From positions 958,903 to 1,022,902 of the forward strand of contig JAVSMP010000001.1 in the NCBI GenBank assembly GCA_032027145.1: a DNA stretch of 64,000 bases, in the 5' to 3' direction. Positions within the stretch are counted from its first letter, which is position 1, and each line of letters opens with the position of its first letter. This DNA comes from Ignavibacterium sp. GTDB taxonomy: Bacteria; Bacteroidota; Ignavibacteria; Ignavibacteriales; Ignavibacteriaceae. The position numbers and the translations under genes were made by a program. The notes below the pieces were generated by a model. It searched no databases. It was not told where the DNA came from and worked only from the letters and a program-made list of their open reading frames with translations. Positions 1-64,000 of the stretch are shown here, in pieces.

Positions 1-1355
1 TAATTTTGAGAAAGGAAAAACTCAAAAGGGATTCCAACTTCAACTTCTACTATATTTGAGTATTCGAATGACCCATCAAAATCTATTTGCTTTAATCTGT
101 ATTGATATTTCCCAGTTTCTAAATTCTTATCAACAAAAGAATATGCTTGGGGTTCTGTTGTTGTAACATTTCCATTTACAAAACCGATATTTATCCATTC
201 CTCATTTTTCGTCTCTCGTCTTTCGATTTGAAATCCCTGATTATTCATCTCTGTAGCAGTAACCCAAGTAAGTAAAACATTTTCATTGATTACTTCGATA
301 GAAAATGATGAAAGTTCTACTGGTACAATCCTGGTTGCAGTTCTGTACACCCCATCTAAATGATTCCCTGACCAAATATAGCCACTTAAATCTGTAGCAA
401 GCCAAAATGCCCCTTGACCAGGTAATCCGTAATTTAACCATGAAATACCATTGTCATTGGTAAGATATACGTACCCCGCACTAGCATAGATATCATCATT
501 TGAGTATACTACGAAATCAATTGGACAAGATAAGCCTGAAAAGGTATTTGTATTTAACCAATTTAATCCATCATCTGTTGTTTTATAAATCCCGCATGAT
601 CCTAACCCTGGATCATACGCACTTGCCAGAACAGAACCACCCGCCAGATAGACCAATGTAGTTACTCCAAGAAATGTATGTCTGTCCCAATTCAATCCTA
701 AATCTGTTGAACGATATAGACCGAACCAGGAAGCAAAGTCATTTCCAAAAAACATATAGCCATTTGTATTTTTTCCAATATTCCTTGCTCCAGGATCAGT
801 AAAATTTGTACTTTGCCAAGTAATACCATTATCAGTTGATCTATGTATGCCATAATAATTACTTGCATACATAATTCCACCAATTTCATTAGGTATTATC
901 GTTATATCATAAAATTCATTTACTAATTTGCTGTTTAATGTATCTGCTATCTTTGCCCAATATTCACCCCCATCAGTTGATTTATACAAACCACATCCGG
1001 TATTAGGAAAACTAGTTGCTCCTATAAAAATATTTCCTTCATAATCAATAAAAATTTTGTTTATCAATCCAACTTGTAATCCATTATTTTTAAATATCCA
1101 TGTCCCTCCATTATCTGTAGTTTTAAATACACCACCATTAGAACCAATGTAAATATATCCACTATCATCAGTTGCAATATCAAATACTTCTTCCCCTGCC
1201 AGCCCCATAAATTCCCACTGCGGGGTTTGTGCGAGAGTTTTATAATTTAATAATGTGGTTATCAGTATAATGAGAATCTTAAATCTATAGAGAATTAACT
1301 TATGGGGGTTAAATGATTTGTGTACAGCAAATCTTGTTCTGATTTTAGTTTCCAT
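1..1355 (-). CDS. BNR-repeat secreted protein, T9SS cargo (C-terminus beyond window)
   Basis: The frame is open from an ATG at 1355 to the left edge; 451 codons are visible and the end is missing. It is a paralogue of the next gene (1705-3333). The first ~43 residues (long signal peptide ending TLAQ) are essentially identical, and the body has the same Asp-box repeats (S/T-T/x-D-x-G-x-x-W), such as STDGGEYW and STDLGLNW. A PVEL...TWVTATEMNNQGFEIER segment precedes the sorting tail, whose first residues (SQN) are reached at base 1. Relative to the paralogue the body is 12 codons shorter, in frame. The ATG is supported by AGGAGA about 8 bases upstream. Such propellers are exported to the surface; the ligand is unknown. 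Confidence 0.85.
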   Translation of the reverse strand, partial: METKIRTRFAVHKSFNPHKLILYRFKILIILITTLLNYKTLAQTPQWEFMGLAGEEVFDIATDDSGYIYIGSNGGVFKTTDNGGTWIFKNNGLQVGLINKIFIDYEGNIFIGATSFPNTGCGLYKSTDGGEYWAKIADTLNSKLVNEFYDITIIPNEIGGIMYASNYYGIHRSTDNGITWQSTNFTDPGARNIGKNTNGYMFFGNDFASWFGLYRSTDLGLNWDRHTFLGVTTLVYLAGGSVLASAYDPGLGSCGIYKTTDDGLNWLNTNTFSGLSCPIDFVVYSNDDIYASAGYVYLTNDNGISWLNYGLPGQGAFWLATDLSGYIWSGNHLDGVYRTATRIVPVELSSFSIEVINENVLLTWVTATEMNNQGFQIERRETKNEEWINIGFVNGNVTTTEPQAYSFVDKNLETGKYQYRLKQIDFDGSFEYSNIVEVEVGIPFEFFLSQN

Positions 1356-1940
1356 ACCAATCTTCTCCTATATTTTATTCTAACAAATATTAAGCCTAAA
1401 ACGTATCTTAAAATTATGTTAAAAATAAAGCCGTAACAAATTGTGGCGGGTAAAATGTATTATGCTTAAGAAAGAATTACAAAGAAAAAATATTTTACAA
1501 AGCCTTTTAAGTAATGTAAGCTAAATAATCGTTGGTAAAAATACTTTTAAATCGTTTTATAACAATAGAGTAATTTATTTTCTGTTTTTTGTATTGAAAT
1601 AAATAAGGCGATCCAAAGACCGCCTTATTATTCTTAAATGTTGGATGTTCAGTTTTCTAAAACATTAATGCATTTATTGAACATATATGATTATAGATTG
1701 ATCGTTACTTTAACAGTATCATTTTCTTAGATGAAACAAAATCACCACTTTGTATACTATATATATAAACACCACTTGGAAGATTGCTTGCATTGAATTC
1801 AACTTCATAATTTCCTGCTGGTTTTATCTCATTTACTAATGTTCTTACTTCTTCACCAAGAGAATTAAATATTTTCAAAGATACTTTTCCATCATCCTTT
1901 AATGAATATTTTATTATTGTACTTGGATTAAATGGGTTGG
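1207..1940 (-). repeat. Constant block L1: T9SS tail / intergenic / signal peptide
   Basis: About 735 bp nearly identical to 3185-3918 at an offset of 1978. In transcription order it holds the C-terminal sorting tail of the 1705-3333 gene, a terminator hairpin, a 349-bp intergenic stretch, and the ribosome binding site and signal peptide of the next gene (start 1355). Identity falls off sharply on both sides, where the protein bodies diverge. Seen directly by aligning the two stretches. Confidence 0.9.
1602..1629 (-). terminator. Hairpin terminator after 1705-3333 gene
   Basis: Nine-base stem AATAAGGCG / CGCCTTATT with a 10-base loop, followed on the minus strand by TATTTC. It lies about 75 bases past the stop at 1705 and is repeated at 3580. 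Confidence 0.6.
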
Positions 1941-3333
1941 GATAATTCTGAGAAAGGAAAAACTCAAAAGGGATTCGAACTTTAACTTCTACTATATTTG
2001 AATATTCGAATGAACCATCAAAATCTAGCTGCTTAAGTCGGTAATTATAGCAACCATTATTAACATCGTGGTCAATAAAAGTATAGTGCCTTATTTCTGT
2101 TGTTGTTCCATTGCCATTAATAAAACCTATATTCTCCCAATCTTCATCTGTATTCTCATTTCTTACTTCTAGCTTCTCGCTTCTTTCAATCTCAAAACCC
2201 TGGTTATTAATTTCTGTTGCTGTTGTCCAATTTAGTATAACGTCATTTTCATTTACCGAAGCGGAAAAAGTAATTAGTTCTACTGGTACGGTTCTTCCTT
2301 CGGTTCTATATACACCTTCCTGATGTGCACCAGCCCAAAGATATCCGCTTGAGTCAATTGAAAGGCAAGTAACGGGATGGTAGCCCGATAGACCATAATT
2401 GGCCCATGAATTACCATTGTTAGAAGAAAGATATACCCCATCATAATTTAAACCACCTATGAAAACATAAACGTCATCATTAGTATCTAAGACAAAATCA
2501 CTTGGATAATCTAGGCCAGAAATTGTATTAGTATTTATCCAATTTGAACCATTATTTGTAGTTTTATAAATCCCAAATGAACCTGATCCAGGATCATAAC
2601 AACCGGTTAGAACAGAACCATCTCTTAAATAAACCATTGAACTTACTCCAAGAAATGTATGTCTTTCCCAGTTCAAACCTAAATCAGTAGAACGATAAAT
2701 ACCGAACCACGAAGCTAAATTATTTCCAAAAAACATATAGCCATTTGTGTTTATTCCTATATTTCTGGCTCCGGGGTCAGTAAAACTTGTACTCTGCCAC
2801 ATTTGACCATCATCGGTTGATCTGTAAACACCGTAATAATTACTTACATATATAAAACCACCCGGCTCATTTGGGATTATGGTCACATCTTCAAAATAAT
2901 TTACAGGCCCACCATTTAATGTGTCTGCAAATCCTACCCAATTTTCTCCTCCATCAGTTGATTTATACAACCCATAACCCGGAAAATTAGCAGAACCGCA
3001 TAAATATATATTTCCTGCATAATCGATAAAAAGCTTGTAAACATCTCCTATTTGTAGTCCATTATTTTTAAATTCCCACGAAGCTCCGTCATCAGTTGAT
3101 TTAAAAATACCTGTCCAGGAAGCTACATAAACATTCCCGCTGTCATCTACTGCAATATCATATATTTCTTCACCTGCTAAACCCATAAATTCCCACTGCG
3201 GGGTTTGTGCGAGAGTTTTATAATTTAATAATGTGGTTATCAGTATAATGAGAATCTTAAATCTATAGAGAATTAACTTATGGGGGTTAAATGATTTGTG
3301 TACAGCAAATCTTGTTCTGATTTTAGTTTCCAT
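1705..3333 (-). CDS. BNR/Asp-box repeat secreted protein with T9SS sorting tail
   Basis: 542 residues. The N-terminus is a long signal peptide (hydrophobic about 25-38, ending KTLAQ). At least six Asp-box motifs follow (STDDGASW, STDGGENW, STDDGQMW, STDLGLNW, TTNNGSNW, SSNNGNSW), spaced as in sialidase/VPS10-type beta-propellers. A fibronectin-like segment around 375-455 (ILNWTTATEINNQGFEIER) leads to the T9SS tail from about residue 462 (QNYPNPFNPST) to the final KKMILLK. The catalytic residues of sialidases are not recognisable, so a structural or binding role is more likely. It sits between two copies of the constant block and is a tandem paralogue of the 1-1355 gene. AGGAGA precedes the ATG. 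Confidence 0.9.
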   Translation of the reverse strand: METKIRTRFAVHKSFNPHKLILYRFKILIILITTLLNYKTLAQTPQWEFMGLAGEEIYDIAVDDSGNVYVASWTGIFKSTDDGASWEFKNNGLQIGDVYKLFIDYAGNIYLCGSANFPGYGLYKSTDGGENWVGFADTLNGGPVNYFEDVTIIPNEPGGFIYVSNYYGVYRSTDDGQMWQSTSFTDPGARNIGINTNGYMFFGNNLASWFGIYRSTDLGLNWERHTFLGVSSMVYLRDGSVLTGCYDPGSGSFGIYKTTNNGSNWINTNTISGLDYPSDFVLDTNDDVYVFIGGLNYDGVYLSSNNGNSWANYGLSGYHPVTCLSIDSSGYLWAGAHQEGVYRTEGRTVPVELITFSASVNENDVILNWTTATEINNQGFEIERSEKLEVRNENTDEDWENIGFINGNGTTTEIRHYTFIDHDVNNGCYNYRLKQLDFDGSFEYSNIVEVKVRIPFEFFLSQNYPNPFNPSTIIKYSLKDDGKVSLKIFNSLGEEVRTLVNEIKPAGNYEVEFNASNLPSGVYIYSIQSGDFVSSKKMILLK

Positions 3334-3918
3334 ACCAATCTTCTCCTATATTTTATTCTAACAAATATTAAGCCTAAAACGTATCTTAAAATTATGTTAA
3401 AAATAAAGCCGTAACAAATTGTGGCGGGTAAAATGTATTATGCTTAAGAAAGAATTACAAAGAAAAAATATTTTACAAAGCCTTTTAAGTAATGTAAGCT
3501 AAATAATCGTTGGTAAAAATACTTTTAAATCGTTTTATAACAATAGAGTAATTTATTTTCTGTTTTTTGTATTGAAATAAATAAGGCGATCCAAAGACCG
3601 CCTTATTATTCTTAAATGTTGGATGTTCAGTTTTCTAAAACATTAATGCATTTATTGAACATATATGATTATAGATTGATCGTTACTTTAACAGTATCAT
3701 TTTCTTAGATGAAACAAAATCACCACTTTGTATACTATATATATAAACACCACTTGGAAGATTGCTTGCATTGAATTCAACTTCATAATTTCCTGCTGGT
3801 TTTATCTCATTTACTAATGTTCTTACTTCTTCACCAAGAGAATTAAATATTTTCAAAGATACTTTTCCGTCATCTTTTAATGAGTATTTTATTATTGTAC
3901 TTGGGTTAAATGGATTTG
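3185..3918 (-). repeat. Constant block L2: T9SS tail / intergenic / signal peptide
   Basis: Second copy of the 1207-1940 block. Here the tail belongs to the lipase gene (3683-5525) and the signal peptide to the 1705-3333 gene, so two unrelated proteins share a nearly identical C-terminus at DNA level. A few silent changes occur in the tail (for example at 3869-3917); the intergenic part looks identical. Confidence 0.9.
3580..3607 (-). terminator. Hairpin terminator after the lipase gene
   Basis: Same 9-bp stem and loop as 1602-1629, carried in the second constant block, about 75 bases past the stop at 3683. Confidence 0.6.
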
Positions 3919-5525
3919 GATAATTATCATATAATTTATTTTCTGTTGGTATAATTGGCTGTTCATTAAGTTTTGCAAGATTATTTTGTTTTGCCAAGAA
4001 AGTTGTATCAGTTTCATACCTGCCGACTGTTTTTAGAATATAAGCTCTGTTGCCGCTGTTTATGGTTGTGCTAAAGCTTAAATCTATTCTTTCAGTTGGG
4101 TACATCTCAGAATAGTTTTGATCTATGTCCGTTAGTTTTGATTTTATATCCCCATTTACGCTGTGAACAGCAGAAACTAATGGCAATTCTCTTGTTCTTG
4201 CTGTTCTTAAATCTGTTACAAAGACAAAGTAATCTAATGTTATTTCTTTATTAACTGTAATTTGAATTGTACCTGTAGGAAGATTTCTTAACTTTTTGCT
4301 TATGATGCTTCTGTTTGGTCTAAAATAAAAGTTTGTAATTGGTACTTTTTCAATAACTGTTTTTTCATTTTCACCGCTTATTTTACTTTCTTTTAGAACA
4401 TTAAGTAATAAGGATGGACGATCTTTGATAATTATTGGTTCCTCGCCGCCCAACACAACATCACCATCTCCTTCGGTTGCATTTCTGGTTATTGTTATTT
4501 CATCACCAGGATAAAGTTTAACTACAACTGAATCCATTGATAACAAGTTTTCTGTTACATCTATATTGCCATTTAACATTATCCTTGCTGGTAATATACC
4601 TTTGTAGTTTATTACCTGTCCTTCATCATTCACGACTATGGTTTCATCAGGGTTAGCTCTGGTTTCAAGTAAACTAACATTATCGAACCAGGTGTGTTCT
4701 GTTTGAGGTTCGTGTATTGTTAGGTTTAATTTGTTGTTTACAGGTGTTAACGGTGTGTTAATTAAATAATAATCAGTTACATCTTTGCCGGGGGTCAGAA
4801 TGGGCAAGCATTCTAAAAAGTATTGGATCTTGCTCGGTGGCAGCAATACCAACTTTAATAGTGTTGTTTTCATAATTAGTTTGTTGGTTAATATTAGCGA
4901 TTGCCTGTGAGTTAGTTTTTAAGTCATTAAAACCAGGGCTATCTAACAAACAGGACACTATCGCATCCGAGAGTAAACTACCACCCCAAAGTAAAGAGGC
5001 TGTTACCCAATACTGTTCGTGCCTTCCAGTTTCATAAGTAAAGCCTAAGCCTTGTAAAGGATCATCCATTAAAATACCTGTTGGGGCAACTATTGAGTAT
5101 GCACCTAGAATCAGAGTCTTAATTGCCTCAGGTCTGTTATTTGCTACTTTTGAGCCCAAATGCGGAGAACCAATAGTATAATGCTGATTTATTCTTTGAG
5201 AAAGATTATTGTCAAATTGTCTTTTCAAATGTGTTCTTGTGGTAACACCACCCATACTATATGAAATTGCAATACCAGAATTAATATTATACTGGTTTAA
5301 GTAATTCCTTAGATTCAAGCTTTGTGTTGCAGCCGTTTGCGATCCATTTAGGTTGGGTTGATAGATGTATGAATAACCAAACTCATTTTGAATCAATTGT
5401 TTTACATCTGTATTTGTAAAAACACCTCCATTGTTCATCCAGCCGTGTACTAAAATATAATTCTGACCAAAAATAAACTGAGCATAAATTATAAAACTAC
5501 TTAATAAAAAAATAAATATTTTCAT
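3683..5525 (-). pseudogene. Secreted alpha/beta-hydrolase (lipase-like) with T9SS tail, frameshifted
   Basis: Two overlapping frames form one gene. The 5' part (5525-4773, 250 residues) has a signal peptide (MKIFIFLLSS..FIFGQ), an HG oxyanion motif (27-28) and the nucleophile motif SYSMGG with Ser90, as in lipases and acyltransferases. It runs out at SDPRQRCN. The 3' part, open from 4873 to 3683, continues as GKDVTDYYLINTPL and ends in the NYPNPFNPST sorting tail. Removing one base from the G5 tract at 4790-4794 joins them as SDPGKDVTDYY, giving about 614 residues. Either a genuine frameshift, a phase-variable tract, or a base-call error. It follows the PQQ lipoprotein gene by 12 bases with AAAGGGA as ribosome binding site, so the two are probably co-transcribed. 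Confidence 0.8.
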
Positions 5526-5537
5526 TTTAGTCCCTTT

Positions 5538-6626
5538 CTAAAATTGATAAGCAATAACTGCAAAGTTATCACCAGGATTTTCAAATGCCGTTAAATACAT
5601 TTTGCCATCACCATCCCAAATAACAGATGAATAATCATATTTATCTCCTGTTCGACTTGAAATATCGTGTATTAGTTTTCCGGTTTTTTTATCACAAATT
5701 ATAATTGCGCCTGAAATAAATACGACCATATCTCCATAAAACTGGGGCGGTATTCTGCTAATTGATCCCACAGTTTGATAAGACCAGACAAAATTTCCAT
5801 TTGTAGCATTAATTGCATAACAAGTACGATTTAAAGTACCTGTATAAACTATACCTTCAGAAATCCTTGGCGGTGTTTCGGATGGCGCATCCATTAAATA
5901 AGTCCAGATTGAATCACCTGTCTCTTTATTAAAACAGTATAAATACCGATTGTCCGAACTTACATAAACGTTATTATTCCAAATTCCGACACCAGTTACA
6001 GAACCACCAAACTGACTTTTATCTTCATAATAAGGGATGATTTTTCTGAATATCACTTCACCAGTATATTTATTAAGACAATAAAAGTAACCATCCTGTC
6101 TATGCATCGCCCCAGTAACAAAATATAATTTCTCAGAGTTAATTTCTGGATTGAAGGAATTCTTACCAATTATTTCAGTTGACCATATTAAGCTACCGTC
6201 AGATTTCTGTAATGCAGAAATTCTATTTTCTTCAGTAACATATAAAGCAAATTCATCTGCCGCAGTTATTACCGTCCACTGAAACCCATATTTAGTCCAA
6301 ATTATTGATAAGGTTTTTGGATTAATGGAATGAAGAGCTCCGCCTCGAGTGCCATTATAAATAGTGCTATCGAAAAGAGATGGCGAACCGAAAAGGTTTG
6401 TTGGGGTAACATTAACTTTACTTTTGTTACCACTAGCCTTTTCGATTTTATAGAAATTTGTAAAAGAACCATTAAAGTAAATATACCTATCATCCATAAC
6501 CATCGGAGAATGTGCTGATTCTTCTAGTGGAATAATCCAAACGGCTTTTTTATAACTAGGTTCAATCGGATTATCACAGCCTAAAAGCCATAACAGCATA
6601 TATATAAAAATTAATTTTGAATACAT
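5538..6626 (-). CDS. PQQ-type beta-propeller lipoprotein
   Basis: 362 residues. A short hydrophobic leader ends in the lipobox LLGC (Cys17), so it is an exported lipoprotein. The rest is a series of PQQ/BamB-like blades, each with a variable strand, a YC/YA-F/I-N core and a G-x-x-x-W turn (ALQKSDGSLIWSTEI, CFNKETGDSIWTYLM, AINATNGNFVWSYQT). PQQ-binding enzymes of this fold are much longer and have catalytic Asp residues; this looks like a stand-alone propeller used for binding or assembly. It lies 12 bases upstream of the frameshifted lipase gene in the same direction. Its partner is unknown. Confidence 0.85.
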   Translation of the reverse strand: MYSKLIFIYMLLWLLGCDNPIEPSYKKAVWIIPLEESAHSPMVMDDRYIYFNGSFTNFYKIEKASGNKSKVNVTPTNLFGSPSLFDSTIYNGTRGGALHSINPKTLSIIWTKYGFQWTVITAADEFALYVTEENRISALQKSDGSLIWSTEIIGKNSFNPEINSEKLYFVTGAMHRQDGYFYCLNKYTGEVIFRKIIPYYEDKSQFGGSVTGVGIWNNNVYVSSDNRYLYCFNKETGDSIWTYLMDAPSETPPRISEGIVYTGTLNRTCYAINATNGNFVWSYQTVGSISRIPPQFYGDMVVFISGAIIICDKKTGKLIHDISSRTGDKYDYSSVIWDGDGKMYLTAFENPGDNFAVIAYQF

Positions 6627-6630
6627 TTTG

Positions 6631-6861
6631 CTACTCTACTGTTCCATTTGTTTCTAAAGTAATATTTCTAATTGTTTCAATTGTATCAAACCACGGTACT
6701 GAATTGCCAGCTTCTTTATGTTTTGTTAGTTTCTCAGTAAACCTGTTCATTTTCTCTTTGTCATAAAGAAAATTTTTTAATTTATTTAATCGTTTGATTT
6801 CATCATCAGCACCAACTTCAATCGCTTTACGTTTACTATCAATATTAGACTTTGACTTCTT
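6631..6861 (-). pseudogene. 3' part of exported-protein gene split by the IS3 element
   Basis: On the minus strand this reads in one frame to a TAG at 6631-6633, ending TIRNITLETNGTVE. Removing the IS and one copy of the 4-base target duplication fuses it in frame with the piece at 8262-8532, giving an uninterrupted protein of 165 residues across the join (QNIKKSKSNIDSKRK). The C-terminal half is rich in Lys, Asn and Asp and probably helical. No family recognised. Confidence 0.85.
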
Positions 6862-6911
6862 TGTATTGGTTCAGCGGAAAATGGAATTTGGTGTTAACTA
6901 AATAAGGTAGA

Positions 6912-7871
6912 TTAGCTTGCATATCTAACCTCAATTCTTTTCAGTTTAGCTTCTTTAAGTTTTCGTTCTCTTACTTTCAGCTTTTCTTCAACTCTGTCAA
7001 TAAGAAAATCTTCAGGTGTTAAATAAAACAACGAACTGTGAAGTCTTTTAGTATTGTAGTAATCAATATAAGATGAAATCTGTTTGCGTGCATCATCAAG
7101 ATTGATTAAAGAGGTTTTCATTAAGCAGTCCTGATGAATAGTTCTATGGTATCGTTCGATCTTGCCATTACTCTGAGGATAAGCAACAGAGGTTCTTATA
7201 TGCTGAAGTCCTAGAAGCTTCAGATATTCAGCAAAGTCTTTGGAAATAAACTGAGGACCATTATCTGAAATGATTCTTGGCTTTGTGCCGGGGTACTTCT
7301 CTAAAGCTCTCTGCAAGGTTAACTGAACATCAAACTGTTGCATACTTCGTCTTAGTTCGTGATGAACTATATATCGTGAGTAACCATCAATAACAGAAAT
7401 AAGAAACAGAAAAGTTCCGTGATAGTTAACATACTTAATATCGGTATGCCAGTGCTGGTGAGGAGCTGTTGGCTGATCAAAGCCACCTCCTTTAGAAGAT
7501 CTTTTAACTTTATTCCACCTGTTAAGTAAGCCGGCAGCTTTAAGTATTCTGTAAGTAGTAGCAGGCGAAACAGCAACAACATTATCATCAATCATCTTGT
7601 AAGTAAGGCGTCTGTAACCTTCTACGGGATGAACTTTAGCATAGACAATAATGGCTTTCTTCTCCCAGTCCAGGCACCAATGTTCCTTGGAAGTCTTTCC
7701 GTTATGGTTATTTTTTACTCCTTTCCTCTCAATCCAGGAATAATATTTACTGGAACTAATGCCTAAAAGAGGAGTGATGCCTTTAAGCGGAATATCAGTC
7801 TTGAGTCTTATGAAGTTTACAAACTCCACAACATTATCTCTTACGTCAGGTTCAACCCACTTTCTGTTCAT
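6912..7871 (-). CDS. IS3-family transposase OrfB (DDE integrase domain)
   Basis: 319 residues. An N-terminal helix-turn-helix-like region (HTH_21-like, ~50-110, with VEGYRRLTYKM) precedes an rve integrase core. The catalytic triad is D144 (HTDIKYV), D203 (SDNGPQF) and E239 (NGKIERYHR), with the 35-residue D-E spacing typical of IS3 elements. It starts at an ATG that overlaps the orfA stop (ATGA), so it may be made by translational coupling or re-initiation rather than only by the programmed -1 frameshift common in the family. Length and motifs suggest it is functional. Confidence 0.95.
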   Translation of the reverse strand: MNRKWVEPDVRDNVVEFVNFIRLKTDIPLKGITPLLGISSSKYYSWIERKGVKNNHNGKTSKEHWCLDWEKKAIIVYAKVHPVEGYRRLTYKMIDDNVVAVSPATTYRILKAAGLLNRWNKVKRSSKGGGFDQPTAPHQHWHTDIKYVNYHGTFLFLISVIDGYSRYIVHHELRRSMQQFDVQLTLQRALEKYPGTKPRIISDNGPQFISKDFAEYLKLLGLQHIRTSVAYPQSNGKIERYHRTIHQDCLMKTSLINLDDARKQISSYIDYYNTKRLHSSLFYLTPEDFLIDRVEEKLKVRERKLKEAKLKRIEVRYAS

Positions 7872-8194
7872 ATCTCCCCATCTATACTTTTTTTTATTTC
7901 GATGTTTTCTTTAAGCAGAAAGGCTATCGCCTCCTCACGATCTCTTAATTTAGACTGAAGCTTTTCAATCTTTTTCTGTTCCAGGGAGGTTTGTTTCTGA
8001 TTAACTGATTTACTCTGAAAAATATCTTTAGCATATTCAAAGAGTTTTTTCTTCCAGTTATAGATGTCGTTAGGGTGAACCTGGTACTTTTCAGCAAGCT
8101 GGCTGATGGGAAGATTGTTTTCAAGAAGTTCTCTAAGGATAAGAACTTTCTGATCCGGGGAGTAATGTTTTCTTTCTCTTTTTGTTTCGGACAT
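7868..8194 (-). CDS. IS3-family transposase OrfA (DNA-binding subunit)
   Basis: 108 residues. A Transposase_8 helix-turn-helix spans about residues 10-60 (YSPDQKVLILRELLENN...VHPNDIYNWKKKL), followed by a Lys/Glu-rich heptad region (70-105) that fits the leucine zipper used for multimerisation in this family. It binds the IS ends and works with OrfB. GAAAGGAAAT lies just upstream of the ATG, and the stop overlaps the orfB start by four bases. Confidence 0.93.
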   Translation of the reverse strand: MSETKRERKHYSPDQKVLILRELLENNLPISQLAEKYQVHPNDIYNWKKKLFEYAKDIFQSKSVNQKQTSLEQKKIEKLQSKLRDREEAIAFLLKENIEIKKSIDGEI

Positions 8195-8261
8195 TAGAAT
8201 TTCCTTTCTATTTTTACATTACACAAAATTATAAAATTCCATTTCCTTCTGAAGCGTTACA

Positions 8262-8532
8262 TCTTCTTTATGTTTTGAATTTTAATTATAAGTTTATCAA
8301 TAGTACTGGGTGAAAGTTCATAAATGATTTCATCATTTTTGTTCTTAAATACTAATTTAGTGTATTCTGCCTTGGTTGTCGGATCGGTTTCCGGTGTTGG
8401 TTCAACTATAAGATTACCGCTAACATTCCAGTCTGGTATATTGTATGTTATCGTAGATGATTGTGCAAATGAATTTGCACAGAAAAAATATGCAAATAGA
8501 GGTATAATGATTTTATATAATTGATTTTTCAT
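8262..8532 (-). pseudogene. 5' part of exported-protein gene split by the IS3 element
   Basis: Starts at an ATG (AAGGGA upstream) with a clear signal peptide ending CANSFAQ, then a short domain (TYNIPDWNVSGNLIVEPTPE...). The reading frame now stops at IKKM inside the IS terminal repeat, giving a 91-residue product. The missing end is at 6631-6861. The intact ancestor was a 165-residue exported protein of unknown function, upstream of and co-directional with the PQQ lipoprotein and lipase genes. Confidence 0.85.
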
Positions 8533-8659
8533 ATCAAGTTCCCTTATAAAATTTGATCAATATTTTACTTATTTATTGATTACAGCCCTCAAAGGATAAG
8601 TTTCCTTAATGATGTCTCTTGCCGGAGAAATTTTAATGGTACTGTCTTAGGGGGCTACT

Positions 8660-8674
8660 TTATAAACTGTCCAT
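8660..8674 (-). other. Four-codon mini-ORF with a near-perfect Shine-Dalgarno
   Basis: Directly after, and overlapping, the stop codon of the 8688-9770 gene is AAGGAGGTGAT, a full match to the 16S anti-Shine-Dalgarno. It is followed by ATG-GAC-AGT-TTA-TAA. Downstream, 8575-8650 could encode a short tail (KISPARDIIKETYPLRAV) in another frame, so this may instead be debris of a lost gene. A similar mini-ORF lies at 9940-9954. Confidence 0.35.
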
Positions 8675-8687
8675 TGGTATCACCTCC

Positions 8688-9770
8688 TTATTTATTCGGT
8701 TTAGGATTAAAAGTTAATTGTCTTTTTCCCCCTGTTATTAAATCCAAAATCCACAATGTTCCATTTTCATACGTCCAAGAATTATTATTTACCAAATAAA
8801 CCACTTTATCACGAATAGGGGAAATACTATATAAGTAATCCATTAGCTGATCAGAAAGTAGTTTTTGATTTGTGCCCAATGAGTCCATTATCCATAGACA
8901 ACCTGCACTCCAAAATGTAATTTTCTTTTCATAAACATCTTGTGGACAACTGTCATCTAAAGTGTTGTTTGTTAATCTACTTATATTATTTCCGTTTTTA
9001 TCCATTACAAATATTTCAGGTGCGCCGACTCCAATATATCTTGTATGAGCTATTTTATTGTTATCTATTGTCCAACTTGGCATTCTTATTTCACCTTTAT
9101 TGGGATCATAGGCTATTCTGGTTTTTTGAGAACCATCTGATTTCATTTTCCAAATAAATTGCATTCCATTAGGGCTGTCGGTATTTGAATCATAAGCAAT
9201 CCACTGTCCATCCGGACTCCAGCTTGGTAAAAAATTTCGTCCTTCAATCATCAATTGCATAATTGTCGTAGTATCAAATGTTTCACCATTAAATTTCATT
9301 TTAAAGATATGCCGCTCATCCCCTATTGGTACTACAAATGCTATCCATTCCCCATCAGGTGACCAAACAGGATTTAAAAGTTTATAAGGTAATATCCTGC
9401 GCATATTTGTTCCATCAGTGTTTATTAGCCAAAAACCAGATTGTTGGGAATACCATTCAATATTTTCAATATTCATTCCAATACTCTCAATAATCTCTAT
9501 TTCACTTTTATTTTGTTCTTTACTATATGTGATTATTACTGTTCTTTGATCATCTGAAATTTTAAACTCTGAAATGTTTGGTAAATTTTTATATAGTTGC
9601 GGTTGATTTAGTGCAATTTTATCTTGTCTAAAAATTATCACAATAGATGATTTATCATTTGTAATATTTACTAATTTATCACCGATCCAAAAGTGATCGT
9701 TATTATTATAGTTTTGAGCTTGTACAAAAAAAGTTACAAATAAAAACAAGAATATTATTAAATTTTTCAT
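8688..9770 (-). CDS. TolB/WD40-like beta-propeller exported protein
   Basis: 360 residues with a signal peptide (MKNLIIFLFLFVTFFVQAQ). From about residue 110 it carries TolB-type blades: WLINTDGTNMRRI, NPVWSPDGEWIAFV (W136), PSWSPDGQWIAYD (W184), MPSWTIDNNKIAHT and EIFVMDKNGNNISRLT. The pattern F/W-S-P-D-G-x-x-I-A is diagnostic of this propeller. No enzymatic domain is attached, unlike S9 peptidases that use the same fold. GGAGAA precedes the ATG. It is probably periplasmic or surface-associated, with an unknown partner, and belongs to the row of minus-strand propeller genes at this end of the window. Confidence 0.85.
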   Translation of the reverse strand: MKNLIIFLFLFVTFFVQAQNYNNNDHFWIGDKLVNITNDKSSIVIIFRQDKIALNQPQLYKNLPNISEFKISDDQRTVIITYSKEQNKSEIEIIESIGMNIENIEWYSQQSGFWLINTDGTNMRRILPYKLLNPVWSPDGEWIAFVVPIGDERHIFKMKFNGETFDTTTIMQLMIEGRNFLPSWSPDGQWIAYDSNTDSPNGMQFIWKMKSDGSQKTRIAYDPNKGEIRMPSWTIDNNKIAHTRYIGVGAPEIFVMDKNGNNISRLTNNTLDDSCPQDVYEKKITFWSAGCLWIMDSLGTNQKLLSDQLMDYLYSISPIRDKVVYLVNNNSWTYENGTLWILDLITGGKRQLTFNPKPNK

Positions 9771-9837
9771 CTTTTATTCTCCATTTTATTAAGTAGTTCT
9801 TTGGATTGAAAAAAGACTACATATTTATTAAGTTTAC

Positions 9838-9937
9838 TCTACAAACAAAACAGCATATTGTTGTTTCAATACAACATCAATCCAAGTGCTAAGTTGTTTG
9901 TTATCTCGCCGTCAATGTGGGCAAACACATTGACGGT
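9838..9937 (-). other. Structured intergenic element (two-part hairpin)
   Basis: On the minus strand an 11-bp perfect hairpin (9936-9909, stem CCGTCAATGTG, loop TTTGCC) is followed by a second closed structure. ACAAACAA near 9903-9896 pairs with TTGTTTGT near 9846-9839, enclosing AGCA/TGCT and a TGTTGT/ACAACA hairpin. There is no T-tract after the first hairpin, so a plain terminator is not an obvious fit. Position between two co-directional genes resembles the elements at 43112 and 46203. Confidence 0.45.
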
Positions 9938-9939
9938 AT

Positions 9940-9954
9940 TTATTTTCCAGTCAT
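9940..9954 (-). other. Four-codon mini-ORF with strong Shine-Dalgarno
   Basis: After the stop of the 9979-11154 gene comes AAAGGAGG, six bases, then ATG-ACT-GGA-AAA-TAA, ending just before the 9909-9936 hairpin. Same layout as 8660-8674. It could be a leader peptide or chance. Confidence 0.35.
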
Positions 9955-9978
9955 AAAAATCCTCCTTTCTTAAAAACT

Positions 9979-11154
9979 TTAGTATTCCCCAACTTTAATA
10001 TTTCTAGGTAGGTTTGAAAAATAATTTGCTGAGTCATATGTTACTGTCAAATAATCAACGATTTTTCCATTTAATGCATCAACTTTTACAACACATGCTT
10101 TGTTTCCATCCTTCATCTGAAAAGAAACAACAGGAGTAATGAACAATGTTCTATTATCCTTAGCAACTGCAATTTTATCAGAATAGTATAAATCATTTAT
10201 TAATACACTATTTGAATTCATTTTTACATCATATTTCCACACCTTGCCAGTACTTGCAAAACCATAAAGATACCCTCCCGGATCACTTATATAAATTGAA
10301 TTACCATCAGGACTCATTGCTAATTTTGAAAATGCACCAACTTCAAATTCTTTGATAATTGTTTTTTTAAGTAGATCAATTACAAAAAAAGAACCATACC
10401 CTCCTAACCCTCGCCAGTTCCAAGCAGTACAAAAAAGATATTTATCGTCTTTAGATATTAAAATATCTGAGTTAGCTAATCCTGAATAACTTAAATTTTT
10501 AAACACAACTATTGAATCGACAGTTTTAAATAAGTCTAAATCAAAAATTCCAAAACCAATTAAATTATTATTAATATCATACATTGGATAATAAACTATA
10601 TTATAGATATTAGCAGCGGCAATTCCTGTGTTGGTTTCCCCAATTGAAATCGTATCTTGTGTTAAGAAACTCATTGACGTTCTATCGTAAACTTGAATTC
10701 CTTTACTTCCAAAAGCAATGAGTAAATTATTATTACTATTCATTGTAAGTGCATAGTAACCGGGAAATAGTCTAATATACCGATTTATTCTTAATGGTTT
10801 TAAACCTATTTCATATAAATCATGTATGTAACTTGGCGACCCATGCCAAATTGAATATAGTCTATCGTTCTCAGGTGAAAACTCAACATTCCAAGGTGCA
10901 GCTGGAGTGGTAATTAGACTATCCATTAGCTGAAATGAGTTAGCATTATAAATCCTAAGACCTCCCTTTGTACCATCTATAGATAAGAAAATTGCTGCAT
11001 TTTCTGGTAATGGTTGTAGAGGTGGAACATAGATATTTTCCAAATCATCACAAGATGCAAAGATTATAAACAGCACTGCGATGAAAATCATTCCCAAACA
11101 AATTCTGTAAAAGCTATAATATTTGACCGCGAAGAAAAATTTTTTTTTACTCAT
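9979..11154 (-). CDS. YncE-like beta-propeller lipoprotein
   Basis: 391 residues. An unusually long basic N-terminus precedes the hydrophobic leader (18-33), which ends in the lipobox FASC (Cys35), so it should be a lipoprotein. The body has seven-bladed-propeller features: NVEFSPENDRLYSI, ILISKDDKYLFCT, KLAMSPDGNSIYISD and KIAVAKDNRTLFIT. These S/K-D-x-R/K-x-L/I-Y/F repeats are those of YncE/YVTN-type proteins. Function unknown; probably surface or periplasmic binding. CGGAGGGC lies just before the ATG. A 279-bp divergent region separates it from the DUF5916 gene. Confidence 0.82.
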   Translation of the reverse strand: MSKKKFFFAVKYYSFYRICLGMIFIAVLFIIFASCDDLENIYVPPLQPLPENAAIFLSIDGTKGGLRIYNANSFQLMDSLITTPAAPWNVEFSPENDRLYSIWHGSPSYIHDLYEIGLKPLRINRYIRLFPGYYALTMNSNNNLLIAFGSKGIQVYDRTSMSFLTQDTISIGETNTGIAAANIYNIVYYPMYDINNNLIGFGIFDLDLFKTVDSIVVFKNLSYSGLANSDILISKDDKYLFCTAWNWRGLGGYGSFFVIDLLKKTIIKEFEVGAFSKLAMSPDGNSIYISDPGGYLYGFASTGKVWKYDVKMNSNSVLINDLYYSDKIAVAKDNRTLFITPVVSFQMKDGNKACVVKVDALNGKIVDYLTVTYDSANYFSNLPRNIKVGEY

Positions 11155-11433
11155 TGTGCCCTCCGAGCAGTTTTTATAAAGTAATTTTTATGCTATAAAT
11201 ATAATTGAAAAAAAAAATCAAATTCAAAGCCAAACAAATTGTGTCGGTAAAAAATTATTTACTTAACAGGTAATAGCTTCAAATGCAGTAATATATTTTG
11301 CTAAGCAAAGTATAACCTAATTATATCATTCATAAAAAATATTTACCGCTCATATAAAATTCCAAATAAAAACTCACTAATAAAGTAACTTTCGGCAGTT
11401 AAAATCAATCTAAAGTTTAAAAGCACTTACTTT

Positions 11434-13623
11434 ATGAATAAACTTATATCACTTTTCATTTTAACATTCTCAACTTTTCTTCTTGCAAGCGAAGGAAGCA
11501 AGAACGAAAATAAGTCATTAACTCTTATTAAAATTGACAAAGAAATAAATATAGATGGAGTAGTTGATGATGTTTGGAATTACGCTGATTCAACAACAAG
11601 CTTTTTTCAATTAGATCCTTTTTTTAATCAGCCAACATCTGTAAAAACAGTTGCAAAAGTTTTAACAACAGATGAAGCAATTTATTGTCTAATGATCTGT
11701 TATGATGATAAAAACAACATCCAGGCAAATGCAGGCTTACACGATGCATATACAGGAGATATTGTTTCAATGATGCTCGATACTTTTGGCGACAAGCAAA
11801 CTGCTTACAAGTTTGCTGTCAATGCATCCGGTGTTAAGTCCGATTCCCGAATGCTTGATGATGCACGCAACCGTGATTACAGCTGGGATGGAATCTGGGA
11901 TGCCGCTTCACAAATTTATGATTGGGGTTATGTGGTAGAAATTAGAATTCCTTATAAATCAATTAAGTATGATAAAAATCTTACTGAGTGGGGATTGGAC
12001 TTTGACCGCTGGCGATCTTACAATAAAGAAGATATTTACTGGTGCGAGTATGAACAAAGCGAAGGACAAAGAATTTCTAAATTCGGTAAACTTATTTTTG
12101 AAGATTTTAAACCAACAATAACCGGAATCAATTTAGAGATTTATCCTGTTGGAATTGCAAAGACAACTTATCTCGGTAATAACAAATACAAATTTGACCC
12201 TAATGCAGGCTTAGATGTTTTTTACAATCCATCCGAACGACTTACATTTTTATTTACTGCTAACCCTGATTTTGCTCAGGTGGAAGCAGACCCTTTTTCG
12301 TTTAATATAAGTCGTTACGAGAGTTACTTTTCTGAAAGACGACCATTCTTTACAGAAGGCAACGAAGTTTTTAATCCATCAGGTAAAGAAAGAAGTTCAG
12401 GTTTTTATAGCCCGTTAGAGCTTTTCTATTCAAGAAGAATTGGTAAACTTCTACCGGGCGGAAAAGAAGTTCCATTGATCTTTGGCACTAAGGCTTTTGG
12501 CAGATATGATGATTGGGAGTATGGCGGATTTGTTGCACTAACCGGAAAAGAAAATTATATATTCAACAATCAGCAGTTAACGGAAGAACAAGCTTACTTT
12601 GGCTCAGCAAGACTTAAAAAGAAGATTTTAGAAAATTCATCAATTGGTTTGCTGATGGTTGGTAAACAAACAAATGATAATACATACGGTGTAATAGATA
12701 TTGATGGTGCATTTCGCGGTTCTGATTGGCAGCTTGCTTATCAATTTGCAAGATCTTTTGAAAACAGCAAGGGTGATTATGCGGCTTCTATTGGTTTTAG
12801 AAATATGAGCAAAAGCTGGGCGAACTTATTCAGGTTTAGGGCAATAGGAAATAAATTTAATATAAGCGAGGTGGGATTTGTTCCATGGAGAGGAACTCTT
12901 AATTCTGTAATTCTAACCGGACCGATATGGTATCTTGAAAGTGGTGTAATAAGAAATATGTTTTTGTATCTAGGTTCTTCAATCAATTATGAACATGCTG
13001 ATCTATATACTGATTATTCAGGAGTTATTGGTTTTAATATGCAGTTTCGGGATGGATGGGGTTATGAGATTAATACTGATTTTGGTAAGAGTAAAGACGA
13101 AGGAATTTTTTATAATTCTTATAGTTTAAATTTTAGTTCCTGGTTTGATGTCTCGCAAATCTGGAGTGGAAATCTTTGGGGAGGTTATCAAAAAACTTTT
13201 AACTTTAACAGAAATTATCTTGCAGCTTATTCCTGGGTTGGATTCTCGGCTAGCTGGAAAGCACTGAATATTTTAACTGTGGGAACCTCTTACGATATGT
13301 TTATTGAAAATAATCCCGACGGTAACATTGAAGATATTACATACAATGCACGTCCGTTTTTTTCATTAACACCGATTAACAATTTAAACTTCAGGGTTTA
13401 TGTTGATAATGTTTTTGTCAGATCAACAAATAGAATGGAAAGAATTATCGGCGGATTTTTATTCAGCTGGAACTTTTTACCAAAGAGCTGGATTTATCTT
13501 GCAATAAACGAATTCCGCGATAGAAGCGATGAATACGATTCAAACAACAACTTGCTTCCAAGCAGAATGCACACAACGGACCGCGCAGGAGTGTTTAAGA
13601 TTAAGTATTTGTATTACTTCTAA
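11434..13623 (+). CDS. DUF5916 protein with CBM9-like domain and outer-membrane barrel
   Basis: 729 residues. A signal peptide (1-18) is followed by a CBM9-like beta-sandwich (~33-215; IDGVVDDVWNYAD, WDGIWDAASQIYDWGYVVEIRIPY). The DUF5916 signature lies around 270-315 (NPDFAQVEADPFSFNISRYESYFSERRPFF). The C-terminal half consists of alternating aromatic-rich strands ending in a terminal aromatic (KIKYLYYF), as expected for an outer-membrane beta-barrel. Homologues of this layout are common in Bacteroidota and relatives, but their substrate is not established; the sandwich suggests polysaccharide or peptide binding at the surface. It is monocistronic, with the next start 55 bases on. Confidence 0.88.
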   Translation: MNKLISLFILTFSTFLLASEGSKNENKSLTLIKIDKEINIDGVVDDVWNYADSTTSFFQLDPFFNQPTSVKTVAKVLTTDEAIYCLMICYDDKNNIQANAGLHDAYTGDIVSMMLDTFGDKQTAYKFAVNASGVKSDSRMLDDARNRDYSWDGIWDAASQIYDWGYVVEIRIPYKSIKYDKNLTEWGLDFDRWRSYNKEDIYWCEYEQSEGQRISKFGKLIFEDFKPTITGINLEIYPVGIAKTTYLGNNKYKFDPNAGLDVFYNPSERLTFLFTANPDFAQVEADPFSFNISRYESYFSERRPFFTEGNEVFNPSGKERSSGFYSPLELFYSRRIGKLLPGGKEVPLIFGTKAFGRYDDWEYGGFVALTGKENYIFNNQQLTEEQAYFGSARLKKKILENSSIGLLMVGKQTNDNTYGVIDIDGAFRGSDWQLAYQFARSFENSKGDYAASIGFRNMSKSWANLFRFRAIGNKFNISEVGFVPWRGTLNSVILTGPIWYLESGVIRNMFLYLGSSINYEHADLYTDYSGVIGFNMQFRDGWGYEINTDFGKSKDEGIFYNSYSLNFSSWFDVSQIWSGNLWGGYQKTFNFNRNYLAAYSWVGFSASWKALNILTVGTSYDMFIENNPDGNIEDITYNARPFFSLTPINNLNFRVYVDNVFVRSTNRMERIIGGFLFSWNFLPKSWIYLAINEFRDRSDEYDSNNNLLPSRMHTTDRAGVFKIKYLYYF

Positions 13624-13678
13624 TCTCAGTTGTGCCGCATGCTAAGAAAAAAGACTATCATATAAAAAAGGGTAAAGT

Positions 13679-14224
13679 ATGAACATTACATTAATTATTA
13701 TCGTAGCGATTTTAGGAATATTTGCGATTGTATTTGTTTACTATGGAGGATTGATTAAAGTAACTTGTCGGATTGAGAAACAAGGAGGAGAAAAACTGGC
13801 ATATAAACAAATGACAGGTGATTATGCAAAAAGTGCAAAGCTAATGGATGAAATTTATTATTCATTACTTAACAACTATGCTATTGATACCTGCAAAGGG
13901 TTTGGAATTTACTATGATAACCCGAAAGTAGTGGAAAAAAGTAAATTGCGTTCAGATATTGGTTGTATTGTCGAAGATAAGGACAGTTCTAAATTAACTC
14001 AGATTGCTGAAGAGTTAAGTACAAAAACATTTCCAGAAAGGTCATATATAGTTGCCGAATTCCCAAGTAAAGGAAAATTATCCATTTTGTTTGGCATAAT
14101 GAAAGTATATCCTGCAATTGAAAAATATGTGGAATATAATGGTTATAAAAATGAAGGTTCTGTGATGGAAATATACGATGTTCCAAACAGGAAAATAGTT
14201 TATAGAAAAGAAATTATAGAGTAA
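13679..14224 (+). CDS. Membrane-anchored GyrI-like domain protein (TEX264-like layout)
   Basis: 181 residues. One N-terminal transmembrane segment (3-24, IIIVAILGIFAIVFVYYGG) precedes a single GyrI/SOUL-type ligand-binding domain (GYRI-like strands LIKVTCRIEKQGGEKLAYKQM...GFGIYYDNPK..SDIGCIV...FPSKGKLSILFGIMKVYPAIEKY). Such domains bind small hydrophobic ligands. A transmembrane anchor followed by this domain is the arrangement known from TEX264-like proteins; the biochemical role here is not known. The stop is only five bases before the radical SAM gene, so the two are almost certainly one operon. Confidence 0.8.
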   Translation: MNITLIIIVAILGIFAIVFVYYGGLIKVTCRIEKQGGEKLAYKQMTGDYAKSAKLMDEIYYSLLNNYAIDTCKGFGIYYDNPKVVEKSKLRSDIGCIVEDKDSSKLTQIAEELSTKTFPERSYIVAEFPSKGKLSILFGIMKVYPAIEKYVEYNGYKNEGSVMEIYDVPNRKIVYRKEIIE

Positions 14225-14229
14225 AGAGC

Positions 14230-15114
14230 ATGGATACAGTTGTTTCTGAAAATAACATAACAGAAATAATCTGCACAAGTGCACTGAATAAATTAAAGAG
14301 AAAAATTCCTTACGGCTGGGATTTGAATATATACAGGGGGTGCAGTCATAATTGCAAATATTGTTATGCGATTAATTCTCACGACTTTTTAAAAGAACAA
14401 GGCTTTTCAAAAGTTTTTGCAAAATTAAATATTGCCGAACTTCTTGATAAAGAATTAAGTAATCCAAAATGGAATAGAGAAATAATAAATATTGGCGGTG
14501 TGACTGATAGTTACCAAAAAGCTGAGGAGAAAATGAAAATTATGCCTCAGGTTTTGAAGGTTTTAATTAAACATAAGACACCAGCTATAATTTCAACCAA
14601 ATCAGATTTAATTCTTCGAGACTTTGATTTAATTGCTGAATTGTCAAAACTTACCTATGTAAATATTGCATCAACAATAACGACAATGAACGAAGATGAC
14701 CGTAAAAAGATTGAACCTTATGGCAGCCCAAGTATAGAGAGATTTAAGATGCTGAAAGAGTTTAGAAAAACTAATGTCTCTGTTGGATTACATACAATGC
14801 CAATAATTCCTTACATAACAGATAGCTATTCAAACATTGAAAGTTTATGTTCAGAAGCAAGGGCTTCTAACGTTCATTATATGCTGCCTGGAACTTTGTA
14901 TTTACGAGGAGCAACGAGAAAGGTATTCTTTGAATTTATTAAAGACCAATATTCAGATAAATACGAGAATATGAAAATTCTATATAAAACAGGAGGAGCA
15001 GAAAAATCATACAAAGAAAAATTGTATAATGAGATAGTTAATCCATTACGTGAGAAATACGGAATTTCAAATAGTTATATTAAACCATTGAAAGAAAAAA
15101 TACATAAAGATTGA
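14230..15114 (+). CDS. Radical SAM protein of the SPL-like family
   Basis: 294 residues. The iron-sulphur motif CSHNCKYC (Cys38, Cys42, Cys45) has the C-x3-C-x2-C spacing of radical SAM enzymes. It is preceded by GWDLNIYRGC, typical of the family related to spore photoproduct lyase (SplB-like, COG1533). Later barrel elements include NIGGVTDSYQKAEEK, ISTKSDLILRD and VNIASTITTMNEDDRKKIEP. The SPL-specific Cys and the substrate cannot be assigned from sequence. It is translated right after the GyrI-like gene. The family label is firm; the reaction is not. Confidence 0.85.
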   Translation: MDTVVSENNITEIICTSALNKLKRKIPYGWDLNIYRGCSHNCKYCYAINSHDFLKEQGFSKVFAKLNIAELLDKELSNPKWNREIINIGGVTDSYQKAEEKMKIMPQVLKVLIKHKTPAIISTKSDLILRDFDLIAELSKLTYVNIASTITTMNEDDRKKIEPYGSPSIERFKMLKEFRKTNVSVGLHTMPIIPYITDSYSNIESLCSEARASNVHYMLPGTLYLRGATRKVFFEFIKDQYSDKYENMKILYKTGGAEKSYKEKLYNEIVNPLREKYGISNSYIKPLKEKIHKD

Positions 15115-15472
15115 AAAAGTACTGCGGCTCAACATCGTGAAAAAAAACATTTTGCATTCAGTGGTTTATCAAGAGTTTCAGCTCGTATCAAAAGTAGTTA
15201 TAACTCGATAGTAAATCGCTTTGTAATGCCAAACGTTTCATAAACATAACCGGTTAACGAAACATTTTTTTTATGCGTCAAGTTAGTCGTTAAATGTTTA
15301 TAATGTAAAGCTGTTTTTTTCTTATCCACGTGTAAATTTTGGCGACAATTAATGCATTTAACCGCCAAAACATAATTATTTAACAGCCAGTCAGTTGTAC
15401 AAAATTTGATAAAATAATTTTCTAAATGGAAATTCAATAGTTTATCAAATTATAAATCAAGGGAGTTAAATA
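15115..15472 (+). other. Intergenic stretch, no convincing gene
   Basis: A 79-codon frame on the minus strand (15198-15437) has no recognisable domain or ribosome binding site and is not accepted. The only structure seen is the 10-base palindrome TAACCGGTTA at 15247-15256, flanked by GTTTC and GAAAC. The last 20 bases hold AAGGGAG, the ribosome binding site of the next gene. Confidence 0.4.
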
Positions 15473-16162
15473 ATGCCTCGAAAAATTTATTTATTAGTTA
15501 ATGTAATGTTGTTTATAATCGTGTGCGAAATTTATCCGCAAACAGTTCCGCCTTTAGCTGCAAATCCTAAATATTCATTTGGTGTTCTGGTAGGATATAC
15601 AAGAAATTTTGGTGTTAATGTTTCAGGAACTATTTCTGAGTTCACTTATGATATACCCTTATCAATAAGATTAAGTGCCGGCTATAATGTTAGAAATGCA
15701 GGCAATCCCTGGGATGCAAGAAAGATTTTTATAAATGATAATACAAACGGAGATCCTGATAAATCCGGACATACAATCGATTTTAGATTAGACTTTGCTG
15801 TGCCTGTTAATCTGTTCTCAATCAGGAAGTCTTTATTATATATTGGACCGCGTTACTCAATGCTGACATCAACATTTGAATTTATCGGAGGCAATGAGTT
15901 TTTTGATATTACAGCATCTCAGTTTGGATTAGGAACAGGATTAGATTTGTATTTCGGTATTAATCCGACTTTAAGTTTTGTTGTCTCAGGCGGGTTCGAT
16001 TATTACTTTAGCAATAAAGTTGGCGGACACGATTCATTTTATATGCCCGATGGAACTGATATTAACGGAAGACAAGGGTACACCTACGATGATGCAGCAA
16101 AATCAGTTAATCTTCCTAAATATGAAGTAAGGTTTATGGCCGGATTAAGTTTTGGTCTTTAG
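15473..16162 (+). CDS. Small outer-membrane beta-barrel protein
   Basis: 229 residues. A signal peptide ends near IYPQ (22), and the mature protein begins with PKYSFGVLVGYTRNF. Alternating hydrophobic/polar strands follow (IPLSIRLSAGYNVR, HTIDFRLDFAVPVNLF, SQFGLGTGLDLYFGI, LSFVVSGGFDYYFS), ending YEVRFMAGLSFGL. This is the pattern of a small 8-10 stranded outer-membrane barrel (OMP_b-brl type). No specific function can be given. AAGGGAG is 7 bases before the ATG. It converges with the beta-helix gene, with a shared hairpin between them. Confidence 0.78.
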   Translation: MPRKIYLLVNVMLFIIVCEIYPQTVPPLAANPKYSFGVLVGYTRNFGVNVSGTISEFTYDIPLSIRLSAGYNVRNAGNPWDARKIFINDNTNGDPDKSGHTIDFRLDFAVPVNLFSIRKSLLYIGPRYSMLTSTFEFIGGNEFFDITASQFGLGTGLDLYFGINPTLSFVVSGGFDYYFSNKVGGHDSFYMPDGTDINGRQGYTYDDAAKSVNLPKYEVRFMAGLSFGL

Positions 16163-16172
16163 TGTTAAAGTT

Positions 16173-16203
16173 GAGAGCCATCCTTGTAATCAGGATGACT
16201 CTC
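16173..16203. terminator. Hairpin between convergent genes
   Basis: Twelve-base arms GAGAGCCATCCT / AGGATGACTCTC with one mismatch and a 7-base loop, located 11 bases past the barrel gene stop and 10 bases before the end of the opposing gene. Probably a bidirectional terminator. Confidence 0.65.
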
Positions 16204-16212
16204 ATTAAAAAA

Positions 16213-18024
16213 TTATTTCATCAGCAGCATTTTGCGGGTTTCAACAAATTTACCTGAGGTTATTTTATAAAAATAAACACCGCTTGATAAACCTGAAGCA
16301 TCAAAATTAAATTCATATCTTCCGGCTGGTTTAAATTCATCTATAGGCTTTGCAACTTCATTCCCAAGTATATCATATACTTTTAATGTTACATTACCGT
16401 TTACAGGTAATTGATAGCTGATTTTAGTACTTGGATTAAAAGGGTTTGGATAATTCTGATCCACAGAAAACCCAAGAGGTAAAACAAAATTAACTTCTAT
16501 AATATCTGAATACTTGTAAGTGCCGGCAAAATCAATTTGCTTTAACCTGTATTGATATTCTCCCGTTTCTAAATTCTTATCAACAAAAGAATATGCTTGT
16601 GATTCTGTTATTGTACCGTTACCATTTACAAAACCAATATTATTCCAATCACCACTTCTCTCGTTTTTCGCTTCTCTTCTTTCAACCTGAAATCCAGAAT
16701 TATTAAGTTCAGTTGCTGTAATCCAATCAAGTCTTACATACTCATTTACAATCTGCGCAGTAAACGATGTTAACTCAACAGGAATAGAATTTGAGAACGG
16801 CATAAATTTTACCAGGCCAAGCGTTGTATCATCTGCGAAATGGAAAATATGATCTTCAATTGATGCTGAATCATAAACACCCCAATCATTGTTTTGTGCA
16901 TAAATCGGATCAGGTGTATTGTTATATAAATCATAAACGTTAGAGCCTTGAACATTGCCATAAATAATATTTAATCCATCATCAGTTGTATCCGGGTTTT
17001 CAATATTACCAAGATTAGGTTTAGCAGCGGGCTGTCCGCTTATTCCAACCTGAATAGTAACTCCCCACCAGTTACCATAAATTCGATTTCTGGAAATTAT
17101 TGGTGCAACCACAGCAGTACCGAAGGTATTTATTCCGCTGCCGGCAGCCATAACATCAGGATTTATATTGTTATTATATATAATATTATCATGAACATAA
17201 CAGGTAATTGGATTGTTGCCGGTCATTGTTATGCCGAAGCTGTTATTATAAATTTCATTAAATGCAATTTCAGATGACGAGGAAGAACCGCTAATCAAAG
17301 TTGATATGCTGATTCCGCCTGTTCTGTTAAACATACCACCGCGGATAATATTGTGTCTGATAGTTGGTGAATTATTGTTTTGAGTTCCAACAGTAATCTG
17401 ATTTTTGGGGCTGGCATTCTGAGAGTTATTATTAATAAGTTCATTCCATTCAATTAACGGAGAGCTTCCGGTGGTTACATAAATTCCATACTCAAAAGTT
17501 CTTTCTATTCTGTTATGAGAAATTATTGGATTAGAACCGGATTGGAGATAAATACTTCTTCTGCATTTCCATAAATACGAATTTGATAATGTTGGACTTG
17601 CACCTGAACATCTAAAACCATAAGAAGCATACTCAATCCTTGCATAACTAATTGCACATGCAGAATCCACTGAAGGATTCAGAAAATTAAAACCATTGTA
17701 TGCGCCGCCGGTTGAATCTTGAGTTAATGATGAAAATATAATTGAATCAGCCGCGGTACCAACCGCCCAAAATTTTCCGTTTATATCAAAACCGGATGTA
17801 GAACCAGAAAAGAGAACAGTTGTACCAGGGTTTATAAAAACTCTGTCATTTTCCGCAATAGTTACTTTAGCGCTAATTGTGTAAATAGGAAATGAACCGG
17901 TTACAACTCCGCCAGAATTTGCAACAAGATCATCAAGCCCCCAATTAACACTGGTATTTGGGGTTATATATTGCGCAAACATTTGTGAAGAAATTAAAAT
18001 AAAAAGTAAAAATAATTTTTGCAC
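16213..18024 (-). CDS. Right-handed beta-helix secreted protein with T9SS tail
   Basis: 603 residues. Signal peptide 1-18 (..SQMFAQ). Residues ~50-400 form parallel beta-helix coils with repeating N-x-I-x-x-N/G steps (SNPIISHNRIERTFEYGIYV, SSSSEIAFNEIYNNSFGI, PITCYVHDNIIYNNN). This fold is used in pectate lyases and NosD-like proteins; no lyase catalytic set is evident. A PVELTSFTAQIVNEYVRLDW segment follows, with the sorting tail from about residue 523 (QNYPNPFNPSTKISYQLP) to RKMLLMK. Probably a surface-bound polysaccharide-binding or structural protein. GGAG precedes the start. Confidence 0.87.
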   Translation of the reverse strand: MQKLFLLFILISSQMFAQYITPNTSVNWGLDDLVANSGGVVTGSFPIYTISAKVTIAENDRVFINPGTTVLFSGSTSGFDINGKFWAVGTAADSIIFSSLTQDSTGGAYNGFNFLNPSVDSACAISYARIEYASYGFRCSGASPTLSNSYLWKCRRSIYLQSGSNPIISHNRIERTFEYGIYVTTGSSPLIEWNELINNNSQNASPKNQITVGTQNNNSPTIRHNIIRGGMFNRTGGISISTLISGSSSSSEIAFNEIYNNSFGITMTGNNPITCYVHDNIIYNNNINPDVMAAGSGINTFGTAVVAPIISRNRIYGNWWGVTIQVGISGQPAAKPNLGNIENPDTTDDGLNIIYGNVQGSNVYDLYNNTPDPIYAQNNDWGVYDSASIEDHIFHFADDTTLGLVKFMPFSNSIPVELTSFTAQIVNEYVRLDWITATELNNSGFQVERREAKNERSGDWNNIGFVNGNGTITESQAYSFVDKNLETGEYQYRLKQIDFAGTYKYSDIIEVNFVLPLGFSVDQNYPNPFNPSTKISYQLPVNGNVTLKVYDILGNEVAKPIDEFKPAGRYEFNFDASGLSSGVYFYKITSGKFVETRKMLLMK

Positions 18025-18204
18025 TGGAAACTCCTTTTTGTTATTAAATATTGTTTAAGAAATTTTAGTTTTTGTCTTTGTCAAAAGTCATTTATAATAA
18101 TTGTAATATAAACATTTTTTTTATACTTTGAATCAGAGCTTAAATAAATTAAAAAACCCATAACTAATTCTAATATACTTAAATACATTTACTGAGAGGT
18201 ATGC

Positions 18205-20271
18205 ATGAAAAATCTACTTACTGTTATTTCTGTTTTTCTCGTTTCATTTTTGCTCTTTACTGTTTCTGTTGATGCACAAATAAGGACAAGCTTTATAGCG
18301 GATATTGATCAACTTATTACATCTTCTGAAATTGTTGCTGAATCAAATCACTACAGCGATATGTATGATCCTGGTTATTCAGTTTATCCCGGCTTTCCAA
18401 AACAAGGGATGTACAATATATTCTCACCTAAAACAGGTGCTATTTACTGTAATCTTGATGCAGATGCTGAAATGGAAATACTATTTGGAGCAGGCGAAAC
18501 TTTATATGCTGTAAACCTTGATGGTTCCGCAGTACCAGGTTGGCCTAAAACATTTACTCAATATTATGAAGTTGCCTGGGGAGTATCTTTCGGAGATGTT
18601 GATGGTGATGGTCAAGAGGATGTAGTTGTTAGTGCCGGTGGTCCGCTTGGAGGACATATCCATGCTTTCAAAAAAGATGGAACCCTGCTGGCTGGTTTTC
18701 CGGTGAGTGTTGGTAAATATGCTATGAATCCAACATTAGCAGATTTAGATGGTGATGGCGCAATGGAAATGATTATTGGCACAAGAACTAAGCAAGCATT
18801 TGTATATAAAGGTGATGGAACTGTTTATCCAGGTTGGCCCAAAATGATGGATTGGTATGTTGCTGCATCAGCAGCTGCTGGTGATGTTAACGACGATGGG
18901 GTTATGGATGTTGTAATGGAATCTCGGAATCTTTTATATGTGTGGAACAAAGACGGACAGATATTACCCGGTTTTCCTTATGCAATTATGGATTCAACTA
19001 TTGGTTCTAATTCATATTCTGCTCCGGTACTTGTTGATCTTACCGGTGATGGAAAACTTGAAATTGTTTTCTGTTCACATTCTGATTCTACTAATGCAGG
19101 TGGAATTGTATATGCCGTAAAACATGATGGGACAAACCTGCCCGGTTTTCCCAAAACAGTAAATGACTGGATATACGGCGCACCAATTGTTGCTGATATA
19201 GACGGTGATTCTGAACTTGAAATAATCATCGCTGAATATGGATCTTCTCCAACACCTCAATTCTATATTTACGCATTCAATTTAGATGGAAGTATGGTAT
19301 CAAACTTTCCAATGGGACCATATCACGGCACAGCAAACCAAATCCTTGTTGCTGATATAGATAATGATGGACAGTTCGAAATAATTTTTGATGAAAATGT
19401 AGTTGAAGTTACAACCGGCAGATATCGTGCTTTAAATATGGAGGGTTCTCAGGTTACAGGCTGGCCTCTTGAGTTGACTCAAAATACAAGTTTTCAACAG
19501 CCACTGCTTGGAGATCTGAATAATGATGGCACACTTGATATGGTAGGAGGCAGTTTTAATTTTGATCCAAGCAACAAGCAGGTTTTTCTGTATGTCTGGA
19601 ATACTGGTCTGCCTTATAATCCGACAAAAATCGTAAATCCGATGTATCAGTTTAATCCTCAGCATTCCGGAGTTTTTGTTGATCCTTCACTTATTCCTGT
19701 TGAACTTGAATCTTTTTGGGTTGTAATAAATGGAAGTGAAGCAACTCTGCAGTGGATAACCGCAACAGAATTAAATAACTCAGGATTTGAGATTGAAAGA
19801 TCAGCCGATAATATTAGCTGGGATAAAATTGGTTTTGTTCAGGGAATTGGATCCACTACAAATAAAACAACATATACTTTTGTAGATGCAAATCCTATTA
19901 CCGGAAAGTCTTACTATAGATTAAAACAAATCGATTATGATGGAACGTATTCTTATTCTAAAATTATTACGGCAGAGTTTTATCAGATTATCAATTATAC
20001 AATTGAACAAAACTATCCAAACCCGTTTAACCCTGCTACTGTTATTAAATATAATCTGCCCGAAGAAAGCAGTGTTCAGATAAAAATATTTAATGCAGTT
20101 GGAGAGCTCGTAAGTACGCTGGTTGATGAGATACAAAACCAAGGAAAGTACAGCAAATTATTTGATGCTTCAAATCTTTCATCTGGAGTTTATTTTGCAG
20201 TGTTAAACGCATCGTCTTTAAGCTCAAACACAAGTAAAACTGAAATGATAAAAATGTTGTATCTGAAATGA
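18205..20271 (+). CDS. FG-GAP/VCBS repeat secreted protein with T9SS tail
   Basis: 688 residues. Signal peptide 1-25 (..FTVSVDAQ). The body is an integrin-like propeller built from FG-GAP repeats, each with a calcium-type D-x-D-x-D-G loop (GDVDGDGQEDVVV, ADLDGDGAMEMII, GDVNDDGVMDVVM, ADIDGDSELEIII, ADIDNDGQFEIIF, GDLNNDGTLDMV). A PVELESFWVV...TATELNNSGFEIER segment follows, with the sorting tail from about residue 602. Likely a calcium-stabilised surface adhesion or binding protein. GAGAGG lies 5 bases before the ATG, and a strong terminator follows the stop, so it is a single-gene unit. Confidence 0.9.
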   Translation: MKNLLTVISVFLVSFLLFTVSVDAQIRTSFIADIDQLITSSEIVAESNHYSDMYDPGYSVYPGFPKQGMYNIFSPKTGAIYCNLDADAEMEILFGAGETLYAVNLDGSAVPGWPKTFTQYYEVAWGVSFGDVDGDGQEDVVVSAGGPLGGHIHAFKKDGTLLAGFPVSVGKYAMNPTLADLDGDGAMEMIIGTRTKQAFVYKGDGTVYPGWPKMMDWYVAASAAAGDVNDDGVMDVVMESRNLLYVWNKDGQILPGFPYAIMDSTIGSNSYSAPVLVDLTGDGKLEIVFCSHSDSTNAGGIVYAVKHDGTNLPGFPKTVNDWIYGAPIVADIDGDSELEIIIAEYGSSPTPQFYIYAFNLDGSMVSNFPMGPYHGTANQILVADIDNDGQFEIIFDENVVEVTTGRYRALNMEGSQVTGWPLELTQNTSFQQPLLGDLNNDGTLDMVGGSFNFDPSNKQVFLYVWNTGLPYNPTKIVNPMYQFNPQHSGVFVDPSLIPVELESFWVVINGSEATLQWITATELNNSGFEIERSADNISWDKIGFVQGIGSTTNKTTYTFVDANPITGKSYYRLKQIDYDGTYSYSKIITAEFYQIINYTIEQNYPNPFNPATVIKYNLPEESSVQIKIFNAVGELVSTLVDEIQNQGKYSKLFDASNLSSGVYFAVLNASSLSSNTSKTEMIKMLYLK

Positions 20272-20290
20272 TTTTTGTTTTATCATTGTT

Positions 20291-20325
20291 AAAAACCCGG
20301 TTCAAAATGAATCGGGTTTTTTATT
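20291..20325 (+). terminator. Rho-independent terminator
   Basis: AAAACCCGGTTC pairs with GAATCGGGTTTT (one bulge) and is followed by TTTATTTTATTT, 20 bases past the FG-GAP gene stop. Confidence 0.85.
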
Positions 20326-20374
20326 TTATTTATTAAAATAATTTTAACGAAGCATATCATTCACTCATATTTTA

Positions 20375-20382
20375 TAAATTTG
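20375..20382 (+). promoter_or_regulatory. Possible -7 promoter element (TAnnTTTG)
   Basis: TAAATTTG matches the Bacteroidota -7 consensus, 36 bases before the kinase ATG. No good -33 TTG is seen, so support is weak. Confidence 0.3.
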
Positions 20383-20417
20383 TATTGTCATAAAAATCTA
20401 ATACAGTCGGTACATAA

Positions 20418-21764
20418 ATGAAAACTCATATTAAAAATGTTGTTAAAAGATCCGGTGCTATTGTTCCTTTTAATCAGGAAAGAATTTCAAATGCAATCTA
20501 TCGCGCTGCGGTTGCTGTTGGCGGAAGAGATAAGTCAACTGCACAAAGCTTGTCTGAACAGGTTGTTGAACTTCTTAATCAAAAATTTCCCGAAGGCAGT
20601 GTACCGCATATAGAAAATATTCAGGACATAGTTGAAAAAGTTCTGATTGAAAACGGGCATGCAAAAGTTGCTAAGGAGTATATTCTATATCGGGAAGAAG
20701 CAGCAAAACGACGGGAAGCTGAAGGGCGATATGCTTCAAAGATTAATGAGAATATCCCCTGGCAAAAAATCTGGCGTAACCTTGATTGGGCTGTTTCACA
20801 CAATCTGCATACAGTTGATCATCTGAATGAAAGAATTGCTAAAGACGAATTTCCCCATATCGTTCATGAATCTGAAGCTCTTTATGAAGATGATGTTGAG
20901 CTTGCTGCCAGTTTAATTATTGAACGACTTGATTCATTAAGAATGGTGATGATAAGCGGACCATCATCATCCGGGAAAACAACCACAACAATTAAACTTG
21001 AGCAAAAGCTGATTAAGAAGGGATTTAAGTTCAAAGCTTTAAATGTTGACCACTACTTTTTTGATCTTGAATTTCATCCCAAAGATGAATTTGGAGATTA
21101 TGATTTTGAAACCCCGCAGGCTCTTGATCTGGAGCTGATCAATGAGCATCTTGTAAAGTTAAGTAACAGTGAAGAAGTGATGATTCCACATTACGATTTT
21201 AAAACCGGTACAAGAAGGTTAAATGTAACACCAATGAAACTGGCAAAAGACGAACTTCTTTTGATTGATAGTTTGCATGGACTTTATCCCTCATTTAGTA
21301 AAGATATTTCTGCTGCTGTTAAATTTAAACTATACCTTGAACCGCTGCTGCAAATGAAGGGGAGAGATGGCAGATATATCCGCTGGACAGATTTGAGACT
21401 GATTAGAAGAATGTTACGCGATTCGGTTTTTCGTGCTTACAATCCACAGCAAACTTTAGAGCATTGGCACTATGTACGAGGTAGTGAATTAAGAAATATT
21501 ATTCCGTACTCAAATACTGCGGATTTTGTTATCAGCAGCGGAATGCCTTATGAAGTTCCTGTCTATGCAAACAGAATGCTTAAGCTTTTTGAAGAATGGA
21601 AAGAAAAATATATAGGTGATCCTCTTAAAGCAGATGCACTTGAAAGAGCAATCAGAGTATATGAGATGTTAAAAACTGTAACCCCCGTTACCGATGAATC
21701 CGCAATTCCGGGGGATAGTGTAATCCGGGAATTTATTGGCGGAAGCGCTCTGCAATATCATTAA
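20418..21764 (+). CDS. ATP-cone / uridine-kinase-like fusion protein
   Basis: 448 residues. Residues 4-95 are an ATP-cone (VVKRSGAIVPFNQERISNAI...EYILYREE), the nucleotide-sensing module normally found in ribonucleotide reductases and NrdR. After a linker comes a phosphoribulokinase/uridine-kinase type P-loop NTPase, with Walker A GPSSSGKT at 181-188 and downstream NVDHYFFD, where the Asp is the usual catalytic base, then PHYDFKTGTRR. A kinase acting on a nucleoside or related sugar is likely; the cone suggests allosteric control by ATP/dATP. The substrate is not settled by sequence. Confidence 0.85.
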   Translation: MKTHIKNVVKRSGAIVPFNQERISNAIYRAAVAVGGRDKSTAQSLSEQVVELLNQKFPEGSVPHIENIQDIVEKVLIENGHAKVAKEYILYREEAAKRREAEGRYASKINENIPWQKIWRNLDWAVSHNLHTVDHLNERIAKDEFPHIVHESEALYEDDVELAASLIIERLDSLRMVMISGPSSSGKTTTTIKLEQKLIKKGFKFKALNVDHYFFDLEFHPKDEFGDYDFETPQALDLELINEHLVKLSNSEEVMIPHYDFKTGTRRLNVTPMKLAKDELLLIDSLHGLYPSFSKDISAAVKFKLYLEPLLQMKGRDGRYIRWTDLRLIRRMLRDSVFRAYNPQQTLEHWHYVRGSELRNIIPYSNTADFVISSGMPYEVPVYANRMLKLFEEWKEKYIGDPLKADALERAIRVYEMLKTVTPVTDESAIPGDSVIREFIGGSALQYH

Positions 21765-21933
21765 GAGTATCATTTTAAAATAGTAGTCAGAGAATTATTC
21801 GGTTTAATACACTAATTTGCTGTTAACATAATATTTTTTTGAAATTTGCTTAGTTATATTTTGGAATGAGTTTTGTTAAAATCTTACGGCTGTGCTTAAA
21901 ACTATTTCAATCATTATCGGAATCAGACTAAAA

Positions 21934-22767
21934 ATGAAAATTTTTAACCGGTTAACTGTCGTTTTGTTAACAGGAATTATCTTTTTTGCTTTTTCAGATC
22001 TTAATGCCCAAAGAAGTTATTATGATAAAAGGCAGAAAAGTTCATCATTAAAAAGTTCTGCATCTGAGACATACCATTCTGTTGATAATAAATCTGTCCT
22101 GAAGAAAGATGTCGAACCTGATTTAACCTACTCTAATAACAGAATAAATAAAAGGAATGGCAAAACTTCCGATACAAGAGAATTCGATTCAGAAAATTAT
22201 TTCCGGATCGATAAAAGCCGCAACTCGCTTTGGGACGGAAAACATTGGGAGGATTTCAGATTTCCGCTTAACATTTATGTAAAGGATTCCAACTCTGATT
22301 ATTTTAAATCATCCTATAAAGATTATGTAAAATATGCACTTGATGTTTGGCGAAAGGCTGATGACCGGATAATGTATAATTTTGTAAAATCCATTAAGGA
22401 AGCTGATATCTCCGTTATCTTTGTTGAAAACTTGGGCGAAGAGTATGAAGAAAATTATCTCGGCTTAACAAATTATAATGTAGATAAAGACAAAATAATT
22501 GATTTTTCTAAAATCCAGATCAGCTTGCTGAAAAATGGTGATGAAAAAGTGCCGCCTGGTGAGTTGAAAGCGACAATTATTCATGAGTTTGGGCATGCGT
22601 TAGGATTAGGACACAGCAAAAACGAAAAAGATCTGATGTATCCATATATTTCACCTGAGCATACTTCAGAAATGAATTATGATGAACTTTCAACCGGAGA
22701 TAAATTAGCAGTTAAAACACTTTTGGATATTAGCTTTATAAAAAACTACGTTTGGAATAATTATTAA
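21934..22767 (+). CDS. Matrixin-like zinc metalloprotease, secreted
   Basis: 277 residues from the ATG at 21934, which starts a proper signal peptide (MKIFNRLTVVLLTGIIFFAF..NAQ). A GTG at 21892 would add 14 residues but has no better support. The zinc site HEFGHALGLGH (His217, Glu218) followed by LMYPY is the metzincin/matrixin signature (HExxHxxGxxH plus Met-turn). The upstream LDVWRKADDRIMYNFV resembles the matrixin substrate cleft. A Lys/Ser-rich region (25-85) may be a propeptide; no cysteine switch is seen. Probably degrades extracellular protein or matures surface proteins. Confidence 0.85.
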   Translation: MKIFNRLTVVLLTGIIFFAFSDLNAQRSYYDKRQKSSSLKSSASETYHSVDNKSVLKKDVEPDLTYSNNRINKRNGKTSDTREFDSENYFRIDKSRNSLWDGKHWEDFRFPLNIYVKDSNSDYFKSSYKDYVKYALDVWRKADDRIMYNFVKSIKEADISVIFVENLGEEYEENYLGLTNYNVDKDKIIDFSKIQISLLKNGDEKVPPGELKATIIHEFGHALGLGHSKNEKDLMYPYISPEHTSEMNYDELSTGDKLAVKTLLDISFIKNYVWNNY

Positions 22768-22802
22768 ATCTCAGTTCAAGGACATAAATAATTAATACAA
22801 TA

Positions 22803-23303
22803 TTATTCCTGTGCAGGCATTCCAAACTCTGACCATTCTTCTTTTGCTGGACCATAAACACCAGGTACTTTAAGTCCGTTTAATCTCATCACAACAGTTA
22901 ATTGTGCACGATGATGAATTTGATGAGCAATTATAACTTTTAATGTAATACCTCTTTTCCACATTTCACCATACATATTATCTTCAACAGATAATGAATC
23001 ATCATTCCAGTTAGAATTAATTGCAGTTATTAAATTTTCTGAAGCTTCTTCATAAGCATTAAGGATTTCCTTAGCAGTAAGCGGAACAGGTAAATTACCT
23101 TCTACTGCTTTAAATGATAAACCGGTTTGATGAGCCATTTCTCCCACTGATGTTGTAATATGCCAGGCTAACTTTCCTGCTGTTCTTACATTTTCATTAA
23201 TCTTTTTAGATAATGATTCATCTGTTAGATTGCTAAATACTTTTAATGTTAATTCAGATTCAGTTTTCCAATCGTTTAGAAAATCTTGCAGTTTGTAATA
23301 CAT
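22803..23303 (-). CDS. DinB-family four-helix protein
   Basis: 166 residues from the ATG at 23303 (MYYKLQDFLND), which has AGAGAGG just upstream; a further upstream ATG at 23360 reads through repeat DNA and is unlikely. The metal-binding histidines of DinB proteins are present: one in LAWHITTS and two in IIAHQIHHRAQL. DinB-like proteins include thiol S-transferases and DNA-damage-induced proteins of unknown role, so only the fold is assigned. It runs towards the matrixin-like gene (convergent, 35-base gap) and carries a block of tandem repeats in its upstream DNA. Confidence 0.85.
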   Translation of the reverse strand: MYYKLQDFLNDWKTESELTLKVFSNLTDESLSKKINENVRTAGKLAWHITTSVGEMAHQTGLSFKAVEGNLPVPLTAKEILNAYEEASENLITAINSNWNDDSLSVEDNMYGEMWKRGITLKVIIAHQIHHRAQLTVVMRLNGLKVPGVYGPAKEEWSEFGMPAQE

Positions 23304-23355
23304 TTTTTCCTCTCTTTTTTTACCACACTTCGATGAACTCAGCGTGGCATTTGTT

Positions 23356-23533
23356 TTCATCCTGAGCGAAGTCGAAGGATGATCTTTGTTTCTGTCACAT
23401 TTCGACTTCGCTCAATGTGACACCCATTTGTCAGTCTGAGCGGAGTCGAAGGATGATCTTTGTTTCTGTCACATTTCGACTTCACTCAATGCGACTATCA
23501 CCTGTCAGTCTGAGCGAAGTCGAAGACTGACCT
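23356..23533. repeat. Tandem 74-bp palindromic repeats
   Basis: Two full units and one partial unit at 23356, 23430 and 23504 (period 74). Each has TGAGCGAAGTCGAAGGATGA, then a spacer, then its inverted partner TTTCGACTTCGCTCAATG (the full pair is in units 1 and 2; unit 3 stops after the first arm). Each unit can fold on itself through CGAAGTCGAA/TTCGACTTCG. Short intergenic elements with this core are common in Bacteroidota-group genomes. They sit between the DinB start and the valS stop. Confidence 0.8.
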
Positions 23534-23542
23534 GTTGAATAT

Positions 23543-26200
23543 TTATTTTAGATTATTTAGTATTTCTTTCAGCTTTGTGATATTGTCCTTCCAATCTTTT
23601 TGTTTTGTTCTTTCTTTTTCTACAATTTCCGGAGAAGCATTAGCAACAAATTTTTCATTAGAAAGTTTTTTTTCAATCCCGGCAAGTGAGCTTTCTAATC
23701 TGACTATCTCTTTTTGTATTCTTTGTTTTTCAACATCAAGATCAATCAATCCTTCAAGCGGAATATAAATTTCTACATTTCTTAAAACTGCCGAAGCACT
23801 TGCTTTTGGTTTCTGGATATTTGCATCCACGGTCAGTTCTTCAACTTTTGCAAGTTTTTTAATATAATCGATTTGATAATCTTTAACAGAGAAAGATTTT
23901 ATCATTGCATTTATCTTTTTAGATGGAGCAATGTTCATTTCACCGCGAATGTTTCTTATTGCAGTAATAATATCTTTTACAAAATCCATCTCTTCATCAG
24001 CAGAGTCTTTGATTAATCTCTCTTCAAAGGTCGGATATTCCGAAGTAGAAATACTTTCGCCGACTTTCCTTTCATCAATCAGCTGCCAGAGTTCTTCTGT
24101 TATAAAAGGCATAAACGGATGAAGCATCTTTAATGCATCTTCAAAGATTGAAATTGCGCGGGTTAGTGTTGCAGATTTTATTTCTTTGTTATCAGAATAA
24201 AGTCTGTTCTTTATCATTTCAACATACCAGTCGCAGAAGTCATTCCATATAAAACTATAAATAATTTTTACTGCATTGTTAACTTCAAACTCATCCATTG
24301 CTTTGCCAAGCTGCTGCAGAGTTTTATTTAATCGAGAAATAATCCATTCATCTGCAAAATCTTTGTGCTTATCTGAAAGAGAAGAATTTAATTTTATTGT
24401 TTCTTTGTTCATCAGCAAAAATCTTCCCGCATTCCAAATCTTATTTGCAAAGTTTCTTCCAAGCTCACATTTATCTGTGCTGAATAAAACATCCTGCCCA
24501 AGCGGGGCAAGATAAATTACAGTGAATCGTAAAGCATCGGCTCCATAATCTTTAATCACATCGAGCGGATCGGGTGAGTTGCCAAGTGATTTACTCATCT
24601 TTCTTCCCTGTATATCGCGAATGATGCTTGTAAAGTAAACATCGCTAAATGGAATGTCTTTCATAAAATGCATTCCAGCCATTATCATTCGTGCAACCCA
24701 AAAGAAAATTATATCCGGTCCGGTAACAAGTGTGTTTGTAGGGTAATAATATTTTCTTTCATCATCAGTTTTAAATATTGCATGCGCCCACAGCCAGCTT
24801 GATGCCCAGGTATCAAGAACGTCTTCATCCTGTTTTAAATTTTTTGAACCGCAGTGCGGACATTGTTCCGGTGGATCGATTGAAACAATCGGTTTTTTAC
24901 ATTCAAGCTGGCAGTGATCATCTCCGATACAATACCAAACCGGAATTCTGTGTCCCCACCAGAGCTGGCGGGAGATACACCAATCTTTAATATTTTCCAT
25001 CCAGTGGAAGTAAGTTTTTTCCCAATGTTTTGGATAAAACTTAACCTTGCCTTGCTGAACAACTTCAACTGCTGGTTTTGCAAGCTCATCCATTTTCATA
25101 AACCATTGTTCGCTCAAATAAGGTTCGATTGGAACATTACCGCGTTCAGAATATCCAACTTTATTTTGGTAATCTTCAGTCTTATGCAGTAAGCCAAGCT
25201 CTTCCATTCGTGCAACAACTTTTTTTCTTACTTCATAGCGATCCAGATTTTGAAATTCTTCCGGAACATTATTGTTTGTTGTTGCATTATCATTAAAGAT
25301 GTTTATCATTTCCAGCTTGTGCCGCTGTCCCATTTCATAATCGTTTACATCGTGCGCAGGAGTAACTTTAACTACACCTGTTCCAAATTCCAGATCAACA
25401 TATTCATCGGCAAATATTGGAATTTCTCTTTCGGCAATAGGCAGTAATACTTTTTTGCCGATTAGTTTTTTATATCGTTTATCATTCGGATTAACTGCAA
25501 TTCCTGTATCGCCAAGCATTGTTTCGGGTCGGGTTGTTGCAACAATAACAAACTCATCAGAATCTATAGCCGGATATTTGAAATACCACAATTTGCCATT
25601 AACTGTTTTATAAATTACCTCTTCATCTGAGATTGCAGATTTATTTGCAGGATCCCAGTTTACCATTCTGTAGCCGCGGTAGATTTTTCCTTCTTTGTAT
25701 AGATCAACAAATGCTTTTATAACTTCGTGATAATATTCATCATCCATCGTAAACCGCTCGCGCCGCCAATCGCAGCTGACACCGAGTTTTTTTAACTGCT
25801 GAATAATTATTCCGCCGTATTCTTTTTTCCACTCCTGGCAGTGTTCTAAAAAAGCTTCTCTTCCGATTTGATATTTATCAATCTGTTTATCAGCTAAAAA
25901 TTTTGTTACTTTTGTTTCAGTTGCTATTGATGCGTGATCTGTTCCGGGAACCCAGCAAGCATTGTAACCTTGCATTCTTTTTGTGCGGATAAATATATCC
26001 TGAAGAGTGTTATTAAGAATGTGTCCCATTGTTAACATACCGGTTATGTTTGGCGGCGGGATTGCAATTGTGTAAGGCTTTTTTGTTTCGTCTATATCAG
26101 AATTAAAAATATTGTTATCATTCCAATACTTGAACCATTTATCCTCAACATCGGCGGGGTTATATGTTTTTGGAATTTCAGTAAAACTTTTTGCGGACAT
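23543..26200 (-). CDS. valS: Valyl-tRNA synthetase
   Basis: 885 residues, the usual bacterial length. Charges tRNA-Val with valine in the cytoplasm. The class I signatures are present: PPPNITGMLTMGHIL at 48-62 (HIGH variant) and KMSKS near residue 537 (GRKMSKSLGNSPDP). The editing domain carries TTRPETMLGDTGIAV, and a zinc-type knuckle CPHCGSKNLKQDEDVLDTW precedes the catalytic half. The C-terminal ~70 residues form the Lys/Glu-rich coiled coil typical of ValRS. A single gene, with a candidate promoter just upstream. Confidence 0.98.
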   Translation of the reverse strand: MSAKSFTEIPKTYNPADVEDKWFKYWNDNNIFNSDIDETKKPYTIAIPPPNITGMLTMGHILNNTLQDIFIRTKRMQGYNACWVPGTDHASIATETKVTKFLADKQIDKYQIGREAFLEHCQEWKKEYGGIIIQQLKKLGVSCDWRRERFTMDDEYYHEVIKAFVDLYKEGKIYRGYRMVNWDPANKSAISDEEVIYKTVNGKLWYFKYPAIDSDEFVIVATTRPETMLGDTGIAVNPNDKRYKKLIGKKVLLPIAEREIPIFADEYVDLEFGTGVVKVTPAHDVNDYEMGQRHKLEMINIFNDNATTNNNVPEEFQNLDRYEVRKKVVARMEELGLLHKTEDYQNKVGYSERGNVPIEPYLSEQWFMKMDELAKPAVEVVQQGKVKFYPKHWEKTYFHWMENIKDWCISRQLWWGHRIPVWYCIGDDHCQLECKKPIVSIDPPEQCPHCGSKNLKQDEDVLDTWASSWLWAHAIFKTDDERKYYYPTNTLVTGPDIIFFWVARMIMAGMHFMKDIPFSDVYFTSIIRDIQGRKMSKSLGNSPDPLDVIKDYGADALRFTVIYLAPLGQDVLFSTDKCELGRNFANKIWNAGRFLLMNKETIKLNSSLSDKHKDFADEWIISRLNKTLQQLGKAMDEFEVNNAVKIIYSFIWNDFCDWYVEMIKNRLYSDNKEIKSATLTRAISIFEDALKMLHPFMPFITEELWQLIDERKVGESISTSEYPTFEERLIKDSADEEMDFVKDIITAIRNIRGEMNIAPSKKINAMIKSFSVKDYQIDYIKKLAKVEELTVDANIQKPKASASAVLRNVEIYIPLEGLIDLDVEKQRIQKEIVRLESSLAGIEKKLSNEKFVANASPEIVEKERTKQKDWKDNITKLKEILNNLK

Positions 26201-26228
26201 TTATTACTCTTTGTTAAAAATTTGAGTG

Positions 26229-26236
26229 CAAATATA
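26229..26236 (-). promoter_or_regulatory. Possible -7 promoter element of valS
   Basis: TATATTTG on the minus strand matches TAnnTTTG, 29 bases before the valS ATG. The -33 element is not clear. Confidence 0.35.
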
Positions 26237-26310
26237 AATAAAATAAGGATGGAATGATTTGTGACTATTTTCATTTATCTGGTCTTTTGAGAAATATAAC
26301 CATTGGGAAG

Positions 26311-26605
26311 TTACACTTCATTAGGAAACACGAAGTCTTTAAATTTTAATTCATTTATAAAATTAGTTGGAGGAATCAGACCACTATCCAAAGAAATCAA
26401 AACAAATATCGCATTGAACGGTAACGATATTACGAATCATCTGAGCAGCAATATGGATATCAGTTTCTTTTTCTTCAAATGTTCTAATTTGTTGACCATT
26501 AAAATTTATAGTCTTTTTTAAAACCTTATCCAAGAAGAGTTGAAATTTTGGATTTTACTTTTTAGTCCAAAATAAAAATTGAATCAATCAGTATAATAGA
26601 AGATT
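26311..26605 (-). pseudogene. Relic of a NYN-domain (PIN-like nuclease) gene
   Basis: Three conserved NYN pieces can be read on the minus strand, in order but in different frames. Near 26595 is YTD-stop-FNFYFGLKSK, matching the IDGFNLYFGLK start motif. Around 26400-26550 is DKVLKKTINFNG..RTFEEKETDIHIAAQM, matching the EKxTDVxIA motif. At 26311-26390 is LISLDSGLIPPTNFI, matching SGDSDLIP. A stop codon and frame changes separate them and the segment between the first two is deleted. NYN proteins are metal-dependent RNases. The plus-strand 72-codon frame here is a shadow. Confidence 0.65.
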
Positions 26606-26803
26606 CACTGTTTTTTATTAGCTATCAGATAACTTTGTTCTATTAAATATAGAAGCCCCTCTACAATTGAGGGGTTAAACACAGTACTTTCTCATTCTGT
26701 GGGGGTAAATGTAATGCAAATATATAATGGACATCCTACTGCAACTAGAATCTTTATAGATTTAGCAAGATATACTGTTAAATGTTAAGAATAATAAATT
26801 GAT
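26606..26803. other. Intergenic remainder, one weak hairpin
   Basis: A CCCCTC/GAGGGG hairpin (26656-26674, loop TACAATT) lies here. A 25-codon ATG frame at about 26714-26788 (MQIYNGHPTATRIF) has no identifiable relatives from sequence alone and is not claimed as a gene. The hairpin could act as terminator for the phosphatase gene ending at 26804, but no clear T-tract follows. Confidence 0.35.
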
Positions 26804-27451
26804 TTACCTGATCTCATACAGATAATTCGGAATTTTAATTTTAATTCCGCTAAAGGGTCCCTCCAAATCGCTCCACTGATCACCAACATTTCCTATAATT
26901 TCATATCCTTGTTGTGTCAATGCAGTTCTTGTGTTGGATTTATATTCAACAGCAGATAATTTCTCTTCTCCCGCTCTTCTTACAATTAGTGTATCAAACT
27001 TTGAATAACCTTCATAGACAAGATTTTGGAAAGTGTAATCATACTCATTGCTGAATCTGCCGGTAAGGAAAATAATTTTAATATTCCGGCTCAACAAATA
27101 GCTGTACAAATCTCTTACCTGATGAATAGCCGGCACTTTTGCATTCGATACCAATTTATCAACAATATCCTTAACATATCCAAAGCCCATTTTCTTGCTT
27201 GATTCATAATTAAGCAATGCTGTATCATCAACATCAAAAATGACAGCAGAATTTTGTTTTACCTCAACTTTACTGAATTTCATTTTTGCATCAGCAATGA
27301 TTTCGTCAAGCTCTTTATCAAACAGACCATCTTCATAATAATGCTCAACTTGTTTTTTTGCAGCAGAAAGGTTTTGAAGTTCCGTTGGGCAGCACGAATA
27401 AAAAACAACGCAGGATACTGTAATAAAAATGAAAATTATTGATCTATTCAT
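26804..27451 (-). CDS. HAD-family class B-type acid phosphatase, lipoprotein
   Basis: 215 residues. The leader ends in FYSC (lipobox, Cys20), so it is exported and lipidated. HAD motif I is FDVDDTALLN (nucleophile Asp73, acid/base Asp75), motif II is LTGR (in IIFLTGRFSNE), and the C-terminal acidic motif is IGNVGDQWSDLEG. This is the Acid_phosphat_B/VSP-type HAD family, which removes phosphate from small phosphomonoesters outside the cytoplasm. Complete and normal in length. It lies 11 bases downstream of the metallopeptidase gene in the same direction, so the two are probably co-transcribed. Confidence 0.88.
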   Translation of the reverse strand: MNRSIIFIFITVSCVVFYSCCPTELQNLSAAKKQVEHYYEDGLFDKELDEIIADAKMKFSKVEVKQNSAVIFDVDDTALLNYESSKKMGFGYVKDIVDKLVSNAKVPAIHQVRDLYSYLLSRNIKIIFLTGRFSNEYDYTFQNLVYEGYSKFDTLIVRRAGEEKLSAVEYKSNTRTALTQQGYEIIGNVGDQWSDLEGPFSGIKIKIPNYLYEIR

Positions 27452-27462
27452 AAAAACTTCTG

Positions 27463-28308
27463 CTATAAATCTTTATCACTAAATGTATCACCCTGCCTGA
27501 TATCACCGCTGATATATCCTTTATAAAACCACTTTTTTCTTTGTGCAGAAGTTCCATGAGTAAAAGATTCCGGAACAACGTAACCCTGCATTTGTTTTTG
27601 AATATTATCATCACCCACTGCGCTTGCTGCGTTTAATGCTTCATCCAAATCACCCTCTTCAAGTAATCCTTCCAACTTATCAGTATAATGAGCCCATACT
27701 CCTGCATAAAAATCTGCCTGAAGTTCCAGCCTTACCGAATATTGATTATACTCTTCTTCACTTAATCTTGAGCGAAGGCTCTGAACCTTATCCATTGTTC
27801 CGAGAAGATTTTGTATATGATGCCCAACCTCGTGAGCAACTACATAAGCCATAGCGAAATCGCCGGGAGCTTTAAATCTCTTCTGAAGTTCATTGTAAAA
27901 ACTTAAATCAATATACAGCTTTTGATCGCCCGGACAGTAAAATGGTCCTGTAGATGATCCGGCAACTCCGCAGGCAGATTGCACGCTGCCATTAAATAAA
28001 ACCAATTTTGGTTCAACATATTCTCTTCCCAAATCAGTAAAGATAGTATGCCAGACATTCTCAGTTTCAGCTAACACAACAGAAACAAAACTTGCAAGCT
28101 CTTTTTCCTCTGCTGTTTCCGAATAGTTAGTTGTAGATGACTGATCAGTAGTTTGAAGATTCTGCAGTAATGAAGAAGGATCTCCGCCCAAAAGCATCAC
28201 AATAAGAATAATTGCAATTCCGCCAATACCTCCGCCGATAACTCCTTTTGACGAAAGACCGCGTCTATCTTCAACATTTGAACTTCCTTTTCTTCCCTGC
28301 CATCTCAT
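27463..28308 (-). CDS. YpfJ-type neutral zinc metallopeptidase
   Basis: 281 residues. The N-terminus (MRWQGRKGSSNVEDRRG) is the conserved cytoplasmic start of the family. One transmembrane helix follows (22-42, Gly/Ile-rich), then a low-complexity linker and the peptidase domain. The zinc motif HEVGHH is at His159-Glu160-x-x-His163. Other family motifs are present: SACGVAGSSTGPFYCPGDQKLYIDLSFY, LELQADFYAGVWAH and FTHGTSAQRKKWFYKGY. Substrates of this widely conserved membrane-anchored family (COG2321) are unknown. Upstream gene of the pair with the HAD phosphatase. Confidence 0.92.
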   Translation of the reverse strand: MRWQGRKGSSNVEDRRGLSSKGVIGGGIGGIAIILIVMLLGGDPSSLLQNLQTTDQSSTTNYSETAEEKELASFVSVVLAETENVWHTIFTDLGREYVEPKLVLFNGSVQSACGVAGSSTGPFYCPGDQKLYIDLSFYNELQKRFKAPGDFAMAYVVAHEVGHHIQNLLGTMDKVQSLRSRLSEEEYNQYSVRLELQADFYAGVWAHYTDKLEGLLEEGDLDEALNAASAVGDDNIQKQMQGYVVPESFTHGTSAQRKKWFYKGYISGDIRQGDTFSDKDL

Positions 28309-28423
28309 AAAACCACCTTTGTATTTATTAAATAGAAATTCTTTTTAAAGTTTAATTTGCCATTAAAACTACATTGTAATTTAATAATTTCTGAATGATA
28401 ATTGAGCGATTACGGATTAAAAA

Positions 28424-29209
28424 TTATTTTGGATTTTTAAAAAAGAAAATCAATGGTCTTTCCAATCTTGCTGCCCATTCTTTTTCATTATGCTCTGCCC
28501 CTGGTGCATAATAATAATCAATATCCTGTCCAATTATATATCCTCTTTTAGAAAGTGCAACAGACATTCTTTGTCCTCGTATTGCTCCGTCTTCACCGTG
28601 ATCAATATAAAACTTAACGTGTTTTTTTTGTCCTTGATAATCTTCAACCTGTTTTATGCTTCTATCATTATTATAATAGAATGAACTTGACATACATCCA
28701 GCCATTGAAAAAACATCAGGATGATGCCATGCGGCATAAAATGAAATCAATCCGCCCATTGATGAACCCATAATTGCAGTGTTATCTTTATCAGGCAGCG
28801 TTTTGTAAACAGAATCAATAAAGGGTTTCAGCTCGGTTACAATAAACTTTAGATAATTTTGTCCTTTTTCGCTCCAGCTATATTCATCAAGTCTTTCGGC
28901 TGTGTTATAAATTCCTACTACTATAATTTCTTTTATCTTTTTCTGTTTGATAAGTCTAGTAACTGTTTCATCAATCCGCCAATCTTTTCCTGTATATGCA
29001 GTTTTAGGATCCAGAATATTTTGTCCATCTTGCATATAAAGAACCGGATACCGTTTCCCAGATTTTTTCGATGAGCCATATCCTTTTGGCATCCAAACTA
29101 CTATATCTCGTTTGTTATCAAGCAAAACCGAATAAAATTCCTTATGATACTCAACTTTGCCAATAACCTCGTCAATTTCCTGCCCGGGCTTTCTGCGTAT
29201 TTTTTGCAA
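28424..29209 (-). CDS. Esterase of the D/Fes family (alpha/beta hydrolase)
   Basis: 261 residues without a signal peptide. The strand-turn DNKRDIVVWMPKGYG and RYPVLYMQDGQNI are typical of putative esterases (COG2382/COG2819). The nucleophile elbow is GSSMGG (Ser150), and a late His in GAEHNEKEWAAR (about 240) would complete the triad. Members hydrolyse acyl esters, including feruloyl or siderophore esters; the substrate is not predictable here. The region is separated by 115 bases from the metallopeptidase gene and transcribed the same way. Confidence 0.87.
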   Translation of the reverse strand: MQKIRRKPGQEIDEVIGKVEYHKEFYSVLLDNKRDIVVWMPKGYGSSKKSGKRYPVLYMQDGQNILDPKTAYTGKDWRIDETVTRLIKQKKIKEIIVVGIYNTAERLDEYSWSEKGQNYLKFIVTELKPFIDSVYKTLPDKDNTAIMGSSMGGLISFYAAWHHPDVFSMAGCMSSSFYYNNDRSIKQVEDYQGQKKHVKFYIDHGEDGAIRGQRMSVALSKRGYIIGQDIDYYYAPGAEHNEKEWAARLERPLIFFFKNPK

Positions 29210-29307
29210 TGCTTTTTTCCTTCAAATTGATTAACATAGATTTAATAAGAACCTAATTTTACTTTAGGGAAATATATAACTAAGATTTTTAAGTTATATC
29301 TCGTTTC

Positions 29308-29401
29308 ATTGAAGTGTGTTTTGCACAAAACACGACATTCAATATACTCTCCTATTTATATTAAACACTTAAATGGTACGTTCCCAACGGGATTAATATA
29401 A
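29308..29401 (+). other. Structured 5' leader candidate
   Basis: Two folded parts lie between divergent genes. The first is a long hairpin 29308-29343 (outer ATTGAA/TTCAAT, inner GTGTTTT/AAAACAC with loop GCAC). The second is a domain closed by TTATATTAA (29356-29364) and TTAATATAA (29393-29401) that encloses TCCC-AAC-GGGA. The ATG of the following lipoprotein gene is 58 bases further on. Not a terminator for either neighbour by position. Confidence 0.45.
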
Positions 29402-29459
29402 CTAAACGCAATGGTTAAGTTTAATTAATATTTTAATAATTATTTTGGGAGATTTTAAT

Positions 29460-30661
29460 ATGTACAAAGGCTTTATCATTTTTTTTACAAAGATTAGTAT
29501 AGTCTTTATTTTAATAACCATGTTTAGTTGTGAGTCTTCAAACCTGCCTACCGAATTAAATAATCAAGGAACTTTAATGAAGTCATTTAATCAAGAGATC
29601 ATTCAAGATGCCGCAACAACATATTCTTGGGAAACAGAATACTATAATAATGGTAATGGCAAAATTGAAGGATGGAATATAAGATCAAGTGATAGGTTTA
29701 TCGCTGGATATTATTATTACGGATCTGGAACAACAGCCACAGATGAACCTCTAATGATTGTAATACATCCAAATGACTTTTATGGAGTTTTCAATAAAGT
29801 TGGGCATTTTAGTGATTTTCGTAATTATTCCTCAATCGGAGGTTGGCAGATTAGTTCATTTGATAAATACAGTTCATTTGTCGGAAATGGCAATAGGCTA
29901 TATTTGTTTGCTGTTAATCATTCAAGCTATTGGGCTGCATTAATATATAATCACCCAAGTGCTGGTTGGATGATGCCGTGGTCAAATTCAGGCAACGACT
30001 GGATTGGTGGTTGGAGTAATAAACCCTGAAGATATTTTTGTTAGTGGAAAATTTAATCCCTTCGATCCAGCTAATCAACAAATATGGCTCTTAATTATAA
30101 TACTCATTGGGCATCATTATTATCTTTTTCAGGTTCATGGGGATCACCTTGGAGTAATTCTGGAACTGGTGGACTAAATGGCTGGAATGTCGCAAGTGGA
30201 GATAAATATTTTACCTTTGATTTTGATGGTGATGGTTTCGATGAACTATTATGCATAAAAACACCTTGGGTTGCAATACTTAAATTCAATGGTACAAATT
30301 GGACTTGGTTATGGTCAAATAATGGCAATAATAATATATTAGGGTGGATAATGAATAATAGCGACAGGTATTCTTGTGGCAACATTATTAGGAACAATGT
30401 GAAACACGAGTTTATTATATCTAATGCATCAAGTGGTCACGCTGCAATATTTTGCTTAAATCAATCGGTCATTCAAAATTTGTGGGGAAATGCGGTAATC
30501 ATTATATAGGTCCACATTACATTGATGTATTTGATCAGTATTTTGTCATTCAAGGTCTTGGTTCGAATTTTTCAAGTCTAATGGCAATCAATTTGTTTAA
30601 TGCCCGAACATTGAAATTAAATGTTACTGTTGCCCAAAACGATGATAGGACTTTAGAGTAA
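29460..30661 (+). pseudogene. Lipoprotein with W-rich/FG-GAP-like repeats, multiply frameshifted
   Basis: One gene of about 400 codons broken by three frame changes. ATG at 29460 (GGGAGA upstream) starts a lipoprotein (MFSC lipobox). The first frame stops at 30029, but a neighbouring frame continues NPEDIFVSGKFNPFDPANQQ. The original frame resumes near 30084 (LNYNTHWASLLSF...FDFDGDGFDELL), and near 30490 it shifts to NHYIGPHYIDVFDQYF, ending at 30661. Recurrent W-S-N-x-G-N-x-x-x-G-W units give an FG-GAP-like propeller. Followed by a terminator. Confidence 0.75.
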
Positions 30662-30675
30662 GTTACTATTAAGAA

Positions 30676-30708
30676 CATAGGATATAACCTATGCCTTTTT
30701 TACTTTTT
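30676..30708 (+). terminator. Rho-independent terminator
   Basis: CATAGG-ATATAA-CCTATG hairpin followed by CCTTTTTTACTTTTT, 14 bases past the end of the broken lipoprotein gene. Confidence 0.75.
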
Positions 30709-30712
30709 GAAT

Positions 30713-31426
30713 ATGGAAATATCTTATTATTTCGTCAAAGATTTTATTGGTTGGTCTAAAACAGATCCTTTCGTTCAACAATTAATATTAAAAAACAATA
30801 TAAAATCAATATTAGAGATTGGTGCAGGTGCAAATCCGACAATAAATCCAGACTTCATTCGACAAAACAATTTAGATTATACAATTAGTGATGTTGATGA
30901 TTTAGAACTTTCAAAAGCTGATGGAATTTACTCTAAACTTGTAATGGATTTAAGCAAAAAGAATATTGTGTTAACTAAAAAATTTGATTTGATATTTAGC
31001 AGAATGGTTGGAGAACATATTTCTGATGCACAAACTTTTCATAAAAACATTTATAACCTATTAAATGTTGGCGGATTATCTTTTCATTGTTTTTCAACTC
31101 TTTATACTTTACCCTTTATGATTAACAGAATTTTACCTGAAAGGTTAAGTGATTTTATTTTAAATATTGTTGCTCCACGTGATGATAACAAACATGGAAA
31201 ATTTAAAGCTTATTATGATTGGTGCCGTGGACCTTCAAATAAAATGATAAATAGATTTGAGAAAATTGGATACGAAATTATTGAATATGCTGGATACTTT
31301 GGTCACAATTATTACAATAAAATTCCCATACTATATAAAATTGAAGAAGTAAAATCAAAAATGCTTCTAAAATTTCCTGTCCCATTATTAACATCTTATG
31401 CTCATTTCATTTTAAAGAAACCGTAA
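30713..31426 (+). CDS. Class I SAM-dependent methyltransferase
   Basis: 237 residues from the ATG at 30713; a TTG two codons earlier is also possible. Motif I is ILEIGAGANPT (about 35-45), and YTISDVDDLELSKA carries the acidic end of strand 2. FDLIFSRMVGEHISDAQTFHKNIYNLLNVGG is the motif IV-V region of Methyltransf_11/23 proteins, with the typical later segment on a C-terminal cap. The acceptor is unknown. The start sits directly behind a terminator with no obvious ribosome binding site, so its promoter may overlap the upstream gene end. Confidence 0.8.
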   Translation: MEISYYFVKDFIGWSKTDPFVQQLILKNNIKSILEIGAGANPTINPDFIRQNNLDYTISDVDDLELSKADGIYSKLVMDLSKKNIVLTKKFDLIFSRMVGEHISDAQTFHKNIYNLLNVGGLSFHCFSTLYTLPFMINRILPERLSDFILNIVAPRDDNKHGKFKAYYDWCRGPSNKMINRFEKIGYEIIEYAGYFGHNYYNKIPILYKIEEVKSKMLLKFPVPLLTSYAHFILKKP

Positions 31427-31554
31427 AAATCTCTTCACGGAATTGTTTACTTGCAAGTAATTTCCCGCTTCCTAATTGGCTTATTATGTTTATTTTTTGG
31501 ATTTTTGAGATACCAATTTTTAATAATCTTTTCTAAAAAACGGAGATTGATTTT

Positions 31555-32802
31555 ATGGCAGTTATCAGATCTTTTAAAGCACTTAGACCAACGAAAGAAA
31601 AATCACAATTAGTTGCAAGCGTACCTTATGATGTTGTTAATCGGGAAGAAGCCGCGCATTTTGCCGAAGGAAATCCGCTTAGCTATTTACACATTACCAG
31701 ATCAGAAATTGATCTGCCCGAAGTTAAAGATGTTTACTCAAAGGAAGTATATCTGAAAGCAAAAGAAAATCTTGCAAATATCACAAAAACTGCCCCTTTA
31801 AAAATTGATGAAAAACCACACTTCTATCTTTACAGATTAATTATGAATGGAAGAGCACAGACAGGAATTTGTGCAACTTTTTCTGTGGATGATTATGATA
31901 ATGATGTTATTCTTAAGCACGAAAAAACCCGCAAAGCAAAAGAAGATGACAGAACAAATCATATTATTATAACCGAAGCACAAACCGGAGTTGTATTTCT
32001 AACTTATCGCGGAGTTAAAACTGTAAATGAGATTGTTGACAAAACTTTAAATGATGTAACTCCGGAATATGATTTTACTGCACCCGATGGAATTAAACAC
32101 ACTGTTTGGATTCTGCCTGATGAATACAACAATGTTATCGTTGATGAGTTTAAAAAGATAGCCAAACTTTACATTGCTGATGGACATCATCGTGCAAAAA
32201 GTGCAAGCCGTGCAAAAGAAGAAAAGATGAAATCAAATTCAAATCATACCGGCAGCGAAGAATATAATTATTTTATTGCTGTTATTTTTCCGGAAGAACA
32301 GTTAAAGATTTTACCCTACAATCGTGTTGTGTTTGATCTTAACGGATTAAGTAAAGCTGATTTTATGGATTCGGCTGCACAGAAATTCACAATTACAAAA
32401 ACTGAAAACAAAGAACCAAAATCAAAAAACACTTTTTGTATGTATATTGATAAAGAATGGTTTGAGCTAAAACCAAGAGATTCTGTTTTTGCAAGCTTAT
32501 CATTAGAAAAATCTGTCGGAGAAAAACTTGATGTAAGTATTCTTCAGAACTTTTTATTAAATCCTATACTTGGAATTGATGATCCAAGAACTAATAACAG
32601 AATTGATTTTATCGGCGGAATACGCGGAACAAAAGAATTGGAAAAACTTGTTGATTCTGGTAAAGCAGCAGTTGCATTTTCACTTTATCCTGTTGGATTA
32701 GACGACTTGATGAATATCTCGGATGCCGGAGAAGTGATGCCGCCAAAATCAACATGGTTTGAACCTAAATTGAGAGATGGACTTTTAACACATTTAATTT
32801 AA
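31555..32802 (+). CDS. DUF1015 family protein
   Basis: 415 residues, cytoplasmic. The DUF1015 (COG4198) hallmarks are all present: N-terminal IRSFKALRPTKE...ASVPYDVVNREEA, then NPLSYLHITRSEID, the nucleotide-like motif KHEKTRKAKEDDR, YIADGHHRAKSA and C-terminal GGIRGTKELEKLVDSG. Its biochemical role is uncertain. In many genomes it lies beside serine biosynthesis genes; here it is directly upstream of serC (96-base gap), which supports a link with phosphoserine metabolism. CGGAGA lies before the ATG. Confidence 0.92.
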   Translation: MAVIRSFKALRPTKEKSQLVASVPYDVVNREEAAHFAEGNPLSYLHITRSEIDLPEVKDVYSKEVYLKAKENLANITKTAPLKIDEKPHFYLYRLIMNGRAQTGICATFSVDDYDNDVILKHEKTRKAKEDDRTNHIIITEAQTGVVFLTYRGVKTVNEIVDKTLNDVTPEYDFTAPDGIKHTVWILPDEYNNVIVDEFKKIAKLYIADGHHRAKSASRAKEEKMKSNSNHTGSEEYNYFIAVIFPEEQLKILPYNRVVFDLNGLSKADFMDSAAQKFTITKTENKEPKSKNTFCMYIDKEWFELKPRDSVFASLSLEKSVGEKLDVSILQNFLLNPILGIDDPRTNNRIDFIGGIRGTKELEKLVDSGKAAVAFSLYPVGLDDLMNISDAGEVMPPKSTWFEPKLRDGLLTHLI

Positions 32803-32806
32803 AACT

Positions 32807-32885
32807 TAGTGTCTTTGTGACTTAGTGGCGAGTTTTCTTTGCCATTAAGACTCGATGACACAAAGATTCACAAAGAAATAAAACA
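32807..32885. repeat. Interspersed repeat of the CTTTGTG/CACAAAG type
   Basis: CTTAGTGTCTTTGTGACTTA is followed by an inverted partner GACACAAAGATTCACAAAG. Related copies lie at 34018-34037 and 34345-34388. These short elements fill gaps between genes in this region. Confidence 0.55.
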
Positions 32886-32898
32886 AAAGGAAAACATT

Positions 32899-34002
32899 AT
32901 GGAAAAAAGAATCTATAACTTCAGTGCTGGTCCGGCAATCTTACCGGAAGAAGTTTTACTAGAAGCACAAAAAGAATTGTTTGCATTACCGGGAGTCGGA
33001 ATGTCTATCCTGGAAATTTCTCACCGTTCAAAAACATTTGAAGCTATTCTGGCTGATGCGAAGGCTGGCATAAAAAATTTATTAAGTGTTCCGGATAATT
33101 ATGAGATATTATTTTTACAAGGCGGTGCAAGCCTTCAGTTTTCAATGGTTCCGTTAAATTTAATGCCTCCTAAAAACAAAGCTGATTATATTTCTACCGG
33201 AAGCTGGTCCAAAAAGGCAATTAAAGAAGCAAAGAGAGTAGGAACTGTAAACATAGCAGCAACTACCGAAGAAGGTGAAGGAGATAAGAAATTCTTTAAA
33301 CGCATTCCGAAACAAAGCGAACTCAAACTTGATCCGGATGCTGCTTATGTTCACTTTACATCCAACAATACAATCTTTGGAACACAATGGCAGAGCGAGC
33401 CGGAAGTCGGTAATGTTCCTCTTGTTTGCGATGCATCATCTGATATTCTTCACAAACCAATTGATGTGAGTAAATATGGATTGATATATGCCGGGGCACA
33501 AAAAAATATTGGTCCCTCGGGAGTTGTTCTTGTAATTATCAGAAAAGATTTGCTTGAAAGAAGTCAAGACTCGCTGCATACAATGCTTAATTATAAAATC
33601 CACGCAGAAAATGATTCTATGTATAATACTCCAAATACATTTGGAATCTATATTATTAAAATCGTTGCTAAATACCTTGCAGGCTTAGGCGGATTGAGCA
33701 AGATGTATGAGATAAATAAAGCAAAAGCAAAAACTCTTTATGATGCAATTGATAACAGCGGCGGATTTTATAAAGGACATTCGGAAAAAGAATCCCGCTC
33801 TTTGATGAATGTTACCTTTAATCTTGCAACTGCAGATCTTGAGAAAAAATTAATTGATGAAGCAACCAAAGCAGGATTTAACGGTCTGAAAGGTCATCGT
33901 TCAGTCGGCGGATTAAGAGCATCAATCTACAATGCCTTCCCGGCAAAAGGTGTAGATGATCTTGTTAGCTTTATGAGTGATTTCCAAAAAAGAAATAGCT
34001 AA
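32899..34002 (+). CDS. serC: Phosphoserine aminotransferase
   Basis: 367 residues from the ATG at 32899 (MEKRIYNFSAGPAILPEEV), preceded by AAAGGA; an upstream ATG at 32839 reads through repeat DNA. PLP-dependent class V aminotransferase making phosphoserine from 3-phosphohydroxypyruvate and glutamate. Family signatures: NFSAGPA, LEISHRSKTFE, LFLQGGASLQFSMVPLNL, YVHFTSNNTIFGTQW, VCDASSDILHKPIDVSKYGLIYAGAQKNIGPSG (the Lys of AQKN carries PLP) and GLKGHRSVGGLRASIYNA. Complete. Probably in an operon with the DUF1015 gene. Confidence 0.97.
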   Translation: MEKRIYNFSAGPAILPEEVLLEAQKELFALPGVGMSILEISHRSKTFEAILADAKAGIKNLLSVPDNYEILFLQGGASLQFSMVPLNLMPPKNKADYISTGSWSKKAIKEAKRVGTVNIAATTEEGEGDKKFFKRIPKQSELKLDPDAAYVHFTSNNTIFGTQWQSEPEVGNVPLVCDASSDILHKPIDVSKYGLIYAGAQKNIGPSGVVLVIIRKDLLERSQDSLHTMLNYKIHAENDSMYNTPNTFGIYIIKIVAKYLAGLGGLSKMYEINKAKAKTLYDAIDNSGGFYKGHSEKESRSLMNVTFNLATADLEKKLIDEATKAGFNGLKGHRSVGGLRASIYNAFPAKGVDDLVSFMSDFQKRNS

Positions 34003-34017
34003 AAAAGAAAGAACATT

Positions 34018-34037
34018 TAACCACAAAGTTCACGAAG
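34018..34037. repeat. Left flank repeat of the GxxExxY relic
   Basis: TTAACCACAAAGTTCACGAA, the inverse of the CTTTGTGGTTA arm at the right flank (34345-34388), bracketing the broken GxxExxY gene. Confidence 0.5.
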
Positions 34038-34066
34038 AAAGCCCATACAAAGGATACCATAACATA

Positions 34067-34343
34067 ATGACTGAGGATGGATTATCAAAAATAATAATTG
34101 GCTTAGCTATTAAAGTTCATAATAATCTTGGTCTATGAAGATGTAAAGCCTGATGTTGGATATAGATTTGATTTAATTGTAGAAAACAAATTGATTATTG
34201 AGTGTAAATCGGTTGAGACTTTAAATGATGTTCATCTTTCACAGGTATTAACATATTTAAAATTGAGTAAATACAAACTTGGCGCACTCATTAATTTTAA
34301 TGTAAAGCTACTTAAAGATGGATTAAAAAGAATAATCCTCTAA
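34067..34343 (+). pseudogene. GxxExxY-family gene with internal deletion
   Basis: The start MTEDGLSKIIIGLAIKVHNN (ATG 34067) matches the N-terminus of GxxExxY proteins but stops at 34136-34138. The C-terminal half follows in another frame from 34128: VYEDVKPDVGYRFDLIVENK, then IIECKSVETLNDVHLSQVLTY and LGALINFNVKLLKDGLKR. The roughly 30 residues that should lie between, including the GxxExxY motif itself, are deleted at GGTC/TATG. The family is PD-(D/E)XK-like with unknown function. It is bracketed by inverted CACAAAG repeats. Confidence 0.8.
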
Positions 34344-34344
34344 C

Positions 34345-34388
34345 TTCGTGTACTTAGAGACAAATCTTTGTGTTCTTTGTGGTTAGAT
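34345..34388. repeat. Right flank repeat of the GxxExxY relic
   Basis: CTTCGTGTACTTAGAG, then CTTTGTGTTCTTTGTGGTTA, inverted relative to 34018-34037. Confidence 0.5.
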
Positions 34389-34415
34389 TTTAACATTCGA
34401 TTGCAAAGGAGTAAA

Positions 34416-34835
34416 ATGAAAAAAGTATTAATAATTATTTTTGGTTTGTTTGCAATTGTTTCGTGCGGCAAGAAAGATGTAAAGTTTGAAGCCTTTAGTC
34501 CAGAAGCTTTTGCTTACGATCTGGGCGATAGCTGGGAAGTTAATTCGCAGGTTATGGTCAAAGGATTTCTTCAGTTTGAAAAAGACGGTATATACACCGC
34601 ATCTATTAAATACTCAGTTGACTTAATAAAACCTAATGGCGAAAAAGTGCAGTCGATTTTTGCAGATGAAAAACAAGAGACAAAAGATGAGGCAATAATG
34701 GATGTTTCACTTGAAGCACAGTTTGAGCTTGATTCATCTTATCAGGAAGGCAGCTATAAAATAATTTATAAAATTCTCGACTTAAACTCCGAGAACCAAA
34801 CAAATATTGAAGTTCAGCTGGAATTAATTAAATAA
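34416..34835 (+). CDS. Small lipoprotein of unknown function
   Basis: 139 residues from the ATG at 34416, backed by AAAGGAG seven bases upstream; a start at 34368 lies in repeat DNA. The leader MKKVLIIIFGLFAIVSC ends in a lipobox (Cys17). The mature part looks like a single beta-sandwich: WEVNSQVMVKGFLQFEKDGIYTASIKYSVDLIKPNGEK, later LEAQFELDSSYQEGSYKIIYKILD and a final beta strand. This resembles an immunoglobulin-like fold, but no family is recognised. It is convergent with the histidine kinase gene, with only one base between stops and no separate terminator. Confidence 0.8.
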   Translation: MKKVLIIIFGLFAIVSCGKKDVKFEAFSPEAFAYDLGDSWEVNSQVMVKGFLQFEKDGIYTASIKYSVDLIKPNGEKVQSIFADEKQETKDEAIMDVSLEAQFELDSSYQEGSYKIIYKILDLNSENQTNIEVQLELIK

Positions 34836-34836
34836 C

Positions 34837-36261
34837 TCAGAACATAACTACTGCAGTAAAGTATCCCTGCTCATCACTTTCAATTTTTATATTAAAACTA
34901 TGAAGATCAATTATATGCTTAACAACAGAAAGCCCGAGTCCAACTCCGCCAAGATTTCTGTTTCTTGATATCTCTGCTCTGTAAAACCTATCAAAAAGTT
35001 TTGGAATAATTTCTTTTGAAACCGGCTCACTCTTATTTGTTATGGAAAAATAAACCGCATCATTCTTATTTTTATCACACTTAATTAAAACGCTGCTGTT
35101 TTCAAGACTATACTTAATTGCGTTATCAATCAGATTAATCAATACTTGTCTTATCAGATCAGCATCAGCATTTATAACAATGTTGTTCTTGTGAGGAAAC
35201 TCTAAAATTATATTAAGATGTTTCTCTTCAGCAATGCTTCCGAATCCTTCAATCAAATCAGTGATTAATTCAATCAAATTAATTTTGGTTTTGTTTAATT
35301 GAATAATTGAATTATCAAGCTTGGTAATAAAGAAAAGTCTTTCCACAATATTTATTAATCTTAAAGTTTCCTCATAACTGCTTTTAATGATTTCATGATA
35401 TTGCTCCTTAGACTTTGATGATTTTAATGCGAGTTCCAACTCACCTCTTAAAATAGTTAGTGGGGTTTTCAGTTCGTGGGATGCACTGATAGCAAATTGA
35501 TTCATATATTCAAAAGAGCCTTTAATCCGTGTTAACATTCGATTGAGAGTTTTTACAAGCCTTCCATATTCATCTGCATAATTTTCGCCATCAAGCAAAG
35601 TATCAAGATTAAATGTATCAATTTCATCAGTCCGTTTTATTATTTTGTCAATACGTGCTAATGCTTTAAATGAAAGAAAAGCCCCGCCGGCAAAAGAAAG
35701 AAAAAGAAAAACAGGTGCAATTATTATATAAAGACTTTCCAGGTTATCTAAAGTTTTTGAAATTGTTTCGAGCGGAAAAGCGGCAATGATCATATAATTA
35801 TTCTTATCCAGATATGCAGCTCTAATCGGATATACAGACAAAGTTGTATCGTTGTAGTTAATCAGACTTAATGTATCGCTAAGCGGCTGGGCTTTAAAAT
35901 AATTATTACCAAGATTGGCAGTTCTGAAGATTACTTTATCTTTGATTGACACTTGAACATAGGTGTTATTAGGGTTAAACGCCAGTGCTTCAAAAATAAT
36001 ATCATAAACTAATTCATCAGGAGATGAGTAAATAGAATCGGATTCAAACTCAGAAAGATTAACTTCACTTTCTCTGACAAAGCTGTAGATAGACTCAGCT
36101 TGTTTAGTCAAAGAGGTATCAAGCTCTTCCCTCATAGTTTGATTAACAAAAATATAAATTATCGTTCCCAATACTATTTCGAGCAATAGAAAAATAATGG
36201 AATACCAAAGAGTGGTTTTAAATCGTGTGCTTTTAAAATACTTTTCTAAATTTATTTGCAT
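34837..36261 (-). CDS. Sensor histidine kinase
   Basis: 474 residues. Two membrane helices (about 17-39 and 177-198) enclose a periplasmic sensor of some 135 residues. A HAMP-like segment (199-250) follows, then the HisKA dimer with phosphorylated His262 (SASHELKTPLTILRGELELAL) and a HATPase_c domain (INLIDNAIKYS N-box, GGVGLGLSVVKHIIDLH G-box). It autophosphorylates on ATP and passes phosphate to the response regulator encoded 8 bases upstream. Domain order is that of CusS/QseC-type kinases. The signal is unknown; metal or envelope stress is plausible but not shown. Confidence 0.95.
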   Translation of the reverse strand: MQINLEKYFKSTRFKTTLWYSIIFLLLEIVLGTIIYIFVNQTMREELDTSLTKQAESIYSFVRESEVNLSEFESDSIYSSPDELVYDIIFEALAFNPNNTYVQVSIKDKVIFRTANLGNNYFKAQPLSDTLSLINYNDTTLSVYPIRAAYLDKNNYMIIAAFPLETISKTLDNLESLYIIIAPVFLFLSFAGGAFLSFKALARIDKIIKRTDEIDTFNLDTLLDGENYADEYGRLVKTLNRMLTRIKGSFEYMNQFAISASHELKTPLTILRGELELALKSSKSKEQYHEIIKSSYEETLRLINIVERLFFITKLDNSIIQLNKTKINLIELITDLIEGFGSIAEEKHLNIILEFPHKNNIVINADADLIRQVLINLIDNAIKYSLENSSVLIKCDKNKNDAVYFSITNKSEPVSKEIIPKLFDRFYRAEISRNRNLGGVGLGLSVVKHIIDLHSFNIKIESDEQGYFTAVVMF

Positions 36262-36269
36262 TGCAGCTC

Positions 36270-36941
36270 TTAATCATCTTTTATTAGATAACCTACACCT
36301 CTTACAGTCTGGATAATTTGTTTTTGAAATCCCTTATCAATTTTGTTTCGTAATTTGTTTATGAAAACATCTATAACATTTGTTTCGGGGTCAAAGTGAA
36401 ATTCATAAATATGTTCTGATAGTCTGGTTCTCGAAATAACCCGGTTTTTGTTTCTCACTAAATACTCCAGAATTGAAAACTCTTTAAGAGTCAGCGGAAT
36501 TTCCACGTTATTTCTAAGTGCTTTATGTGAATGTATATCTAAAATCAAATCACTGACTTTAAGAATATTGTTTTTATCCTGTGAGTTTCTTCTGAGAAGC
36601 GCTCTGATCCTTGCTAATAATTCTTCGAATGAAAATGGTTTGGCAAGATAATCATCTGCACCGGTATCAAGTCCGTTTACTTTGTCTTGAACAGTGTCTC
36701 TTGCAGTTAAAATCAGCACTGGAGTCAAAACTTTTCCATTCCGGATTTCTTTAAGAATTGTAAGCCCATCTTTGTATGGCAGCATCAGGTCAAGGATCAT
36801 TAGGTCATATTCTTCATATAAGGCAAGCCTTAATCCCTCTTTCCCGTCAAATGCAACATCAACAGAATAATATTCTTCCTCTAATCCCTTTTTTATAAAG
36901 GATGCAACTTTCTTTTCATCTTCAACAACAAGTATTTTCAT
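36270..36941 (-). CDS. OmpR-family response regulator
   Basis: 223 residues from MKILVVEDEKK (ATG 36941). An upstream ATG at 36992 would have to be translated through the terminator hairpin at 36954-36986 and is rejected. The receiver has the acidic pocket EDE (7-9), phospho-acceptor Asp51 (LMILDLMLPYKDG), Thr in LILTARD and Lys in YLAKPFSFEELLARI. The C-terminal winged helix (about 125-221) includes LTLKEFSILEYLVRNKNRVISRTRL and VIDVFINKLRNKID. A transcription factor paired with the adjacent kinase. Confidence 0.95.
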   Translation of the reverse strand: MKILVVEDEKKVASFIKKGLEEEYYSVDVAFDGKEGLRLALYEEYDLMILDLMLPYKDGLTILKEIRNGKVLTPVLILTARDTVQDKVNGLDTGADDYLAKPFSFEELLARIRALLRRNSQDKNNILKVSDLILDIHSHKALRNNVEIPLTLKEFSILEYLVRNKNRVISRTRLSEHIYEFHFDPETNVIDVFINKLRNKIDKGFQKQIIQTVRGVGYLIKDD

Positions 36942-36953
36942 ACTTAAAGTTAT

Positions 36954-36986
36954 AAAAAAAAAGAGAGATAATACTCTCCTTTTTTT
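36954..36986 (-). terminator. Terminator between Lys-rich protein and response regulator
   Basis: On the minus strand AAAAAAAGGAGAG-TATTAT-CTCTC is followed by T8, right after the stop of the 37005-37343 gene. It marks the two-component operon as a separate unit. Confidence 0.75.
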
Positions 36987-37004
36987 CATCAATCAATAAG
37001 CCTG

Positions 37005-37343
37005 CTATTTCTTATCGGCTGTCTTAGTATTCTTCTCAGTGTCTGTCTTTTTATTGTTATGCATAACTTTATGTGTTATTTCTTTTTTTTCATTTTCATT
37101 TTTGTTAATTGAGTTATGCTTTAATGTCTTATCTATCTCTTTCGCTTTCTCGGTAGTCTCAGGTTTATTTTGATGTATTTTATTGTGGTCTTGAACTGTT
37201 TTCATTTCAATTTTCTGCTCAGTTTTCTTTACATCTTTTTGATTTGTTTTGTTTGTCTGTTTATTCTGAGCCATTAAAGCAGTGTTTGCCGAAAATGCAA
37301 TTAAAAGAACTGCTACTGCAAGTGAAAAGATACGTGCTTTCAT
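37005..37343 (-). CDS. Exported Lys/Thr/His-rich small protein
   Basis: 112 residues. A clear signal peptide (MKARIFSLAVAVLLIAFSANTALMAQ) with ACAGGAG upstream. The mature ~86 residues are almost entirely charged or polar: about one third Lys, many Thr, Asn, Gln and Glu, and several His (DHNKIHQNK, LKHNSINK, THKVMHNNKK). It is probably disordered in the periplasm. Its place directly upstream of a sensor kinase operon, and the His content, suggest a link to metal or envelope sensing, but that is inference only. No family recognised. Confidence 0.75.
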   Translation of the reverse strand: MKARIFSLAVAVLLIAFSANTALMAQNKQTNKTNQKDVKKTEQKIEMKTVQDHNKIHQNKPETTEKAKEIDKTLKHNSINKNENEKKEITHKVMHNNKKTDTEKNTKTADKK

Positions 37344-37488
37344 TTTTTTATCTCCTGTTTTGTTTAAGATTATTAAATAAATTGTCTAAAGCTTACAGAT
37401 GAAACTTAGTATTCAATTATTAAAGCAATATTAATTCCAGATTAAAAAAAATTAATGTTTAATTATTGCTTATTGTTTTTGCTCAGCA

Positions 37489-37785
37489 TTAAAGGGATAA
37501 GACAAGATTATTTTGGTTATCAGTTGCATCCAAATTAATGATCAGAGAAAAATCCTTTCTTGCTTCTTCAAATTCACCCAGATCTACTTTTATTGTTGCA
37601 CGGTTAAATAATGCTTGTCTGGAAGAAGGATCAATCCTAAGAGCTTTGTTGAAAAAGTTTAAAGCTTCCATAAGTTTTCCCTCATCTGCCTGTTTAACTC
37701 CTGCATAGTTATAGTATTTAACCAGCCTTTTTTGCAGAACAGGATCGCTATGTGCAAAATCTTTAAACTCGGGTAATGATTTCAT
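37489..37785 (-). CDS. Tetratricopeptide repeat protein, short
   Basis: 98 residues. Contains two to three TPR units: VKYYNYAGVKQADEGKLMEALNFFNKALRIDPS, then RQALFNRATIKVDLGEFEEARKDFSLIINLD. The conserved small/aromatic TPR positions are at W/L-G-Y-A-F-A-P. No signal peptide, so it is cytoplasmic. TPRs are protein-interaction scaffolds; the partner is unknown. AAAGGAG lies about 8 bases before the ATG. A stand-alone gene. Confidence 0.82.
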   Translation of the reverse strand: MKSLPEFKDFAHSDPVLQKRLVKYYNYAGVKQADEGKLMEALNFFNKALRIDPSSRQALFNRATIKVDLGEFEEARKDFSLIINLDATDNQNNLVLSL

Positions 37786-37977
37786 CTTAAACTCCTTTCC
37801 TGATTTTCTGATTTAAAGCTACACAGGATTGATTAAGATATAATTAATCTAAGATTAATATCTTTTAATATTAATTATGCAAGTTCTAAGAATTGAAATG
37901 AGGTTAGAGATATTTTATAAAAATTGATTTATCAGATCTAAAACAAAACACAAGGAAATTTTAGTCAGCTGAGAATT

Positions 37978-38370
37978 TTAAATCGTTGGTTTCTCGAAGT
38001 ATTGCGGCGGTATTAATTTTCTGCCTGAATATCCGGCATCTATACTATGATAATAAATTATATCTTCTTCATCACTTCGCCAGCATAAAAATACTTCTTC
38101 TCCATCAATCACTGCTGGAAAATCAATAAGCCCTATCTGAAATCTGGTATCTTTAAAATAGCAGCCGATCTCTTCAAGCTCGGCTAAAAACCCGTTAACA
38201 TCCGAAGCTAATTTATTTATCCTTGTATCATCTTGTAAACCGGATTCAATTTCATCAGCAATTAAACGCATTTCTCTTGTTGCCTGCAATATATCCCTGA
38301 CGATATTCTTAACTAACGGTAATGTTTTTCTCGCCTCGGCAGGAGTAAAATATTTTGTTTCAGTTGTCAT
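37978..38370 (-). CDS. DUF2203 family protein
   Basis: 130 residues, cytoplasmic. The N-terminal helical pair (YFTPAEARKTLPLVKNIVRDIL...LIADEIESGLQ) and the conserved C-terminal GCYFKDTRFQIGLIDFPAVI, then EVFLCWRSDEEDIIYYHSI and AGYSGRKLI, are the DUF2203 signature. Family length is normal. Function unknown throughout the family. It stands alone, divergent from the thioredoxin-like gene. Confidence 0.88.
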   Translation of the reverse strand: MTTETKYFTPAEARKTLPLVKNIVRDILQATREMRLIADEIESGLQDDTRINKLASDVNGFLAELEEIGCYFKDTRFQIGLIDFPAVIDGEEVFLCWRSDEEDIIYYHSIDAGYSGRKLIPPQYFEKPTI

Positions 38371-38496
38371 CTGAATCCTGTGAAAAAGTTTTTGGCAAAG
38401 ATACTATTTTCAAGCAAAAATAAAAGCACCCTGAATAATTATTCCTTTTATATGAGAAGGTATTCACTATCACAATAAAAATACTCAGTTTGATGA

Positions 38497-38504
38497 TAAA
38501 TTTG
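38497..38504 (+). promoter_or_regulatory. Possible -7 promoter element
   Basis: TAAATTTG fits TAnnTTTG, 47 bases before the thioredoxin-like gene start. No convincing -33 element. Confidence 0.28.
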
Positions 38505-38550
38505 CTAAAGATGTTTCAGATTTTTAACAAATATTAATTCAAAAGATAAT

Positions 38551-39150
38551 ATGTCAAAATTCAATCAATCAATTATAAAAAGCTTCATCACTTACGATGA
38601 ATATAAGAAACTATTTAAGAAACAGATTTCTATTGATGATGTTAATTCGCTTTCCGAAACTGATAAGGAGTTTTTTGAATATAGAAAGTTGAATTTTCAA
38701 AGATCATCAAGAGTGGAAAAAACATTTACTCCTTCTGATGAAACTAAAAAATGTTTTTTGTCTTTGACTAATAATCAAAGATGGTTTGTAATTACAGAAA
38801 GCTGGTGCGGAGATTCTGCTCAAAGTCTGCCAGTAATTGCAAGTCTGGCGCAGCTTTCCGATAAAATAGAATTCAATATCGTATTAAGGGATTCAAATCC
38901 TGAATTTATGAATCTATACCTGACAAATGGAGGAAAAAGTATTCCTAAATTAGTTGTGTTTGATAATGAATGGCGTGAGCTATTTAATTGGGGTCCGAGA
39001 CCTGAGAAAACACAAGCGTTGTTCAATAAATTAAAAGAACAAGGAATAAGCAAAACAGATATCATTGCTAACATTCAGTTGTCGTATGCCAAAGACCGTG
39101 GGAAAGAAGTTGAACGGGAGATTACTAATCTTATACAAATGGTCAGCTAA
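38551..39150 (+). CDS. Thioredoxin-fold protein with CxxS site
   Basis: 199 residues, no signal peptide. The active-site region reads ITESWCGDSAQSLPVIASLA (Cys86, Ser89), so only the first cysteine of a thioredoxin pair remains. The strand after it, IEFNIVLRDSNPEFMNLYLT, and the cis-Pro region GGKSIPKLVVFDNEWRELFNWGPRP fit the Thioredoxin_9-like family. The N-terminal ~65 residues are an added helical segment usual for this family. With one Cys it may form mixed disulphides or act as a bacilliredoxin-like or binding protein rather than a dithiol oxidoreductase. Confidence 0.82.
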   Translation: MSKFNQSIIKSFITYDEYKKLFKKQISIDDVNSLSETDKEFFEYRKLNFQRSSRVEKTFTPSDETKKCFLSLTNNQRWFVITESWCGDSAQSLPVIASLAQLSDKIEFNIVLRDSNPEFMNLYLTNGGKSIPKLVVFDNEWRELFNWGPRPEKTQALFNKLKEQGISKTDIIANIQLSYAKDRGKEVEREITNLIQMVS

Positions 39151-39358
39151 CATTTGGCAAATAACAATATTTTAATAACAGTGTTTTATATTAAAAAAAC
39201 TCCCGCCAAAAACTTAATACTCAACTGAAATATTGCTAATTTTGATCAGTAAAAAATAACTACTGTAATTTTCGTGTTTATAGTAATTATTAGTCGTTTA
39301 TTGTTTAGTAATATTATTTGAAAAGTTAACTAATTTCTACACTAACTCAGGATTTGTT

Positions 39359-41701
39359 ATGAAAAAAGTTATTCAACTGTTTTTTGTTATTTCTCTATTT
39401 ACTCAAATCAATTTATTCAGCCAAAGCCCTGTGATACAACAGATAGTCAATTCAGTAAATCAGGATTCAATTATACATTTTGTTAAAGAGCTGACAGGTG
39501 TTGTTCCGACAATGATAAACGATTCTTCACAAACAATTCTTTCCAGACATAAAAATCAGCCAGGCAATGCGCTGGCAGAGAATTATATAAGACAAAAACT
39601 GCAGTATTACGGATTGACAACAACTATTCAGTCATTCAGCACCACTGGAAAAAATGTAATAGGTACTAAAACAGGAACAGAGTTTCCTAATAAAAAATTT
39701 ATTATCTGTGCGCATTATGACGATATGCCAAGTGGACTAATTGCACCCGGAGCTGATGATAACGGAAGCGGTACTGCAGCGGTTATTGAAGCAGCAAGAA
39801 TTTTATCACAGTATTCTTTCCCTTATACAGTAATTTTCGCTTTATGGGATGAAGAGGAACAGGGGCTGATTGGAAGTGAACATTATGCTAATCTTGCCCA
39901 GACAAATAATGATTCTATTATTGGTGTTATCAATATGGATATGATTGCTTTTGATAGTAATAATGATGGAAATGCCGATGTTCACACAAGTTCTGTTGCT
40001 AATACAAATGAGTTAAAAGACAATATGCTTGAAGTTAATTTAGCTTATGGAATTAATCTTGATCTTGATGTTGTACCTACAGAACCCTACAGCGATCATC
40101 AGTCCTTTTTAGATCACGGTTATGGTGCTATTCTCTTAATAGAAGATGATAATGATTTTCATACTCAGTATCATACAGTAAATGATAATCTCTCTTACTA
40201 TAACCAGCCATATTATATTAAAATGGCTAAGCTGGCAATAGGTACGTTTGCTACATTAGCACTAAATCTTGATGTTAAAATTATGCATACACCAATTGCT
40301 TCTAGAACGGTTTCAGAACCAATTACAACAACTGCATTTGTATCATCAGGCTTACAGATAGGTACAGGCAATCTTGCACCGAGGTTATATTACAGAACCA
40401 AACAATCAGGCGGAATTTATGGCAGCTTTACATCAGTAAGCGGTACACCGGCTGAAAGCGGTAATTATACGTTTACTATTCCGGCTCTTCCGCTTGGCAC
40501 TGCGTGTCAATATTATATTGCAGTACAAGATGCAAACTCAACCATTGTTAAAACTTTACCTGTTGGAGGCAGCGGTTATAATCCTCCGGGCAGTACACCA
40601 CCGCCAACTTTTTATCAATTCTTTGTAGCACCATTAAATGTTGCATTGTATGATGAGGCAAATAATATAACTAACTGGACATCAACCGGAGGCTGGAACA
40701 CAACAACTGCAAAATATGTTTCTCCGCCAACGTCTTTTACAGATTCACCCGGTTCAAATTATCCTGCAAATGCAAATGCAAGTCTCAGATATAATAATCA
40801 AATTCAATTAACCAATGCACTTGGTGCAGTTTTAGAGTTTGATACACAATGGGATATTGAAGATGACTGGGATTATGGTCAGGTTCAAATATCTACAAAT
40901 AATGGTACTAACTGGATTGCTTTGACGGGGCAATATACAAATCCGGGAACTGGTAGTTTTCAACCCCCCGGAGGGCCGGTTTACGATGGAGCACAATTAT
41001 CGTGGGTTCATGAAACAATAGATATTTCAAACTATTCTGAGCAGCAGATTACAATAAGATTTTATTTCAGGTCTGATTATGCTATTCAGAAGGATGGGTG
41101 GTACGTTGACAATATAAAGATCTCAGTGTACAATGGTATTATACCAGTCGAATTAGTTTCTTTTTCAAGCTCGATAATTAATAACACAATTTGTTTGAAT
41201 TGGATAACCGCAACAGAATTAAACAACTCTGGTTTTGATGTTGAGAAATCCACAGATAATGTTAATTGGAATAATATAGGATTTGTTAAAGGAAACGGAA
41301 CCTCAACAGAAGTACATAATTATAATTTTGCCGATGAAACTCCTTTTGTAGGAACATCTTATTACAGATTAAAACAAGTAGATTTTGACGGAACTTCAGA
41401 ATACTCAAATACAATTGAAGTTGTTTACGGTGTTGTTTCTGATTTTGCACTTGAACAGAACTATCCTAATCCTTTTAATCCTATAACTAACATTAGTTAC
41501 AGTATTAAAGATGCAGGTTTAGTTAACATCAAGATTTATGATATTATTGGAAATGAAGTTGCGACATTAGTTAACGAAGAAAAAACTCCAGGAAATTATG
41601 AAGTTACATTTGATGCTTCGGCTCTATCAAGTGGAGTTTATTTATATACAATAAAAGCAGGTAGTTTTGTTCAGTCACGCAAGATGTTGCTGATGAAATA
41701 A
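39359..41701 (+). CDS. M28-family metallopeptidase, secreted by T9SS
   Basis: 780 residues. Signal peptide 1-21. The M28 peptidase domain (about 25-305) holds the co-catalytic zinc ligands His119 (CAHYDD), Asp133 (GADDNGSG), Glu165/166 (WDEEEQG), Asp194 (NMDMIAFD) and a late His in DNDFHTQYHT. A beta-sandwich region (305-600), including an LEFDTQWDIEDDWDYGQVQI jelly-roll-like domain, is followed by PVELVSFSSSIINN and the sorting tail from about residue 700. Likely an aminopeptidase acting outside the cell. Its tail DNA is the start of the right-hand constant block array. Confidence 0.92.
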   Translation: MKKVIQLFFVISLFTQINLFSQSPVIQQIVNSVNQDSIIHFVKELTGVVPTMINDSSQTILSRHKNQPGNALAENYIRQKLQYYGLTTTIQSFSTTGKNVIGTKTGTEFPNKKFIICAHYDDMPSGLIAPGADDNGSGTAAVIEAARILSQYSFPYTVIFALWDEEEQGLIGSEHYANLAQTNNDSIIGVINMDMIAFDSNNDGNADVHTSSVANTNELKDNMLEVNLAYGINLDLDVVPTEPYSDHQSFLDHGYGAILLIEDDNDFHTQYHTVNDNLSYYNQPYYIKMAKLAIGTFATLALNLDVKIMHTPIASRTVSEPITTTAFVSSGLQIGTGNLAPRLYYRTKQSGGIYGSFTSVSGTPAESGNYTFTIPALPLGTACQYYIAVQDANSTIVKTLPVGGSGYNPPGSTPPPTFYQFFVAPLNVALYDEANNITNWTSTGGWNTTTAKYVSPPTSFTDSPGSNYPANANASLRYNNQIQLTNALGAVLEFDTQWDIEDDWDYGQVQISTNNGTNWIALTGQYTNPGTGSFQPPGGPVYDGAQLSWVHETIDISNYSEQQITIRFYFRSDYAIQKDGWYVDNIKISVYNGIIPVELVSFSSSIINNTICLNWITATELNNSGFDVEKSTDNVNWNNIGFVKGNGTSTEVHNYNFADETPFVGTSYYRLKQVDFDGTSEYSNTIEVVYGVVSDFALEQNYPNPFNPITNISYSIKDAGLVNIKIYDIIGNEVATLVNEEKTPGNYEVTFDASALSSGVYLYTIKAGSFVQSRKMLLMK

Positions 41702-41736
41702 ATACGAAAAAAGAAAGACGCAAGAAGTTAGACGTT

Positions 41737-41764
41737 AAAAGGCACGAGAAATCGTGCCTTTATT
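41737..41764 (+). terminator. Terminator with GAAA loop, copy 1
   Basis: AAAAGGCACGA-GAAA-TCGTGCCTTT with TTATT following, 36 bases past the M28 peptidase stop. Repeated at 44851 and 47960. Confidence 0.8.
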
Positions 41765-41863
41765 ATTTACTGCAGTAAATTTTTATCTCTTTGTTGAAAC
41801 ATAATATCTCCTTACTTACGTTTGGGTAGAATTATTCGGGATTTAATTTAAATCGAGGCTTGT

Positions 41864-42019
41864 ATGGGAAACTTTGACACGATATTTAGCTCACTCTCTG
41901 AAAACTCACGCTCTGTTGGAGGAATAAGTTTTATGCTTTTATCCTATACTCTAATCTTACATTTCATTTACAATTTAAATCACTTAATAAATTATCTTAA
42001 AGTTTTGAAGGGGAATTAG
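41864..42019 (+). CDS. Small ORF (51 codons) ahead of the array lipoprotein, copy 1
   Basis: ATG-initiated frame MGNFDTIFSSLSENSRSVGG..., then a hydrophobic run (FMLLSYTLILHFIYNLNHLINYL), ending in TAG one base before the lipoprotein ATG, so that its last codons contain the GGGG ribosome binding site. It is present in all three constant blocks, but these are recent duplicates and conservation there proves nothing about coding. No good ribosome binding site of its own. Could be a coupled leader peptide. Confidence 0.25.
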   Translation: MGNFDTIFSSLSENSRSVGGISFMLLSYTLILHFIYNLNHLINYLKVLKGN

Positions 42020-42020
42020 A

Positions 42021-43070
42021 ATGAAAAAACACAAGCTAATATTTTTATTAATTCTTGTTTCAATTTTTTTACTAATTACAAACTGCAACTCTACTGAACC
42101 ACCCGATGATGAACTTAAACCCGGAAGACGTGATTATGCTTGGACTGTGGATACTTTATTGCCACCGGAATCTCATAGAACTGTGCCGTTTTTTATTTCA
42201 AACTTATGGGGCAGTTCACCTAATGATATGTGGGCAATTTGTCAAGGAGCTTCTCCGCTCATTTTATTGTGGCATTATGATGGAGCAAAGTGGTCGCTTT
42301 ATCCACAACAGCTTGGCAGAGATCTTTTGGGTATTTATGGTTTTGCACAAAATGATATTTGGATTGGCGATGCTGAGAATTCAATCTGGCATTTCAATGG
42401 AAGTATCTGGTCTAAGGCTAAAAGTTTATCTTCTACCGGCTTTGATAGAGTTGGGGTAGAATGTATCTATGGTATTTCTCCAAACAATATTTATGCAGTT
42501 GGAGGTGCAGATCAATTTAATGGGGGCACTGAGTATAAAGGTGTTTTATTGCATTATGATGGAAGTGATTGGAAATTTATTGACATTCCAAATATCAGAG
42601 CTGCATTTTATAATGTAGTTAGGAATATTTTTACAAATGAGTTGGTTATCTATGGATTTAATAGCGATGTGGGGTTTCTTGATAAGCTATTTGTTTATGA
42701 CGGTAAGAATTTTAAAGAAATATATTCCGAGTACAATGAACCTGGACTAAACGAAATGAATGGGGAAGTTTATGTTACTTTAGACGGGAAGATATATAAA
42801 TTTAACAATGGACAATTAGATTTCTGGAAAGATTTTCCTGGAACATCTTTCTTAAATTTTAAAAGCGGAAGAAATGAGAAGGATTTTTTTGGAACAAGTA
42901 TAGAAGGATTGTTACACTTCAATGGTTCTGATCTGCAAGCTATTTATAAAACCTATCCGAAAAATATCGAGTTATATCGAGTATTTATTTTAGAAAATGA
43001 TATTTTTATTTCTGCTTTTGAACCCGATACTCAATTAAAGTTTATAATAAGAGGAAAATTAAAAAACTAA
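42021..43070 (+). CDS. Array lipoprotein A (beta-propeller)
   Basis: 349 residues. The lipobox LLITNC (Cys22) and a conserved segment up to PGRRDYAWTVDTL come from the constant block. The variable body is a propeller of short blades with H-Y/F-D/N-G-x-x-W turns: LWHYDGAKWSLY, IWHFNGSIWSKA and LLHYDGSDWKFI, with I-W/Y-A-I/V-G strands between (SPNDMWAICQG, SPNNIYAVGG). Intact, unlike copy C. Probably surface-exposed; ligand unknown. AAGGGGAA lies just before the ATG. Confidence 0.85.
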   Translation: MKKHKLIFLLILVSIFLLITNCNSTEPPDDELKPGRRDYAWTVDTLLPPESHRTVPFFISNLWGSSPNDMWAICQGASPLILLWHYDGAKWSLYPQQLGRDLLGIYGFAQNDIWIGDAENSIWHFNGSIWSKAKSLSSTGFDRVGVECIYGISPNNIYAVGGADQFNGGTEYKGVLLHYDGSDWKFIDIPNIRAAFYNVVRNIFTNELVIYGFNSDVGFLDKLFVYDGKNFKEIYSEYNEPGLNEMNGEVYVTLDGKIYKFNNGQLDFWKDFPGTSFLNFKSGRNEKDFFGTSIEGLLHFNGSDLQAIYKTYPKNIELYRVFILENDIFISAFEPDTQLKFIIRGKLKN

Positions 43071-43111
43071 TTATAGGAGATAAGGGAGAATTTATATACT
43101 ATAACAAAAAA

Positions 43112-43198
43112 GGAACGGTGCGGCAACACCGTTCCCGAATGTAAATAAATATAGGCTGCTCACCTATTGGGAATAATTTATTCCTATTTTATTTACAT
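43112..43198 (+). ncRNA. Structured RNA candidate, copy 1 (in leader of T9SS gene)
   Basis: Hairpin H1 GGAACGGTG-CGGCAA-CACCGTTCC (43112-43135). Then an 11-bp closing stem P1, ATGTAAATAAA (43139-43149) with TTTATTTACAT (43188-43198). Inside P1 are hairpin ATAGG-CTGCTCA-CCTAT (43151-43167) and hairpin GGAATA/TATTCC (43170-43184). It starts 41 bases after lipoprotein A and ends 45 bases before the next start. It shares layout and loops with 46203-46291, with compensatory pair changes. Confidence 0.6.
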
Positions 43199-43243
43199 CG
43201 AAAACTTAACTAATTGCCAGTTAAAAAAAATGAAAGATTAACA

Positions 43244-44815
43244 ATGAAAAAACTGCATTTTTTATTTCTTGCATTAATTTTACTTATATCTTATTCAATT
43301 AATGCTCAACACATTCACTTTACAAGCCCAACAAATGGGCAAGTAAAGACAGGCTCTGGAACTGGTTCTACAGAATCTACAATACCAGTTAATTTAACCT
43401 ATTATTTTCAAACCTCGGGCAATCCTAACTTAATTGGTTATTACATTAAGTTATTTCCACATCCTTATGGAAATCAGCAATCAAACCAGGGAGACGGTAT
43501 TGCACAATGGTGGTACATTCCTGCCGGAACCTACACCTGGCGCATTGAATTATGGGAAACATATGTCAACCAAGGCTCTTCAAAGAAAGCTGAACAGACA
43601 ATTACTTTTTATGTCAAAAACAATCTATTGTCAGTAAATAATTTTGGTGCTGGTGCAATTAATGTAGATGGACAACAACAAACCCACGGTTATACAACTC
43701 CAAAACTGACTGGTGAAATTTTGCAAGTTGAAGCCATTGATCAAATTTTTAATAATACAAATTATCTTTGGAATCAAAGTGGGATTAACAATAGTGTTTG
43801 GCAAAGAAAAGGGAAAAGTGATCCTGGGTTTTCAAATATTTACAATGCAACAACGAGAAGTTATAATTATACTGTTGCCTCAAATGACAATGGAGCACAA
43901 ATTCAAGCCGCAATGCGTAAAATCGTAAAACCAAATTTTCAAAACAGTTTTGTAAGTTTAGGTAATGGCGGCGTAATAACGGTTAACAACATCCAATATA
44001 ATTCTCCTACCTCTACGTTTGATGTTGTAGAGTTAAATCCAATTACTGCACAGGCAATTGGCGGACTAATTTTAAACGCAATTTATTATTCATTTGATCA
44101 TTGGAGTGACGGCAGTACTTCGGCATATAAAACATTTAATCCGGGCAGCACTACAACTTATACTGAATATTATTAAGGCAAACCTTCTCGTTATGATCTT
44201 AATTTAGGTTATAACTTAAGCCTGCATACAAGTACAGTTGTTGGTGAGCCAATTACTTTATACTGGAATGAACATCCAAACACTAACGTTACCAAATATC
44301 AAATTTGGAGAAAAGAAAAATACAATGGCGTTACCAGCGATCCTCATTTGCTTGCTACTGTTAATCGGGGAACTACATCGTTTACTGATGATGATTTTTA
44401 TTACACCACTATTAAGAATCAGTATATGCTTTATTATGATGTTAGACCTTATTATATAGTAGAAAACTCTTACGCCGATGCACTGTGGATGCCTGTGTTT
44501 GCAGAATATCCATTTTACAAAACAACAGATTCCACTTTAATATTATCATCCGGCTATGATAATTTTATTTCAAATTATCCTAATCCTTTTAATCCTATAA
44601 CTAACATTAGTTACAGTATTAAAGATGCAGGTTTAGTTAACATCAAGGTTTTTGACTTACTTGGACAGCAAGTTGCTGAATTAGTCAATGAAGAAAAAGA
44701 AGCTGGTTACTACTCTATTACTTTTGATGCTTCAAAACTTCCATCAGGTATTTATTTATATACTATTAACTCTAGAAGCTTTATACAAACCCGTAAGATG
44801 TTGCTGATTAAATAA
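43244..44815 (+). pseudogene. T9SS-tail secreted protein, broken by one in-frame TAA
   Basis: ATG at 43244 starts MKKLHFLFLALILLISYSINAQ, a good signal peptide. The frame stops at TAA 44174-44176, but the same frame is open beyond it to 44815, ending in the sorting tail. The intact paralogue (46338-47924) has AAA at that codon (TATTATAAAGGC versus TATTATTAAGGC), so one substitution created the stop. The N-terminal third differs from the paralogue. From about codon 228 (KPNFQNSFVSLGNGG) it lies in the constant block and is nearly identical. The truncated product (310 residues) lacks the secretion tail. Confidence 0.85.
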
Positions 44816-44850
44816 ATACGAAAAAAGAAAGACGCAAGAAGTTAAACGTT

Positions 44851-44878
44851 AAAAGGCACGAGAAATCGTGCCTTTATT
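44851..44878 (+). terminator. Terminator with GAAA loop, copy 2
   Basis: Same GGCACGA-GAAA-TCGTGCC hairpin as at 41737, 40 bases past the T9SS gene end. Confidence 0.8.
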
Positions 44879-44977
44879 ATTTACTGCAGTAAATTTTTAT
44901 CTCTTTGTTGAAACATAATATCTCCTTACTTACGTTTGGGTAGAATTATTCGGGATTTAATTTAAATCGAGGCTTGT

Positions 44978-45133
44978 ATGGGAAACTTTGACACGATATT
45001 TAGCTCACTCTCTGAAAACTCACGCTCTGTTGGAGGAATAAGTTTTATGCTTTTATCCTATACTCTAATCTTACATTTCATTTACAATTTAAATCACTTA
45101 ATAAATTATCTTAAAGTTTTGAAGGGGAATTAG
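44978..45133 (+). CDS. Small ORF ahead of the array lipoprotein, copy 2
   Basis: Identical copy of the 51-codon frame described at 41864-42019, ending one base before the start of lipoprotein B. Same doubts apply. Confidence 0.22.
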   Translation: MGNFDTIFSSLSENSRSVGGISFMLLSYTLILHFIYNLNHLINYLKVLKGN

Positions 45134-45134
45134 A

Positions 45135-46160
45135 ATGAAAAAACACAAGCTAATATTTTTATTAATTCTTGTTTCAATTTTTTTACTAATTACAAACTGC
45201 AACTCTACTGAACCACCCGATGATGAACTTAAACCCGGAAGACGTGATTATAACTGGACAGTAGATACTTTGAAACCAGCTGAAGGTCGTTCAATTCCTT
45301 CGAGAATGTGGGGTGCTGATGCTAATGATGTTTGGGCAGTAGGTCTATCTTATCTTAATGCATATTGTATTTGGCATTATGATGGTAAAACATGGTCAAA
45401 CTACACACCTGATCAATATATGGACCCAAGAGCAATATGGGGAACGAGTATAAACAATATCTGGATTGGAAGTACCGATGGAGCCTTTTGGCATTATGAC
45501 GGTGTAAAGTGGGATAAGTTTTCAGAAACAACAATTCCAAACTATCAGCAATTTATAGTTCAATCAATGTGTGGAAGAAGTGCAAACGAAATATATGCAA
45601 TTGGATTTGCGGATTCTTCAGAGGGTAATTCATTTAAAGCTATAATTATGCATTTTAATGGTGTTAAATGGGAAATAACAAATATACCATCTATAAAAAA
45701 ATCTTTTAAGGAAATTTACTACGATAAAAATGATGATATTTTTTATATATCTGCCTGGGAGTTTAATTCATCTATTGAATCTATTTACAGTTTTGATGGA
45801 CAAAATTTAAATTTAATTTATTCGACTGATAAATTGATATCACTAAGCAATATTGGTCAAGAAATAATATCGATAATAGACTATTCAAAAATATATAAAG
45901 TTAAATCAGGCACTATTGAATTAATAAAAGATTTTTCGGCTACAAGTTTTGCTGGATATTGTTTTGGAAGAAATGAATTAGATATTATTACGGCTAATGA
46001 TGATGGTATTGGACACTTTAATGGTAATGATCTATTAACAATTTATCCTAAATGGAATATTGAACTAAATCGTATAGGTTCCATTATTTTCGAAAAAGAT
46101 TTCTATTATATATGGGAAGACTCATATAAAACTTTTATTGTACATGGAAAACTAAAATAA
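45135..46160 (+). CDS. Array lipoprotein B (beta-propeller)
   Basis: 341 residues. The first 39 residues are identical to lipoprotein A (lipobox Cys22, DDELKPGRRDY). The body has the same blade grammar but different sequence: IWHYDGKTWSNY, FWHYDGVKWDKF and IMHFNGVKWEIT with ANDVWAVGLS, INNIWIGST and ANEIYAIGFA strands. A later half has IYSFDGQNLNLIYST and GIGHFNGNDLLTIYP. Intact. AAGGGGAA just upstream. Followed by the second structured element and the intact T9SS paralogue. Confidence 0.85.
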   Translation: MKKHKLIFLLILVSIFLLITNCNSTEPPDDELKPGRRDYNWTVDTLKPAEGRSIPSRMWGADANDVWAVGLSYLNAYCIWHYDGKTWSNYTPDQYMDPRAIWGTSINNIWIGSTDGAFWHYDGVKWDKFSETTIPNYQQFIVQSMCGRSANEIYAIGFADSSEGNSFKAIIMHFNGVKWEITNIPSIKKSFKEIYYDKNDDIFYISAWEFNSSIESIYSFDGQNLNLIYSTDKLISLSNIGQEIISIIDYSKIYKVKSGTIELIKDFSATSFAGYCFGRNELDIITANDDGIGHFNGNDLLTIYPKWNIELNRIGSIIFEKDFYYIWEDSYKTFIVHGKLK

Positions 46161-46202
46161 TTTAAAGGAATAATGAGTACACAAATATATTCTCCTAAAA
46201 AA

Positions 46203-46291
46203 GGGTAATGGTGCAGCCACACCATTACCCGGGAATGCAAATAAAATTACAGGCTACTCACCTGCTTTGGTATTACCCAATTTATTTGCAT
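46203..46291 (+). ncRNA. Structured RNA candidate, copy 2 (in leader of T9SS gene)
   Basis: H1 GGGTAATGGTG-CAGCCA-CACCATTACCC (46203-46230). P1 ATGCAAATAAA (46235-46245) with TTTATTTGCAT (46281-46291). Inside are CAGG-CTACTCA-CCTG (46250-46264) and a TTGG/CCAA stem (46267-46280). Against copy 1, a T-A pair in P1 becomes C-G, a C-G pair in H1 becomes T-A, and a T-A pair in the inner hairpin becomes C-G, while the 7-base loop CTRCTCA is kept. It ends 46 bases before the next ATG. It lies outside the constant blocks, so similarity is not explained by recent duplication. Confidence 0.6.
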
Positions 46292-46337
46292 TTCTAATTT
46301 AAGAAATGGCAGTAATAATAAAAACAAAGGTACTGTT

Positions 46338-47924
46338 ATGAAATCCCTTAAAATTTTTATTTTCACTGTTCTTTTTATTTCAGTAAGTTCTGAAATATTT
46401 CCGCAATCTTTTTATTTCACTTATTCAGGTCCAACTTCAGTTGTTGTACCTTACAATTCTAATGTTGCAACCGCTACTTATTATTTCACTTACTATAATC
46501 CAGGAAATATCACGTTAATCCGACCCAGACTCACAATTGAGTTTGATGGAACAACAATAGCCGGAGCTATTTGTGAAGGAAACAACATCTATTTACCAGG
46601 AGCGTATAGTTTTAGTTTAACACCTGGCACACATACAATAAAACTTACTTTATCTGATCTGGGGCAGCAATCAAATGATTGTACAGAAGCAAATATTTGG
46701 CAAGAAGTCGAATTTCAGGTAATTGCGTATTTCAAAGTACGAAATGAAAATATATTTGGTGGCGGTTCAATTTATGTGGATAACTACACATCGACAAAAA
46801 CTTCTCCGTATGATAGAACTGCTTACGCCAGTTTTAGTTATGCTATTGGTGCTATTGATCAGGATTACGGCGGATATCATTGGGTATGGAATTCATCAGG
46901 AATAAATAATAGTAAGTGGTTGAGAGAACCAAAAAATTCCGGAGCAATAGATTATTCTTTTAATCGAAACACAACATACACAGTTCAAGCGAATGATAAA
47001 GACACAAAATTAATTGCAGGATTAAGAAAAATAGTAAAACCAAATTTTCAAAACAGTTTTGTAAGTTTAGGTAATGGCGGCGTAATAACGGTTAACAACA
47101 TCCAATATAATTCTCCTACCTCTACGTTTGATGTTGTAGAGTTAAATCCAATTACTGCACAGGCAATTGGCGGACTAATTTTAAACGCAATTTATTATTC
47201 ATTTGATCATTGGAGTGACGGCAGTACTTCGGCATATAAAACATTTAATCCGGGCAGCACTACAACTTATACTGCATATTATAAAGGCAAACCTTCTCGT
47301 TATGATCTTAATTTAGGTTATAACTTAAACCTGCATACAAGTACTGTTGTTGGTGAACCAATTACTTTATACTGGAATGAACATCCAAACACCAGCGTTA
47401 CTAAATATCAAATTTGGAGAAAAGAAAAATACAATGGTGTTACCAGCGATCCTCATTTACTTGCTACTGTTAATAGGGGAACTACATCGTTTACTGATGA
47501 TGATTTTAATTACACCACTATTAAAAATCAGTATATGCTTTATTATGATGTTAGACCTTATTATATAGTAGAAAACTCTTACGCCGATGCACTGTGGATG
47601 CCTGTGTTTGCAGAATATCCATTTTACAAAACAACAGATTCCACTTTAATATTATCATCCGGCTATGATAATTTTATTTCAAATTATCCTAATCCTTTTA
47701 ATCCTATAACTAACATTAGTTACAGTATTAAAGATGCAGGTTTAGTTAACATCAAGGTTTTTGACTTACTTGGACAGCAAGTTGCTGAATTAGTCAATGA
47801 AGAAAAAGAAGCTGGTTACTACTCTATTACTTTTGATGCTTCAAAACTTCCATCAGGTATTTATTTATATACTATTAACTCTAGAAGCTTTATACAAACC
47901 CGTAAGATGTTGCTGATTAAATAA
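46338..47924 (+). CDS. T9SS-tail secreted protein, intact array copy
   Basis: 528 residues. The signal peptide ends near EIFPQ (23). Residues ~25-135 form a beta-sandwich-like region (VPYNSNVATATYYFTYYNPG), and a second domain (140-230) has WNSSGINNSKW. From about residue 233 the protein is shared with the broken paralogue: KPNFQNSFVSLGNGGVITVN, then a FDHWSDGSTSAYKTFNP repeat-like segment, a fibronectin-like part (PITLYWNEHPNTSVTKYQIWRKEKYN) and the sorting tail from about residue 448 (NYPNPFNPITNISYSIKD). Function unknown; probably a surface adhesin-type protein. Confidence 0.87.
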   Translation: MKSLKIFIFTVLFISVSSEIFPQSFYFTYSGPTSVVVPYNSNVATATYYFTYYNPGNITLIRPRLTIEFDGTTIAGAICEGNNIYLPGAYSFSLTPGTHTIKLTLSDLGQQSNDCTEANIWQEVEFQVIAYFKVRNENIFGGGSIYVDNYTSTKTSPYDRTAYASFSYAIGAIDQDYGGYHWVWNSSGINNSKWLREPKNSGAIDYSFNRNTTYTVQANDKDTKLIAGLRKIVKPNFQNSFVSLGNGGVITVNNIQYNSPTSTFDVVELNPITAQAIGGLILNAIYYSFDHWSDGSTSAYKTFNPGSTTTYTAYYKGKPSRYDLNLGYNLNLHTSTVVGEPITLYWNEHPNTSVTKYQIWRKEKYNGVTSDPHLLATVNRGTTSFTDDDFNYTTIKNQYMLYYDVRPYYIVENSYADALWMPVFAEYPFYKTTDSTLILSSGYDNFISNYPNPFNPITNISYSIKDAGLVNIKVFDLLGQQVAELVNEEKEAGYYSITFDASKLPSGIYLYTINSRSFIQTRKMLLIK

Positions 47925-47959
47925 ATACGAAAAAAGAAAGACGCAAGAAGTTAAACGTT

Positions 47960-47987
47960 AAAAGGCACGAGAAATCGTGCCTTTATT
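47960..47987 (+). terminator. Terminator with GAAA loop, copy 3
   Basis: Same hairpin as at 41737 and 44851, 39 bases past the intact T9SS gene. Confidence 0.8.
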
Positions 47988-48086
47988 ATTTACTGCAGTA
48001 AATTTTTATCTCTTTGTTGAAACATAATATCTCCTTACTTACGTTTGGGTAGAATTATTCGGGATTTAATTTAAATCGAGGCTTGT

Positions 48087-48242
48087 ATGGGAAACTTTGA
48101 CACGATATTTAGCTCACTCTCTGAAAACTCACGCTCTGTTGGAGGAATAAGTTTTATGCTTTTATCCTATACTCTAATCTTACATTTCATTTACAATTTA
48201 AATCACTTAATAAATTATCTTAAAGTTTTGAAGGGGAATTAG
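48087..48242 (+). CDS. Small ORF ahead of the array lipoprotein, copy 3
   Basis: Third identical copy of the 51-codon frame (see 41864-42019), ending one base before lipoprotein C. Confidence 0.22.
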   Translation: MGNFDTIFSSLSENSRSVGGISFMLLSYTLILHFIYNLNHLINYLKVLKGN

Positions 48243-48243
48243 A

Positions 48244-49287
48244 ATGAAAAAACACAAGCTAATATTTTTATTAATTCTTGTTTCAATTTTTTTACTAATT
48301 ACAAACTGCAACTCTACTGAACCACCTGATGATGAACTTAAACCCGGAAGACGTGATTATGCTTGGACGGTGGATACATTAGTTGGTCTAAATAATCCAA
48401 GAGATAGAATGTGGGGAAGTTCTCCAAATGACGTCTGGGCAACAACTACGAGCAACTGGGCAAATTCATTTTCTCATTTTGGTGGAGGGTCATGGTTCTC
48501 GTACGGAGTTCCAGGAATAAATCAACCTAACGCTATTTATGGTTTTTCCAGCAGCGATGTTTTTGTTGGTGATGAAAATGGTAAGATATGGCGGGGGCCT
48601 AACTGGAAATTATTTGCAGAAATTACAAAAGACGGGCATAAAAATATTGGCTTTAATAATATTTGGGGAATCTCTTCAAATGATCTTTATGCAATTGGGG
48701 CTTATCCGGACACTGTTATTGGTGGGTATAATATAACGTTGGTAGCGGCACATTATTCAAATAATAATTGGTCGATATTAAATAAGAAAAACATCATTGG
48801 CATTGGATCTAAAATATATAAAGATTCTAATGATATAATTTAAATACTTACCTATAAATTAGGTGGTGGATTAACTCCTGACAGTTCTATTATTTATGAA
48901 TACGATCAAGAAAATTTCAAGAAAATCTATTCTAGTATTTGGGTCGGAGGGGAACAAGCTAATATAAGCTTAATTAATAGCGAAGTTTATTTTATTCTTG
49001 GCAGTAAAATTGCCAAAAGAGTTAATGGGCAGTTCCAAACTTTTTTGCAAGTAAGTAATTCTAATTTCTATCAGCGTATTTGGGGAAGAAATTCTAAAGA
49101 TATTTTTCTTTTAATGACAGATGGTTTAGCACATTACAACGGAACAGATATTCAATATTTATTTTATTTCAACAAAGTACCAAGAACTCAAATTTATGGA
49201 GTTGCCTTATTTGATAAAGATGCATTTTTTCTTGTTTATGAAAGTCAAACAGGTTTGAGTTTTGTTTATCACGGTAAACTAAATTAA
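48244..49287 (+). pseudogene. Array lipoprotein C (beta-propeller), broken by one in-frame TAA
   Basis: Starts with the constant leader (lipobox Cys22) and reads 199 codons to TAA at 48841-48843 (DSNDII-stop). The same frame then continues without interruption as ILTYKLGGGLTPDSSIIYEY to 49287, ending VYHGKLN as lipoproteins A and B do (IIRGKLKN, VHGKLK). The full frame is 348 codons, matching A (349 residues) and B (341). Hence a single nonsense mutation broke an otherwise complete gene. The body is a third divergent propeller (SPNDVWATT, ISSNDLYAIGA, LAHYNGTDIQYL). Confidence 0.85.
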
Positions 49288-49515
49288 GGTATAACTAAAA
49301 TAAGATAGATTAGCCGACATTTCTAAACACGATTCTTTTTTAATTTAACAAGCTGACTAATGGGAAGGTCATTCTCAAGAAGTTCTCTAAGAATTAGAAT
49401 CTTCTGTTCGGGTGAGTAGTGTTTTCCTTCTCATTTATTTTCAAACATAAGAAATTCCTCTTAATTTTTGTATTAAAAAAATTTAGGAAATTCCTTTTCT
49501 AACTGAAGAGTTACG
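49288..49515 (-). mobile_element. Internally deleted IS3-family remnant
   Basis: Two pieces match the intact IS at 6862-8261. GGTATAACTAAAATAAGATAG (49288 onward) resembles the region just inside its left end (about 6890-6930). Then from about 49345 to 49515 it matches the orfA start and right end (CTGACTAATGGGAAGG, TTCTCAAGAAGTTCTCTAAG, final TGAAGAGTTAC). Roughly 1.15 kb of transposase is missing, the left terminal repeat is absent, and the right end has decayed. An old, non-autonomous relic abutting lipoprotein C. Confidence 0.8.
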
Positions 49516-49594
49516 GAATAACCTGCATATCTATATGAAACTTATTCTAATAAACTTTGTAACTTTAGACAGTAACAAAAAGATAATATAAACT

Positions 49595-50788
49595 ATGGAA
49601 TCAATTAAAGAAATTTTCAGAATAGGCAATGGTCCTTCCAGCAGTCATACAATGGGACCTAAAAATGCTGCGATGATATTTAAGACAAAGTTTAACAATG
49701 CCTCATCTTATGTTGCCACTCTTTACGGAAGTCTTGCAGCTACAGGGAAAGGACATCTTACTGATGCTGCAATTATTAAAGCTTTTGAACCAAAGAAAGT
49801 AACAATCGAATGGAAGCCCGAAATATTTTTACCAAAGCACCCAAACGGGTTAAAACTAGAAGCATTGGACATTGATAAAAATGTTATTGGCGATTGGACT
49901 GTTTACAGCGTTGGCGGTGGAAAGATTACAGATTTTGAATCTGACGAAACTGAAAATAAGCTTTATGATCTGACAATGATGGCAGATATTCTTGCCTGGA
50001 CAAAGAAAACAGGAAAGTCTTTCTGGGAATATGTTGAATCTGTTGAGGGGGTTGAAATATATGATTACCTGCGGGAAGTATGGATGGTGATGTGTAACTC
50101 TATTAAACGCGGTATAGAGAACGAAGGTATTTTGCCAGGTGGACTGGGCTTAGCAAGAAAAGCTTCTTCGTATTTTGTTAAAGCAAAAAATTACAGCGGC
50201 TCATTAAAAGGAAAAACACTTATCTTTTCTTATGCACTTGCTGTTGCAGAAGAAAATGCAAGCGGCGGATTAATAAGTACTGCTCCAACTTGCGGGTCGT
50301 GTGGAGTTGTTCCGGCAGTGTTAAAATATTTGCAGGAAAGTTTTTCATTTTCAGATGAAAAAATTTTAAGAGCATTAGCTACTGCCGGACTCTTTGGAAA
50401 CATAGTTAAGGAAAATGCTTCTATTTCCGGTGCAAAAGTTGGATGTCAGGGTGAAATTGGAACTGCTTGTTCGATGGCTTCGGCAGCGGCTACACAATTA
50501 CTCGGCGGTACTCCAAAACAAATTGAATATGCCGCTGAAATGGGAATCGAACATCATCTTGGTTTAACCTGCGATCCAATTAATGGCTTAGTACAGGTAC
50601 CGTGTATTGAAAGAAATGCATTTGCTTCCGAACGTGCATTAAATACTTCTACATTTGCATTATTATCTGATGGAAGACATCTGGTTTCATTTGATAAAAT
50701 TGTAAAGACAATGAATCAAACCGGGCACGATTTACCCAGCATATATAAAGAAACTTCGGAAGGCGGAATGGCTTTGCTTGATATTTAA
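49595..50788 (+). CDS. sdaA: L-serine dehydratase, single-chain iron-sulphur type
   Basis: 397 residues. Converts L-serine to pyruvate and ammonia using a [4Fe-4S] cluster. The beta-type N-terminus has IGNGPSSSHTMGPKNAAM. The alpha-type catalytic part has ASGGLISTAPTCGSCGVVPA, NASISGAKVGCQGEIGTACSMASAAA and LGLTCDPINGLVQVPCIERNA, which hold the cluster cysteines. Both parts are on one polypeptide, as in many Bacteroidota-type enzymes. The 3' end overlaps the opposing esterase gene by four bases. Together with serC this gives the cell both serine synthesis and breakdown. Confidence 0.95.
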   Translation: MESIKEIFRIGNGPSSSHTMGPKNAAMIFKTKFNNASSYVATLYGSLAATGKGHLTDAAIIKAFEPKKVTIEWKPEIFLPKHPNGLKLEALDIDKNVIGDWTVYSVGGGKITDFESDETENKLYDLTMMADILAWTKKTGKSFWEYVESVEGVEIYDYLREVWMVMCNSIKRGIENEGILPGGLGLARKASSYFVKAKNYSGSLKGKTLIFSYALAVAEENASGGLISTAPTCGSCGVVPAVLKYLQESFSFSDEKILRALATAGLFGNIVKENASISGAKVGCQGEIGTACSMASAAATQLLGGTPKQIEYAAEMGIEHHLGLTCDPINGLVQVPCIERNAFASERALNTSTFALLSDGRHLVSFDKIVKTMNQTGHDLPSIYKETSEGGMALLDI

Positions 50789-51675
50789 CGTTTTGGATTG
50801 CTCTTAAAAAATTCCCAAATAATATCAGTAGCAGAAACATTTTTAACCGGGTTATCAGCAAACTTCCTGATTTTTTCTCCGCCCGGCCAGGAGTGACCAC
50901 CTGAGAACATTTTAAATAATGTTATTTCGACTCCCTTTTCATTAATATAATTAACCTTTTGAAACAAAGAGCTGTCTGATGTTCGTATATGGACGCAATT
51001 GAAATTTTTTGCCCACATATCAATAACTTTTTCAACCGGAAGTGTTTTCATTCTGGCTGATGTATCTTCTTCTGATACGCCATTGTATGGGATATTTTCA
51101 TCATTAATACTGTTGAAAGCGATAATTGATATCTCAGTTTCAGGATTACAGGAGACTGTATCAAACATTGATGCGGCAACGGGTGCGATTGCTGCAAAGT
51201 GTTCAGAAAGCTCGCAAGCCAGCAGATAACACATCATCCCGCCATTTGATAAACCGGTGGCAAAAATCTTTTTTTCATCAATCAGATATTCTGATTTTAT
51301 TCTTTTAAGAACTGCATCAATAAAATCTACATCGTTAATATCGTTTTTGTCTGCATATCCGCAGCAATCCCATGTATTCCAGGTTAAAAGTTTTTTATTA
51401 AAAGAGCCGGTTCCATAAGGGTAAACAACAATGAAACCTTCTTTATCAGCTTTTTCAGAAAACTTCGTTTGTTTTGCTATTATATCCGGGTTTCCTAATC
51501 CACCATGAAATACAAAAACTAAAGGGTAGTATTTCTGAAAACTATACCCTGTTGGCAGATGAATTTTATAGAATCGATTCCTGCCATATAACATCAAAGT
51601 ATCTTCAATATCCTGACTATATGAATTATATGGGATAGTTAAAAAAGTAATTAGAAAAAACAATAGGGTCTTCAA
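50785..51675 (-). CDS. Secreted PHB-depolymerase/feruloyl-esterase-like hydrolase
   Basis: 296 residues if started at the TTG at 51675, which has GGAGA seven bases upstream and begins the signal peptide directly (KTLLFFLITFLTIPYNSYSQ); a TTG at 51711 would add 12 residues. The oxyanion strand is VFVFHGGLGN, the nucleophile motif GLSNGG (Ser) follows FATG, and late GGHSWPGG supplies the catalytic His. The layout matches the LpqC/PhaC-depolymerase esterase family (COG3509). Acts outside the cytoplasm on ester-linked substrates; the exact one is unknown. Convergent with sdaA. Confidence 0.87.
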   Translation of the reverse strand: MKTLLFFLITFLTIPYNSYSQDIEDTLMLYGRNRFYKIHLPTGYSFQKYYPLVFVFHGGLGNPDIIAKQTKFSEKADKEGFIVVYPYGTGSFNKKLLTWNTWDCCGYADKNDINDVDFIDAVLKRIKSEYLIDEKKIFATGLSNGGMMCYLLACELSEHFAAIAPVAASMFDTVSCNPETEISIIAFNSINDENIPYNGVSEEDTSARMKTLPVEKVIDMWAKNFNCVHIRTSDSSLFQKVNYINEKGVEITLFKMFSGGHSWPGGEKIRKFADNPVKNVSATDIIWEFFKSNPKR

Positions 51676-51734
51676 AATGATATCTCCGGATTTTATTTTA
51701 ATTAACCTCAAAAGCTATGCTGAATTTTAGATCA

Positions 51735-51770
51735 CTAAAAAATAAAAAACCCTCAGGCAGAGGGTAAAAA
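51735..51770 (-). terminator. Terminator downstream of tRNA-Lys
   Basis: On the minus strand ACCCTC-TGCCT-GAGGGT is followed by TTTTTATTTTTT, 28 bases past the tRNA 3' end and before the esterase start. Confidence 0.8.
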
Positions 51771-51797
51771 ATACTTTGTTATGGTAAAAATTTATTG

Positions 51798-51870
51798 TAC
51801 ACCCGGGGGGACTCGAACCCCCGACCAATAGATTAAGAGTCTACTGCTCTACCAACTGAGCTACGGATGC
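51798..51870 (-). tRNA. tRNA-Lys (anticodon CTT)
   Basis: 73 bases fold into a full cloverleaf. Acceptor GCATCCG/CGGGTGT (two G-U pairs), D stem GCTC/GAGC, anticodon stem GTAGA/TCTAT with loop CTCTTAA, and T arm CGGGGG-TTCGAGT-CCCCCC. Positions 34-36 are CTT, reading AAG lysine codons. The 3' CCA is not encoded (CAA follows the discriminator A) and must be added. A terminator follows. Confidence 0.96.
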
Positions 51871-52032
51871 GTGGCAAAAATAAGCAAAACCACACTTTTC
51901 ACCAACGGCATTTTCCACTGTTTCTATTCTCGTTGGAGTCCTTAGCTCATAAGATTTCTGTAAGATAATTAATCTTAATTGTAATAAAGTTTAATTTTAA
52001 TATGGGATTAAGTTAAGAAGCTTTTACGAAAG

Positions 52033-53550
52033 CTAACTGATAAATAACCGCTTTGATGAAAAATCCGGATCGCAGGTAAGATGAACACCAAGCTTTCTAA
52101 GACCGGCTTCATCTCCTGGTGAAGGTATATGTGTTAAATGAACCTCACAGCCTTCAAATTCTTTCATTTTTTCAAGAGCCATTTGTGCTGCTGGATTTGA
52201 AGTTGCACTTATACTTAATGCAATCAGAGTTTCTTCTGCATCAAGACTTACATCCTTTCCGCCTAAAACATCTTTTTTAAGATAGCTTAGTGAGTTCATT
52301 ATACTTCTTGGCAGAAGATGGAGATTATCAGGAAGACCGGCAAGATGTTTTGAAGCATTTAAAATAAGACTTGCAGTGGCATGCAATATAGGTGAATTTT
52401 TTCCTGTTATTATGGTTCCATCTCTTAATTCAATTGCTGCACCGACAAAAATTCCATTATAACCATTCTTTGTTGTTTCAGATTGTTGTGCTGCTTCTCT
52501 TGCAGCTGTTACAGTTTTTCTATCTTCAACCTTAGCCCCAACATTATCCATAATCATTTCTGAGCGGTTAACTAAATCAGCTTCAATTAAACCAAGAGCA
52601 TACTCGGTTATACATCTAAAATATCTTCGAATAATTTCCTGATGAGCCGCTTCTTGAACTGTTTCGTCATTAACAATCCCAAACCCAGCCCTGTTTACTC
52701 CCATATCGGTTGGAGAATTATAGAAAGAAGTTTCTCCTGTAATTTTTTCAATAATTCTTTTTAATAATGGAAATGCTTCTATATCTCTGTTATAATTAAC
52801 TGTCTTCTGATTATAAGCTTCCAGATGATAATGATCAAGCATATTGACATCTTTCAAATCAATTGTTGCGGCTTCATAGGCAATATTAACTTTATGATTC
52901 AGCGGCAGATTCCAGATTGGGAAGGTCTCAAACTTAGCGTATCCTGCTTTTAATCCTCTTTTATAGTCGTGATAAAGCTGGCTAAGACAAGTTGCAAGTT
53001 TACCGCTGCCTGGTCCGGGACCGGTTACAACAACAATCGGTTTTGAGGTTTCAATATATTCATTGGCGCCATAACCTTCGGCACTAACTATTAAATCAAC
53101 ATCTGTGGGATAACCTTTTGTAGCTTTATGTGTAATTACTTTTACTCCTCTTCTTTCCAGCTTATTTTTAAATGCAATAGCAGAGTTTTGGTTATCATAT
53201 CGGGTAATTACCACTGCCTTTACATCAAGACCCCATTCATTAAAGTCATCGATTGTTTTAAGCGAATCAACATCGTAGGTAATTCCAAAATCTGCACGAA
53301 CTTTTCTTCTTTCAATATCACCAGCATAAATACACAGAATTACATCGATATTTTCTTTAAGATTTTGAAGCAGTCTCATCTTAACATTTTTATCAAATCC
53401 GGGTAATACGCGTGCTGCGTGATAATCGTAAAGAAGTTTTCCTCCAAATTCCAAATAAAGTTTGTTGTTAAATCGTTCAACTCTTTTAAGAATTTCCTGA
53501 GTTTGTTCTTTAAGATATTTTTCGTTATCAAATCCAAGTGTTCGAGGCAT
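52033..53550 (-). CDS. DUF1846 family protein
   Basis: 505 residues, cytoplasmic, the normal family length. Typical segments: GFDNEKYLKEQTQEILKRVE, LYLEFGGKLLYDYHAARVLPGF, RRKVRADFGITYD, VVTGPGPGSGKLATCLSQLYHDY (glycine-rich, nucleotide-binding-like) and NSPTDMGVNRAGFGIVND. Structures in the family show several Rossmann-like layers, and no enzyme activity is established. Stand-alone gene. The sequence shows nothing unusual compared with homologues known from memory. Confidence 0.92.
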   Translation of the reverse strand: MPRTLGFDNEKYLKEQTQEILKRVERFNNKLYLEFGGKLLYDYHAARVLPGFDKNVKMRLLQNLKENIDVILCIYAGDIERRKVRADFGITYDVDSLKTIDDFNEWGLDVKAVVITRYDNQNSAIAFKNKLERRGVKVITHKATKGYPTDVDLIVSAEGYGANEYIETSKPIVVVTGPGPGSGKLATCLSQLYHDYKRGLKAGYAKFETFPIWNLPLNHKVNIAYEAATIDLKDVNMLDHYHLEAYNQKTVNYNRDIEAFPLLKRIIEKITGETSFYNSPTDMGVNRAGFGIVNDETVQEAAHQEIIRRYFRCITEYALGLIEADLVNRSEMIMDNVGAKVEDRKTVTAAREAAQQSETTKNGYNGIFVGAAIELRDGTIITGKNSPILHATASLILNASKHLAGLPDNLHLLPRSIMNSLSYLKKDVLGGKDVSLDAEETLIALSISATSNPAAQMALEKMKEFEGCEVHLTHIPSPGDEAGLRKLGVHLTCDPDFSSKRLFIS

Positions 53551-53716
53551 TTAGGTTTCCGGTATAAGAGTAATAATATTATAGATTGAGTGTTTCAATA
53601 GTCAAAAATAAAGATTTATATAAATATTCGTTATATAAAATTTAATTATAATTGGAATTTTTCTGTGATATACACAAAACAGGGGATTTGACTAATTTTT
53701 AAATCAATGGTGAGCC

Positions 53717-53747
53717 AAAAAAAAGACCGCAATTAAAGCGGTCACAT
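53717..53747 (-). terminator. Terminator after the small membrane ORF and STAS gene
   Basis: On the minus strand GACCGC-TTTAATT-GCGGTC is followed by T8, 29 bases past the stop at 53772. Confidence 0.8.
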
Positions 53748-53771
53748 AAAAACAATACTTTTTAACAAAAC

Positions 53772-53882
53772 TCAGAATAATTTGCTTATTTCTTTTTTCT
53801 CTTTAATAATTGTCCTTCTCCAACGTACAAAATAAAAAGTAATAATAGCAGCAAATACAATTAATAGAATCATTATTTCCAT
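53772..53882 (-). CDS. Putative 36-residue single-pass membrane protein
   Basis: ATG at 53882 encodes MEIMILLIVFAAIITFYFVRW then RRTIIKEKKEISKLF: one hydrophobic helix followed by a strongly basic tail, a classic positive-inside small membrane protein. It lies 13 bases after the STAS gene and before a shared terminator, so it would be co-transcribed. The ribosome binding site is weak (AGAAAAAG). No homologue recognised; coding is plausible, not proven. Confidence 0.45.
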   Translation of the reverse strand: MEIMILLIVFAAIITFYFVRWRRTIIKEKKEISKLF

Positions 53883-53895
53883 TTTACTTTTTCTG

Positions 53896-54282
53896 TTAAG
53901 CAAAACTTTCCAAGGCTTCTTCTTTGTTCCGATACAGATTCAGAACACCATACAAACCAGTAATTTTAAATAAATACAAGGCTGAGGGCTGAGGAATAAT
54001 GTATTTAATTTCTCCGCCTCGCTCTGCCATTTTTTTAAGTATTACAACAAGAGAGCCTAAAAAGGTTGAATCAATGTACTCACAAGAACTTAAATCTATG
54101 ACTATTTTTAAATTGTTTGTAAGTATATCATAAACTAATCTGTCTTTGAATTCCTGAGCTTCTTTAAAAGTTGCTCTTGAAAAATTAACTTTTTCAATAA
54201 GCACATCGTTGATAACTTCTTTAGAATAATCTTCAAAGCCAAATAGAAAATTTTTCTTTACTTCTGTCATTTCGTGAACCAC
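53896..54282 (-). CDS. STAS-domain anti-sigma factor antagonist-like protein
   Basis: 128 residues if started at the GTG at 54282, which has AGGGA seven bases upstream; MTEVKKN at 54270 is an alternative, and the longest frame (from 54366) adds an unlikely hydrophobic N-terminus. The STAS fold is clear: INDVLIEKVNFSRATFKEAQEFKDRL, then LKIVIDLSSCEYIDSTFLGSLVVILKKM, in which Ser in IDSTFLG occupies the usual phosphorylation site, and GGEIKYIIPQPSALYLFKITGLYGVL. Such proteins act in partner-switching by binding anti-sigma kinases. No kinase gene is nearby. Confidence 0.85.
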   Translation of the reverse strand: MVHEMTEVKKNFLFGFEDYSKEVINDVLIEKVNFSRATFKEAQEFKDRLVYDILTNNLKIVIDLSSCEYIDSTFLGSLVVILKKMAERGGEIKYIIPQPSALYLFKITGLYGVLNLYRNKEEALESFA

Positions 54283-54366
54283 TATTATTTCCCTGTTAGT
54301 TTTTGTTATTAGTAGAAACAAATAAAAGGCCAGAGTTAATAATTGAGTTATTTTAATAAATTCCAA

Positions 54367-54768
54367 TATTTCAATTTATCTATCTCAGTTATTGCTTATT
54401 ATTAGCCAAAAGTAACTGAACCGATATGATTCAGAAAGATTACTTTGCCACATTTTGAGTAAATAATTGAATTTTAAGTATTGATCATTCTTCGTATGAA
54501 CAGAAGTCTTTTGGTGATATTTCCGGCATTTCGGTCCAAAGCTCTCCTTACTAAATGCGGCTGTATTTCAATTAGTTATGTAAAAAAGAAAAATAATAAA
54601 CAGTAAAAAATACGCAGCTTTTCTAATAGTGTCTGATAATCTGATAAATAATTGTGGTTTACTTTTTGTAAAAGCCCTCTGATTATATCTTATAATTGAC
54701 TATCTGTATTGTATTCGTTTTTAACATAAAGAGTATTTAGAAATAAAATAATATTAAAAGGAAACAAA
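54367..54768. other. Intergenic, nothing recognised
   Basis: About 400 bases between divergent genes. No open frame with coding character, no strong hairpin and no repeat was found. It presumably carries both promoters; ATTAAAAGGAAACAAA at the right end holds the ribosome binding site of the 54769 gene. Confidence 0.4.
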
Positions 54769-55134
54769 ATGAAGAAATTCTTGATCTTTATTGTATTGTG
54801 TGCAGCAGGGTATTTTGCTTATGATTATTTCTTTGCAGAAAAAATATACTATGAGATAAATGCCTCATACAACAAACAAAGGGAGTCAGTAAGTATAGAA
54901 GGACCGGCAATAAGTCCGAGAGATTTCGCACATTATGAAGGACGGATTAAAAACATAAGTGAAAAAACTCTTAATAATGTTGTAATTGCTTATATGATTG
55001 ATGCCCAGCTATCAGAGGTAACAATTGGTAAACTGGAACCGGGAGAGGTTAAAGAGTTTAAAACAAACGTTGTAATGCTGAGGCATATGGATCCGTCTCA
55101 TTACTTAAAAGAGGTTACATTTGATCCTGAATAA
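54769..55134 (+). CDS. Small membrane-anchored FxLYD-like protein
   Basis: 121 residues. An N-terminal hydrophobic segment (3-19) anchors or exports it. The rest is one beta-sandwich-like domain: AHYEGRIKNISEKTLNNVVIAYMI, then EVTIGKLEPGEVKEFKTNVV. The order G-x-I/V-K-N-x-S-x-x-x-L-x-x-V and the L-x-P-G-E turn are typical of FxLYD/DUF3426-like domains. Function unknown. AAAGGAAAC precedes the ATG. Confidence 0.78.
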   Translation: MKKFLIFIVLCAAGYFAYDYFFAEKIYYEINASYNKQRESVSIEGPAISPRDFAHYEGRIKNISEKTLNNVVIAYMIDAQLSEVTIGKLEPGEVKEFKTNVVMLRHMDPSHYLKEVTFDPE

Positions 55135-55340
55135 TTTAAGAAGTGTATTGTTGTATCTTTATTGAGTGTGCAATAAAAATTTTTGTTGATGGTATAATAT
55201 TTTTCAAAATAGAGTAAAAGATTTTTACTGAATAAAAATTATTTCAAATAATTTTTTTATTTCTTCTTTTTATAAATAAATCTATTTACTTTACCGCAGT
55301 AAATTTTTTATCATAAAAAATTCTCTTCAGCTTTTTGTTT

Positions 55341-55514
55341 ATGAAAAAGAAAAGAAAGTTAAAGCAGCAACAATCAAATCCAAATCAACTTTGTTTTGAT
55401 TTTATTAAAGAAAATACTTCGATAAATGTTCACATACCCAAATCCTCTGCCACAATACTGAACTCACAATTTATTTCAGCAAAAAGATTGGTTATAAAGC
55501 TGGCAGAGCCTTGA
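55341..55514 (+). CDS. Putative 57-residue basic protein
   Basis: ATG-initiated frame MKKKRKLKQQQSNPNQLCFD, then FIKENTSINVHIPKSSATIL and a basic end (SAKRLVIKLAEP), followed by a terminator hairpin 23 bases on. Composition is protein-like, but no ribosome binding site and no family are seen. The adjoining 206 bases upstream hold only AT-rich DNA and the palindrome TTTACCGCAGTAAA. Confidence 0.35.
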   Translation: MKKKRKLKQQQSNPNQLCFDFIKENTSINVHIPKSSATILNSQFISAKRLVIKLAEP

Positions 55515-55534
55515 ACTATTGAAGTTTTAAAATA

Positions 55535-55563
55535 AAAAAACCATGGCAAAGCCATGGTTTTTA
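55535..55563. terminator. Bidirectional terminator
   Basis: AAAAACCATGGC-AAA-GCCATGGTTTTT, a 12-bp perfect stem with A- and T-runs on both sides, 15 bases before the end of the opposing 55578 gene. Confidence 0.85.
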
Positions 55564-55577
55564 AGGAAATTACTCCT

Positions 55578-56726
55578 TTATTTTCTATTTAGTATATTCT
55601 TAATACCTTTATCAATCCACTTTTCAAGCAGAGTTAATAAATTATCGCCGGATAGTACCAAAGCCTGATTTTTAGGGCTTAAAAAGATTGTCTCGCCAAC
55701 GGCATTTTCAGATTCTATTTTTGTTTTTAACCATTCAGAAAGCCGTTTTAGCCAAAGCTCTCTGTCTTTTTCTCTAACATCGCCCTCAAATACAATCAGC
55801 TCTTCTTCTTTAAATACACACCGCACTTCGTTGAATTTAAATTTTTGTCCGTCAGCTCCGAGATGATTGAATAAAGAGTTTGACAAATAATTAACTTTAT
55901 ATTCACCAACTGCCTGATCAATATCTCTCCATACTTTTGCTACAGGATCTTTATCCATTTTAACGGGAGGATTAACCTGACACAAATTGTATTGATTAAA
56001 AAAGAACTCAAGGAACTGAGATACTTCAAACAATCTCTGATTTGAATCAAGAGCATCCCATCTTTTACGTGAATTAGTTAATCTTTTATTTTCTGATGAT
56101 GTTAAATTATTATAACCTTCTTTCACATTTTGCAAGTTAGCCCATTTTTCCAAAGGATTATCCTGGTATATCCAGCAATTTGAAGATATCCAGCTTTGTG
56201 TTTCCGAATCCAGAGCATCAGTAAAGAACGAAAAATAATTTGAATCAACAGAGTTTGTTAATTTATACTGAGCGAAAACTGATTTAATAAACTTAACTGC
56301 TTTTTTCTGATCATCAATTATTCCAACCGAGCCGATTGCTTTGCTAATAGATTCTTCTCTGATACTGCGGGTTGTAACAGAGTTTGATGTATCAAGCCAG
56401 GCTAAAAATGAAATTGGATTATCTGTTCTGCTTAATTCACCCAACATATTTATGCAGCTTAGAAGTAAATATGTTTTTAATGATGATAACTCGTAGGATT
56501 CATTTGAGGCATTTATCCATTTGGAAACCTCTTCATCCTGCAGGGATTTGGCAAGGCTTAGTCTTTTTAAAACAAACTGGATTTTATTTTGTAAGGAGGT
56601 GTCTGCGTTGTTCCAGTTTGGCAGATCAGGTGGTGAAATTGGTTTTGCTAAAGTTTTTTCAAATTCTGCTTCAAATTCATCTGTTAGTTTAGATTTTACT
56701 AAATCTTTTGTTAATTGATCTTCCAC
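55578..56726 (-). CDS. Hypothetical cytoplasmic protein, 382 residues
   Basis: Not recognised. No signal peptide or membrane segment. An acidic helical N-terminus (MEDQLTKDLVKSKLTDEFEAEFEKT) is followed by mostly helical sequence rich in Asn, Ser and Trp (SFLAWLDTS, SWISSNCWIYQD, KRWDALDSNQRLFEVSQFLEFFFNQ). A C-terminal part (~290-370) with strands and helices (CVFKEEELIVFEGDVREKDRELWLKRLSEWLKTK) resembles a small alpha/beta domain. A full-length open frame with normal codon use. No strong Shine-Dalgarno. It stands alone, convergent with the small ORF region. Confidence 0.7.
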   Translation of the reverse strand: MEDQLTKDLVKSKLTDEFEAEFEKTLAKPISPPDLPNWNNADTSLQNKIQFVLKRLSLAKSLQDEEVSKWINASNESYELSSLKTYLLLSCINMLGELSRTDNPISFLAWLDTSNSVTTRSIREESISKAIGSVGIIDDQKKAVKFIKSVFAQYKLTNSVDSNYFSFFTDALDSETQSWISSNCWIYQDNPLEKWANLQNVKEGYNNLTSSENKRLTNSRKRWDALDSNQRLFEVSQFLEFFFNQYNLCQVNPPVKMDKDPVAKVWRDIDQAVGEYKVNYLSNSLFNHLGADGQKFKFNEVRCVFKEEELIVFEGDVREKDRELWLKRLSEWLKTKIESENAVGETIFLSPKNQALVLSGDNLLTLLEKWIDKGIKNILNRK

Positions 56727-57214
56727 GCAGCTACCTCAACTTATTAAGTTAATATTTTTATAAAATACTTTTATTATATGTTATTTTTTGTTCTTATGAT
56801 GCAATTATTATTCCACTTAGCGACTGGATTTAAGTGAAGAATTTCAAGCAGAAAAGGGAAAAAAGCACTTTATAAATAGTAAGTTGGTAAATTTTACAGC
56901 AAGATAATGTTTCCTGAAACTGTTTATCAGAAGGAAAAAGTGTTAACTTTTTTAAGTATTTTTGATACGAAAATTGAAATAATTATTGGACTTGATCCTG
57001 GAAACATTGCTGATATTTTCCGCAATTATATTTATTCTCCAGACAGTCATGTAAAAAAACAGCTTTATAAATGATGCTTTCTGCTAAGCAAAATGCGTCT
57101 GCATTTTAACAGGCTTAAAGATTATTTCTTAAGCCTATTCTATTAATGCTTGTGAAAACAACAATAATGCTTTTTCTCATTTATTTTCTTCATACTAAAA
57201 ACTGATTAATTTTT
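56727..57214. other. Intergenic region with a possible 55-residue ORF
   Basis: A plus-strand ATG frame at 56907-57074 (MFPETVYQKEKVLTFLSIFD, then TKIEIIIGLDPGNIADIFRN) looks protein-like but has no ribosome binding site and may be a gene fragment. A hairpin AGGCTTAA/TTAAGCCT lies at 57111-57136. The remainder shows nothing clear. The DMT transporter follows. Confidence 0.35.
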
Positions 57215-58159
57215 TTGGAAAATAATTTTAAAAACCCTGATACAAAGTATCTTTCATCTGCAGCGGTGATAATAGCAGCCTCGCTTTGGGGAGTAGATGG
57301 AATAGTTTTACGTCCATCGCTTTATTCTTTGCCGGTTCCATTGGTTGTTTTTGTTGAAAGTGCGATAGTAGCAATATTATTAACGCCTTTTTTAATAAAA
57401 AGAATTACACCTTTGAAATCATTAACTGCCAAAGATTGGATCGCATTTGCCGGAGTAGCGCTTTTTGGCGGGGCAATAGGAACAATGGCAATTACCAAGG
57501 CACTTTTCTATGTAAACTTTGTAAATCTTTCTGTTGTTATTCTTTTGCAAAAGCTTCAACCCGTTTTTGCAATTTCACTTGCAACATTGTTATTAAAAGA
57601 AAAATTGCCAAAAGAGTTTTTTCTTTGGGCAAGCCTGGCAATAGTTGGCGCGTATTTTATGACTTTCGGTTTGTCATCTCCAAATTTATCAACCGGAGAT
57701 AAAACAACAATAGCAGCATTATTTGCTTTGCTGGCTGCGTTTAGTTTTAGCTCTTCAACGGTGCTTAGTAAAAGAGCTTTAAGAAATGTTAATTATGAAA
57801 TGGGTACATATCTTAGATTTTTATTTGCTGCTATTATTATGCTGGCAATTGCAACTACTACAGGTGATATTTCTAATTTAAAAGACATTACTACAAAACA
57901 AACCATTGTCTTTTTAATTATTGCTTTTACAACCGGAGGATCAGCGATATTTCTTTATTATTATGGATTAAAAAGAATTTCTGCCTCAGTTGCCTCAATA
58001 TGTGAGCTTGCATTTCCATTAACTGCTGTTGTTCTTGATTATTTTGTCCATGATAATATTCTTTCGCCGGTTCAATGGATTGGTACAGGTGTTTTAATAA
58101 TCAGCATTCTTAAAGTAAGCGGAATAAATATCACCCCAAGATTAAATCAAAAGAAATAG
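57215..58159 (+). CDS. EamA/DMT-family inner-membrane transporter
   Basis: 314 residues starting at TTG (no ATG precedes the first helix). Ten hydrophobic helices arranged as two EamA repeats: LSSAAVIIAASLWGVDGIVL starts the first and TTIAALFALLAAFSFSSSTVLSKRAL the second. Conserved features include ASLWG, the mid-repeat VILLQKLQPVFAISLATLLLKEKL, and YYYGLKRISASVASICELAFPLTAVVLDY at the end. The family exports metabolites such as amino acids or nucleotides; the substrate cannot be told. Monocistronic, convergent with the TauE-like gene. Confidence 0.9.
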   Translation: MENNFKNPDTKYLSSAAVIIAASLWGVDGIVLRPSLYSLPVPLVVFVESAIVAILLTPFLIKRITPLKSLTAKDWIAFAGVALFGGAIGTMAITKALFYVNFVNLSVVILLQKLQPVFAISLATLLLKEKLPKEFFLWASLAIVGAYFMTFGLSSPNLSTGDKTTIAALFALLAAFSFSSSTVLSKRALRNVNYEMGTYLRFLFAAIIMLAIATTTGDISNLKDITTKQTIVFLIIAFTTGGSAIFLYYYGLKRISASVASICELAFPLTAVVLDYFVHDNILSPVQWIGTGVLIISILKVSGINITPRLNQKK

Positions 58160-58198
58160 TTTATAGTTCTAATAATTCAGTTTTAATTGTTTATCAGT

Positions 58199-58978
58199 TT
58201 AATTGATTATCAGTTTTATAAGAAAAAATACTCCAAGAAAAGTCAATATCAAACCATATACTTTTTCAAGAAAGCTGGATTTGGATCTTATGGCAACTTT
58301 AGCACCCAGCATAGAAAAAGGAACAGAGCCGAGAGCAAGAATTACAGTAACAATCCAATCAATATGATCTAAATAAGCATGAACTATTGTTCCGGGTAAG
58401 GCAAGAAATGCTGAGACTGCAAGTGAGCATGCAAACGCTTTTTTAATCGGCTGATTCAATATGCGTGCATAACTTGGTGCCAATAAAAATCCGCCCGAAT
58501 TAGCCAATAAGCCAGATATCAAACCAATAAAAAGAGTTATCAGAATTAATCTGCTGTACCAGGAAAATCGGTGCTTATTATTAAGTGATTTATCTTCTGT
58601 AGTGTTATCGGATTTTTCCTTTGGAAATAATAGAAAACTCAAACCAAAGCCGAGTACTAAAAAGCCAGTAATTATTAACAAAGGTAATGCCCCGGTATAT
58701 TCTGTAAGAAATGAACCAACTATTGTTGCTGGCACACCGATCAAAATACTCCACAAAACAATTTCTCTGTCTAACAGATTAGATTTCCAATATTCAGCTG
58801 ATGCAATTAATGTTCCTGGTATAGTTGCTGGAAGCGGTGCAGCAACGGCAATAAAGCCGGGAATTCCTATCAGGCTTAACATCGGTGTTGCAACTGCACT
58901 GCCGCCTTTACCGAACAGACCACCAAGAAACCCTACTACAATTCCAATAAAAAATACACCAACATAAGTAAAAAGCAC
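58199..58978 (-). CDS. TauE/SafE (TSUP)-family permease
   Basis: 259 residues, eight predicted membrane helices. The N-terminal family motif VGFLGGLFGKGGSAVATPML and the repeat ISGLLANSGGFLLAPSYARI mark the two halves of a TSUP permease. Family members move sulphite, sulphonates or other organic anions across the inner membrane. A soluble loop rich in charged residues (KEKSDNTTEDKSLNNKHR) separates the halves. The AGGAGTAACAGG sequence precedes the start. The substrate is unknown; no sulphur genes are adjacent. Confidence 0.9.
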   Translation of the reverse strand: MLFTYVGVFFIGIVVGFLGGLFGKGGSAVATPMLSLIGIPGFIAVAAPLPATIPGTLIASAEYWKSNLLDREIVLWSILIGVPATIVGSFLTEYTGALPLLIITGFLVLGFGLSFLLFPKEKSDNTTEDKSLNNKHRFSWYSRLILITLFIGLISGLLANSGGFLLAPSYARILNQPIKKAFACSLAVSAFLALPGTIVHAYLDHIDWIVTVILALGSVPFSMLGAKVAIRSKSSFLEKVYGLILTFLGVFFLIKLIIN

Positions 58979-59226
58979 CTGTTACTCCTTTTAGATTTCG
59001 TTTAGCGAATAATTATTTTCTATAATATCATAAATCGCTTTTATAATACATAAAAATTTTTGATAAAAGCATCGGGGCTTTTAAGAATTTTGAACAGCCA
59101 ATCAATAATTTTTGGTTTTCAATACCACGCAGCTTTCAGATAACTGATTGAAATGCGAAATGATTGCAGCAAAATATTTTATAAGAAATAGCGATAGCTT
59201 TTCTGCTGCTTTTCATTATAACCACA

Positions 59227-59793
59227 TCAAAGCTGATTGTATCTGAAGCAGCTGACCAAATGATCATTTACCATTCCGGTTGCCTGCATGTGGGCATAAA
59301 CTATTGTTGATCCTACAAACCTAAATCCACGATTTTTTAAATCTTTACTGATTATATCCGAAAGCTCAGTTTTTGCAGGTATTTCTTTTACCGATTTGTA
59401 ATTATTTCGTATTGGCTTGTTATTAACAAATGCCCAGATGTATTTGTCAAATGTTCCGAATTCTTTTCTTACTTTAATAAAAGCTCTTGCATTCTGTACA
59501 GCAGATTCAATTTTAAGTTTGTTCCGGATTATTCCCGCATCTTTCATTAAAGAATTAATTTTCTTTTTATCATATGTGGCGATCTTATTAAAATCAAAAT
59601 TATCAAATGCTTTGCGGAAGTTTGCCCGTTTGTAAAGAATTGTTTTCCAGCTTAGCCCTGCTTGAAAACCCTCTAGTACGAGAAATTCAAATAACTTTCT
59701 ATCATTGTGAAGAGGCTTTCCCCATTCTTTATCATGATATTTAATATATAAAGGATCGCCGGCTGGCCAAAGACATCTTGTTTTTTTATCCAT
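59227..59793 (-). CDS. tag: DNA-3-methyladenine glycosylase I
   Basis: 188 residues, full family length. Removes 3-methyladenine from alkylated DNA. The signature RCLWPAGDPLYIKYHDKEWGKPLHNDRKLFE is followed by LEGFQAGLSWKTILYKRANFRKAF, with the catalytic-pocket Glu/Trp conserved, and GFRFVGSTIVYAHMQATGMVNDH near the end. The TAG zinc snap ligands are Cys7 here, His20 (YHDKEW), His178 and Cys182 (NDHLVSCF). Monocistronic. Confidence 0.96.
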   Translation of the reverse strand: MDKKTRCLWPAGDPLYIKYHDKEWGKPLHNDRKLFEFLVLEGFQAGLSWKTILYKRANFRKAFDNFDFNKIATYDKKKINSLMKDAGIIRNKLKIESAVQNARAFIKVRKEFGTFDKYIWAFVNNKPIRNNYKSVKEIPAKTELSDIISKDLKNRGFRFVGSTIVYAHMQATGMVNDHLVSCFRYNQL

Positions 59794-59881
59794 ATAAAAG
59801 AATCAATTAATTAACTGTTTTCAAAATAATTATTAACAGACAAAAGTTAAAAATTATTATTTAAATATTTTGTTTTTTTAA

Positions 59882-60751
59882 TTAGTGATCTATCTTTTCT
59901 AAAAATGCTTTTACAAATTTATGTGGAGCCTCAGGATCTTTATTCAAGTATAAAGAAGGTTCGATTACTTCCAGTTCCATCAGAGCAAACTGATTTTTAT
60001 GCACGCGCACAAGGTCAACCCTTGCATACAATGGTACAGAAGAAAGTTTATTTATTACATTCTTTGCTACATCAGTTATAAAGCCGGAGGCAGTTACGGG
60101 TTTAATATTGCCTCCGTGTTCTTCCTGAACTCTGAAATCATTTTCTTTTGGGGTCTTAAGAACTGAATGACTTAACTTTCCGTTAAAAAAGAATAATGAA
60201 TATTCACCTTCCTCAACGATATTTTTAATGAAAGGCTGAACCATAAAATCACGCTCAGTAAAAATATTTTCAAGAATGTCAAAAGACTGCAGCAATGAAT
60301 GCTTATTAAGCCTGAATGTTCTATCTGCACTTGCACTGATATTGGGTTTAATAATAATCTCTTCAGTCCCAAGCTGTTCAAAATAATTCAGTGCCTCTTT
60401 TCTGTCAAATTTATTTTTCCACAGGGTGTTAACAATCAACACTCCTTTATTCTTAAGGTCGTTAAGATAATTCTTATTCATGTTCCACTTCATCAAAGCA
60501 AGATCGTTTTCAAGATGAGTCAAAGAATTAATTTTTTGAAGAACCCGGAAAAATTTTTCCGAATCGTGCTGATAATCCCAGGTTGATCTTACAATAACTG
60601 CGTCATAATGGCTCCAGTCAGTTGCCTCATCACGCCAGGAAATTTCTTCTGCAAGCCATCCTGATTTTTTCATCGGTTCTATCAGAAGTTTATCGTAAGT
60701 AAAGAAATTCTCAAGATTATCAGTCGAAAGAAAAGCTGCTTTTTTGAGCAT
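59882..60751 (-). CDS. ATP-grasp domain protein
   Basis: 289 residues if started at MLKKAAFLSTDNLENF (ATG 60751), where conservation with relatives begins; an ATG at 60823 adds 24 unsupported residues. The N-terminal pre-ATP domain has DAVIVRSTWDYQHDSEKF. The ATP-grasp core has GTEEIIIKPNISASADRTF (lysine contacting ATP), DFMVQPFIKNIVEEGEYSLFFFNGKLSHSVLK, and the metal-binding end LMELEVIEPSLYL. This group resembles RimK/glutathione-synthetase-like ligases that join an acid to an amine; the substrate is unknown. It lies downstream of the S9 peptidase gene (93-base gap), so the two may be co-transcribed. Confidence 0.85.
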   Translation of the reverse strand: MLKKAAFLSTDNLENFFTYDKLLIEPMKKSGWLAEEISWRDEATDWSHYDAVIVRSTWDYQHDSEKFFRVLQKINSLTHLENDLALMKWNMNKNYLNDLKNKGVLIVNTLWKNKFDRKEALNYFEQLGTEEIIIKPNISASADRTFRLNKHSLLQSFDILENIFTERDFMVQPFIKNIVEEGEYSLFFFNGKLSHSVLKTPKENDFRVQEEHGGNIKPVTASGFITDVAKNVINKLSSVPLYARVDLVRVHKNQFALMELEVIEPSLYLNKDPEAPHKFVKAFLEKIDH

Positions 60752-60844
60752 ATATGTTTCTGTGTAGTGTGAAAGTTTTAATTGAAAATCACCAAAATTG
60801 AGTGCAGAGATTTGTTGTGCCAAATCTCTGCATCTGATATATTA

Positions 60845-62899
60845 TTATTTAAAGATATTGTTCTTTACCATTTCATTTGAATTATATGGAGCAGGATTTC
60901 CTCCAAGATATTTATGAAACCACTCAAGATGTGCGTTATAATAAAGCGGCATCGACTTAATACTATTTGGCCAGTGCCCGTCATTCTTAAACACAATTAA
61001 CCTGCTGTCAATACCCAATGATTGTAGTGTAGTAAAGTATTGTAGGCTTTGTGTATAAGGCACACGAAAATCTTTTTCGCCTGTAATTATTAGAGTAGGT
61101 GTAGAAAAATTCTGAACATAATTTGAAGGAGAATACTTAGCGTACAAATCTGAATTCCAAGGCTGTCCGCCTATATCCCAATTTACAAACCACAATTCTT
61201 CGGTAGCGCCCCACATAGATTCAAGATCGTACACTCCCATCATAGAGGCAAGACATTTGAATTTTTTTGTATGTCCCTGCAGCCAGTTCATCATATAACC
61301 GCCATAAGACCATCCCATTGCACCCATTTTATCACTATCTATATAAGGTAGTTTTTCAAGCGCCTCAGTTACTTTCATTACGTCTTCGTAAACTTTGCCT
61401 CCCCAATCTTTTGAAATTGCTTCGGTGAATTTGCTTCCGTATCCAGTAGATCCATGCGGATTAAGAAATGCAACTACATATCCGGAGCCCGGATAAATCT
61501 GCCAGTCACCGCGGTAAGAATCCATCCATTGCATTTGAGGACCACCGTGTACGTTTATTATTAATGGATATTTTTTATATTCTTCAAAGCCGTGCGGTTT
61601 AACAACGAATACATGAATTGGAACTCCGTCTGCACCATCAACCCACATTTGTTCTGCAGGTCTGATATCAACATCTTCGGATATTTTTTTATTGTAAAAA
61701 GTAATTTGAGAGTAAACTCCGCTGTTTAAAGTATATGAATATATTTCGGTGGGCTTATCAACACTGGAAAAATTTAAGAATACTGTCTGCTGATCTTTGC
61801 TGATCTGATAACCGCGGACAGCTTTATCGTCTGTAATTTTAGTAACAACTTTTGAAACAGCGTCCACTTTAAAAACCGGATTATAACCCTGAACATTTGC
61901 AGTAAAATAAATTGATTTAGAATCCGGCGACCATGATAAATCGCTTGTTGTATAATCAAACGCTTCTGTAAGGGTTTGTGTTTGTAAAGCTTTGATATCA
62001 TATACCGCTACTCTGAATCTGTCTGCTTCAAATCCCGGAATAGTATGTGTTCTATAAGCGATAAAATTTCCATCGGGTGAAAAAACCGGCGTACCATCCC
62101 ATGCATTATTAGCAAATGTGATGTTAACTGCTTCTTTACTTCCAATTGGAAGCAAATAAATATCTGTATTAGTTGATGCTGCAATATTTTTTTCGGGCGT
62201 TGAAACATAAGCAAGTATTCTGCTGTCCGGTGAGAATGCATACTTAGGACCGCCGCCAAGCATATAGCTACCTGATAAGACATCGCTGCTTGTTATTGTT
62301 TCATATTTTTTTTCAATCATATCGTATAAAATCAGAAAGGTCTCTTTTTCGCCTTTATATTCAGTCCAATGTCTGAACATCAGATTATCTGCAATATAAG
62401 CTTGAACAGGTCCATTTGAAGTGGACTCATCTAATTTTTTATTACAATCATTATCAACACCGCATTCAGGGAAAAGATCGGCAGTAAATGCAACATATCT
62501 ATCATCGTTGGAAACTACAGGAGCTGAAATCCCGGGGTAAAAATCAGTTAGCTGTACAACCTTATCTGTTTCAAACGAATATTTATAAAGCTGCCCTTTA
62601 CTTAAAAGATAAAGATCATCGGTAACAGACCAGAATGGCGAATATGCACCAGGTAATTTGTCAGTTATGCTTATAAGCGATGAACCGTTTTTATTCATAA
62701 CATAAACAGTGTTTATTGTTTTAGCTGCAGGCAGATCGTATTCGGTTACAGAATAAGCTATTCTTTCACCTGAGTTTGAAAGAACAGGACTGCCGACTGA
62801 TTTGATTTTGTAAAATTCTTCAATAGTAAACGGTTTCTTCTGTGCATTTAATCCGGACATAAATAAAATGAACAAAAGAAATAGAGTTGTGCTTTTCAT
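60845..62899 (-). CDS. S9-family prolyl-oligopeptidase-like serine peptidase
   Basis: 684 residues. Signal peptide 1-19 (..SGLNAQ). The N-terminal half is a beta-propeller with TolB-like blades (PVFSPDGNFIAYRTH, LSWSPDSKSIYFTANVQ) that filters peptides. The C-terminal alpha/beta-hydrolase has oxyanion NVHGGPQMQW, nucleophile GWSYGGYMMNWL (Ser near 541), Asp in ITGEKDFRVPY and His in FKNDGHWPN. The order is that of acylaminoacyl/dipeptidyl peptidases. Acts in the periplasm on peptides. AAAGGAAG lies just before the ATG. Upstream (58 bases) is the phosphatase gene in the same direction. Confidence 0.94.
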   Translation of the reverse strand: MKSTTLFLLFILFMSGLNAQKKPFTIEEFYKIKSVGSPVLSNSGERIAYSVTEYDLPAAKTINTVYVMNKNGSSLISITDKLPGAYSPFWSVTDDLYLLSKGQLYKYSFETDKVVQLTDFYPGISAPVVSNDDRYVAFTADLFPECGVDNDCNKKLDESTSNGPVQAYIADNLMFRHWTEYKGEKETFLILYDMIEKKYETITSSDVLSGSYMLGGGPKYAFSPDSRILAYVSTPEKNIAASTNTDIYLLPIGSKEAVNITFANNAWDGTPVFSPDGNFIAYRTHTIPGFEADRFRVAVYDIKALQTQTLTEAFDYTTSDLSWSPDSKSIYFTANVQGYNPVFKVDAVSKVVTKITDDKAVRGYQISKDQQTVFLNFSSVDKPTEIYSYTLNSGVYSQITFYNKKISEDVDIRPAEQMWVDGADGVPIHVFVVKPHGFEEYKKYPLIINVHGGPQMQWMDSYRGDWQIYPGSGYVVAFLNPHGSTGYGSKFTEAISKDWGGKVYEDVMKVTEALEKLPYIDSDKMGAMGWSYGGYMMNWLQGHTKKFKCLASMMGVYDLESMWGATEELWFVNWDIGGQPWNSDLYAKYSPSNYVQNFSTPTLIITGEKDFRVPYTQSLQYFTTLQSLGIDSRLIVFKNDGHWPNSIKSMPLYYNAHLEWFHKYLGGNPAPYNSNEMVKNNIFK

Positions 62900-62957
62900 C
62901 GTAACTTCCTTTCATAGATATATAATATAAATTGATTCATAAAATGAATAATTAAAT

Positions 62958-64000
62958 TCAATGTTTTATAATTGGTATTCCAATAGATGCACTTGGCTCA
63001 GTAATTTTTAGAAGATCAGCGATTGTCGGAGCTATATCAACAATATAAACAGGCGTATTTATTGTTTGTGCAGGAATATTCCACCCATAAAAAATTATTG
63101 GGATATGTGTATCGTAGCTGAAAATTGTTCCGTGTGAAGTTCCTGTTTTCTTATAGTCTGGTAAATAACCCGGCTGCAGATCATAAGCAATATCTCCGGA
63201 GTAAGTCGGATGAAATCCATTTACTGTAAGATTTTTTTGATCCCTTGAAGCAACCTGTGTATCCAGATAATCTCTTGTAAAAATTGATGTCAGTTGAGGA
63301 AAAGTTTCTCTCATATATTCAACCAATTCTGTCCGGATTAACTGCAAATTAAGTTTGTTGTTTCTGATTAAATCATGATTTAAAAATATCTGTCTGTTTG
63401 AATGATCAGCAATTATTTCAGAACTGCCGAATGTTCGCTGAACAAATAATTTAATTGAATCAGAAAAAGCTTTATGATTTAAGTCGCCAACAGGCACTCT
63501 ATTATCACGAAGATATGATTGCGTTTCAAGTGCAGCATGATCCGCGGTTAAAAACAATAAATAATTTCCTTTTCCAACCTGTGCATCAATGGCATTTAGA
63601 AAGTCAGCAATTTGCCGGTCGAGTTTAATGTAATTATCCATAAGCTCATAAGAATGAGTTCCAAATTCATGCCCGATTATATCCGGTGTAGAAAAACTAA
63701 CTGCTAAAAAATCTGTAACATCGCCTTTGCCGAGATTTTCGCCTGCAAGAGCCGATATTGCAAGATCATTCAATATCTGATTGCCAAACGGAGTTGATAT
63801 CAATCTGTAATAACGCTCTTTGTGCTCTACCTTTTCAAAAGAATGAGGAAAAGAAGTTTTTCCTTCATTAAAAAGATCCGGTTCATAAGGTGAATCATCC
63901 GGCGGATTGATTTGATAATTAGTTTCCGGTAAAGACAACTCCCACTTCTTTGTTAAGTATAGATCGGAATAATTTTTATTGTTAAAATCTTTTACCCATT
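62958..64000 (-). CDS. PafA-like alkaline phosphatase (N-terminus beyond window)
   Basis: The frame is open to the right edge; the visible 346 codons are the C-terminal part, beginning WVKDFNNKNYSDLYLTKKWE. Alkaline-phosphatase superfamily metal ligands are visible: Asp/His in SFSTPDIIGHEFG, LTADHAALET, and His in KKTGTSHGTIFSYDTHIPIIFYG. Such PafA-type enzymes are periplasmic phosphomonoesterases common in Bacteroidota. The catalytic Thr lies outside the window. A TTG at 63938 could be misread as a start, but the coding frame continues upstream of it. Probably co-transcribed with the S9 peptidase. Confidence 0.9.
   Translation of the reverse strand, partial: WVKDFNNKNYSDLYLTKKWELSLPETNYQINPPDDSPYEPDLFNEGKTSFPHSFEKVEHKERYYRLISTPFGNQILNDLAISALAGENLGKGDVTDFLAVSFSTPDIIGHEFGTHSYELMDNYIKLDRQIADFLNAIDAQVGKGNYLLFLTADHAALETQSYLRDNRVPVGDLNHKAFSDSIKLFVQRTFGSSEIIADHSNRQIFLNHDLIRNNKLNLQLIRTELVEYMRETFPQLTSIFTRDYLDTQVASRDQKNLTVNGFHPTYSGDIAYDLQPGYLPDYKKTGTSHGTIFSYDTHIPIIFYGWNIPAQTINTPVYIVDIAPTIADLLKITEPSASIGIPIIKH

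Follow-up and report, generated by a model that had tools for sequence, protein, structure and literature searches.

A conserved structured RNA between lipoprotein genes and genes for exported proteins in Ignavibacteria

Introduction

A 64,000-nucleotide stretch of an Ignavibacterium sp. genome (GenBank assembly GCA_032027145.1, contig JAVSMP010000001.1, positions 958,903 to 1,022,902; here called the window) carries gene pairs in which a lipoprotein gene (gene A) is followed by a gene for an exported protein (gene B), with a foldable element between the two. Here, we asked what this element is, how widely it occurs, and what it might do for the gene that follows it.

Results

Copies of the element in the window

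Two A-B units lie on the plus strand. Gene A1 (positions 42021 to 43070), which codes for a lipoprotein as judged by its N-terminus and for a beta-propeller by homology to the modeled A2 protein, is upstream of copy 1, and gene B1 (43244 to 44815), for an exported protein, is downstream; an in-frame TAA near 44175 interrupts B1, whose type IX secretion system (T9SS) tail is in the last part (ORF 44348 to 44815). Gene A2 (45135 to 46160), again a lipoprotein gene by its N-terminus and with a predicted beta-propeller, precedes copy 2, which is followed by B2 (46338 to 47924), encoding an exported protein with a T9SS C-terminal sorting domain. Such units form arrays whose flanks are copied, and, as had been noted in the initial annotation, the elements themselves are outside the array's near-identical blocks.

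Both copies adopt the fold first proposed for them, namely, a hairpin with a 6-base loop (H1) and then a stem (P1) around two hairpins (P2 and P3). In copy 1, H1 (43112-43120/43127-43135) has 9 bp and the loop CGGCAA, and the 11-bp P1 (43139-43149/43188-43198) encloses P2 (43151-43167, loop CTGCTCA) and P3 (43168-43186). The corresponding parts of copy 2 are H1 (46203-46213/46220-46230, 11 bp, loop CAGCCA), P1 (46234-46245/46281-46292), P2 (46250-46264, loop CTACTCA), and P3 (46267-46280). The inner loop CTRCTCA is kept, the compensatory changes that had been claimed are present (P1 T-A to C-G, H1 C-G to T-A, and P2 T-A to C-G), and P1 ends 45 bases before the start codon in both copies (starts at 43244 and 46338). 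Compared with 200 dinucleotide shuffles, the fold energies gave z scores of -6.83 (copy 1) and -6.20 (copy 2), and 0 of 200 shuffles matched either; the minus strands of the copies also fold well.

The first description of the locus was accurate as far as it went but incomplete, as it missed an SD-like leader, two long-range pairings, and a third element in the window. The copy 1 leader (43076 to 43111, plus strand) follows the stop of gene A1 and carries SD-like GGAG (43076-43079) and GGGAG (43084-43088); no mini-ORF was found in it. That of copy 2 (46165 to 46208, plus strand) carries the SD AAGGA and a mini-ORF, MSTQIYSPKKG and stop (46173-46208). The first pairing, PK1, joins bases just after the leader SD to the P2 loop, and the second, PK2, joins the H1 loop to the spacer before the B start codon. 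In copy 2, PK1 pairs TGAGTA (46174-46179) with TACTCA of the P2 loop (46255-46260), and the PK2 3′ strand TGGC (46307 to 46310) is complementary to GCCA of the H1 loop (46216-46219). In copy 1, PK1 reaches 3 bp at best (GAG, 43086-43088, with CTC, 43159-43161), and the PK2 3′ strand TTGCC (43214 to 43218) pairs with GGCAA of the H1 loop (43122-43126).

The third element (9841 to 9936, minus strand) is divergent from copies 1 and 2, with H1 at 9909-9936 (11 bp, loop TTTGCC), P1 at 9894-9901/9841-9848, an SD at 9961-9968, and a mini-ORF, MTGK and stop (9940-9954), just 5′ of H1. The gene 5′ of it (9979 to 11154, minus strand) is lipoprotein-like with weak beta-propeller matches, and the gene 3′ of it (8688 to 9770, minus strand) codes for an exported PD40 beta-propeller protein in which Pfam found no T9SS tail at an E value of ≤0.01. 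A descriptor scan of 1.264 Mb of this genome returned only the three window copies (reversed control, 0); since all three were already known when the descriptor was composed, this result shows rarity rather than fresh discovery. The R3 scan of 1.2 Mb of this genome gave 0 matches at an E value of ≤1, and both scans undercount because a divergent element inside the scanned stretch was missed by both.

Distribution and covariation of the family

When covariance models built from both copies and their relatives were searched, as the initial annotation had proposed, 55 to 59 of the 164 genomes in the order gave matches, each of them between 1 and 7, and six further elements were located elsewhere in the class, outside the order. 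One locus with an element (L154) belongs to the cultured relative Stygiobacter electus. From 93 matches, 85 elements were carried forward, not all of them independent owing to array copies in G006, L121/L122, and L115/L116; the eight left out are reverse-strand matches, of which seven lie over true elements and the eighth over a weak match that was kept (L075:3291-3371). Double-sided changes occurred at 25 of 25 modeled pairs versus 16.9 in shuffled alignments (89 distinct rows, a few shadow rows included, with the alignment fitted to the structure). A tree-based null, computed by an R-scape-like script of ours from a model-fitted alignment (80 sequences, 97 columns, and 120 simulations, after removal of the eight reverse-strand matches and L075:3291-3371 and merging of identical rows), yielded 9 significant pairs (E < 0.05), all 9 within the structure. 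The two inner hairpins, present in both array copies, are not family-wide, as at least two were seen in 40 of 81 inner regions folded alone.

Comparison with Rfam, also proposed at the outset, brought up only a tRNA in the window at the gathering thresholds of release 15 and no family for the elements. With permissive settings, the best match in the copy 1 region was RatA (27.9 bits, E = 0.055, versus a gathering threshold of 49), and 14 related loci gave nothing at an E value of ≤1. On the sequence evidence, the element is a conserved structured cis-RNA, with covariation beyond phylogeny and a fixed gene position, and it represents a structured RNA family that is well supported, is unmatched in Rfam 15, and has so far been found only in this bacterial class. 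Selection on RNA structure, as first suggested from two copies, is thus borne out by many more matches that covary and are tied to genes.

Gene context

A beta-propeller lipoprotein gene (A) was found upstream of 76 of 85 elements, and a T9SS sorting domain was found downstream of 52 of the 69 that could be judged, with none for the other 17. The downstream search reads 6 kb, such that the tail found may be that of a gene farther on (as with L096, L071_5622, L113, and L120). The ORF directly after the element does not carry the tail in every case, a curated tail model being matched by just 29 of 57 such ORFs. The association with T9SS genes in the initial annotation holds for most judgeable elements but is not absolute, the third window element being an exception. 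Among nine elements used in no model, seven had A upstream and seven had a T9SS tail downstream, and the class-level relatives had an A homologue upstream in 3 of 6 cases and a T9SS tail downstream in 4 of 5. Gene A was rejected as the sole determinant, as 9 of the 85 elements, one of these nine having just 60 bases of upstream sequence, and a further 3 of the 6 at class level have no gene-A match upstream, and as two other A genes of this genome are followed neither by genes with a T9SS tail nor by an element. An unfiltered search of their stretch showed one other weak match (L169:2371-2463, E = 0.04).

Leader subtypes and long-range pairings

An SD core was present in 67 of 81 leaders versus 21.3 (standard deviation, 3.8) after shuffling, and a leader ORF with an SD was present in 29 of 81 versus 13.6 (standard deviation, 3.1) expected. 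The elements fall into two subtypes, type A with PK1 and type B in which PK1 is replaced by a short ORF in the leader that usually codes for Pro-Pro; this ORF is not conserved in type A. In-frame CCNCCN was found in 19 elements with the wobble letters A (19), G (12), T (5), and C (2), which is the codon pattern of predicted translation. Two of these 19 ORFs extend into or beyond H1, and type B leaders without Pro-Pro exist (e.g., MIRTLSVK and MNNSEPIN, each followed by a stop). Downstream of P1, there are A-rich conserved unpaired bases, and the ATG of B lies 44 to 53 nt after P1 in 28 of 47 elements. Few unpaired bases are strictly conserved, and both loops vary yet keep their partners.

The pairings were assessed by swapping loops among elements, a control that leaves shared ancestry in, and elements without a recognizable SD, P2 motif, or P1 end were excluded. 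For PK1 (52 elements), the own pairing scored 10.33 versus 8.67 (standard deviation, 0.24) for swapped loops, and 0 of 2,000 swaps scored as high; in a few rows, L068 and L077 among them, the P2 regular expression picked the wrong loop. In a strand test with 51 elements, the PK1 z score was 7.1 with G.U allowed, 5.9 with Watson-Crick pairs only, and 4.9 with A.C instead; both PK1 sets include a few rows of type B. For PK2 in type A (45 elements), the scores were 10.29 versus 8.17 (standard deviation, 0.28; 0 of 1,000 swaps), and 10 elements had their best site exactly 17 nt downstream of P1, whereas 7 had it 10 nt downstream. PK2 in type B (17 elements) was weak, at 8.65 versus 7.34 with 1 of 1,000 swaps as high, and came partly from one genome's array copies. 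The A/B split for PK2 was made by regular expression and placed L068, with a type A P2, in B; a misassigned start codon truncated the copy 1 row, whose PK2 was read by hand. In the six class-level relatives, which are outside both loop-swap sets but among the rows of the strand test, PK1 of at least 4 bp was possible by eye in 6 of 6, and PK2 of 6 bp was possible in 3 of 6.

Discussion

What might such an RNA do? Structure and gene linkage can be read from the sequences, whereas we infer regulation and its signal. The element probably controls the amount of the downstream exported protein that is made. We consider it fairly likely that it is an intercistronic cis-acting leader RNA between A and B, whose fold would be set by ribosomes on the leader so as to tune exported B. 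Assuming that A, the element, and B are cotranscribed, ribosomes leaving A, or bound at the leader SD, would compete with PK1 and would unfold H1, thereby breaking PK2; in type B, a pause at Pro-Pro may take the role of leader occupancy. Occupancy or pausing would then decide whether the folded state near the B ribosome-binding site forms, and thereby B expression.

Several observations count against this ribosome-gated reading, namely, the type B leaders without Pro-Pro and the ORFs running past H1, the copy 1 PK1 of just 3 bp, the weak type B PK2, the rarity of G.U in H1, the 17 of 69 elements without a tail, and the elements whose next ORF lacks the tail. We noticed no pairing of the B ribosome-binding site in the downstream tails inspected or in the computed folds, which end before the site. 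On these tails and folds, sequestration of that site was set aside as a candidate, and a mutually exclusive off-state would thus be hypothetical.

The intercistronic position, the strong H1 with few G.U pairs, and the short spacing to B could also point to mRNA processing or stability, in which cleavage between A and B would place H1 at the new 5′ end of the B mRNA, where it would protect the message and set the A:B ratio without sensing any signal. We regard this as unlikely, as it leaves the conserved SD, the adjoining PK1, PK2, and the Pro-Pro leader ORF unexplained. Less probable still is a riboswitch or protein-binding leader, in which the double pseudoknot would form a pocket for a metabolite or regulatory protein controlling B. 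Although the compact fold, the two pseudoknots, and the A-rich conserved bases after P1 would suit such a pocket, few unpaired bases are strictly conserved, the loops vary while their partners are kept, type B has a leader ORF instead of PK1, and no metabolic pathway common to the B proteins was seen.

The minus strand deserves mention because at least 5 of the 6 bases before H1 are A on the sense strand in 18 of 59 elements, giving a minus-strand U-run that together with H1 might terminate a small RNA, and because minus strands fold well too. We consider this very improbable: the SD and leader ORF are on the sense strand, and the PK1 z score rises with sense G.U (7.1 versus 5.9) and falls with A.C (4.9), which is minus-strand wobble. 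On the choice between a leader and a separate RNA, which the initial annotation had left open, these three features favor a sense-strand RNA. The A-rich flank of H1 makes a minus-strand terminator role possible and counts against a sense leader; on the sense strand, a U-run after H1 indicative of an intrinsic terminator occurred in 0 of 59. Programmed frameshifting was rejected as well, the A-run before H1 in both main copies being missing in many other elements. Finally, a DNA-level recombination site or mobile palindrome shuffling A-B cassettes, to which the A-B arrays with copied flanks and the nearly all Watson-Crick pairs of H1 could point (in the first 70 distinct rows, 635 cells are Watson-Crick, 32 are AC, and 8 are GT, a scarcity of G.U unusual for RNA), has the slimmest chance of all given the G.U pairs in PK1, the type B leader ORF, the lack of any viral-contig match to one strict pattern of the element, and 1 to 7 matches in each genome with a match, in a fixed place between genes where REP-like or mobile palindromes have many dispersed copies in no fixed gene context.

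REP/BIME palindromes and transposon-derived hairpins are stable intergenic hairpins, a likeness that ends at the few copies, fixed gene context, and covarying multihelix fold with pseudoknots seen here. The SAM-II, SAM-V, and preQ1 riboswitches are likewise compact pseudoknotted leader RNAs 5′ of a start codon, but the element differs in topology and reaches no Rfam family at threshold. Translational attenuators and arrest-peptide leaders of the erm, cat, SecM, and MifM type have an SD, a short ORF ending by a hairpin, and then the regulated gene. The element shares the SD and, beside the hairpin, the putative short ORF before a gene, but no sequestered B ribosome-binding site was noticed in it, and type A has a pseudoknot instead of a conserved ORF. 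In the mgtL and mgtP leaders of Salmonella, EF-P-dependent translation of a short proline-codon ORF controls the downstream gene by transcription attenuation through alternative stem-loops (PMC6460261). The proline-codon ORF in a leader RNA is shared, whereas the element is intercistronic, its Pro-Pro codons are consecutive where the mgtL prolines alternate, its fold is different, and its regulatory role is putative.

None of the top literature matches listed, a set with most subscription journals outside its scope, described RNA-level control of T9SS cargo. To our knowledge, regulatory RNAs are little studied in this bacterial group. The element links a structured RNA to T9SS export, and its two interchangeable leader modules, a pseudoknot or a Pro-Pro ORF, would allow ribosome gating of an RNA fold between two genes to be tested directly. 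More tentatively, it may define a class of intercistronic RNA, so far confined to Ignavibacteria-type bacteria, in which ribosome traffic, acting through an SD pseudoknot or a diproline peptide, switches a double-pseudoknot fold and sets how much of a surface lipoprotein is made relative to its T9SS-exported partner. If so, the diproline leader peptide would be sensitive to EF-P or to translation capacity.

Structure and covariation of the element

The initial annotation proposed that the two structured elements of the array, copy 1 (43112-43198) and copy 2 (46203-46291), both on the forward strand, fold into a first hairpin (H1) followed by a long stem (P1) enclosing two hairpins (P2 and P3). 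We recovered this fold for both, and 200 dinucleotide shuffles were far weaker (z -6.83 for copy 1 and -6.20 for copy 2). The compensatory changes named for the two copies are present in the sequence, neither copy falls within the array's near-identical blocks, and the distance from P1 to the start codon is indeed 45 bases for both starts (43244 and 46338). Covariance models built first on the two copies (R1) and then on further members returned covarying, gene-linked matches in other genomes, whose absence the initial annotation had named as grounds for refutation.

Among 89 distinct rows, double-sided changes were seen at 25/25 modelled pairs, which leave out P3, and the covariation score was 0.437, compared to 0.161 for shuffled and at most 0.120 for slid alignments. 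With a tree-based null of our own implementation (80 sequences, 120 simulated alignments), nine pairs reached E<0.05, and all nine were annotated pairs: seven in H1, one in P1, and one in P2. Inner regions folded alone formed at least two hairpins in 40 of 81 cases. In many elements, a conserved, apparently unpaired A-rich segment (AAAnWTAA-like) lies 5-12 nt 3′ of P1, and it is possible that this segment makes an A-minor contact with P1.

Long-range pairings and leader types

In type A elements, the P2 loop is complementary to the bases directly 3′ of the Shine-Dalgarno (SD) sequence in the leader, a pairing that we call PK1 (strand pairs GAGUA/UGCUC, UGAGUA/UACUCA, GAGAA/UUCUC, UGAAGUA/UGCUUCA, and UAACCA/UGGUUA). 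In 52 elements, the PK1 score was 10.33 with the element's own loop versus 8.67 (sd 0.24) with swapped loops, and 0/2000 swaps scored as high; a PK1 of 4 bp and score 9 was reached by 37/51, against a swapped mean of 22.5 and maximum of 32. Allowing sense-strand G.U gave a z of 7.1, Watson-Crick pairs only 5.9, and A.C instead, the wobble expected of minus-strand RNA, 4.9. The spacer 5′ of gene B, the downstream exported-protein gene, is complementary to the H1 loop (PK2; GGCAA/UUGCC, UGGACA/UGUCCA, AUUGCGG/CCGCAAU, and AGGCA/UGCCU). For 45 type A elements, PK2 scored 10.29 versus 8.17 (sd 0.28) when swapped, with 0/1000 swaps as high, and the best site started exactly 17 nt 3′ of P1 in 10/45 and 10 nt in 7/45. 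The swaps for both pairings leave shared ancestry in, yet the loop-partner pairs differ between genera. By eye, the six class-level relatives, which were absent from the swap-test sets, could form a PK1 of at least 4 bp in 6/6 cases and a PK2 of 6 bp in 3/6. Copy 2 has a PK1 of 6 bp and a PK2 of 4 bp; copy 1 has a PK2 of 5 bp and a PK1 of 3 bp at best.

The SD core was found in 67/81 leaders, compared to 21.3 (sd 3.8) expected. At 16/44 PK1 edges there is an overlapping start codon, and mini-ORFs are therefore no general feature of type A. In type B, which has a leader ORF in place of PK1, most leaders contain a mini-ORF. The motif CCNCCN occurred in 21/100 unique leaders, in 19 of them in frame with an upstream ATG, giving Pro-Pro ORFs such as MSPPDKTKSE*, MDRAPPKRKY*, MNKQPPIK*, and MILLRCPP*; 17/19 have at most 13 codons, and the other two extend into or past H1. 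Some type B leaders lack Pro-Pro. As an alternative to a coding role, CCNCC might pair with the SD, but the reading frame and the wobble letters, which include all four bases (A19 G12 T5 C2 in the 19 in-frame motifs), make this less likely. An element-like sequence, read by eye, follows another A gene at about 1500-1835 (-) of locus L171; its leader encodes TPPIK*, with ACG at the expected start codon.

Gene context and a third copy

A homologue of gene A, the predicted beta-propeller lipoprotein gene, lies upstream of 76/85 elements. A sense-direction T9SS tail was found within 6 kb downstream of 52 of the 69 elements that could be judged (those with a tail hit, or with 1.5 kb or more of sequence on the 3′ side; 16 of the 85 fell outside) and was absent in 17, several of which are array copies or run into the end of their contig. 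With curated models, 29/57 next ORFs had a tail, and many of the rest were interrupted by stops. Nine elements first found with the third model (R3) and used in no model had gene A upstream in 7/9 and a tail downstream in 7/9, one of them 5.3 kb off; for the six class-level elements, these were 3/6 and, where sequence sufficed, 4/5.

The gene A N terminus is lipoprotein-like. Pfam gave no match at E<=1 for gene A of either array copy; the AlphaFold2 model of A2 (pLDDT 86.4, pTM 0.83) matches beta-propellers, best YCF48 (E 3.6e-9), which suggests a propeller fold. An in-frame TAA interrupts gene B1 (43244-44815) near 44175, and stops of this kind within many relatives' B ORFs may reflect decay or assembly error. 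Gene A3 (48244-49287) has an in-frame TAA at about 48841, and no element was found 3′ of it.

R3 without filters gave a weak match at 9835-9938 (-) (30.6 bits, E 8e-4). Read by eye, this third element (9841-9936, -) has an SD, a mini-ORF (MTGK*), an 11-bp H1, and P1 strands ACAAACAA and TTGTTTGT; we could recognise no PK1 or PK2 in it. A descriptor composed after all three window copies were found hit only these in 1.264 Mb and nothing in the reversed control. Upstream of the third copy is a lipoprotein-like gene that matches propellers weakly; the downstream gene encodes an exported PD40 propeller, and Pfam detected no T9SS tail in it. The proposed link to T9SS genes holds for most elements that could be judged but was not seen for this one, and the element is therefore tied to exported proteins that are mostly, but not only, T9SS cargo.

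Elsewhere in the source genome, two A genes whose following genes encode no T9SS tail (L169, G000:C1:1208500-1218500) had no element match after them, and a transposase-like gene pair follows the second; a weak match to the second model (R2) lies at L169:2371-2463 (E 0.04). With R2 unfiltered, a divergent element (E 0.0015) was found upstream of a gene whose 1488-aa product carries a T9SS tail. In one relative (G006), A genes form arrays at loci L101 and L117, where the elements are nearly identical and the B gene is cut short, in the order element, B start codon, and next A gene about 240 nt past the element. In a Chocolate Pots MAG (L151, 4060-4240), an A-B pair that is nearly gapless and lacks the element adjoins an A gene with one.

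Distribution of the family

Over the 3.67-Mb genome, R1 gave two strong matches, copies 1 and 2, and one weak match overlapping copy 2; at E<=0.1, it matched 21/59 genomes, the source included. R2 (15 members, E<=0.001) matched 55/164 genomes within the order, 39/391 in a class sample (33 within the order, six outside), and 15/395 in a phylum sample, all 15 within the same order. R3 (76 sequences) matched 59/164 within the order. A strict type A DNA pattern found 10 loci in 84,980 species genomes, six labelled Ignavibacteriales, Ignavibacteriae, Melioribacter, Stygiobacter or Bacteroidetes/Chlorobi group and four only Bacteroidia, Bacteroidetes or Bacteroidota, and 0 loci in viral contigs. No Rfam family reached threshold on the element, and the titles and abstract openings of top-ranked open-licence papers held nothing resembling it.

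Proposed mechanism

Taken at the level of sequence, these data show the structure, the type A long-range pairings, the conserved SD, and a position between an A-like and an exported gene, and the type B leader ORF has the codon pattern of translation. We propose that A, the element, and B would be co-transcribed, and that ribosomes on the leader would compete with PK1 or H1, which may set the state near the ribosome-binding site of B. Proline-codon leader ORFs are described for Salmonella mgtL as working via transcription attenuation (PMC6460261). Three observations count against the proposed leader mechanism: G.U is nearly absent from H1; PK2 is weak in type B; and at least five of the six bases directly 5′ of H1 are A in 18/59 elements, about four times the expectation from a leader A content of 0.45 (hand calculation), a flank that could serve a minus-strand terminator. 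We class these elements as a new cis-regulatory family of leader RNAs, unusual for two leader modules (pseudoknot or Pro-Pro ORF) that replace one another.
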